Shown: positions 1-32,971 of the stretch, in pieces
Numbering within the stretch: position 1 is the stretch's first letter
How the letters are laid out: each line of letters opens with the position of its first letter
Assembly: GCA_944389195.1 (NCBI GenBank)
Contig: CALXLM010000044.1
Span: forward strand, 1 to 32,971
Origin: an uncultured Opitutales bacterium
GTDB lineage: Bacteria; Verrucomicrobiota; Verrucomicrobiia; Opitutales; Intestinicryptomonadaceae
Direction of reading: 5' to 3'
DNA length: 32,971 nt
Position numbers and translations under genes: made by a program
The notes under the pieces: model-generated
What the model saw: the letters and a program-made list of their open reading frames with translations, nothing else
The model's database searches: none
Told to the model about the DNA's origin: nothing

Positions 1-2
1 CA

Positions 3-1277
3 AAAAACGAATTGGGCTATACTTTGCGCCTCAAGGCGTCAAAAGATGGCTCCGAATATAGGCAAGGCGAGAATGCCGACTTTCTTCTTTGCGTCTCTAA
101 AGACGGCAAGCCAGTGGACGGCTTGAAGGTAAACGCAGAAATAACGAAGGATTCCGTGCCCATGGGTAAAACCTTTAGCGGCGAAACCAAAGACGGAAAA
201 TTTTCCGTTTCCGGAACGCTAAACGAACCGGGATTTTTAAAATGCAAAATGTTGGTATATCTGCCGTCGGCCGGCGGGAAGAAAAAGGCGGTGGATATGC
301 TTGCGGGTGCCGCGTTTGACCCGCTCGAAATAAAGCCGAGCCTGCCTGCTCCGGACGATTTCGACGCATATTGGGACAGACAAAAGGAAATACTGGCTGC
401 CATTCCCATGAATATTTCCATGAAAAGGGTAGAGCCTACAGTCAAGGGTGTTGAGGCATTTGACGTTCAGGCCGATACGTTTAACGGAAAGTTGAGCGCA
501 TATATAGCCTATCCGAAAAACGCCGTTCCGGGCAGCCTGCCCGCACTAGTCAATACGCAAGGGGCTGGAGTGCGTAGCTCCGGTTTGCACGCCGTTTGCA
601 ATTGGGCAAAACGCGGTTTTATAGCTTTAAACTTCAACGCACATGGGCTTCCGAACGGGAAACCGAAAGAATACTATGACAATCTGGCGAAAGGCGAACT
701 TAAGGATTATCCGATTAAAAATTGCCATGACAGGGACACCATTTTCTTCCGCACGCTCTACATGCGTTTGATGCGGGCTATGGACGTGATTACGAGCCAA
801 CCCCAGTGGGACGGCAAAAACCTGATGGTCTGCGGCGGAAGCCAGGGAGGGGGCCAGGCTTTGGCGGCCGGCGGCTTGAACGGCAAAGTCACTGTGGTGG
901 CCGCAATGTTCCCAGCAATATGCGACCATAGCGGGGCCGTTGTCGGAAGGACTACGGGCTGGCCGCATTTTACAAGGCTCGACGCGGCCGGAAATTACGA
1001 CAAAAAGGCGGTTGAGGCCGCCCGGTATATCGACGCGGTGAATTTTGCCCCGCGGATAAAGGGCAAAGTGGTGTTTATGATAAATTATGCCGACAACGTC
1101 TGCGAGCCTACTTCATGCTATGCGGCCTACAACAGCATAAAAACGCCAAAGCGCCTTTTTATAAACGAAGAGTCGCGCCACGCTCCGGCGAAGGGCTCGT
1201 ATAAAACTGTGGAGAATTGGGGAGTGGATATTATCAAAGAGTCGTCACCAAATGTCGATGCGCCAGCATCGCGGTAA
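3..1277 (+). CDS. Acetyl-xylan esterase / cephalosporin-C deacetylase family (AXE1, CE7), 5' truncated by window edge
   Basis: Probable secreted or periplasmic carbohydrate esterase that removes acetyl groups from xylan-type oligosaccharides. The frame is open to the window edge; the first possible start is a TTG at 12, so the true start and any signal peptide lie upstream. Counting from that TTG, residues 1 to about 95 look like an Ig-like beta domain and the AXE1 alpha/beta-hydrolase follows from about residue 105. The nucleophile motif GGSQGGG places the catalytic Ser at 277. The acid is probably Asp361 (YADNVCEP, followed by the CE7-typical YAAYN) and the base His390 (SRHAP). CE7 enzymes are usually about 320 residues, so the extra N-terminal domain accounts for the length. 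The neighbouring ppgK fits a role in sugar use. The family call is firm; the substrate is inferred. Confidence 0.88.
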   Translation, partial: KNELGYTLRLKASKDGSEYRQGENADFLLCVSKDGKPVDGLKVNAEITKDSVPMGKTFSGETKDGKFSVSGTLNEPGFLKCKMLVYLPSAGGKKKAVDMLAGAAFDPLEIKPSLPAPDDFDAYWDRQKEILAAIPMNISMKRVEPTVKGVEAFDVQADTFNGKLSAYIAYPKNAVPGSLPALVNTQGAGVRSSGLHAVCNWAKRGFIALNFNAHGLPNGKPKEYYDNLAKGELKDYPIKNCHDRDTIFFRTLYMRLMRAMDVITSQPQWDGKNLMVCGGSQGGGQALAAGGLNGKVTVVAAMFPAICDHSGAVVGRTTGWPHFTRLDAAGNYDKKAVEAARYIDAVNFAPRIKGKVVFMINYADNVCEPTSCYAAYNSIKTPKRLFINEESRHAPAKGSYKTVENWGVDIIKESSPNVDAPASR

Positions 1278-1333
1278 AAGGCGGGTGCGCTTCTGTAAGC
1301 CTTTTCCTAAAGCCTCTTGCGTTAAGCCGAAAA

Positions 1334-1346
1334 TTCTATCATAGAA
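1334..1346. repeat. Short perfect palindrome between convergent genes
   Basis: A 6-1-6 inverted repeat (TTCTAT-C-ATAGAA) lies in the 100-bp gap between the convergent esterase and ppgK genes. On the minus strand it is followed by ATTTTC, so it could be a weak terminator for ppgK. The AT-rich stem makes this uncertain. Confidence 0.3.
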
Positions 1347-1377
1347 AGAACTTTGCGCCTCCTCTGCAGGAATGATG

Positions 1378-2157
1378 TCAGCTTCTGTTCTTGAGGATTT
1401 TGGAAGCCATGTATGCCGCGCCTATTATGCCGGCGCGGTTTTCAAGCTCGGCGGTCACGATGTCGCAGTCCACGTCGATGTATTTCATGAACTTTTCGCT
1501 TTTCGAGGCAGCGCCTCCACCTATGATGATTAGGTCGGGCCAGCATAGAGAATGAACGTATTGCAGGTATTTGTTAAACCGCTCCGCCCATACCCTCCAT
1601 GTGTAGTCGTGGTTTTTTCTGGCGGCGTCGGAATACAGCTTTTCTGCGGCGACGTTTTTTGAGGTGAATTTGTCGCGCATTCTGAGATGCCCGAATTCGA
1701 GGTTAGGCACGAGCTTTCCGTCGGTGAAAAGAGCCGTTCCTATGCCGGTGCCGACAGTTAGCATTAAGACTACTCCCTTGCAGTTTTTGCCGGCGCCGTA
1801 TTTTATTTCCGCCAAACCCGCCGCGTCGGCGTCGTTTATAATCCATGCTTCGCAGCCGCATGCGGCGCCTATTTGCTCGGCAAGGTTTGTGCCTATGATT
1901 TTTTTGCCGCCGAGATTTGCGGCCGTTTCAATCACTTGGGAGCGTATTACGCCGGGAAAGCCGCAGCCCATGATGCCGTTCCATTCAAAAGATTCGGCTA
2001 TTTGCGCCACTGCGTCGACAATCAGCTTTGGGTCATGCGACTTTGGCGTGGGGATTCGCACGCGTTCCCCCTTGAGCTTGCCTTTTTTAACGTCAACGAT
2101 TCCGCCCTTGACGCCCGAACCGCCGATGTCTATGCCGAGAACCTTAGAATCCTGCAT
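1378..2157 (-). CDS. ppgK: Polyphosphate glucokinase (ROK family)
   Basis: Phosphorylates glucose to glucose-6-phosphate, by family using inorganic polyphosphate and often ATP as donor; cytoplasmic. The 259-residue length is normal for the family. The N-terminal phosphate-binding motif DIGGSGVKGG lies at about residues 10-19. It is followed by the PPGK-typical NDADAAGLAE, the GTGIGTALF loop and the sugar-binding region FGHLRM, then WPDLIIIGGG near the C terminus. These match actinobacterial polyphosphate glucokinases better than ordinary ROK repressors or glucokinases, and there is no N-terminal DNA-binding domain. The ATG at 2157 starts right before the conserved glycine motif. It lies on the same strand as, and 68 bp downstream of, the DedA-like gene. 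Donor preference cannot be read from sequence alone. Confidence 0.9.
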   Translation of the reverse strand: MQDSKVLGIDIGGSGVKGGIVDVKKGKLKGERVRIPTPKSHDPKLIVDAVAQIAESFEWNGIMGCGFPGVIRSQVIETAANLGGKKIIGTNLAEQIGAACGCEAWIINDADAAGLAEIKYGAGKNCKGVVLMLTVGTGIGTALFTDGKLVPNLEFGHLRMRDKFTSKNVAAEKLYSDAARKNHDYTWRVWAERFNKYLQYVHSLCWPDLIIIGGGAASKSEKFMKYIDVDCDIVTAELENRAGIIGAAYMASKILKNRS

Positions 2158-2225
2158 GCCTTAGACCTACTATAAAACGCCGCGTTTATACAAGCAAAAA
2201 GAGCGTGCCGTCTGCTGCGCGCCGT

Positions 2226-2837
2226 TTATTTTAGCAAGTATTTTATCGCGATAAATCCGAGCACGAGCAGCACGAAAAATGCGCTTACGAGCGTATTGAA
2301 ATATTTGTCGATGAGAGGCTTGGCTTTCGGTCCCACAAAGTATATGATCAGCGCCACCAAAAAGAACCTTCCGCCCCGTCCCAGAATGGAGGCCAACACG
2401 AGCGTCAATATTGGAACGTCGCACACGCCCGCGGCGATTGTAAATATTTTGTATGGTATGGGCGTCAGCGCGGCGCCGAAAACGGCGAGGAACGCGTTGT
2501 CCTGATAGCTGCGTTGCACAAATTCAAAATTTTCGTGCGTAAATCCGGGAACATAGTTGAAAAAGAACGACTGTGTTGCGTCCCAAGCGACATGGCCGAT
2601 ATACCAACCGAATATGCCGCCGAAAACGGACGCGGCAGTGCATATAGCCGCAATGCGAATCCATTTCTTCGGGGCGCCAAACACAAGCGGTATCAAAAGA
2701 GCGTCCGGAGGTATGGGGAAAAAAGAGGATTCGGCAAACGAAAGCGCTGCCAGGGCCCACAGCCCTTGCGGCCTTTCCGCCCATGAGATTGTCCAGTCGT
2801 AAAGCCGTTTGATAATATTCGGTTTGGATTCGTCCAT
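2226..2837 (-). CDS. DedA/VTT-domain (SNARE-associated) inner-membrane protein, YqaA-like
   Basis: Small polytopic membrane protein of the DedA/VTT superfamily; members are linked to lipid-carrier recycling (undecaprenyl phosphate, phosphatidylethanolamine flipping) and membrane homeostasis. With the ATG at 2837 the protein is 203 residues. The family features are the re-entrant helix with FPIPPDALLIP at about residues 40-50, GGIFGWYIG in the next helix, TPIPYKIFTIAAG as the second re-entrant motif, and the basic GRGGRFF segment. The frame stays open to an ATG at 2990, but the extra 51 residues are poor in family character and would put a charged tail before the first helix, so the internal start is preferred. 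The substrate is unknown. Confidence 0.8.
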   Translation of the reverse strand: MDESKPNIIKRLYDWTISWAERPQGLWALAALSFAESSFFPIPPDALLIPLVFGAPKKWIRIAAICTAASVFGGIFGWYIGHVAWDATQSFFFNYVPGFTHENFEFVQRSYQDNAFLAVFGAALTPIPYKIFTIAAGVCDVPILTLVLASILGRGGRFFLVALIIYFVGPKAKPLIDKYFNTLVSAFFVLLVLGFIAIKYLLK

Positions 2838-2990
2838 ATTCGGTATGTGCAGTATTGTTCCGCAGTTGCGGATTGGAAAACATCGGCCCTTGGGAGCGCC
2901 CCGGAACAAAGTCCGGATATTAAAAACGCCTAACACCACACGCGTTTCCCCATGAAATGCGTTCGGCGATATTTTCGATTTTTCGCTCAA

Positions 2991-4010
2991 ATATGCTTTT
3001 TTCCTCTCTTTCTTAAAGAAAAAAATAACCGGAGTTTGTTTTTTTAACGCGACTTATTTTGAAATATGCGCACCTTGCGCAGTGCTTATTTCGGCCGGGA
3101 TACGGTTTTGGGTTTCATGGCTAAAGTAGCTTTGCCGATGCGCGGGTTCGCAACCCTCTGCTGCCTAACGAGTTTCGGGCGGGCGCGCGCCCCGTATGTA
3201 TAATATCCCGATTGGCCGCTATTTTGCAAATTGCGGGTCAACATGAAAAAGGGCTAAAAAATCAGGCGCGCAAACTTGTGCCGGTTTTATTTTTTCGGGC
3301 ATGGATTTTACCGGGCTTAATTTTCAAACCTTTTCCGCCACAATTGTGGCGCCAACGAGAAATCGAATTTTGCCGGCGCCGGGGCATTCGGGCTAAATAT
3401 CCTGCGTTTCAATATGGCTTACAACGGAAGCTCGGCTTTTATCGGCATCGCCTAATTTTTTAAGATAAATTATGGGCCTTCGTTGGAGGGAACGGGCCGG
3501 CCTTCAATTATGCCGCGGTTTATAGCCCGCCGGTTTTTCGGCGCTATCGGGCGCGCCCGCGTCTGTATTTTGATGCTTCAAAGGCGGAAATGGGCGGCGG
3601 TTTCCTATGCGTATAAAAAGCGCCCTAAGCGTTGAAATTTCGCATAAATCGGCGTCACGCAAACCGCAAAAAGTTGCGCGCGCGAGCCTCGCAAGGCGAA
3701 TTTTTTTGCCGATAAATTAAGCTTGTAATGCCTTTTGTCTGTAATTAGTTAATTGCTAAGTTAATCGCACAATCGGTATGGAATATGTACGGCGGTAGTT
3801 CCGGTCCTTTCTTTTTAGGGAAAGTTATGTGTACGCTTGTTTTGCGCATAACGCGGCAATCCCGACGCCATATTTTATATGACAGCTTTGGTTGCGGTTG
3901 GGCGGAGACAATTTTACTCGATTGAAAAAGCGGCGGGCGGAAATGCGAACATGGTTCCGCCTATCAGTGCCGCCGCAATTGGCAATCTATCAGAAAGGGA
4001 AAGGAAAATC
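2991..4010. other. Gene-poor stretch, no convincing gene
   Basis: About 1 kb without a supportable gene. Short open frames exist (for example 3212-3463) but show no family motif, no signal peptide and no plausible start context. The sequence mixes GC-rich blocks with T-rich runs. It holds a 16-bp palindrome (3336-3351) and two AGTTAAT copies 12 bp apart (3747-3753 and 3759-3765). Together with 5152-6090 it isolates the broken PEP-CTERM gene. Confidence 0.5.
3336..3351. repeat. 16-bp perfect palindrome
   Basis: CGCCACAATTGTGGCG is self-complementary along its full length and sits in a gene-free region. It has the size of a dimeric regulator's operator, but no adjacent promoter or gene makes that role clear. 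Confidence 0.35.
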
Positions 4011-4082
4011 ATGTTAAGAATCACGTTTAACTGCCTGCTCTTTATGGGAGCCGGATTTTTATACGCCGCGCCGGATTATTGA
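4011..4082 (+). pseudogene. Detached signal-peptide fragment of the downstream PEP-CTERM gene, ended by in-frame TGA
   Basis: An ATG at 4011 follows a purine-rich AAGGAAAA stretch and opens a typical signal peptide (MLRITFNCLLFMGAGFLYAA) followed by PDY. A TGA at 4080-4082 then ends the frame. The next codons in the same frame (TGANG, then the ORF at 4098) continue straight into the FGE-like domain, so this is the missing N terminus of the same gene. A single TGG-to-TGA change would explain the break. Confidence 0.7.
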
Positions 4083-4097
4083 ACAGGCGCAAACGGC

Positions 4098-5096
4098 ATG
4101 GAGATGGCGCGGGTTGGCAATGCCGGCAATGCGGCGTATTCGTCTGGAACATCGCTTTATAACGGATATGGAAGCGTCGCATACGAATATAGCATAAGCA
4201 AAACCGAAGTCACGGTATCGCAGTATTTAAATTTTGTAAATTCCTTCGGTTCCGGCGTTGGCGTAAATTCGGAAAATATGAACGTTATGCTCAATACTTC
4301 CATTGGAGAGGTATGTATTTATGAGGGGCTTTCGCACCAGCCGAACGTCATTACATACGACAGCGGTTCCGGAAAATTTGAGGCTATAAACAATCAGGGA
4401 GAAGCTCCCATTACTTATGTCAGCGCAATCGCCGGCGCGCTTTATTCCAATTGGTTGTCAAACGGGGCAAGCGCTGGATCAGACTGCCTCTCGGGTGTTT
4501 ACGACTTTAAAACTTACGGCTTTAGCGTGGACGTGTTTAAAAACGCCAAAAGGAGCGAAGGCGGATACATGCTTTGCAGCATAGATGAATGGGTGAAGGC
4601 GGGATATTATTCTCCGGAATTGAACGGCGGCGAAGGCGGATACTATCAGTTTGCCACCCAAAGCGATACGGCGCCGACGGCTTCGCTTCCCACTTCCGAG
4701 GCAAACACCGCAAATTTAGCGTCTAAAAATTACGACGAGACAGCGCGCAGTCGATTTACCGATGTAGGCTCCTATCCGAATTCGTCCAGCTATTACGGAA
4801 CATTCGACCAGGAGGGCAACGCTTCGGAGTGGACCGACACGCTTTATCCCGAAGGAGGAATTCTGTCCATGCCGGAAGGTGTTGTAATAAGCGGGACATA
4901 CGCCACGACTTCCGCAAGCGAAAATACGGGGTTAGACGTCACGCTATTTTTAAACGGGAACGATTGCGACTCGTCGGATGTGTGGACCGGACTTCGAATG
5001 GTTTACATTGAAGCCGTTCCCGAACCTTCGGCCTATGCGGCGATATTCGCGGTTTTGGCATTCGCCTTCGCGGCGCGCCGCAGGCGCGGAAGATAG
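4098..5096 (+). CDS. FGE/SUMF1-like PEP-CTERM sorting-domain protein (separated from its signal peptide by a stop)
   Basis: The body of an exported protein with a formylglycine-generating-enzyme-like (sulfatase-modifying factor, C-type-lectin-like) fold and a PEP-CTERM anchor. The opening MARVGNAGNAA..GYGSVAYEYSISKTEVTVSQY is the characteristic start of the SUMF-like PEP-CTERM family. LCSIDEWVKAGYY corresponds to the usual LPTEAEWEYAA block, and GTFDQEGNASEWTD to the GNVWEW block. The C terminus has VPEPSAYA, a hydrophobic helix and RRRRGR, the exosortase sorting signal. The 332-residue frame starts at ATG 4098 without a signal peptide; the real N terminus is at 4011, upstream of an in-frame TGA. 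As it stands the gene is probably inactive, or the stop is a sequencing error or is read through. No catalytic Cys arrangement of true FGE is evident, so a structural or binding role is more likely. Confidence 0.82.
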   Translation: MEMARVGNAGNAAYSSGTSLYNGYGSVAYEYSISKTEVTVSQYLNFVNSFGSGVGVNSENMNVMLNTSIGEVCIYEGLSHQPNVITYDSGSGKFEAINNQGEAPITYVSAIAGALYSNWLSNGASAGSDCLSGVYDFKTYGFSVDVFKNAKRSEGGYMLCSIDEWVKAGYYSPELNGGEGGYYQFATQSDTAPTASLPTSEANTANLASKNYDETARSRFTDVGSYPNSSSYYGTFDQEGNASEWTDTLYPEGGILSMPEGVVISGTYATTSASENTGLDVTLFLNGNDCDSSDVWTGLRMVYIEAVPEPSAYAAIFAVLAFAFAARRRRGR

Positions 5097-5118
5097 GCAC
5101 GCATAATGTTTTTTTTGG

Positions 5119-5151
5119 GGGCTTCTTGAGAACCGCAAGAAGCCCTTTTTC
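5119..5151 (+). terminator. Strong rho-independent terminator
   Basis: A perfect 10-bp stem (GGGCTTCTTG at 5119-5128 with CAAGAAGCCC at 5136-5145), a 7-nt loop and a T5 tail lie 22 bp after the PEP-CTERM stop codon. It is the clearest intrinsic terminator in the window. Confidence 0.92.
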
Positions 5152-6091
5152 TTGTATTTATTCGATGGGGAATTTTGTTCGGGAAAATCGGGAACGCTTA
5201 ATTATGGCGCAACGGCTTATCGTCCCGGGGTTGCGCCGAGATTTTATGGAGGCGGGTTAGGCGCTAAAATAAGGCGGTTTGCCTTAAAATTGCCGTATAT
5301 TTGCAATGCGCAGAAAGTCTTTATGCCGCCGGGCTTAAAGGGTATTGCCTCGCTCTTTGCGGGCGCATTGCATGTTTTCGGGCAACAAGTTTTTTTGCGC
5401 GCGGATAACATTTTCGACTTAATGTATCCCGCTGCTTTTTTGTGAAGCGTCTAACGCCCATTTGCAGCCGCACGCAATTTTTACAGTCTGTCAGAGCGCA
5501 AGCGGATAATTTTGCTGAAGGCAGATGGAATTTCGCCGCCGGGCGCCGGCGGAAGGCGCAGGTTCGGCTTAGGCGTGGCTTGCTTTGGCTTTCCGCGAAG
5601 GGCTATGCCGATAAATAGAAACGCGTGGGCGGCATGGGGATAACGTGGCGTTTTGCGCCGGCGGAATTTTAGGGGTTGATGCGCACGTTTGAGCGCGGAG
5701 TTTTCACGTCTTACCGTAAAAATATGGCTGCGCATTGGCGCGGTGGCGCGCAAAATCAACTGCGGCGCACTCGGCTTTTGCGGCCAATGTTATGGGGGTA
5801 AAATATCCGTCCATTTTTGGGAGAGGGATTTTATCAAAAGAATTTTTTTCTCTATGCGTTTTGCGGCGCGCTTATATCGGGATTTTTCGGACGGGCGATA
5901 TTGCACAGAACATGCTTTTCGGGTAAAGGGCGGTTTTTTGAAACTTTCTTAAAAGCCGCAGGCGGGGTCTTTTTATTTTTTTGCGTCGGTTTGCGGAAGA
6001 TTTGTTTCGGAATAAATCTTGTTGACTTGACAAGCGGTGATTTTGAGGTTAGCGGTTGCTCTTTTCACTCCAATTAAGTTGCTTGTCAGAT
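5152..6091. other. Gene-poor stretch, no convincing gene
   Basis: About 940 bp with only short open frames on either strand, none with recognisable motifs. It contains a GC-rich 7-bp hairpin with a 3-nt loop at 5536-5552 (CCGCCGG / CCGGCGG) and many T-rich runs. Towards the end, TGACAAGC at 6028-6035 is repeated inverted (GCTTGTCA) at 6081-6088, just before the next start codon. The region resembles decayed or strongly diverged non-coding DNA. Confidence 0.45.
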
Positions 6092-7084
6092 ATGAGGAAA
6101 TTGTCAGTATTGTTATGCTTTGTATTTGCCGGATGCGCGTTCGGTCAGTCCTACCGCATAACCGTCGAAACTCTTGTGGGTAATCGGGCGGAGGACAAGC
6201 TGTCGTTTACACTTTCGGCCGGAGACACACAAACAAAGGGTTTTGACGGAATGCTTTTGGCTAAAAGATACAGGGCTAAAGGTTTTCCACACAAGGGTTT
6301 GGAGGCGAAGAAAGCGCTTGAACTGGAGGAGGCGCAAAACGCCGAACAGTCCAAGCTAAAGCCCGCCGATGTCGTAAAAAGCCTCCTCGACGCGACCTCA
6401 AGGGAGCTTGATGCCGCAGAGCGGCGCATTGAATTGGCGTCTGGCCGGCGCGATTCCATAGCCGAGAAAATGAAGGAACTTGAGTCCCTCGACGAGCTTG
6501 CGTCGCGCGGCTCCCAGGGGTTTGCGCCCGCGTACGACGCCTTCCGCAAAAAATACGAAATGACCGAAGACGACGTAAAATATCAGAAACTATTAAAAAA
6601 GCGCCCGCGATACACCGGGGACATCGAGGAAATAGATTACGGGTCTTTTTGTAGCATTACGCTTGTTAAGGCGTCTGGCAAAAACGTTTCCATAGACATG
6701 GATTACGCGTATTCCCGCATATTGTCGAGTTTTTATTCCGACGGCAACAACAACTCGAATTCCATAACTAAGCATCCCGTTGTGGAGCGTTTTGAGAAGT
6801 ACGACATAAAGGGCCTGAATCTGGCGGTCGGGAAGCCGTATTGCATACAGTTTGGACGCATGCCGCCGGAGAAGGCGCGTTCGCTTTCTGAGGCGCTTGC
6901 AAAATCGGGCATATTCGGTTCGGGAGACGCCGGTTCTGGGGATAGCGGTTCTGGAAACAGCGTTCCCGCGCGCGAAGATTCGGACCTCGACGCGCAGGGG
7001 CCGTATTCTGAAATAAAGCGCAAGTTCGCCTCCGACGGCGGAAGGGTCGTGAGGGTCGTCATTTCCGTAAGGCTTGAAAAGTAG
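6092..7084 (+). CDS. Exported protein of unknown function with coiled-coil segment
   Basis: Not recognised as a known family. With the ATG at 6092 the 330-residue product begins with a clear export signal (MRKLSVLLCFVFAGCAFGQ). Cleavage may be type I after the AFG, or lipoprotein-type at Cys15, since FAGC is an imperfect lipobox. Residues 70 to 140 are Lys/Glu/Ala-rich and likely coiled-coil. A Gly/Ser/Asp low-complexity stretch (GSGDAGSGDSGSGNS) lies near residues 280-295, before a short basic C-terminal segment. The frame is open upstream to 6056, but those residues would bury the signal peptide. It is the first gene of the plus-strand run leading to ComEC, TilS and FtsH, with an 88-bp gap to the next gene. 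It is probably periplasmic; the function is open. Confidence 0.7.
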   Translation: MRKLSVLLCFVFAGCAFGQSYRITVETLVGNRAEDKLSFTLSAGDTQTKGFDGMLLAKRYRAKGFPHKGLEAKKALELEEAQNAEQSKLKPADVVKSLLDATSRELDAAERRIELASGRRDSIAEKMKELESLDELASRGSQGFAPAYDAFRKKYEMTEDDVKYQKLLKKRPRYTGDIEEIDYGSFCSITLVKASGKNVSIDMDYAYSRILSSFYSDGNNNSNSITKHPVVERFEKYDIKGLNLAVGKPYCIQFGRMPPEKARSLSEALAKSGIFGSGDAGSGDSGSGNSVPAREDSDLDAQGPYSEIKRKFASDGGRVVRVVISVRLEK

Positions 7085-7172
7085 CTTCGCGTTTCAATGG
7101 CTGAGCGTGGGGCTTTAGCCCGCCTTAAAAAGTATGCTTGCTACCGGCGCAAATACGGTCAAACTGTGCGCC

Positions 7173-8249
7173 ATGAAATTCGGATTTTTTTCTGCAGCGG
7201 GCGCGCTGTGCGCCGCGGCGTTTTTGGGATGCGCTGGCGTTGAAAAGCCGGCGACCTATCCTATCGGCGTCATATTGCCCATGGGGGGAATACGCGCGCC
7301 GGCGTCGGCGGACATTCTTCGTGGAATGGAGCTTGCGCGCGATGAAATCAACGCCGCCGGGGGAGTCGGCGGCTTTCCCGTAAGCCTCGAGGTGCGCGAC
7401 GCGTCGGCAGAGGGTTTTTCTTTTAACGAGGAGTTCGACTCCATGCGCCGCGCGGGCGTGAAGGTGTTCAATCTCGGATACGGAAGGGAGTTTATAACAA
7501 AGAAGGCCCTTGTGGGAAAATGCGACGACGTGTTTGTCAATTTTATGTGCTCCTATCCGCCGATAACGCTCGACATGCCGAATTGTACCAGGATATTCAT
7601 CAACGGCGCCCAGGAAGGCGACATTATGGCGAAGGCCGTCAAGCGCGACGGCGCGGCCGATGTGCAGTTGGTAATGATGAATGTGGACGACTTCTTCGGA
7701 AAGGCCGACGCCGACTATCTCGGGTTTAACCTTAAAGTGGATAAGACCAAACTATACCGCGACGTTTTTGGCGAAGGCGAGAGCCGTTTCGATGTGTTCA
7801 GCCGCCAAATAATGCGTTTTTCCTCCAATTATGTTTTTTACGTCGGGTATGGCTCTGAGCTTCGGGATTTTGTCGAAAGCCTTGCGCGCGCGGGATACGG
7901 GAAGACAGTCGTTTCAAACTGCGGCATAGCAGAAGAAAGCTTTACCGTGCCCGCGGGAATCAAACTGTATTCGGTAAAGACGCTTTTCGAACAGGGGAGA
8001 GTCTCCGGCGGGGAGTCGAAGCGCTTTGTCTCTTCGTATAAGGCCAAATACGGCGTTCAGCCGTCGTGGAAGTCGGCTTACGGATACGACAGCATACGCC
8101 TTCTTGCCGCGGCAGCCGAAAAGGCGCGCCTTATGCCGTCAAAGATGCGCGGCTATTTTAAAAACCTGAAATACGACGGCGCGATAGGCAAAATGGAGTT
8201 TGACGCCTCCGCGGATTCCCTGTCGGAACTGTCGCTTGTGGAAAGATAA
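7173..8249 (+). CDS. Periplasmic-binding-protein-like lipoprotein (Peripla_BP_6 / LivJ type)
   Basis: A type I periplasmic-binding fold like the substrate-binding proteins of branched-chain amino-acid ABC transporters, here as a lipoprotein. From the ATG at 7173 (358 residues) the signal peptide ends in FLGCAG, with Cys20 as the probable lipidation site. The mature part starts with IGVILPMGG, then LRGMELARDEINAAGGVGG, the family's opening strand and helix, and later YKAKYGVQPSWKSAYGYDSIRLLAAA, the hinge-proximal C-terminal motif. An upstream ATG at 7134 would bury the signal peptide. No permease or ATPase genes are nearby. Its stop codon overlaps the comEC start by one base (TAATG), so the two are translationally coupled. 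It may act as a ligand sensor or as an LpoA-like accessory factor instead of feeding a transporter; that is inference. Confidence 0.8.
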   Translation: MKFGFFSAAGALCAAAFLGCAGVEKPATYPIGVILPMGGIRAPASADILRGMELARDEINAAGGVGGFPVSLEVRDASAEGFSFNEEFDSMRRAGVKVFNLGYGREFITKKALVGKCDDVFVNFMCSYPPITLDMPNCTRIFINGAQEGDIMAKAVKRDGAADVQLVMMNVDDFFGKADADYLGFNLKVDKTKLYRDVFGEGESRFDVFSRQIMRFSSNYVFYVGYGSELRDFVESLARAGYGKTVVSNCGIAEESFTVPAGIKLYSVKTLFEQGRVSGGESKRFVSSYKAKYGVQPSWKSAYGYDSIRLLAAAAEKARLMPSKMRGYFKNLKYDGAIGKMEFDASADSLSELSLVER

Positions 8250-9988
8250 TGGCTGTTCCGCTCGGTGAGTCTGGCGGGCGCGGTATCGGAAGCTCGCGGT
8301 TTTACACGCCCATATTGCCGTATCTTCTCGCGGCGCTGGCGGCGTTTTTTGCGGCGGGGTGTTTCGGGTGGCTTAGAGCTTTTGCGGATTCGTTCCTCTC
8401 TTGGGGATTGGCGTTTGTTTTGGCGGAGGCAACGTTAAGGTTTGCCGTTCCGCTTTTATTTTCGGAGTCGCGTTCTTTGCCGGTTTTTAGGCGCATATGT
8501 TTTTGCGCGCGCATGGCGGGGACCTTCTTGATTTTCGTGTGGTATTTTTATTTGCGCGTGGAGGCGAACCCGTATGAAAATTTCGCTCCGCGCGAGATGT
8601 CGATAGTGGCAAGGATAGACGAAGTCTCCCGCGGAGTTAACGATTCGCGCTATGGAATAGCAACGATAATTTCTGCTCCCGAGTGCGCAAAAAACGCGAA
8701 GGGGTGCAAGATGTGGTTTACGGTGTCTGACGGCAAGCGGGCTACGGCGCCAAACAAGAATTTTGTGGTGTCCCAAACTGTGCGTTTTAAAGGCGTCCTT
8801 TCGGCCACGTTTCCCGACGAGCCAAAATCCCGCGGATTTTACGCCAATAAGCCCGAAAGCCGAGCGTTTGAAAAATATCTCCGCAGCCGGTTCATATTTT
8901 TTAAGATGATCTGCCGCGTTGCGGACGCCGAAATAATCGGCGAGGCGGAGGGAAGGTTCAATTTTTACGAGGGCGTGCGCTCTTATATGGAGAGGTCGCT
9001 GTCAACGTTTCTTCTCGACGGCCTTGACGGAAGCGAGGCGGCTTTGACATATCGCGCCATGATATTGGGCGATAAAAGCCTTCTGACAAGGGAGCAAAAG
9101 AAGGGGTTTGCCGATACGGGGACAATGCATGTCTTCGCCATAAGCGGTTTGCATGTGGGTTTTGCAGCTGCGATTTTATACGGCGCGCTTTCGCTTTTTG
9201 GCGTAAATTGGCGATTGCAGCCGGTTTTTGCGCTTCCGGCGCTGTATCTTTATGTGTGTGCGTGCGGATCGCGCCCGTCGGCTTTGAGGGCGTTCGGAAT
9301 GATAGCGGTCGTATGGGTTGCGTTGGCGTTTTCGCGGGGAATGCGTCCGTTCGGGGCGCTTGTGTTTGCAGCTTTCGTTTCGGTGCTGTATTCTCCGGAC
9401 ATCGTTTTTGACGCGGGTTTCGGGCTGTCATATTCCATCGTGGCGGCGATTTTCGTGTATTCGATTCCGCTTTACAGATACGCCGCGTTAAAAACCTTTC
9501 CGAAGGTTCACGTGGCGGAAACGTCGGCCTTTGGGAGATTTTGCAAATGGGCGCGCACATATTTTGTAGGGGCTTTTTGCATTTCCGTCGGGGCTATGTT
9601 TGCGGCGGCGCCGCTTAGCGCGCATTATTTCTCCTATGTGGCGCCGATGTCGGCGGTATATTCGCCATTTTTTGTGGGAGGCGCCGGAATAGCAGTGGGG
9701 CTCGGAGTTGCAGGATTTGCGTTGCCGTCGTTCATATCGTCGGCGCTGAATACGGTTGCGGCTTTGGTTGTCGGGGCGATGTCTTCGGCGGCAAAGTTTG
9801 CGGCGGAAACGTGGAGCGGCAGAATAGACTTTCCTTTGCCGAGCTTTCTTGCGGCCTACTGCGCGGTATTCTGCTTTTTAGCGATTTCGGTCTGTTTCGA
9901 GCGCAGTAAAAGCGTGTTTTTGCGATTCGTGCTTGCTCCGGTTTCCGGACTGTCGATAATGCTTTTGTCGCTTTTTAAAAATGGTTAA
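8249..9988 (+). CDS. comEC: ComEC/Rec2-family DNA-uptake channel protein, short form without beta-lactamase domain
   Basis: A polytopic inner-membrane protein related to the ComEC channel that carries single-stranded DNA into the cytoplasm during natural transformation. Three hydrophobic segments in the first 120 residues are followed by an OB-fold-like soluble region (DUF4131 type, about residues 100-250). The Competence domain begins at the signature GDKSLLTREQKKGFADTG, followed by HVFAISGLHVG at about residues 290-305, and has many further membrane helices. At 579 residues it ends right after the membrane domain and lacks the C-terminal metallo-beta-lactamase-like domain found in many ComEC proteins of about 750 residues. 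It overlaps the upstream lipoprotein gene by 1 bp and tilS by 8 bp, so it sits in an operon. No other competence gene is adjacent. Confidence 0.88.
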   Translation: MAVPLGESGGRGIGSSRFYTPILPYLLAALAAFFAAGCFGWLRAFADSFLSWGLAFVLAEATLRFAVPLLFSESRSLPVFRRICFCARMAGTFLIFVWYFYLRVEANPYENFAPREMSIVARIDEVSRGVNDSRYGIATIISAPECAKNAKGCKMWFTVSDGKRATAPNKNFVVSQTVRFKGVLSATFPDEPKSRGFYANKPESRAFEKYLRSRFIFFKMICRVADAEIIGEAEGRFNFYEGVRSYMERSLSTFLLDGLDGSEAALTYRAMILGDKSLLTREQKKGFADTGTMHVFAISGLHVGFAAAILYGALSLFGVNWRLQPVFALPALYLYVCACGSRPSALRAFGMIAVVWVALAFSRGMRPFGALVFAAFVSVLYSPDIVFDAGFGLSYSIVAAIFVYSIPLYRYAALKTFPKVHVAETSAFGRFCKWARTYFVGAFCISVGAMFAAAPLSAHYFSYVAPMSAVYSPFFVGGAGIAVGLGVAGFALPSFISSALNTVAALVVGAMSSAAKFAAETWSGRIDFPLPSFLAAYCAVFCFLAISVCFERSKSVFLRFVLAPVSGLSIMLLSLFKNG

Positions 9989-11408
9989 AAAAATAAAAAT
10001 AGGCGAAAGCTGCGAAATATCCGCGGATTTTGACGGCGCGGCATGGGGGCGTTTAAACGCCGTCCTGTCGGGGGGTGGGAAGGTCGGCATAGCCTGTTCG
10101 GGCGGCGCCGATTCGGTCTTTCTGCTTCATTGCATCGTGTCGGAATTCGGCGCCGCGGCCGGGAACATCGTCGTTTTGCATTACAACCACAAGGTAAGGA
10201 GGGCCGCGGATGCGGACGAAAAATTCGTGGAGAAAGAGTGCGAAAGGCTGCGGGTGCGTTTTTTTACCGGGTCTCCCAAACGCCCCCCGATAAAAGCCGG
10301 AGAAGACGCTTTGAGGGCATTGCGGCTTGAATTTTTCCGTTCGTGCGCCGAAAAGTTCGGGTTGTCCGCAATCGCGCAGGGACACCACCTCGGAGACGCC
10401 GTCGAGTCTATGCTTATGCGCATTGCGCGCGGGAGCGGATTGGACGGGCTTTGCGCTCCGCGCGCAGTTTCGGTTTGGCGCGGAGTGGAGTTTGTCAGAC
10501 CCCTTTTGGGAATGCGAAAGGAGTCGATAACCGGCGCGCTTAAGGCGGCGAAAATCGCATGGCGGGAAGACGAGTCGAATTTCGGCTCGGATTTTTTCAG
10601 GAATAGGATCCGCAACGCCGTATTGCCTGAATTTGAAAAAGCGGCGCCGTCCGATTTATTAGCGTCGGCCGCCAGATGCCGCCGTTTGTTGTCGGAGGAT
10701 TCGTCGGCGCTCTCGTCGATTTTCGATTCGGAGTTTTCAAAGGAAAACGGGGCGTGGGATCACAGGGAGAAGGCTTTGCTTTCGCCCGTAATTCTGGCGC
10801 ATGCGTCTTTCGTAAGGAGGGCGGCGGAAAAGTTTATGGCGGCAAACGGCCTTTCGATGCGCGCGCCCGGAGTCGACGAATTCGTGTCGAAAGTGGTGCA
10901 AAATGAGAGGTGCAAAGCCGACGCCGGAAGGGCTTTTCTGTTGTTCGAGCCTTCCGACTCTTCGTTTTCAGTCTTAAAAAAGGAGCCTTGCGAACGCTTT
11001 TCGGCAACGTTAAATTTTGGGGAAAATACGCTTCCGGACGGTTCGTCCGTATGCTTGCGCCGCGTATTTTTGGATTCAGAAGAAGTCGGGGCGCTAATGG
11101 ACGGCCGCAACGTCGACGGCGTTTCGGCCTACTTGGACATATCCGCCCTGTCGGGCGCGGAGGAGGCCGTCGCGCGCTCGAGGAGCGCCGGCGACATGTA
11201 CGCTCCGTTAGGAAGGCGCATTCCGAGAAAGTTGGGATATTTGTTAAACGCCAAAAAAACGCCGCGGGCGAAACGAAACGCTTTGCCCGTTGTCTGTAAT
11301 AAAACAGGCGACATTTTGTGGGTGCCGACGCTTGCTCCCGCCGACAAATACAAAATAACCGGCGCGGGAGAGGCATTAGAATTGACCTTTAAGCCTCCGG
11401 TGTGTTAG
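9981..11408 (+). CDS. tilS: tRNA(Ile)-lysidine synthase
   Basis: Converts C34 of the CAU-anticodon tRNA-Ile to lysidine using ATP and lysine, which changes its decoding from AUG to AUA; usually essential and cytoplasmic. The PP-loop ATP-binding motif SGGADS is at residues 40-45, preceded by VGIAC. HYNHKVR and AQGHHLGDAVESMLMRIARGSGLDGL are the conserved N-terminal-domain blocks. DESNFGSDFFRNRIRNAVLP matches the RNA-binding and substrate segment. The C-terminal part includes the TilS-C-like block with LGRRIPRKLGYLLNAKKTPRAKR. At 475 residues it is a full-length two-domain form. It starts 8 bp inside the end of comEC and is followed 15 bp later by ftsH, an association common in bacteria. Confidence 0.95.
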   Translation: MVKKIKIGESCEISADFDGAAWGRLNAVLSGGGKVGIACSGGADSVFLLHCIVSEFGAAAGNIVVLHYNHKVRRAADADEKFVEKECERLRVRFFTGSPKRPPIKAGEDALRALRLEFFRSCAEKFGLSAIAQGHHLGDAVESMLMRIARGSGLDGLCAPRAVSVWRGVEFVRPLLGMRKESITGALKAAKIAWREDESNFGSDFFRNRIRNAVLPEFEKAAPSDLLASAARCRRLLSEDSSALSSIFDSEFSKENGAWDHREKALLSPVILAHASFVRRAAEKFMAANGLSMRAPGVDEFVSKVVQNERCKADAGRAFLLFEPSDSSFSVLKKEPCERFSATLNFGENTLPDGSSVCLRRVFLDSEEVGALMDGRNVDGVSAYLDISALSGAEEAVARSRSAGDMYAPLGRRIPRKLGYLLNAKKTPRAKRNALPVVCNKTGDILWVPTLAPADKYKITGAGEALELTFKPPVC

Positions 11409-11423
11409 CTTTCTCTTTTCAAA

Positions 11424-13439
11424 ATGGAAAATAAAGACAGGAATTCAGGTTTTTCAAAGCTGCCGAACAGGCCGTACTTTGTTTGGCTGCTGATAATTTG
11501 CGCGGTGGTGTTTCTCGTGTCACTTCCCAGGGGCATGGGGGGCGGCCAGACGCAGGAGTTCGACGTGCGCAAGCTGATGAACGCCGTCGAAAACGATACG
11601 CTTTCGTCGATATCCATGCGCAACGATCCGTCCGCGGGGAAGGACTGGTATGTCATAGAGGGCAAAATAAAAAATCCTCTGTTCGGCAAGGAGGGCGCAA
11701 ACCCGAACGAGCCGCGGACGCTTCCGTTCGTTTTTAACGGGCGCGTGACCGACGATATGTATAAAAAGCTTTCCGATCCGGCGTCTCCGTGGGACATAAA
11801 GGAGCTTCCCGCCAGCACATTTTGGGGGAATTTGTTGATGTCGGTTCTTCCGTTTCTTTTAATCGTGGGCCTGCTGTATTTTTTGTTCATGCGCCAGATG
11901 CGGGCTTCGGGCAGAAGCGCGCTGACCTTCGGCAAAAGCCGCGCAAGGCTTCTTACTCCGGACAAGGACAGGGTGACTTTCGACGACGTTGCCGGCTGCG
12001 ACGAATCGAAGGAGGAGGTTTCGGAGGTCGTGGAATTTCTCAAAAATCCGCAGCGCTTTAAAGACATCGGAGCGAGAATACCGAAAGGCATACTTATGGT
12101 CGGTCCTCCCGGGACTGGAAAGACGCTTCTTGCCAGGGCTGTGGCGGGCGAGGCCGATGTTCCGTTCTATTCCATAAGCGGTTCTGATTTTGTGGAAATG
12201 TTTGTCGGCGTGGGGGCCGCGCGGGTGCGCGACATGTTCGAACAGGCGCGAAAGTCGGCGCCTTGCCTTGTGTTTATCGACGAAATCGACGCTGTCGGAA
12301 GGCAGCGCGGCGCCGGCCTCGGAGGGGGGAACGACGAACGCGAACAGACCCTCAATTCGCTGCTTGTAGAAATGGACGGATTCGACGCCCACAGCGGCGT
12401 GATTATCATAGCCGCCACAAACCGCCCGGACGTTCTCGACAGCGCTCTTTTGCGCCCGGGGCGTTTCGACAGGCAGGTGGTAATCGACCTTCCTGATGTC
12501 AAGGGGCGCGAGGAGATTTTAAAAATACACGCAAAAAAAATAAAGCTTTCCGAAGACGTCGATTTGGCTAAAATAGCCCGCATTACGCCCGGTTGTTCCG
12601 GTGCCGATCTGGCCAATCTGCTCAACGAGAGCGCAATCATAGCCGCACGCAAAAACGAAAAAATCGTTTGCTCCTCCGACATAGACGAGGCCCGCGACAA
12701 GGTGTTTTTCGGGAGGGAGAGAAAGCGCCTCATGGACGACGACGAAAAAAGGCTGACGGCGTACCACGAAGCCGGGCACGCCCTCGTGCAGGCTTTCATC
12801 GACGACGGCAAGCTTCCAGTCCACAAGGTGACGATCATACCGCGCGGGCAAAGCCTCGGCTCGACGATGTTTATACCGTCTAAGGATACGCGCACGGAAA
12901 GCAAGGCTTCGCTTTTGAACCATATATGTACAAGCCTGGGAGGCCGCGTTGCTGAGGAGCAGGTGATTGTGGATATAACAAACGGGGCAGCCGCCGACAT
13001 TAAGCAGGCCACAAAAATAGCGCGAAAAATGGTTTGCGACTGGGGCATGAGCGATTTGGGGCCGATATCTTTCGGCGAAAACCAAGACCATATTTTTCTC
13101 GGCCGTGAGATTGCCCGCGAGGAGCATTTCAGCGAGCGCACCGCGCAGGAAATTGACGCCCGCGTAAGTGAAATTATCGACGGGCAGTTGGAGCGCGCCC
13201 GCAAAATAGTTTCTGAAAACCGGGCAAAGCTCGACGCCATAGCGCGGGAACTGCTCATACGCGAGACCATCGACGGCGCCGATGTGTATAAAATTTTGGA
13301 CGGATCGTTTGTACCCACAGACAAAGAGGAATGGGAAAGAAAAAAATCGCTGAAAAAATCCGTTTCAGCGCAGGTTGGCGATTCGCCTTCTCCCGACATG
13401 GCCCATCCTTCGGATCCCGTTCCTGACGCGGCGGTTTAA
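11424..13439 (+). CDS. ftsH: ATP-dependent zinc metalloprotease FtsH
   Basis: A membrane-anchored AAA+ protease that extracts and degrades unassembled or damaged membrane proteins and some regulators. The order is a short cytoplasmic start, a first membrane helix at about residues 15-32, a periplasmic domain, and a second helix near residues 135-153 ([19 protein letters not shown]). The AAA domain has Walker A GPPGTGKT at 227-234, Walker [15 protein letters not shown] and the second region of homology [19 protein letters not shown]. The zinc protease motif HEAGH is at 448-452, with the third ligand Asp in AAADIKQAT. The 671-residue length is typical. The Pro/Ser/Asp-rich tail looks disordered. 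It closes the plus-strand run that starts at 6092. Confidence 0.97.
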
Positions 13440-13477
13440 TTGGGGGGTCGCTTTTTTTGCGCGGGGTGGTTATGGCC

Positions 13478-13562
13478 GCCCGCCGTGCGCGCGTAAAAAG
13501 CGGGAAGGCGTCAATGCCAACGCCAAAGCGCGTCTTTTATGCCCGCCGTGCGCGCGTAAAAA
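13478..13562. repeat. Pair of 22-bp direct repeats downstream of ftsH
   Basis: The 22-bp unit at 13478-13499 is repeated exactly at 13541-13562, with unit starts 63 bp apart. The unit begins GCCCGCCGTGCGCGCG and ends in TAAAAA. Both lie in the 320-bp gap between the convergent ftsH and TSR3-like genes. The rest of that gap (13440-13760) has no supportable gene. A role is unknown; two copies are too few to call an array. Confidence 0.6.
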
Positions 13563-13760
13563 AAGGGATTTCCATTTCGAAGCTCGCTATTCCGAAAAGC
13601 TGTGGCTCAAGGCTGCCGCATGGCGGTTTGCGCGGTTTTGGGGCTTGTTCCAAGGGGCTGCGTTTTGAGGGGGGCAGGGGGCATTTGCCCATCATTTTCA
13701 ATCAGAAATGCCCGTTTATGCGGTGGCTTCTCCGCCGTTAAGCCGCGCGGGTTTCGCGCC

Positions 13761-14210
13761 TTATCGCCAACCGTTAATTTCAAGGAATTTGGCGGCAAAG
13801 GGATATGCTTCAAGTATGCCGTCGGCGGATTCTCCCATCAATTTTAAAGCGGAGTACAGCGCCTCGACCGACGCCAGGCCGCTTGCCGGGTCCTTGTGCA
13901 TTTTCGAGGCTCTTGGATAAGCGGTGCGTATCGTCGGAGGCAGGGAGCGTGATGCGAAATTTCCGTATATCTTGTTTCTTACGCGCGGAAGAAGATGCCA
14001 TGTGGAGTCGAGTATGAGTAGGGGGCGCGCGGTATCGTCGGGCGAAACGGGCGGGGCGTCCATTTCCAGAAGAGTGTATCCGGAGGCGTCGAATGAAAAT
14101 CCGTCCGATGCTGTCAGAAATTCAAAGTTCGGATGTCCGTGCAAATGGCGGAGAGAACATTTTTTCAGGTTCTCCCGGGGGTGTCTAATGACCGTGACCT
14201 TAACTTTCAT
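13761..14210 (-). CDS. TSR3/DTW (TDD) superfamily protein, probable aminocarboxypropyl-transferase
   Basis: A small (149-residue) cytoplasmic protein resembling the SPOUT-related TDD superfamily, whose members transfer the aminocarboxypropyl (acp) group from S-adenosylmethionine to RNA. TSR3 modifies small-subunit rRNA in archaea and eukaryotes; bacterial DTW proteins modify tRNA uridines. The visible family features are HPRE near residue 10, LILDSTW (compare LDCSW and LDGTW) at about residues 84-90, RSLPP about 20 residues on, then GLASVEALYSAL and the C-terminal AAKFLEING block. The RSLPP spacing and the C terminus look closer to TSR3/DUF367 than to standard DTW proteins, which also carry N-terminal zinc cysteines missing here. 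It is transcribed towards ftsH and away from icd. The superfamily call is moderate; the RNA target is not deducible. Confidence 0.6.
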   Translation of the reverse strand: MKVKVTVIRHPRENLKKCSLRHLHGHPNFEFLTASDGFSFDASGYTLLEMDAPPVSPDDTARPLLILDSTWHLLPRVRNKIYGNFASRSLPPTIRTAYPRASKMHKDPASGLASVEALYSALKLMGESADGILEAYPFAAKFLEINGWR

Positions 14211-14351
14211 CGCCTTTTTTTTCTCACCTATGCGGGCAAGTGTCGAGAATTTTCAGCCGGACGCGGCGGACCGCGCGCCGGTATGGGGAAATAAATTTTT
14301 GCTTGAGGAGAAGTCGTTTTTGATGTTGAAACTATGTAGTTTTATTTATTT

Positions 14352-15572
14352 ATGGACGACAATATTATAAGAATGGAAAACGGGAAGCTCGTTGTCCCGG
14401 ACAAACCGGTAATTCCCTTTATAGAAGGCGACGGAATAGGCCCGGATATTTGGGCGGCTTCGGTGCGCGTGTTTGAGGCGGCAATAGAAAAAGCCTACGG
14501 CGGTGAAAAAAAAGCTGATTGGCTTGAAGTCCTCGCCGGGGAAAAAGCCTTCAAAAAAACGGGTTCGTGGCTGCCGCAGGAGACTCTCGAAGCTTTTAGG
14601 AAATACCTCGTGGGGATAAAGGGCCCGCTTACGACTCCGATAGGCGGCGGCATACGCTCGCTCAATGTCGCTTTGAGACAGGAGCTCGACCTTTACGTAT
14701 GCCAGAGGCCCGTGCGCTATTTCAAGGGGGTGGACAGCCCCGTGAAGCACCCGGATCTTGTCGATATGGTAATATTCCGCGAGAATACGGAGGATATTTA
14801 CGCCGGAATTGAATTTGAGCGCGGAAGCGAGGACGCGGAAGAGTTAAAGGCTTTCTTGAAAAGCCGCTTTCCCGCCCGCTTTGCGAAGGTCCGTTTTCCC
14901 GATTCGTGCGGAATCGGCATAAAGCCGGTTTCTGAGGAGGGGACTTCGCGCCTTGTGCGTTCCGCCATCAATTACGCGATATCCCAGAACCGCAAGAGCG
15001 TCACGTTGGTTCATAAGGGTAACATAATGAAGTTCACGGAAGGCGCTTTCCGTGACTGGGGTTATAAGGTGGCACGCGAGGAGTTCGGGGCGCAGCCCAT
15101 CGACGGCGGCCCGTGGTGCCGGCTCCCCTGCGGAATCGTCGTAAAGGACGTAATAGCCGACGCGTTTTTACAGCAGATTCTGACGCGCCCAGCCGAGTAC
15201 GATATTGTGGCCACGCTAAACCTTAACGGCGACTACATATCAGACGCGCTCGCCGCGCAGGTTGGCGGAATCGGCATAGCCCCCGGCGGGAATATAAACT
15301 ACGACACCGGGCACGCGATTTTTGAAGCCACGCACGGAACGGCTCCGAAGTACGCCAATCTCGACAAGGTAAACCCCGGTTCGGTTATATTGTCGGGCGA
15401 GATGATGTTCCGCTATCTCGGTTGGAGCGAAGCCGCCGATTTAATCATAAAGGGGCTCGAGGGAGCGATAGGGGCAAAGACTGTCACTTACGACTTGGCG
15501 CGCCTCATAGACGGGTCCAAGGAGGTCAAGTGTTCCGAGTTCGCCGGAGAAATAATATCGAAAATGCGGTAG
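14352..15572 (+). CDS. icd: Isocitrate dehydrogenase, NADP-dependent type
   Basis: Oxidatively decarboxylates isocitrate to 2-oxoglutarate in the TCA cycle; cytoplasmic. At 406 residues it is close to the E. coli enzyme (416). [13 protein letters not shown] is the N-terminal strand and loop. [23 protein letters not shown] holds the substrate-binding Ser and Arg, the Ser being the position phosphorylated by AceK in enterics. [15 protein letters not shown], the [18 protein letters not shown] lysine block, [18 protein letters not shown] (metal-binding Asp) and HGTAPKYA (cofactor region) all follow in the expected order. No clear Shine-Dalgarno precedes the ATG; the leader is AT-rich. The next gene starts 8 bp after the stop, so it probably heads a unit with the sugar kinase and proA. 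Confidence 0.95.
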
Positions 15573-15580
15573 GTTGAAAA

Positions 15581-16492
15581 ATGGGAGATAAACTTCTCGT
15601 AGTTGGATCGATTGCGTACGATTGCATAGAAACACCTTTTGCCAGCGCCGATTTCATTCTCGGCGGATCGGCGAGTTATGCGGCGCTGGCTGCTTCTTAC
15701 TTTGCGCCGACAATGCTTGCGGCGGTCGTGGGAAACGACTTTAAAGATTCTGACGCAAAACGTTTGGCGGCGCGCTCCATAGACGTTTCAAACGTCCGTT
15801 TCGACGCCTCCCGGCCGACGTTTTTTTGGCGGGGCAAGTACCACGAAAATTTCAACTCTCGAGAGACTATCGATGTCCGCCTGAACGCGTACGAGAATTT
15901 TAGGCCGTCGCTCAACGAAGCCGCCCGCTCGGCGAAATACCTGCTTTTGGGGAACATATCGACTTCCGTGCAAACGGAGGTTCTGAATATGGTGGACAAT
16001 CCGGAATTTGTGGTTTTGGACACGATGGACCTCTGGATAAGCACCGAACGCGACGCGCTTGTTGAGCTTGTGCGCCGCTGCGACCTTCTTATTCTCAATG
16101 ATTCGGAGGCAAAAATGTTGGCGGGAACAAGCAATATTATAGTGGCCGGAAACGACTTGATGGGGCTCGGGGCAAAAAGCGTAATCATCAAAACCGGTGA
16201 ATACGGCGCCATGCTTTTCCATAGGGACGGATTTTTTGTCGTGCCGGCCTATCCCGTCGTTTCGCTGCACGACCCCACCGGGGCGGGAGACTCCTTTGCG
16301 GGCGCCCTTGCGGGGTATTTGGCCGGGCGCGGAAAAACCGACTTCGACACGATTAGGCGCGCGATGATAGCCGGCGCCGCTACCGCATCGATGACTGTCG
16401 AATCGTTTTCATGCTACAAGCTTGAACAAAACGGCGCGGCTGAAATTGAGCGCCGCTGCGAATACATTAAAAAAATATCACAGCTGCAATGA
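15581..16492 (+). CDS. PfkB-family carbohydrate/nucleoside kinase
   Basis: A ribokinase-like kinase of 303 residues that transfers phosphate from ATP to a sugar or nucleoside hydroxyl; cytoplasmic. It opens with LLVVGSIAYDCIETP, followed by FILGGSASYAALAASYF, the first PfkB region. The second signature DPTGAGDSFAGALAGY lies at residues 231-246, where GAGD supplies the anion hole and the catalytic base Asp237. NDSEAKML at about 173-180 is the conserved middle block. The sequence does not identify the substrate; ribokinase-, fructokinase- and adenosine-kinase-like members share these motifs. It is 8 bp after icd and overlaps proA by 4 bp (ATGA), so co-expression with proline synthesis is likely even though the functions look unrelated. 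Confidence 0.88.
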   Translation: MGDKLLVVGSIAYDCIETPFASADFILGGSASYAALAASYFAPTMLAAVVGNDFKDSDAKRLAARSIDVSNVRFDASRPTFFWRGKYHENFNSRETIDVRLNAYENFRPSLNEAARSAKYLLLGNISTSVQTEVLNMVDNPEFVVLDTMDLWISTERDALVELVRRCDLLILNDSEAKMLAGTSNIIVAGNDLMGLGAKSVIIKTGEYGAMLFHRDGFFVVPAYPVVSLHDPTGAGDSFAGALAGYLAGRGKTDFDTIRRAMIAGAATASMTVESFSCYKLEQNGAAEIERRCEYIKKISQLQ

Positions 16493-17745
16493 GCGAAATA
16501 TTGGAAATGGCCAAGCGGGCCCGCGCGGCCTCGCTGGAGTTGGCGTTGTGCCCGACCGCAAAAAAGAATGCGGCGCTTCTGAAACTTGCCGGGCTCATCC
16601 GTTCACGGGCGGAAGAGATAAAAGCCGCAAACGCCAAAGACGTGGAGGCGGCGAGAAACTTAATTTCGGCGCCCATGCTCGAGCGGCTCTCTCTGAACGA
16701 CAAAAAAATAGCCGCCATGGCAGAGGGCGTGGAGCAGGTCGCCTCTCTCGGCGATCCCGTGGGGGAGATAATCGAGTCTTCCGTGCGCCCAAACGGCATG
16801 AGGATAGACAAAGTCCGCGTTCCGATAGGGGTAATAGGCATCGTTTATGAAAGCAGGCCGAACGTCACGGTGGACTGCGCCGCACTTTGCCTTAAGAGCG
16901 GAAATGCGTCCATATTGCGCGGCGGGAGCGAATGTTTCCAAACAAATTCGGCCCTTGCGGAAATTGTTGCCGAGTCCCTTTCTTCGGCGGGCATAAATCC
17001 GGCGAGTTCGCAGATGATGCCCACTACCGACAGGTCCGCTTTCGGCGAACTTCTAAAGCTCGACGAATACGTGCAGTGCATAATTCCGCGGGGAGGGGAA
17101 AAATTGATCCGTTTTGTCGTGGAAAATTCGTCGATACCCGTGATAAAGCACTACAAGGGCGTGTGTACGGTTTATGCCGACAAATCGGCGGACGCCGGAA
17201 TGGCGGAGTCGCTCGTCGTAAACGCGAAATGCCAAAGGCCGAGCGTGTGCAATGCGGCAGAGAACTTGATAGTGCACAGGGATGCGGCGGAAAGGCTCCT
17301 GCCCGTGCTTGCAGCGGCGCTTTCCAAAAGGGGCGTGGAAATAAGGGCGTCTGCAAGGTGCGCCGGAATTTTGAAAAACGCTGGCATAAGCTTTCTGCCG
17401 GCCTCCGAGGAGGATTTTTCAACGGAGTATTCCGATTTGATAATTTCTGTCGATATTGTCGATTCCGTCGCGGACGCGGCGGATTTTATAAACAGGTACG
17501 GTTCGGCCCATTCGGACCTTATTATAACGTCGGACCCCAATGCGGCGGAGGAATTCCTCGACAAAACGGATTCGTCCACCGTTTATTGGAACGCATCGAC
17601 GCGCTTCACCGACGGCTTCGAGTTCGGTTTCGGGGCGGAGATAGGAATATCCACCGACAAGCTCCACGCGCGCGGGCCGATGGGTCTGAAAGAGCTGTGC
17701 TCCTACAAATACAAAGTTTACGGAAACGGGCAGACGAGGGAGTGA
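16489..17745 (+). CDS. proA: Glutamate-5-semialdehyde dehydrogenase (gamma-glutamyl phosphate reductase)
   Basis: Reduces gamma-glutamyl phosphate to glutamate-5-semialdehyde with NADPH, the second step of proline synthesis; cytoplasmic. The 418-residue length is standard. Visible blocks are RPNGMRIDKVRVPIGVIGIVYESRPNVTVDCAALC (residues about 103-137), the LKSGNASILRGGSE stretch, the IPRGGEKLI loop and the catalytic segment NAKCQRPSVCNAAE with the active-site Cys254. It ends with TDGFEFGFGAEIGIST and HARGPMGLKELCSYKY, the family's C-terminal signature. NAKCQ has Cys where many homologues have Thr (NAKTQRP). The start overlaps the end of the PfkB gene and the following gene begins 1 bp after the stop. 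No proB is present in the window. Confidence 0.96.
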   Translation: MSEILEMAKRARAASLELALCPTAKKNAALLKLAGLIRSRAEEIKAANAKDVEAARNLISAPMLERLSLNDKKIAAMAEGVEQVASLGDPVGEIIESSVRPNGMRIDKVRVPIGVIGIVYESRPNVTVDCAALCLKSGNASILRGGSECFQTNSALAEIVAESLSSAGINPASSQMMPTTDRSAFGELLKLDEYVQCIIPRGGEKLIRFVVENSSIPVIKHYKGVCTVYADKSADAGMAESLVVNAKCQRPSVCNAAENLIVHRDAAERLLPVLAAALSKRGVEIRASARCAGILKNAGISFLPASEEDFSTEYSDLIISVDIVDSVADAADFINRYGSAHSDLIITSDPNAAEEFLDKTDSSTVYWNASTRFTDGFEFGFGAEIGISTDKLHARGPMGLKELCSYKYKVYGNGQTRE

Positions 17746-17746
17746 C

Positions 17747-18982
17747 ATGCGCAAAAGGGGCGACAATAACCGGGAAAACGGCGACGCGCGCGGCGAAGGG
17801 AAACCCGGCGGCGGATTTATTCCGGACGGTTTTTACAGCGAAGACGAAGAAACCGAAATCGAATTCGCGGATTATGGAGACGAAATAGAGATAGGCGAGG
17901 ACGAAGAAGTTGAATTTGTCGAATGGCACCCCCCGTTTCCCGGTTTTCCCCCGCCTCCCGCCGTCTTGCCTCCGGTTCCCAGCCGCTCGTTTGGCGGCGT
18001 GAAGTACGCAGGCGGCCCGGCGGATCCGGACAAAGGAGAAAAATCAAACGGGGAAGGCAAGGCGGAAAATGGAAATCGCCACGCTTTAAAATCCGTTATG
18101 GCGATGCAGGCTGAGGCCATGGAGCGCATCGGGAAGTCGCAATCCAATAAAATAAAAGGCGGAAGGGCGGTTTCGGCGCTGGTTTTATTTTTTAAATGTC
18201 TTTGCAACGCGGCGCTATTGTGCGTGTTTATCGCGGGGTGCTATTTCATAATAGAATACTATCGGGAGAAAATGATAGAGTCGTCGGAGGAAACCCTTTT
18301 AGCCGACAAAGAAGAAGTAAAATGGCGCCTTGAGGACTCCAAGGCCAACAGGGTAGTCCGCAGGTATTACGATGTCGTCGGGCCTATCGAAAAATCTGCA
18401 AAATACAGCGACATGCTTTTAAAGGGAGAAGTCGATCTAAACGGGAAAGATGAGGATTTTTACTGCATTAAGCGGTCTAACGGCAGAAGCTACCTCAGAA
18501 TTGGTTCCGAAAAAAAACAGCGTGCGTATTTTATAGGGAGGCCGTCAGAGAACGTGTCGCGCCTTTCTGACATGAAAGTGTCCGGACGCAAGACTTCCCT
18601 CCCTGCCAGGGAAAGCATAGTTCTCCGCGCGCTTTCAGGCTTTGACGAACCGATTTTCACCCGCGCTTTCGGCGACGGTAAAGCTTTGGGCGAGTTTGTT
18701 TACGACGGATACGAGTCGCTCGACGGCGTTAAAATGGAGGTCGTATCGATACGAGAGAGCCAAATGTTGCTGCGCTACTTTTTTAATCCGATTACCGGAG
18801 ACTTGTCGGCGCTTTACATAAAAGAGGGGGCGAACGAGGCGATCGCCAAATTTTCAGATTATCGTGTTTGCGAGGACGGCGTGAGGTATCCGCATAAAAA
18901 GACAGTGGAATTAAATGGGAAACGTGTTGCGGAACTCGATATTACCCTTGCGATGAGAAACAGGGGCTTTGTGTTCCCGTAG
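17747..18982 (+). CDS. Single-span membrane protein with acidic/proline-rich cytoplasmic N terminus, unknown function
   Basis: Not assigned to a known family. The 411-residue product has three parts. Residues 1-60 are very acidic (for example YSEDEETEIEF and IGEDEEVEFVEW). Residues 61-80 are a proline cluster (HPPFPGFPPPPAVLPP), followed by a Gly/Lys-rich linker. One membrane helix spans about residues 143-169. The remaining 240 residues, probably periplasmic, are mixed alpha/beta; the end (DYRVCEDGVRYPHKKTVELNGKRVAELDI) recalls the repeating strand pattern of LolA-like or outer-membrane-lipoprotein-sorting domains, but this is only a resemblance. The gene starts 1 bp after proA, so it is part of that transcript. 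The proline cluster suggests a docking or scaffold role. Confidence 0.65.
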   Translation: MRKRGDNNRENGDARGEGKPGGGFIPDGFYSEDEETEIEFADYGDEIEIGEDEEVEFVEWHPPFPGFPPPPAVLPPVPSRSFGGVKYAGGPADPDKGEKSNGEGKAENGNRHALKSVMAMQAEAMERIGKSQSNKIKGGRAVSALVLFFKCLCNAALLCVFIAGCYFIIEYYREKMIESSEETLLADKEEVKWRLEDSKANRVVRRYYDVVGPIEKSAKYSDMLLKGEVDLNGKDEDFYCIKRSNGRSYLRIGSEKKQRAYFIGRPSENVSRLSDMKVSGRKTSLPARESIVLRALSGFDEPIFTRAFGDGKALGEFVYDGYESLDGVKMEVVSIRESQMLLRYFFNPITGDLSALYIKEGANEAIAKFSDYRVCEDGVRYPHKKTVELNGKRVAELDITLAMRNRGFVFP

Positions 18983-18986
18983 GATA

Positions 18987-19002
18987 GCTGGTCTGGACCA
19001 GC
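18987..19002. terminator. Palindrome between convergent genes, possible weak bidirectional terminator
   Basis: GCTGGTC and GACCAGC form a perfect 7-bp inverted repeat around TG, 5 bp after the stop of the unknown membrane protein and just before the end of mtaB on the other strand. Only CCCGTTTTG follows on the plus strand, so termination would be weak. Confidence 0.35.
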
Positions 19003-19015
19003 ACCCGTTTTGTGG

Positions 19016-20323
19016 CTATATGATTTTTTCTATTTGCGCCCGAACATTTCCGTTTCCGTCTGAGTGGGCGATCCGCGCATAAGCGAGGCGGTTTTTCAAT
19101 CCGGGTTCGGGGGCGTATGCGGACACTTGTATGTAGTTGTCGGTGTACGCCATGTATTCTCCGTTTTTCAGCCGGTTTTCGAGCAGAATCTTTCGGGTTT
19201 TCCCGATATTCTTGGCGATAAACGCCTCGCGAAGCGCTGCTGCGACCTTTCTCATTTCGTCGGAGCGCCGTTTCCTGATTCCAGTCGGAACTTGGTCTTT
19301 CATGGCGGCCGCCAAAGTTCCCGCGCGGGGTGAAAACGTGAATATGTGCGCGTACGCCGCACCGGAGCCTAGCAGGCGGCGTTTTGTGATTTCGAAATCT
19401 TTTTCGGTTTCGCCGGGGTGGCCGCAGATTATGTCGGTTCCGACCGATATATATTCGGATACGCCGCGTATCATTTCGAGGCTTTTTAAAAATTCCTCCG
19501 CCGGATATTTGCGTCGCATTGCAATTAAGACGTTGTCGGAAAGGCTCTGAACGGACATGTGAAGGTGCGGCGCAAGCTTGTGGGAAGGATCGGCCATGCG
19601 TTCAAGCAAGGCTTCGAGTTCCGGGTGGGGGGGTTCTATGCTGCCTATCCTGAGCCTGAGAAGTTCGGAAATGTTATTTAGCCTGTCCAACAGCCCGGTC
19701 AATCCGCCTTCCGGAACCTCGAACTTTGATATGTTAATTCCGGTAAGTATTATTTCTCTTACGCCGCGTGATACGAGATTCTCCGCATCGGCGACTATTT
19801 CGCCGAAGCTCCTGCTTTTAGGGGTTCCGCGCGCCCGCGGAATTATGCAGTATGAGCAGGCGTTGTCGCAACCGTCCTGTATTTTTAGGTTCATTCTGTC
19901 AGAAAGCGGGAGGCTTCCGGACATTGACTCCCTTGCCGCCGGGATTGGCGCGTTTTTGCAATCGGCGGCCAGGTACATTTTGAGCGCATTTACGGCGCCT
20001 GGCTTTTCACGGTTGCCGACGATTCGCTTTACGTTAGGTAGTTTCAACAGTTCGCTTGGCGAGGTTTGGGCGTAGCAGCCGGTCAAGACTATCGGAGAGT
20101 CGGGGTTGGCGCGCGCGAATATTCTGGCGGCCTGCCTTGTTTTAGCTTCGGCGAGAGCGGTTATGGCGCATGAGTTTATTATGCATGCGTCGGCCTTTTC
20201 CCCCCAGGGAACCGTCTCAAAACCCTCCGCGCGCGCCGCGTCGGCGATGCTTGCCGATTCGTAATGGTTTACGCGGCAACCGAGGGTGAATATAGATAAT
20301 TTGAGCGCCATGCTGCCCTTCAT
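19016..20323 (-). CDS. mtaB: tRNA t6A37 methylthiotransferase MtaB (MiaB-like radical SAM enzyme)
   Basis: Adds a methylthio group to N6-threonylcarbamoyladenosine at position 37 of ANN-decoding tRNAs; a radical SAM enzyme with two iron-sulfur clusters. From the ATG at 20323 (435 residues) the N-terminal MTTase domain has Cys16 (LGCRVN), Cys52 (NSCAIT) and Cys83 (TGCYAQ), the three ligands of the auxiliary cluster. The radical SAM motif CDNACSYC at 152-159 binds the second cluster. EIILTGINISKFE and LRIGSIEPPH are typical of the MtaB subgroup. The C-terminal part contains a TRAM-like RNA-binding region. This start overlaps the queC stop by 4 bp (ATGA), which supports coupling; a second ATG four codons later is possible. 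Confidence 0.92.
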   Translation of the reverse strand: MKGSMALKLSIFTLGCRVNHYESASIADAARAEGFETVPWGEKADACIINSCAITALAEAKTRQAARIFARANPDSPIVLTGCYAQTSPSELLKLPNVKRIVGNREKPGAVNALKMYLAADCKNAPIPAARESMSGSLPLSDRMNLKIQDGCDNACSYCIIPRARGTPKSRSFGEIVADAENLVSRGVREIILTGINISKFEVPEGGLTGLLDRLNNISELLRLRIGSIEPPHPELEALLERMADPSHKLAPHLHMSVQSLSDNVLIAMRRKYPAEEFLKSLEMIRGVSEYISVGTDIICGHPGETEKDFEITKRRLLGSGAAYAHIFTFSPRAGTLAAAMKDQVPTGIRKRRSDEMRKVAAALREAFIAKNIGKTRKILLENRLKNGEYMAYTDNYIQVSAYAPEPGLKNRLAYARIAHSDGNGNVRAQIEKII

Positions 20324-20973
20324 TCAGCGTATGAGGTCGTGTCCTCCACGCCCGCCGATTTGAAAGCCTGTTTGCGTTCGAGGCATGTAGCGCATTTTCC
20401 GCAGTGAAGCTCGCCCCCATTGTAGCACGACCATGTTTCGGAAAAATCCACTTTAAGTTCGGCGCCGAGCTTTACAATATCGGCTTTAGACATGTTTATG
20501 AAGGGGCGTTCCAAGCGCACGGGTTCGTAGTGGCACAGGCGCAGCGCGCCGTCGAGGGCGTCGGCAAACTCGTTTCGGCAGTCGGGATATGCGGCGTGGT
20601 CTCCGCTGTGGGCGGCGTATGCTATGGAGTCTGTTTTTAAGGCGATTGCGCGCGCGGCGGCGATCGCCAGAAGTATCATGTTTCTGTTGGGGACGACCGT
20701 CATTCTCATGTTCGATTCGGCGTATTCGCCCTCCGGCACGCCGACAGCAGCCGATGTCAGGGCGTTGTCGCCGAAAAGCGGCCGGAGCGCGGAAAGATCC
20801 GCCACGTCCAAAGCCACGCCGAGCTTTCGGCAGTTTGAAGCTGCGCAGTCGTATTCGCGCCTATGGCGCTGCCCGTAGTCGGCCCAAAGGGCGCCGTCGG
20901 CCCTCCCTTCGGCTGCCAGTTTATGCAGCAGCACAGTGGAATCCAACCCTCCAGAATAAACAATCAATGCCAT
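20320..20973 (-). CDS. queC: 7-cyano-7-deazaguanine synthase (preQ0 synthase)
   Basis: Converts 7-carboxy-7-deazaguanine to preQ0 with ATP and ammonia, in queuosine (or deazapurine DNA modification) synthesis; cytoplasmic. The PP-loop SGGLDST is at residues 7-13 and WADYGQRHRRE follows. VVPNRNMILLAIAAA is the family's central block, and HSGDHAAYPDCRNEF is the substrate-pocket motif. The zinc site is formed by Cys183, Cys191, Cys194 and Cys197 in the WSCYNGGELHCGKCATC region. The 217-residue length is normal. It is the first gene of a two-gene tRNA-modification unit with mtaB and is divergent from the phosphate cotransporter gene. No preQ1 riboswitch is visible upstream, and no queD/E/F is in the window. 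Confidence 0.95.
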   Translation of the reverse strand: MALIVYSGGLDSTVLLHKLAAEGRADGALWADYGQRHRREYDCAASNCRKLGVALDVADLSALRPLFGDNALTSAAVGVPEGEYAESNMRMTVVPNRNMILLAIAAARAIALKTDSIAYAAHSGDHAAYPDCRNEFADALDGALRLCHYEPVRLERPFINMSKADIVKLGAELKVDFSETWSCYNGGELHCGKCATCLERKQAFKSAGVEDTTSYAE

Positions 20974-20996
20974 ACGAAAAAAAATTATTAAATTGC

Positions 20997-21031
20997 ATTA
21001 GACTCTAATTTTTGGCAAGTTCAACGCCAAA
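20997..21031. promoter_or_regulatory. Two inverted repeats in the divergent queC / Na-Pi cotransporter promoter region
   Basis: The 69-bp intergenic region holds a perfect 6-1-6 palindrome (ATTAGA-C-TCTAAT, 20997-21009). It is directly followed by a 6-bp inverted repeat (TTTGGC at 21011-21016, GCCAAA at 21026-21031). Either could bind a regulator or, on the plus strand, fold just upstream of the ATG at 21043. The role is inferred from position only. Confidence 0.4.
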
Positions 21032-21042
21032 TTTCATTTTAT

Positions 21043-22794
21043 ATGAACACCGTGTTCCAGATAATCGGGAGCCTTGGCCTTTTCCTATTCGGCATGAAGC
21101 TGATGAGCGAGGGCCTGCAAAAGTTGTCGGGCGAGCGGTTGCGTACCGTGATGCGGAAAATGACGGGCAACCGGTTTTCGGGGCTTTTTTCGGGGACGCT
21201 CGTGACAATGACTGTTCAGAGCTCGTCGGTGACGACGGTCATGGTTGTCAGTTTTGTGAACGCCGGATTGCTTACGCTGCGCGAGGCAATCGGCGTCATC
21301 ATGGGGGCGAACTTGGGGACTACTACGACGGCGTGGATAATAGCCATTCTGAGTTTTAAGTTTTCGCTTTCCGACATAGCGTTGCCCATAATCGGCATCG
21401 GGGTGATGGCTACGTTTTGCAAAAGGCCGGGCTGGAGAAGTTCTGGAGAGTTCTTGGTCGGATTCGGGCTGCTTTTTATGGGGTTGGATTTTCTAAAAGA
21501 GTCCGTTCCGGACATACAGTCTAATCCTGACGTTCTTGCGTGGATAACGCATTATTCGAGCATGGGCTATTTGTCGGTTCTTCTGTTCCTTTCTTTCGGG
21601 GTTATTTTGACCCTCGTGGTGCAGTCGTCGTCGGTGGCAATGGCTATAACCATTACCATGGCGGCAAAGGGCTGGATTTCCCTCGATCTCGCCGCCGCGA
21701 TAGTCCTGGGCGAAAACATAGGCACGACCGTCACCGCCCTGCTTGCTTCCATTCCAGCCAGCCTTAACGGAAAACGCGCGGCGGTCGCGCATTTGGTGTT
21801 CAATTTGATAGGCGTATTTTGGATGCTTTTCGTGTTCTACTGGTTCCTTGCCTTCATATGCTGGCTGGTGCCCATTTCCCCGAATCCGACCGCTGAAACG
21901 CTGAAGGCCATGGACATTACGAATTTCGGCTCCCTTACGGGCGCGGCGCGCGAGGCGGCGCTCGAAAAGATAGCCATACCGCCGCGTCTGGCCATGTTCC
22001 ATACGATGTTCAATCTGGTGAACATATGCGTGCTTATCGGATTTGTCCCGCAAATAGAAAAGATAGCCTGTTGGGTCCTCAAGGGCGGAGCCGGATACAA
22101 ACACCGCACGGCTTTGCAGAGAATAGAATATCTGACGTCGAACATATCGGAGATGGGAGAGCTGGCATTGTTCGAGGGGCAAAAGGAGCTTGTGAAGCTT
22201 GCGGAGCTTTCGGGGGAGATGTTCAACGGCTTCGTGTACGTCATACAAAACCCCGACAAGGATTTGAGCTCGGAAGTCGCCCGCCTGCGCGATCTCGAGG
22301 AGGAGTCCGACAAGCTTTCGGTGGCTCTTACAAATTTCTTCGTCAAATGTTCGTCGCACGAGCTTAGCCAAAACAGCATAAAAATCGTCACGCGCAACAT
22401 GATAATAGTGCCCGAGCTCGAGGAGATGTGCGATTCCTGCTACAGGCTGATAACGCTGGCGAGAAAGCGGTATAGGAAACAGCTTTTCGACGAAATGCTT
22501 AAGTCGCAGGTGTTCGTGGATTTCTGCTCTGAAATGAACGGCTTTGTGCAGTTTGCAGACAAGAGCCTCAATTCGCGCGCAATTAGCGCGGCCGACTTGG
22601 AAAACTCGCTAAAGATGCGCGAAAAGCTCGATTTGGTGAGGAAGGCATTGAGGCGCGAGGCCATCAGGCAGATGGAATCCACGGGGGTCACGCGCGGCGG
22701 CATTCTGTTTATAGAAATTCTTTCGGCTTGCGAACGCGTCAACTCGCATGCGATGAACATTCTTGAGGCGATGAATCCGAGAGCCGGACAGTAG
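21043..22794 (+). CDS. Na+/phosphate cotransporter family protein with PhoU-like C-terminal domain
   Basis: An inner-membrane sodium-dependent phosphate transporter of the NptA/PNaS (YjbB-like) family. Eight or more membrane helices fill residues 1-345. The two inverted family repeats each carry the hallmark QSSS: TVQSSSVTT at 59-62 and VVQSSSVAM at 194-197, followed by GANLGTTTTA and GENIGTTVTAL, the substrate- and ion-binding loops. From about residue 360 to the end (583) the sequence is helical and charged, like the PhoU domain fused to bacterial members. It starts at an AT-rich leader without a Shine-Dalgarno. It is divergent from queC and is followed after 62 bp by the PilN-like gene. 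In other bacteria this family can export as well as import phosphate, so direction is not certain. Confidence 0.92.
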   Translation: MNTVFQIIGSLGLFLFGMKLMSEGLQKLSGERLRTVMRKMTGNRFSGLFSGTLVTMTVQSSSVTTVMVVSFVNAGLLTLREAIGVIMGANLGTTTTAWIIAILSFKFSLSDIALPIIGIGVMATFCKRPGWRSSGEFLVGFGLLFMGLDFLKESVPDIQSNPDVLAWITHYSSMGYLSVLLFLSFGVILTLVVQSSSVAMAITITMAAKGWISLDLAAAIVLGENIGTTVTALLASIPASLNGKRAAVAHLVFNLIGVFWMLFVFYWFLAFICWLVPISPNPTAETLKAMDITNFGSLTGAAREAALEKIAIPPRLAMFHTMFNLVNICVLIGFVPQIEKIACWVLKGGAGYKHRTALQRIEYLTSNISEMGELALFEGQKELVKLAELSGEMFNGFVYVIQNPDKDLSSEVARLRDLEEESDKLSVALTNFFVKCSSHELSQNSIKIVTRNMIIVPELEEMCDSCYRLITLARKRYRKQLFDEMLKSQVFVDFCSEMNGFVQFADKSLNSRAISAADLENSLKMREKLDLVRKALRREAIRQMESTGVTRGGILFIEILSACERVNSHAMNILEAMNPRAGQ

Positions 22795-22856
22795 GACGTT
22801 TAAAAAAAACAGCAGGGGCGAAACTTTTTTTTGCCCGGTGCGTTTCAAATCTAAAC

Positions 22857-23936
22857 ATGCCAGACAAAATCATATTGGCCGACGACAGCGCGTTTTTTGT
22901 AAAGACGATAGACGTGCCGGCTCCGCTTTCCGATACTGACGCAAGGGAATTCGTCAGGGCGTGGGTGGAGAATTCGTCCCCGATGCCGGTCGAGAAAATG
23001 CGCGTGGGTTTTGCGCGTTTCGGCGGAGCCGCGACCATTTTCGCGGGAATTGAAAACCGCGTATTCGGAGGCTTGGACACAGCGGCTGTGGCTTCCGCAG
23101 ACTACCTTGTCGCACCGTCTTCGCTTTTGCTTTTTTGCGGCGCGCGCGACGAAAAGATAATTTTGCGTTCGGAGCGCGCAATTTCGCTTTTGGAGTTTGA
23201 AAACGGGATTATCCGCAATTTTTGGACGCAGTCCCTTTCAGAAGACGTCGCGGCGGATTTGAAATCTTTGAGAGCGGCTGCGTCTTTGGGCGGCGGCGAG
23301 AGGCTTTGCTCGATATTGAAAGTTTCACTAAACGGAAGAGCCTATGTCAGGATTGCTGACTTTGACGAGGAATCGTTTGTTGCCAGTACGCCTTCCGGAG
23401 GAGCGGTTTCTGAATACCAGATTGCAAAGAAAACCCTTGCGCTGCTCGATGTGCGCGACGGGAACATATTGAAGACTCTTGCGCGCAAACGCCGCAAGTC
23501 GGAAATGAAGGCCCTTGCGTTTATGTCGGTTCCGTGCGCGTTTGCGCTTCTGCTTGCGGGACAGGTTTTGCTGTGGGTAAAGGAGTCGAAATTGTCGGCC
23601 CTCGAAGCGGAGGTGGCGGAGCTGGCGCCGAAGGCAAAAGCCGTGGAGGAGCAGAGCGAACGCCTTGCAGAGCTGAGAATGTTTTCGCAAAAGCGCCTTC
23701 GCGCCATAGATTCGCTCGCGGTTATAAACGTTCCGCGCACCGACCAGATTCGCTTTTTGCGCGTAGTGCAGACATCTCCGTCCGATTTGGAGATTCAGGG
23801 CGGGGCTCCTACGATAGGCGAGGTAAATTCGTTTTTAAAGTCGCTTAGGAGAATGCCGGAAGTCAGAAGCGCGGAAATGAAAACGGAAACTACGCGCGGA
23901 GAGGCCAGATTTACCCTCAACGTAAAACTAAAATAA
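22857..23936 (+). CDS. PilN/GspL-like type IV pilus or type II secretion assembly-platform protein
   Basis: A single-span inner-membrane protein resembling the PilM-PilN or GspL element of type IV filament machines. The first 210 residues are a cytoplasmic region lacking clear actin-like ATPase motifs. A membrane helix follows at about 218-240 (LAFMSVPCAFALLLAGQVLLW), then a coiled coil at 242-283 rich in Glu, Ala and Lys. The last 70 residues have the PilN ferredoxin-like pattern (LEIQGGAPTIGEVNSFLKSL ... FTLNVKL). It is followed 3 bp later by a PilO/GspM-like gene, the usual partner order. No secretin, ATPase or pilin gene lies in the window. The topology and pairing are seen; the family link is inferred from pattern. 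Confidence 0.68.
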   Translation: MPDKIILADDSAFFVKTIDVPAPLSDTDAREFVRAWVENSSPMPVEKMRVGFARFGGAATIFAGIENRVFGGLDTAAVASADYLVAPSSLLLFCGARDEKIILRSERAISLLEFENGIIRNFWTQSLSEDVAADLKSLRAAASLGGGERLCSILKVSLNGRAYVRIADFDEESFVASTPSGGAVSEYQIAKKTLALLDVRDGNILKTLARKRRKSEMKALAFMSVPCAFALLLAGQVLLWVKESKLSALEAEVAELAPKAKAVEEQSERLAELRMFSQKRLRAIDSLAVINVPRTDQIRFLRVVQTSPSDLEIQGGAPTIGEVNSFLKSLRRMPEVRSAEMKTETTRGEARFTLNVKLK

Positions 23937-23939
23937 AGC

Positions 23940-24473
23940 ATGCTTTCTAAATTGACAGACTATTACTCAAAAAGAAACGGGCGCGAACGCGCAATGTTGT
24001 GGTGTGTAGTCGGGGTTGCGCTTTTGCTTTGGTTTTCGTCCGAAATGAAGGGCTGTTCTACGTTGAGTTCGGAGATTTCGTCGCTGTCTTCTAAAAAAAA
24101 GGTGGCTTTGTCAACGATAGAACAGGAGCCCATGATCAGGCGGGAACTCGACGACGTTCTAAAAAACTTCGACATATCGAGAACGCTGTCGCCGATAAGC
24201 CTGCAAATAGCCGTCGAGAATTGCGCCCGCCGCGCGGAGCTTTCCTATTCGCTGTCGAATGCGGCCACAAAGGACGCTGGGAGGTTCAAGATAAATACCA
24301 TAACCCTTTCTTGCCAGCGCGGAGCGCTTAAAAACTTGGCCGATTTTGAAAGCGGCATGCAGGCGCTTGAGCCCTACGTTATGTTTTCGCGCGCTTCGCT
24401 CGACGGAAACAGCGCTGGCGAGGTTTCGGCAAAATACGAAATATCGTCGTTTGAGTTTAACGCCGAAAAATAG
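23940..24473 (+). CDS. PilO/GspM-like assembly-platform protein
   Basis: A 177-residue protein with a short cytoplasmic start, one membrane helix at about residues 19-36 (AMLWCVVGVALLLWF), a Ser/Leu-rich coiled-coil stretch to about residue 80 and a small C-terminal alpha/beta domain. In the latter, RGALKNLADFESGMQAL recalls the LxxxGxFxxLxxFLxxLE block of PilO and GspM. Its place 3 bp after a PilN/GspL-like gene is the main support. The pair would form the inner-membrane ring that links the cytoplasmic motor to the secretin in type IV pili or type II secretion. The sequence is divergent, and a non-filament role cannot be ruled out. Confidence 0.6.
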   Translation: MLSKLTDYYSKRNGRERAMLWCVVGVALLLWFSSEMKGCSTLSSEISSLSSKKKVALSTIEQEPMIRRELDDVLKNFDISRTLSPISLQIAVENCARRAELSYSLSNAATKDAGRFKINTITLSCQRGALKNLADFESGMQALEPYVMFSRASLDGNSAGEVSAKYEISSFEFNAEK

Positions 24474-24642
24474 TTTTTCTTGCATGGCTCCGCAGGCCGG
24501 AGGCGGTGGCCGTTTTTAGGCAAACTTCCGGAAACCCGCATTGAACTGGCGTTTGCCGAAAAGATTTTTACAGCGGGCGCCGCGCGCGTTTTATGCGGTG
24601 GCGGGCGTGAAAGGCTGCATGGAGCTTGTCAGCCGCGTTGCG

Positions 24643-26268
24643 TCAGGACGCAAGCTCCGACATTTTTTTGAGGTCGAGCTTGCCGCTCGGCAATAGGGGA
24701 ATTGCGTCCACCCTGACAATGTATTTGGGCTGCCACAGGTTGCTTATACCTGCTTTTCTGAGGGCGTCTTTGGCTTGGGCGAGGGTTATGTCAGTGGCCG
24801 TTAGCAGCACAAGGGCTTCGCCTTTCCCCTCGTCGAGGCGCGAGGATACCGCCACCATCGGTATTGCGCTGTCGGACAGCTTCAGTTCGGCGTTAAGCGC
24901 GGCTTCGACCGTCGCATGCGGGACCATTTCCCCCCCGATTTTCGAAAAGCGCGAGATCCTCCCGTCTATATATAAAAACCCGTCGGCGTCCAGCCTCGAC
25001 AAGTCGCCCGTCACAAGCCAACCGTCTTTGAGCGCGTCGTTTGTGGCGGACTCGTTCCCGAGGTATCCGGCGAACACATTGGGGCCTTTCAGCGCCAAAA
25101 GCCCCTGCTGGCCGAAGGGAAGTTCGGCGAGGGTTCCGGGGCGGAGTATTTTTGCGCGCATGCCCGGGAAAAGTTTGCCGATAGAGCCTTTTCTCGTCCC
25201 AGTGGAAAAATATCCGAAATCGCGCTCGGGCATGTTGACCCCGACTACGGGCGACGCTTCGGTAAGGCCGTATCCCTCGCGGTAGGTGTCGCCGAATGCG
25301 GAGTTCCAAAGCTCGTGGAAGCCCTGCGGTGTTTTTTCCGCCCCCGCTATCGCCATGCGCACGGTTTTCATGTCTTCGGCTGAGGCGTGCTTTATGTAGG
25401 CGCGGAAGAAAGTCGGGCTTCCGATTATGGCGGTGACGCCCATCTCGCGCACGGCCCGTATGTTGTTTTTGATGTCGAGCGGGCTGTGGAGGGTGACGGT
25501 TTTTTGCCCGTGAATGGCCATATACCACGCCTCGAACAGCAACCCGAAACTGTGGAAAATAGGCAGGTTCGCAAGAAGAATGTCGCTTTCGGAAAAGAGT
25601 TCTATCGACTTTGTTTGAAGGCAGTTGGCTATTATGTTGCGTTCGGTGAGAATAGCTGCCTTGGGCATGCCCTCGCTTCCGCTTGTGAACACGAGAGTCG
25701 CCTCCGCCGATTCACTTCCGTTTTCCCCGATTCCGTGGAGCTTGGCAAATTCGCCGGCGCCGAGTTTTATAGAGTCGCTTATTCGGCGTAGTTCCTCGGC
25801 CGGTATGCCGGCAAGAAGCTCTTCGGCGTCGAGAACCGTTTCGCTCCATGGAAACATGGGGTTTGCCTTCGATATTTTCGACCTGAAGAATTCTGATGTG
25901 ATGGTGGTGCTTATTCCCGCAGTGTTAAAGCAGCTTTTTGCCGCCACGGGGCCGAGCGTAAAATTGATGTTTACCGGAATAATGCCGGCGAATATGCATG
26001 CGTAGTTTGTGGCGAAAGCCGTAAACGACGGAGCCATGGCCACCGCGGCCCTTCCGCGGACGCCGAGATTTCTCAAGCGCCGCGCCAGCGCTATCGATGC
26101 CGAGAGGATTTCGGAAGCCGCGTATTTCTTCGCGTTGTCGGTAAAATCGCACAAAAGCCAATCAGAGCGCGAGCCGCACAGCCCAACGGCCAGCGAGTAT
26201 GCGAGGGACCGGCAAAGTTCCGGACGCTTTGCAAACTCGCCGTAGCCCATGTCGAAGGTATAAAGCAT
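24643..26268 (-). CDS. AMP-forming acyl-activating enzyme, Aas-like acyl-ACP/acyl-CoA synthetase domain
   Basis: Activates a fatty acid through an acyl-adenylate; the nearest pattern is the C-terminal synthetase half of Aas (2-acylglycerophosphoethanolamine acyltransferase / acyl-ACP synthetase). The P-loop is LVFTSGSEGMPKAAI, then LPIFHSFGL, AIAGAEKTP and YGLTEASPVVGVN (motif A5). GWLVTGDLSRLDADGFLYI and GRISRFSKIGGEMVPHATVE (A8 hinge) follow, and the catalytic lysine is in PSGKLDLKKM at the end. The SKIGGEMVPH and NLWQPK blocks are Aas hallmarks. At 541 residues it lacks the PlsC acyltransferase and membrane domains of full Aas. The start at 26268 is preferred over 26328, which overlaps the upstream regulator. 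It follows the AraC gene by 37 bp on the same strand. Confidence 0.85.
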   Translation of the reverse strand: MLYTFDMGYGEFAKRPELCRSLAYSLAVGLCGSRSDWLLCDFTDNAKKYAASEILSASIALARRLRNLGVRGRAAVAMAPSFTAFATNYACIFAGIIPVNINFTLGPVAAKSCFNTAGISTTITSEFFRSKISKANPMFPWSETVLDAEELLAGIPAEELRRISDSIKLGAGEFAKLHGIGENGSESAEATLVFTSGSEGMPKAAILTERNIIANCLQTKSIELFSESDILLANLPIFHSFGLLFEAWYMAIHGQKTVTLHSPLDIKNNIRAVREMGVTAIIGSPTFFRAYIKHASAEDMKTVRMAIAGAEKTPQGFHELWNSAFGDTYREGYGLTEASPVVGVNMPERDFGYFSTGTRKGSIGKLFPGMRAKILRPGTLAELPFGQQGLLALKGPNVFAGYLGNESATNDALKDGWLVTGDLSRLDADGFLYIDGRISRFSKIGGEMVPHATVEAALNAELKLSDSAIPMVAVSSRLDEGKGEALVLLTATDITLAQAKDALRKAGISNLWQPKYIVRVDAIPLLPSGKLDLKKMSELAS

Positions 26269-26305
26269 AGGGTTTTTTCTATGGCCGGCTCTTGTGCTGT
26301 CAACA

Positions 26306-27292
26306 TTATAACGGTCGCGCGCGCGCATTGAGCGGGTGTTTTTTTTGTTTTTGCTCCGTTTTAACGGCCGCTTGCTGTAAAAACTTTTTTGGGGAAAGCC
26401 CGAAATGCGACTTGAACGCGTTTGAGAGGGAGTATGCGTCGGCGTATCCCGCCGCTTTCGCGCAAAAGCGTAGCGTTTTCCCGCCCATTAGCATTTCTGC
26501 CACGGACGACATCTTTATACCGCGCACCGTTTTCGAAAACGACATGCCAAAGCTGCTTTCAAAAATTGCGTTAAGTTTTGCCGTAGAGTTTCCCGTCTTT
26601 TTCGCCGTCACCAGCAGCGTCCATCTTTTTGACGGGTTTTTATCCACAAGGGCGCGTATTTCGTCGGCCTTTGCCCTGTCGGATTCGGATTTGTCAGACG
26701 AAAATTCGCGCCGCAGGGTTTCGGTAAGCACGCACATGATGTCGCGAAGGTACGACACCGACGGGGTATTAGAGCGCGCTTCGTCGGCGTACATTTCCGC
26801 AAGAAAGGCAATCTTTTCTATATGTTTCGATTTGCGGCAGAGCGGAACACTTCCGACTGTTTTACGCCATGCCGATTTTGCCGCGAGCCTAAACCACAAA
26901 ATGTCGGCTCCCCTGCCGCCTACGGAATCGCGGCACGGGGCGTTTACCGGCAGAACGAAAAACATTCCGGAGGAGACTTTAAAATCTCCGGCGTCCGTGC
27001 GCGCCCTGTAAATCCCCCTCAGCACAAATATCAGCTCGTGCGTATGCTTTTCTTCGCGCATTATGTAGAAGCCCTTCCGGTGTGCCGCAAACGCGGCGGC
27101 TTCTATGCCGAATTTTGCGGGGATATCGGGGAGGGCTTTCGGCGGAGCGTCTATGCCTTTTTTGTTGATGAAGCGCTTCGGCATAAATTCCGTCGCTTTT
27201 GAAAGGTAGCGTATGCGGCTTTCAGAGGGCCACGTTTGAAGCCTTTCGCTGTTTGATATCTTCCATAAATATCCGTCGTTCGGAACGTTCAT
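26306..27292 (-). CDS. AraC-family transcriptional regulator
   Basis: A probable DNA-binding activator that senses a sugar-type ligand. The ATG at 27292 (328 residues) is preferred: the frame stays open to 27469, but that would run across the divergent gene's promoter with a basic non-family extension. The N-terminal half is a cupin-like sensor (HTHELIFVLRGIYRA at about residues 83-97, then FFVLPVNAPC). The C-terminal 100 residues hold two helix-turn-helix units, with SFGMSFSKTVRGIKMSSVAEMLM linking to AKAAGYADAYSLSNAFKSHFGLSPKKF, the AraC signature, at about residues 275-310. It is divergent from an exported putative glycosidase with 78 bp between them, the classic arrangement for a regulator and its target. 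Confidence 0.88.
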   Translation of the reverse strand: MNVPNDGYLWKISNSERLQTWPSESRIRYLSKATEFMPKRFINKKGIDAPPKALPDIPAKFGIEAAAFAAHRKGFYIMREEKHTHELIFVLRGIYRARTDAGDFKVSSGMFFVLPVNAPCRDSVGGRGADILWFRLAAKSAWRKTVGSVPLCRKSKHIEKIAFLAEMYADEARSNTPSVSYLRDIMCVLTETLRREFSSDKSESDRAKADEIRALVDKNPSKRWTLLVTAKKTGNSTAKLNAIFESSFGMSFSKTVRGIKMSSVAEMLMGGKTLRFCAKAAGYADAYSLSNAFKSHFGLSPKKFLQQAAVKTEQKQKKHPLNARARPL

Positions 27293-27294
27293 TA

Positions 27295-27325
27295 ATGAGA
27301 TTTTTCTTATTAAGATGAGATTTTT
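27295..27325. promoter_or_regulatory. Direct repeats two helical turns apart, candidate AraC-type operator
   Basis: ATGAGATTTTT occurs at 27295-27305 and again at 27315-27325; the 20-bp periodicity puts both on the same face of the helix. AraC proteins typically bind two direct half-sites about 21 bp apart next to a -35 box. These lie between the regulator's start (27292) and the divergent promoter, so autoregulation and target activation are plausible. Confidence 0.5.
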
Positions 27326-27331
27326 TATATA

Positions 27332-27360
27332 TTGATAATGCGCGTATGGCATGTTAATAT
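27332..27360 (+). promoter_or_regulatory. Candidate sigma-70-type promoter of the putative glycosidase gene
   Basis: TTGATA (27332-27337) and TAATAT (27355-27360) are separated by 17 bp, abutting the AraC-type repeats. Transcription would start near 27367. That leaves almost no leader before the ATG at 27371, but about 30 nt before a second in-frame ATG at 27401. Confidence 0.45.
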
Positions 27361-27370
27361 CAAACAAAAA

Positions 27371-29221
27371 ATGAATACGACGTCTAAATTGAAAAATATC
27401 ATGTCGGGGGCGGCATTTGCATTTTTCGCGTTTTTTTCGGCGTTCATCGCGCCTGACGCGCTTTCGCAAACCGCGTCGGTGGAGTTTGTCTTAAAGGGCG
27501 GGGAATGCGTTTCCCGACAATACGGCCTTGAAAAAATGCCTGACGGAACTTTGCGGCTGCGCGTTCCGAAATCCGAAATAGCACCCCAGACCGATTATGC
27601 GGAGGTGTCGGCCGATTTCGCTTCCGCCGCCAAGGGCGAAGACGGCTATTTGGTTTTCCCCAGAGGGGAAATAGTCGAATACGACGTTCCGGACGGCAAG
27701 GTGTCGGTAGGAAAGTTTATAATGCCGCTTTTCGGAATGAAGACGCCGCGTTCGGTTTTCTGGGCCCATTTGAAAACGCTGCGCCACGAGGCTGAGGCTT
27801 ATGTTTCGGTATCCGGAGGCAAATGTGTTCCGGTAATAAGGTACTGTATATCCCAAACCGGATTCGGGGCGTATGACGACATCGTCGTTGAATACAAATT
27901 CCTTCCGCTCGATGCCGGATATGTGGACATCGGCAAGGCATATAGAAAATACCAGCTCGACAGAGGAGTTGTAAAACCGATTAAAGACAGGATAAGGGAG
28001 AACCCGTGGCTCGGATATGTGGCCAAGTCCATACCCGTGCGCATTCAGTACCACGGCTCGAAAAAACGCCAGGATAAGGATTTTACGCCCGAAACCGAGC
28101 CTCCGCTGATTCCGGTCTTGGATTTCAGGGAGTCGGTGAAGTTTGTTGACGCCTTTAAGAAGAGCGGAATAGACGACGTGACGTTCTGCTCCGCCGGCTG
28201 GCAGAGCGGCGGATACGACGGGCGTTTCCCGGATCTTTTCCCGGTTCCCGAAGAGCTCGGAGGGGAGGCTGCGCTGCGCGAATTTATAAGCCATGTAAAA
28301 AGCCTTGGCTATATGATACACGCGCATACGAACACGAGCGACTGCTATATGTGTTCGAGAATGTGGGACAATGCGAGCATCGTGGCCAAGAACCCCGACG
28401 GCAGCCTTCAGCGCGGGCATTATTGGGGAGGGGGAAGGGCCTATAAGCTTTGCGCAAAAAACGCCCGCGACAAATTTCTTTTCAAGCAGCTCGAAAAGGT
28501 GCGCGATCTCGGCTTTCAAGCGCCGCATTATATCGACGTATTTTCGGCAATACCCCCTTATATGTGCGCCGATCCAAAGCATCCGGGAACCCGCGAGGAG
28601 ATGGCGGAAGTTCAGCGGGACATCGCCGAATATTGCAAAAAACTTTTCGGCGGGTTTTCAAGCGAGTGCGGTTTCGACCATCTCGCGGGTCAGCTCGACT
28701 ATATAAACTATGTGTCTTCGAGAATGCAGCAGTGGCGGAAAGCCAAACTGGGCAAAGCCAAAAAAGGGACTTTTTTTGAAAAGATGTCGCGCTATGTTGA
28801 CCGCTATGTTCCCCTTTGGGAAATAGTGTACCACGGGATAATACTGAGCAATCCGGACAGGCTTACGCAAAACCATACGGCCGGACAAAGTAAAAGCACC
28901 AGCAGCGGAGACTTGAGCTTCAACCAGCGCGACGGCATTCAGGACCCTTACGCCACTCTGAAGCTTGCTGAATTCGGCGGGCGCCCCATATTTTACACAA
29001 GCAGTTTTAAAGACATAAAATACATAAAGAAGGCTTACGACGAATTTCTGCCTTTGCGCCATTTGCAGCTTGAATTCATAGAAGACCACAAATACATCGC
29101 GCCAGACGTGACGCTGACGCTTTTCGGCAACGGTGAAAAAATAGTGTGCAATTACGGCGCGTCGGATTTCGTATATGAAGGCAAAACTGTTAAGCCCATG
29201 TCTTATATTTTGGCAAAATAA
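27371..29221 (+). CDS. Exported GH101/DUF5696-like putative glycoside hydrolase
   Basis: A secreted protein of 616 residues, probably a TIM-barrel glycosidase related to the DUF5696/GH101 (endo-alpha-N-acetylgalactosaminidase-like) group. The N terminus has a hydrophobic signal (SGAAFAFFAFFSAFIAPDALSQ region); ATG 27371 is the likely start, with 27401 possible. Residues 35 to about 210 form a beta-rich domain. From about 225 the barrel shows GIDDVTFCSAGWQSGG, LGYMIHAHTNTSDCY, then HYIDVFSAIPP with Asp389 and FGGFSSECGFDHLAG with Glu432. These two are candidate nucleophile and acid/base by position at strand ends. The divergent AraC gene suggests induction by its substrate. The fold call is moderate; mucin-type O-glycans would be the inferred target only if the GH101 relation holds. 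Confidence 0.6.
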   Translation: MNTTSKLKNIMSGAAFAFFAFFSAFIAPDALSQTASVEFVLKGGECVSRQYGLEKMPDGTLRLRVPKSEIAPQTDYAEVSADFASAAKGEDGYLVFPRGEIVEYDVPDGKVSVGKFIMPLFGMKTPRSVFWAHLKTLRHEAEAYVSVSGGKCVPVIRYCISQTGFGAYDDIVVEYKFLPLDAGYVDIGKAYRKYQLDRGVVKPIKDRIRENPWLGYVAKSIPVRIQYHGSKKRQDKDFTPETEPPLIPVLDFRESVKFVDAFKKSGIDDVTFCSAGWQSGGYDGRFPDLFPVPEELGGEAALREFISHVKSLGYMIHAHTNTSDCYMCSRMWDNASIVAKNPDGSLQRGHYWGGGRAYKLCAKNARDKFLFKQLEKVRDLGFQAPHYIDVFSAIPPYMCADPKHPGTREEMAEVQRDIAEYCKKLFGGFSSECGFDHLAGQLDYINYVSSRMQQWRKAKLGKAKKGTFFEKMSRYVDRYVPLWEIVYHGIILSNPDRLTQNHTAGQSKSTSSGDLSFNQRDGIQDPYATLKLAEFGGRPIFYTSSFKDIKYIKKAYDEFLPLRHLQLEFIEDHKYIAPDVTLTLFGNGEKIVCNYGASDFVYEGKTVKPMSYILAK

Positions 29222-29239
29222 AGCCGTTTTGCGTTCGCG

Positions 29240-29299
29240 TGCCGGAATGAAGATGCGTTTTTCCGCTTTTTGGAGAAGCGCATCTTTGTCTTTCCGGCA
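29240..29299 (+). terminator. Two-part hairpin after the putative glycosidase, probable terminator
   Basis: The outer stem TGCCGGAA (29240-29247) pairs with TTCCGGCA (29292-29299), and the inner stem AAGATGCG (29250-29257) pairs with CGCATCTT (29279-29286), around a 21-nt loop. The inner stem is followed on the plus strand by T-rich TTTGTCTTT. It lies between convergent genes and may act in both directions. Confidence 0.5.
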
Positions 29300-29345
29300 T
29301 GGGCGCCCAGCCGCCGTGCGTTCCGGACTGACGCGGAACAACGCG

Positions 29346-30092
29346 TTAATTTGAAAACTTGGGCCGGAGAGAATTTAACGCCTGCGAATGAATTTGGCAT
29401 ATGCGGGCCTCAGTCAGGCCGAATTCGCGGGCTATTTCGCCGAGTTTCTTTTCCTCGAAATAATATCCTTCAAGAACGCGCCTCTGCTTTTCGGGAAGGC
29501 TGGCAACTCCGCGCCTGACCTCCGCGCTCATTTCTTTCATTTCCATCTCGTCGGCCGCCGTCGGCGCGCTTTCGTCGGGTATGGATTCCGAGAAAGAGGC
29601 CATGGGGGAGTCGCCGGAATTCCCAGCGTTGTCGTTGAGCGACACAAAAGAGTAAGATTGGGTGCGCCTCATTATTTTGTCGAACTGCTTGCGGGACACG
29701 CCTAATTCAAGGCGCAATTCCTCGTCGCTCGGCATTCTTCCAAAGCGCTGTTCCAATTCTCCGCGCTTTTTCTCGATGTTTTTTGCGTCGGAGCGGGCGG
29801 AGCGGGACATGTAGTCCAAGTCTCTCAACTCGTCTATGATTGCGCCGCGTATGCGCGTGGAAACATAGCCTCCGAAACTTTTTTCGCGCTCGGGATCCAG
29901 CCTTTGTATTGCGTCTGCCAGACCCGATACCCCCGCAGAATGAAGCTCGTCCATATCGGCGTGCAGGGGAAGCTTGGTTCTCATCGAATTTACGACTTTG
30001 TTTACAAGCGGATAATATTTTATGAAAAGCGCCTTCTGCTTGGTGCTTAGGGCTTTTGTCTTTTTTTCTTTCGGGCTTATTGTCGGAGCCAT
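29346..30092 (-). CDS. FliA/WhiG-type (sigma-28 group 3) RNA polymerase sigma factor
   Basis: An alternative sigma factor of 248 residues. Region 2 spans about residues 22-95: LVNKVVNSMRTKLPLHADMDELHSAGVSGLADAIQRLDPER, then FGGYVSTRIRGAIIDELRDLDYMSRSAR, the motif typical of FliA, WhiG and SigD. Region 3 follows (ELEQRFGRMPSDEELRLELGVS) and region 4 ends the protein with LPEKQRRVLEGYYFEEKKLGEIAREFGLTEARICQIHSQAL. Group 3 sigmas usually drive flagellar or developmental genes; no flagellar gene is in the window, so the regulon is unknown. An acidic Ser/Pro linker (about 150-190) separates regions 3 and 4. It is divergent from the cobalamin riboswitch operon. Confidence 0.9.
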   Translation of the reverse strand: MAPTISPKEKKTKALSTKQKALFIKYYPLVNKVVNSMRTKLPLHADMDELHSAGVSGLADAIQRLDPEREKSFGGYVSTRIRGAIIDELRDLDYMSRSARSDAKNIEKKRGELEQRFGRMPSDEELRLELGVSRKQFDKIMRRTQSYSFVSLNDNAGNSGDSPMASFSESIPDESAPTAADEMEMKEMSAEVRRGVASLPEKQRRVLEGYYFEEKKLGEIAREFGLTEARICQIHSQALNSLRPKFSN

Positions 30093-30204
30093 ATTTTTTT
30101 CGGATATTTCCGCCTCTTGATGTTTATTGTGTCGATGTGTGTTTGATATTGTTTGTTAACAGATTTTATGCCAATATATTCAAATTCACAACTTGCTGTG
30201 TATT

Positions 30205-30220
30205 ATGCAGCGTGCTGCAT
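30205..30220. promoter_or_regulatory. 7-2-7 palindrome, candidate operator between sigma-factor gene and B12 operon
   Basis: ATGCAGC and GCTGCAT flank GT in a perfect inverted repeat. It lies 113 bp upstream of the sigma-factor start and 80 bp upstream of the putative -35 of the cobalamin operon. Its size fits a dimeric helix-turn-helix regulator; which gene it serves is unknown. Confidence 0.4.
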
Positions 30221-30228
30221 CGGCACCC

Positions 30229-30263
30229 CAAATGTGTGACGCGCATTTTGTCAAATGTGTGAC
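30229..30263. repeat. Two 12-bp direct repeats CAAATGTGTGAC
   Basis: Exact copies at 30229-30240 and 30252-30263, with starts 23 bp apart. They end 37 bp before the putative -35 box of the riboswitch operon. They may be activator sites, but no binding protein can be named. Confidence 0.5.
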
Positions 30264-30299
30264 ATTTTTTCACTTTTAAAGGCTCCGAAAAAAATACGC

Positions 30300-30328
30300 T
30301 TGACAAATTTCGGGCACGCGAAAATTTT
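30300..30328 (+). promoter_or_regulatory. Candidate promoter of the cobalamin riboswitch operon
   Basis: A consensus TTGACA -35 box (30300-30305) is followed after 17-19 bp by an AATTTTAA -10-like segment (30323-30330). Transcription would begin around 30336, about 40 nt before the first conserved riboswitch helix. Confidence 0.5.
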
Positions 30329-30378
30329 AAGACCAGTTCTTTTTAATACCCGGCATTTGGTTTTAAATGCCGAGAAGG

Positions 30379-30543
30379 TCCGTACACAAACGGAAGTCCT
30401 GTTAAAATCAGGCGCGGTCTCGCCGCTGTAATTTCCGACGGACGCACAAAAGCCACTGTTGAGCGGTTGCTCGATGGGAAGGCGTGCGTTTATGGGTTCT
30501 GTTTTCGAATCCGGGGATAAGCCAGAAGACGTGTGTATGCGGA
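30379..30543 (+). ncRNA. Cobalamin (B12) riboswitch
   Basis: An adenosyl- or other cobamide-sensing leader RNA. The conserved blocks appear in order: CCTGTTAAAATCAGG with GCGCGGTCTCGCCGCTGTAA (30398-30431), AGCCACTG (30451-30458), ATGGGAAGGC (30474-30483) and the B12 box AAGCCAGAAGACGTGTGT (30519-30536). Closing helix P1 is formed by TCCG and TACACA (30379-30388) with TGTGTA and CGGA (30532-30543), with a 2-nt bulge. It precedes a PEP-CTERM gene and a TonB-dependent receptor, so rising cobamide should switch them off. The B12 box has GTGTG where CTGCC is usual, compensated in P1. Confidence 0.93.
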
Positions 30544-30647
30544 TGTCCTTTAATTCTCGAGTAAAGAAGGCAGGGCAATGTGCGGATTCCATACTCTTGG
30601 GCGTTTTTTGCGCCTGTGGGCGTTATGGATCGCGCGGCGGTTTTCTT

Positions 30648-30678
30648 GGCGCGTTTTCTTCGTTTTCGCGCCTTTTTT
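30648..30678 (+). terminator. Candidate riboswitch expression-platform terminator
   Basis: GGCGCG (30648-30653) and CGCGCC (30667-30672) can pair around a 13-nt T-rich loop and are followed by T6 (30673-30678). This lies in the 205-nt stretch between the riboswitch and the first start codon. GCGCGG at 30632-30637 could compete for the 3' arm as an antiterminator. The stretch has no other supportable gene. Confidence 0.5.
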
Positions 30679-30748
30679 CCGTTTTTGCGAGACGCTGTGT
30701 TTTGTTTTCTTTATTCGGGTTCCAATATTCAACCCAAAGTGAAACAAA

Positions 30749-31591
30749 ATGAAATCGTTAAATAAAGCAGTCTCAGTTTCGTCGGCCGCAATACTTGCGT
30801 GGCTGGCGGCGGTAAATACGGCAAATGCCGGAGTCATCACATTTGAAGATGTCTCTTTTGAAGGCGAATGGATGGCCACTCCAACAGCCGACGGCGTCAA
30901 TGATTGGTACGCCGGCGACGGCAGCATAGGAAATTTAAGCTTTACAAGTTCCTACGGCGGGTACGCATGGGAGGGCTTTAAGGCGTCGAAGGCTACGGAT
31001 GCTTCCGATGTCACTTATCAGAACGACTGTTGCTCCAATCCGGGCGGCGGCGCAGGCGGCAGCCAAAAATATGCGGTGTTTTACGGAATGTCCAATACGT
31101 CATACGGGACATCTGCCGCTACGATAATGTTTTCCGAGGCCGTCGAGCTTGTAAGCATGGACGTATGCAATACAGCTTATGTGGAGTATTCGATTGAAAA
31201 CGGCGACGGTTATGCGAGCGCGTTTGCCGACGTTGAAGGCGAGGTTTATTTTAACCTGCTTTTGCGTGGCGTGGACATTGACGGGAACTATTCCGAATAT
31301 TTAAAGATTTCGCTCGCATCAAAGGGTTCCGACGGCGTCGTGGTGTCGCTTTCGGATTGGTCGAATTTTTCGCTTGAATCGCTGAACATGGAAGGTGGGC
31401 TTTACGGCCTTGAATTCAGCATAGAGGGAAGTCCGAACATAGCCGGAAGTTTGGGATATTTGAATACGCCCACTTATGCGGCTTTCGACAACATATCGTA
31501 CAATCTCGCCGCCGTTCCCGAACCTGCGGAGTGGGCTTTTGCTTTCGGGGTGACTGCGCTGGCGCTGGCGCTTTACGGAAGGAAAAGGTAG
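30749..31591 (+). CDS. PEP-CTERM sorting-domain protein, DUF4465-like, under cobalamin riboswitch control
   Basis: An exported 280-residue protein with a signal peptide (residues 1-27, cut after TANA) and a PEP-CTERM tail: VPEPAEWAF at about 255-263, a hydrophobic helix and GRKR. It should be processed by an exosortase and held at the cell surface. The body resembles DUF4465: it begins ITFEDVSF, has YGGYAWEGFKASKATDAS, a Gly-rich segment with KYAVFYG, SMDVCNTAYVEYSIENGDGYA, and ends NTPTYAAFDNISYN. A Cys-Cys pair (about residues 91-92) and one more Cys are present. Being the first gene after a B12 riboswitch and 64 bp before a TonB-dependent receptor gene, it is a candidate surface cobamide-binding protein. 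Position and sorting signals are seen; the ligand is inference. Confidence 0.78.
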   Translation: MKSLNKAVSVSSAAILAWLAAVNTANAGVITFEDVSFEGEWMATPTADGVNDWYAGDGSIGNLSFTSSYGGYAWEGFKASKATDASDVTYQNDCCSNPGGGAGGSQKYAVFYGMSNTSYGTSAATIMFSEAVELVSMDVCNTAYVEYSIENGDGYASAFADVEGEVYFNLLLRGVDIDGNYSEYLKISLASKGSDGVVVSLSDWSNFSLESLNMEGGLYGLEFSIEGSPNIAGSLGYLNTPTYAAFDNISYNLAAVPEPAEWAFAFGVTALALALYGRKR

Positions 31592-31610
31592 TTTGCAATC
31601 CTAAGGCGGT

Positions 31611-31644
31611 CGCCGGGCGGCCATTGCGCCGCTCGGCGGCTTTT
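31611..31644 (+). terminator. Very stable intercistronic hairpin with short T tract
   Basis: CGCCGGGCGGC (31611-31621) pairs with GCCGCTCGGCG (31628-31638), 11 bp with one G-U, around a 6-nt loop. GCTTTT follows. It sits between the PEP-CTERM and receptor genes, ending 12 bp before the latter's ATG, and could act as a partial terminator or as an RNA-stability element that makes the first gene more abundant. Confidence 0.6.
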
Positions 31645-31655
31645 GTGGAAAAGCC

Positions 31656-32971
31656 ATGTTGAAATTTAAGAAAAAGGCGGTCCTGTTTGCCGCATTGGCG
31701 TCGGTTGCGGCTTTGTGCGCCGGAAATACCGAATCCGGAGGCGAAACGGAACCCGAGCCCGGCGGGGCCGACGGCGTGTTGGAGCCCATGGAGGTCACGG
31801 CATACCGGTTCGGCATGGATCCTCTTTCTGTTCCCGTCAATTCGCATGTTATCACCCGCGGAGAAATAGAAGACAGCGCATCTACGACAGTCCCGGAGGT
31901 GCTGGCAAAGAAGGGGAACGTGCGCTTCATGTCTTATACGGGAGGATATTCCGACGGCAATCTCGCAATGCGCGGTTTCGGAGAACAATCGCAGACAAGG
32001 ATACTCGTGCTTGTGGACGGCGTGCGGTACAATCCTTCGGATATGGCCTCGATAAACTGGTCGTCCATTCCGCTTTCGACGGTTGACAGCATAGAAATTT
32101 TAAGGGGAGCCCAGAGCGCCATGTACGGCGGCCATGCGGAGGCGGGCGTAATAAAAATATCCACAATACGCCCGTCCGACGGGTATGACGCCAACGTCAA
32201 TGCGCTGTACGGCTCTTACGGGCTTTACGACGTTTCCGCGTGGGCTTCCGGAAGGGAGGGAGACGCCTTTTTTTCCGCGAATGTTTCGACATACAACTAC
32301 GACGGCTATCGGGAATTCTCCGAAGCGTGGTCGAACGGCGCGGGGCTTATGTGCGGATACGATATCTCCGAAGGGTCCTCGATAATTTTAAGGGGCGATT
32401 ACAGCGAATCATACATACAGTATCCTGAAGCGCTTTCGTGGGCGGATTTCCAGGACGATCCGCGCAAAGCCTCCGGATACAGCATGGCGTTTCACGACAA
32501 GACGGGATTATATACGGCCAATCTCAAATCGGAAACCGACAGCGCAAAAGGAGACGCAACTTTCGGCCTGCGCTTTCGGGACAGGAGAATTTACGACTAC
32601 GGCAAGGAAATGCCGAAATATAACAACCAGTGGACGTATTCGTTCTCGCCGCGCGTCGATATAACGGCGATAGAGGATACAAACATTTTTGCCGGGGTTG
32701 ACGCAAACTATTCGAATATAGACTATTGGCAGCAGTCGAAAAACATAATTTACGATGTTTTGTACTCCGACAGAACTTCAAAGGTTGACAGGTTGGATTT
32801 CGGCGCCTACGCCGGCGCATCGCACGATCTGACGGAGAAATGGACCGTCAGCGGCGGGGCGCGCGCCGACGCCGCATACACTTCGGCCGCTTGGACTTCT
32901 TATGTCTGGGGGCGCTACGACACGCGCCCGGAAATTGCCGGCGATTACGACGGCTCAAAATGGGATACCGG
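31656..32971 (+). CDS. TonB-dependent outer-membrane receptor, BtuB-like (cobamide uptake), 3' truncated by window edge
   Basis: An outer-membrane beta-barrel receptor that imports a substrate with TonB energy; its place behind a B12 riboswitch makes cobalamin or related cobamides the likely substrate. The ATG at 31656 opens a signal peptide (MLKFKKKAVLFAALASVAALCAG). An acidic stretch and a TonB-box-like EPMEVTA follow near residues 47-53. The plug domain shows VPEVLAKKGNVRF, LAMRGFGEQSQTRILVLVDGVRYN and IEILRGAQSAMYGGHAEAGVIKI, all canonical. The remaining visible part, to about residue 438, is alternating barrel strands rich in Tyr and Ser. The frame is open at the window end, so roughly a third of a normal receptor is missing. 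No BtuF/C/D genes are visible. Confidence 0.9.
   Translation, partial: MLKFKKKAVLFAALASVAALCAGNTESGGETEPEPGGADGVLEPMEVTAYRFGMDPLSVPVNSHVITRGEIEDSASTTVPEVLAKKGNVRFMSYTGGYSDGNLAMRGFGEQSQTRILVLVDGVRYNPSDMASINWSSIPLSTVDSIEILRGAQSAMYGGHAEAGVIKISTIRPSDGYDANVNALYGSYGLYDVSAWASGREGDAFFSANVSTYNYDGYREFSEAWSNGAGLMCGYDISEGSSIILRGDYSESYIQYPEALSWADFQDDPRKASGYSMAFHDKTGLYTANLKSETDSAKGDATFGLRFRDRRIYDYGKEMPKYNNQWTYSFSPRVDITAIEDTNIFAGVDANYSNIDYWQQSKNIIYDVLYSDRTSKVDRLDFGAYAGASHDLTEKWTVSGGARADAAYTSAAWTSYVWGRYDTRPEIAGDYDGSKWDT

What the first reader, a model, noticed from the sequence alone, without database searches (positions are those of the whole stretch)
30300..32971. B12-riboswitch operon pairing a PEP-CTERM surface protein with a BtuB-like receptor
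The sequence shows a full cobalamin riboswitch, then a signal-peptide/PEP-CTERM protein, then a TonB-dependent receptor. In Bacteroidetes, cobamide receptors work with surface lipoproteins (BtuG, BtuH) that capture B12. Here the accessory protein would instead carry an exosortase sorting signal and a DUF4465-like body. This suggests a PVC-lineage cobamide-capture module with a different anchoring route. The ligand and partnership are inferred from regulation and gene order.
Basis: partly seen in the sequence, partly recalled or inferred. Interest (0 to 1): 0.8.

Follow-up and report, generated by a model that had tools for sequence, protein, structure and literature searches.

The report
Vitamin B12 capture operon, exosortase-tailed
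A gut Opitutales bacterium (Verrucomicrobiota) that apparently cannot make the vitamin B12 ring carries a B12-switched operon with an outer-membrane receptor and two B12-grabbing surface proteins; the protein families are known from gut Bacteroides, but here they carry a different surface-sorting tail, and the same set turns up in many other bacterial phyla.

Summary
The window holds a cobalamin riboswitch (RF00174, 58 bits), a signal-peptide/DUF4465/PEP-CTERM-like protein and a TonB-dependent receptor cut by the contig end. The ligand inference is largely answered in print: DUF4465 proteins (BtuJ) bind B12, including one from Coraliomargarita (PDB 9HMU). The window protein keeps the motif and fold (Z 25.6, 2.1 Å). 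Its predicted congener structure best matches the B12-binding domain of BtuH2/BtuG1 (Z 12.3/11.6). Riboswitch–BtuJ–receptor–BtuH recurs in all eight DUF4465-bearing congeners (third gene incomplete in one). It also occurs in Betaproteobacteria, Desulfobacterota, Gammaproteobacteria and Bacteroidota with lineage-specific tails, so it is not a PVC invention; Planctomycetes fuse the two capture domains. The genome has MetH and methylmalonyl-CoA mutase but no CbiC: a probable B12 scavenger. PEP-CTERM-type DUF4465 proteins were already tallied (88 of 824). New here are the complete module, the BtuH assignment and the cross-phylum pairing. Binding and surface attachment are untested.

The parts
30340..30552 (+). 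cobalamin riboswitch aptamer (RF00174)
   Evidence: cmscan 58.1 bits, E 4.2e-12, full-length; same family upstream of the orthologous operon in 7 of 7 other DUF4465-bearing congeners
30648..30678 (+). terminator-like hairpin (GGCGCG/CGCGCC then T6) between aptamer and first gene; possible expression platform, weak
   Evidence: fold and scan; 10 of 200 shuffles of this leader also give one, and only one of seven congeners shows a comparable hairpin, so unproven
30749..31591 (+). BtuJ-type DUF4465 cobamide-binding protein, 280 aa, secreted, PEP-CTERM-like tail
   Evidence: PF14717 99.3 bits; AlphaFold model pLDDT 85, best PDB match 9HMU (DUF4465 with B12) Z 25.6, 2.1 A, 202 residues
30749..30829 (+). 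Sec signal peptide, residues 1-27 (..NTANA/G), no lipobox
   Evidence: sequence; helix 3-21 in model
31178..31180 (+). Tyr144 in the DE-loop helix (N-T-A-Y), by position the likely counterpart of BtuJ1 Tyr146
   Evidence: Tyr in 32 of 38 homologues, Asn141 in 38 of 38; role from PMC13398666
31463..31477 (+). HI-loop motif NTPTY (residues 239-243), the family's B12-binding loop
   Evidence: Tyr243 in 37 of 38 homologues, Pro241 in 38 of 38; PMC13398666, PMC12751083
31514..31588 (+). PEP-CTERM-like tail: VPEP, hydrophobic helix 259-279, GRKR
   Evidence: sequence and model; NCBIfam PEP-CTERM models only weakly; exosortases elsewhere in the genome
31656..32971 (+). N-terminal 438 aa of a TonB-dependent receptor (681 aa when joined to contig C36, outside the window); the next gene, also on C36, is the 302-aa BtuH-like PEP-CTERM-like protein (C36:13760-14665, minus strand)
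   Evidence: Plug 78.4 bits; exact 127-bp contig overlap; join 681 aa and tree; third gene

Best explanation
This is a cobamide-scavenging operon. When intracellular cobalamin is low, the riboswitch lets through a transcript for three proteins: a BtuJ-type DUF4465 protein, a TonB-dependent receptor and a BtuH-domain protein. The two small proteins are exported by Sec, bear PEP-CTERM-type tails that an exosortase is expected to cut, and end up on or outside the outer membrane. There each binds cobamides tightly and presents them to the receptor, which imports them with TonB energy; the BtuC-like permease and its ATPase elsewhere in the genome then carry them inside to MetH and methylmalonyl-CoA mutase. 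Shown here: gene content, riboswitch, folds, conserved binding motif, recurrence and metabolic context. Inferred from named relatives: cobamide binding, hand-off to the receptor and repression by B12. Inferred from the tail alone: exosortase processing and final location.
For: Riboswitch. DUF4465 at 99 bits; fold matches are BtuJ1, BtuJ2 and Coraliomargarita D5EK51 at Z 22-26 against 10 for the first unrelated fold. B12 binding shown for eight DUF4465 proteins (PMC13398666). NTPxY loop kept. Third protein: best structural matches BtuH2 7BIZ (Z 12.3) and the BtuG1 H-domain (Z 11.6), next 9.4; profile hit on the same BtuG1 stretch, E 0.003. Recurrence: 8 of 8 DUF4465-bearing congeners with the riboswitch; in 80 loci anchored on the third protein, DUF4465 in 45, receptor in 45, riboswitch motif in 34, nine of nine checked confirmed by Rfam. 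Fusions of the two capture domains. Genome: MetH, methylmalonyl-CoA mutase, BtuC-like permease, no CbiC, only two TonB receptors. Exosortases.
Against: No binding, transport or localisation measurement exists for these proteins. The PEP-CTERM tail of the window protein is below model cut-offs. The receptor is far below the BtuB equivalog cut-off and E. coli BtuB falls outside its clade. No single expression platform is conserved between aptamer and start codon. One congener (G102) has lost the key HI-loop tyrosine, so binding may not be universal. The structure that matches BtuH is that of a congener's third protein (L099), not of the window genome's own copy.
Confidence: 0.88

Rival explanations
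1. The two capture proteins are released, not anchored: exosortase cuts the tail and the proteins leave the cell as soluble cobamide scavengers that reload the receptor, like the PEP-CTERM zinc exoprotein ZepA.
For: ZepA, a PEP-CTERM protein with TonB receptors among its gene neighbours and homologues in the PVC group, is a true exoprotein (PMC10957091). PEP-CTERM fate after cleavage is little studied. B. theta BtuJ proteins act from released vesicles (PMC12751083).
Against: Bacteroides counterparts are membrane lipoproteins; some Akkermansia PEP-CTERM proteins were found in the outer-membrane fraction (PMC4960237).
Confidence: 0.35
2. The receptor takes up another ligand (iron or haem complexes) and only happens to be under B12 control.
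For: The congener receptor L048 scores higher on siderophore and haem receptor models than on the B12 model.
Against: It sits between two B12-binding-type genes behind a cobalamin riboswitch in every DUF4465-bearing congener examined; the plug-containing part is closest to the B12 receptor model; E. coli siderophore receptors lie outside its clade.
Confidence: 0.05
3. The DUF4465 protein is a structural or adhesive PEP-CTERM surface protein with no cobamide ligand.
For: Most PEP-CTERM proteins have unknown, matrix-like roles (general knowledge). Jelly-roll folds also bind sugars (lower rows).
Against: Conserved binding loop, riboswitch control, family-wide B12 binding in published tests (PMC13398666).
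Confidence: 0.04

Closest known systems
Bacteroides thetaiotaomicron B12 loci 1 and 2 (btuJ, btuH, btuG, btuB; PMC12751083, PMC10404256, PMC8941943)
   Same: Cobalamin-riboswitch operon, TonB receptor, BtuJ (DUF4465) and BtuH-domain capture proteins
   Different: Bacteroides proteins are lipoproteins and have BtuG as receptor lid; here tails are PEP-CTERM-like and BtuG (DUF5074) is absent from all 14 congeners searched
D5EK51 of Coraliomargarita akajimensis (PDB 9HMU, PMC13398666)
   Same: DUF4465 of a verrucomicrobial relative, B12-bound crystal structure, Z 25.6 to the window model
   Different: 24-26% identity; the paper does not discuss exosortase tails or a BtuH-type partner
ZepA, cyanobacterial PEP-CTERM zinc exoprotein (PMC10957091)
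   Same: Exosortase-type nutrient scavenger with TonB receptors in its gene neighbourhood
   Different: Zinc ligand, zinc-responsive control, unrelated body

Membership tests
Cobalamin riboswitch RF00174 | covariance score above gathering threshold over the whole aptamer | tested here: met
   58.1 against 31.5 bits, positions 1-189 of 189
DUF4465 / BtuJ B12-binding proteins | PF14717 above cut-off | tested here: met
   99.3 against 25 bits
DUF4465 / BtuJ B12-binding proteins | augmented jelly roll with NTPxY HI loop and DE-helix tyrosine | tested here: met
   Z 25.6 to 9HMU; Y243 and Y144 present
DUF4465 / BtuJ B12-binding proteins | binds cobalamin | not testable with these tools
   needs purified protein
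PEP-CTERM / exosortase substrates | PF07589 or TIGR02595 above cut-off | tested here: not met
   no hit for the window protein; motif VPEP-helix-GRKR is present by inspection, so it is described as PEP-CTERM-like
PEP-CTERM / exosortase substrates | exosortase in the genome | tested here: met
   PF09721 142.9 and 68 bits
BtuB equivalog (TIGR01779) | score above the equivalog cut-off | tested here: not met
   92.6 (partial) and, for the full-length congener, 108 against 599.7 bits; E. coli BtuB outside the clade; called a BtuB-like receptor by context only
BtuH B12-binding domain (third gene, outside the window) | fold of the 7BIZ C-terminal domain | tested here: met
   congener's protein L099: Z 12.3 over 173 residues to 7BIZ, 11.6 to the BtuG1 H-domain, next 9.4
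BtuH B12-binding domain (third gene, outside the window) | significant sequence similarity | tested here: inconclusive
   profile hit to BtuG1 H-domain at E 0.003 with A3 and 0.11 with A5
BtuG lid (DUF5074) | beta-propeller PF16819 | tested here: not met
   none in 14 congeners

The most novel reading that the evidence does not exclude
The Pfam-dark 'DFAVFEN' family found here is a second, phylum-crossing cobamide-capture family (the BtuH domain outside gut Bacteroidetes). With DUF4465 it forms a standing pair, sometimes fused, that replaces the BtuG lid in loading the receptor and is sorted by whichever surface pathway the host lineage owns.
Probability: 0.4. Interest if true: 0.7.

Novelty: new variant of a known kind. 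Interest (0 to 1): 0.5.

Why it matters
B12 scavenging by surface proteins has been worked out almost only in gut Bacteroides. This locus and its relatives suggest that the same two capture folds are used in many phyla, here without BtuG and with swapped sorting tails. That gives a likely ligand and a measurable phenotype to exosortase-type proteins, whose functions are mostly unknown, and gives a likely function to a protein family without a Pfam entry.

Tried and rejected
PVC-specific module: rejected, the set is in Betaproteobacteria, Desulfobacterota, Gammaproteobacteria and Bacteroidota. BtuG-like identity for the third gene: rejected, no DUF5074 propeller in the genus and the fold matches BtuH. 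A conserved intrinsic terminator as expression platform: not found across congeners. Pfam or PHROGs identity for the third protein: none; NCBIfam gives only a weak match to the LIC_13355 lipoprotein family. Literature searches for PEP-CTERM with B12, and for BtuH outside gut Bacteroidetes, gave nothing beyond three Firmicutes.

Full report
What is there. The window is the whole of contig C44 of a 2.37 Mb, 96% complete genome. It lies in a genus of Opitutales: the congener G051 has a 157,426-base contig, the same length as record L099, 'uncultured Opitutales bacterium'. At 30340-30552 lies a full-length cobalamin riboswitch, the only one in the genome. A 280-aa ORF follows (30749-31591) with a signal peptide, a DUF4465 domain at 99 bits and a VPEP-helix-GRKR tail. 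At 31656 a TonB-dependent receptor starts and runs off the contig.

Completing the operon. The last 127 bases of the window are identical to the first 127 of the reverse complement of contig C36. The joined receptor has 681 aa, and a 302-aa protein with its own PEP-CTERM-like tail follows directly. The same order (DUF4465, receptor, third protein) is seen in all seven other DUF4465-bearing congeners (the third gene is cut by the contig end in L051). A riboswitch precedes it in all seven: six, the seventh (L050) at 46.1 bits. One of the nine congeners sampled, G067, lacks the DUF4465 gene.

First gene. DUF4465 is no longer of unknown function: BtuJ1 and BtuJ2 of B. theta bind B12 very tightly (PMC12751083), and six further distant members, among them Coraliomargarita D5EK51 (PDB 9HMU), bind it too (PMC13398666). 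The window protein's model (pLDDT 85) matches 9HMU at Z 25.6 (2.1 Å over 202 residues), BtuJ1 at 24.3 and BtuJ2 at 22.5; the first unrelated fold scores 10.1. It keeps the HI-loop motif NTPTY and a tyrosine in the DE helix.

Third gene. It has no Pfam family but carries an invariant DFAVFEN motif in the 16 sequences first aligned. A profile finds the H-domain of BtuG1 at E 0.003. A predicted structure of the congener protein L099 (pLDDT 81) has BtuH2 (7BIZ, Z 12.3) and the BtuG1 H-domain (8BLW, Z 11.6) as its two best matches, ahead of other folds at 9.4. In B. theta that domain binds B12 (PMC8941943). I therefore call it a BtuH-like capture protein. Sequence similarity alone would not carry this: the broader profile gives only E 0.11.

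Receptor. It scores far below the BtuB equivalog cut-off, and E. coli BtuB, FepA, CirA, FhuA, FecA and PqqU all fall outside the clade of 48 receptors that holds it (98/93 support). Nearly all of those receptors lie next to the module, but they were chosen that way, so the tree argues against a siderophore-receptor identity rather than proving a cobamide one.

Recurrence. In 28 loci of the order picked by DUF4465 alone, a third-protein homologue lies within 5 kb in 18, a receptor in 18, both in 15. By my rough estimate chance would give fewer than one. Riboswitches in that set are almost confined to this genus. In 80 named loci picked by the third protein, DUF4465 is near in 45, a receptor in 45, a riboswitch motif upstream in 34, all four in 25. 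The motif scan gave 2 hits in 622 kb of shuffled sequence, and all nine loci rechecked by Rfam were confirmed. This set favours close relatives of the query. Betaproteobacteria carry PEP-CTERM tails, gammaproteobacteria VPLPA-type tails, Desulfobacterota a GCFI-type tail and Bacteroidota T9SS tails. In five planctomycete ORFs the BtuH-like domain is fused to two or three DUF4465 domains, and in one betaproteobacterium to one.

Physiology. The genome encodes methionine synthase MetH, both methylmalonyl-CoA mutase subunits, and a BtuC-like permease next to an ATPase, but no CbiC and no BtuG-type protein. It has two TonB plug proteins in all. A B12-dependent scavenger is the simplest reading; absence of one biosynthesis marker in a 96% complete genome is not proof.

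Known and new. Known: B12 binding by DUF4465, its linkage to TonB receptors (40-55% of the large cluster), and that 88 of 824 members carry IPR013424, which I read from memory as the PEP-CTERM entry. Not found in the literature searched: the BtuH domain in these phyla (mBio 2022 reports Bacteroidetes and three Firmicutes), its standing pairing with DUF4465 outside Bacteroides, and the matching swap of tails. The FEBS paper hints that DUF4465 genes sit near other unnamed families resembling B. theta accessory proteins.

Limits. No binding, localisation or transport data; the tail of the window protein is below PEP-CTERM model cut-offs; release instead of anchoring is quite possible (ZepA).

Noticed in passing
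window 4098-5093 (+): Another PEP-CTERM protein, with an FGE-sulfatase (SUMF1-like) domain; its tail is above the TIGR02595 cut-off.
   Followed up: no
L049 3324-10057 (genome G102): Two cobalamin riboswitches: the second lies upstream of a second TonB receptor; the DUF4465 protein there has lost the HI-loop tyrosine (TPSAM instead of TPxY).
   Followed up: partly
L183 3540-5531 (-) (G000 contig C13): The genome's only other TonB receptor, 45% identical to the second receptor of L049 that has its own B12 riboswitch; no riboswitch was found for it here.
   Followed up: partly
L132, L158, L167, L170, L174: Planctomycete proteins of 1073-2003 aa (some cut by the contig end) that fuse one BtuH-like domain to two or three DUF4465 domains.
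   Followed up: partly
L041, L055, L058, L062: Opitutales DUF4465 proteins without PEP-CTERM that seem to end in aromatic, W/Y-rich tails, possibly another surface-sorting signal.
   Followed up: no
L120, L122, L124, L130, L134, L138: In Desulfobacterota-type genomes both capture proteins end in a GCFI/CFI-type tail; no NCBIfam tail model hit in the pair checked (L120).
   Followed up: partly
L095 11991-13253 (-): A gene of about 420 aa downstream of the third operon gene; a similar-looking one follows in congener L045. Not tested for operon membership.
   Followed up: no
L048 11313-12221, L155 9001-10035: Weak but repeated match of the BtuH-like family to the LIC_13355 lipoprotein family of NCBIfam (E down to 5e-6), perhaps a B12-capture lipoprotein family too.
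   Followed up: no
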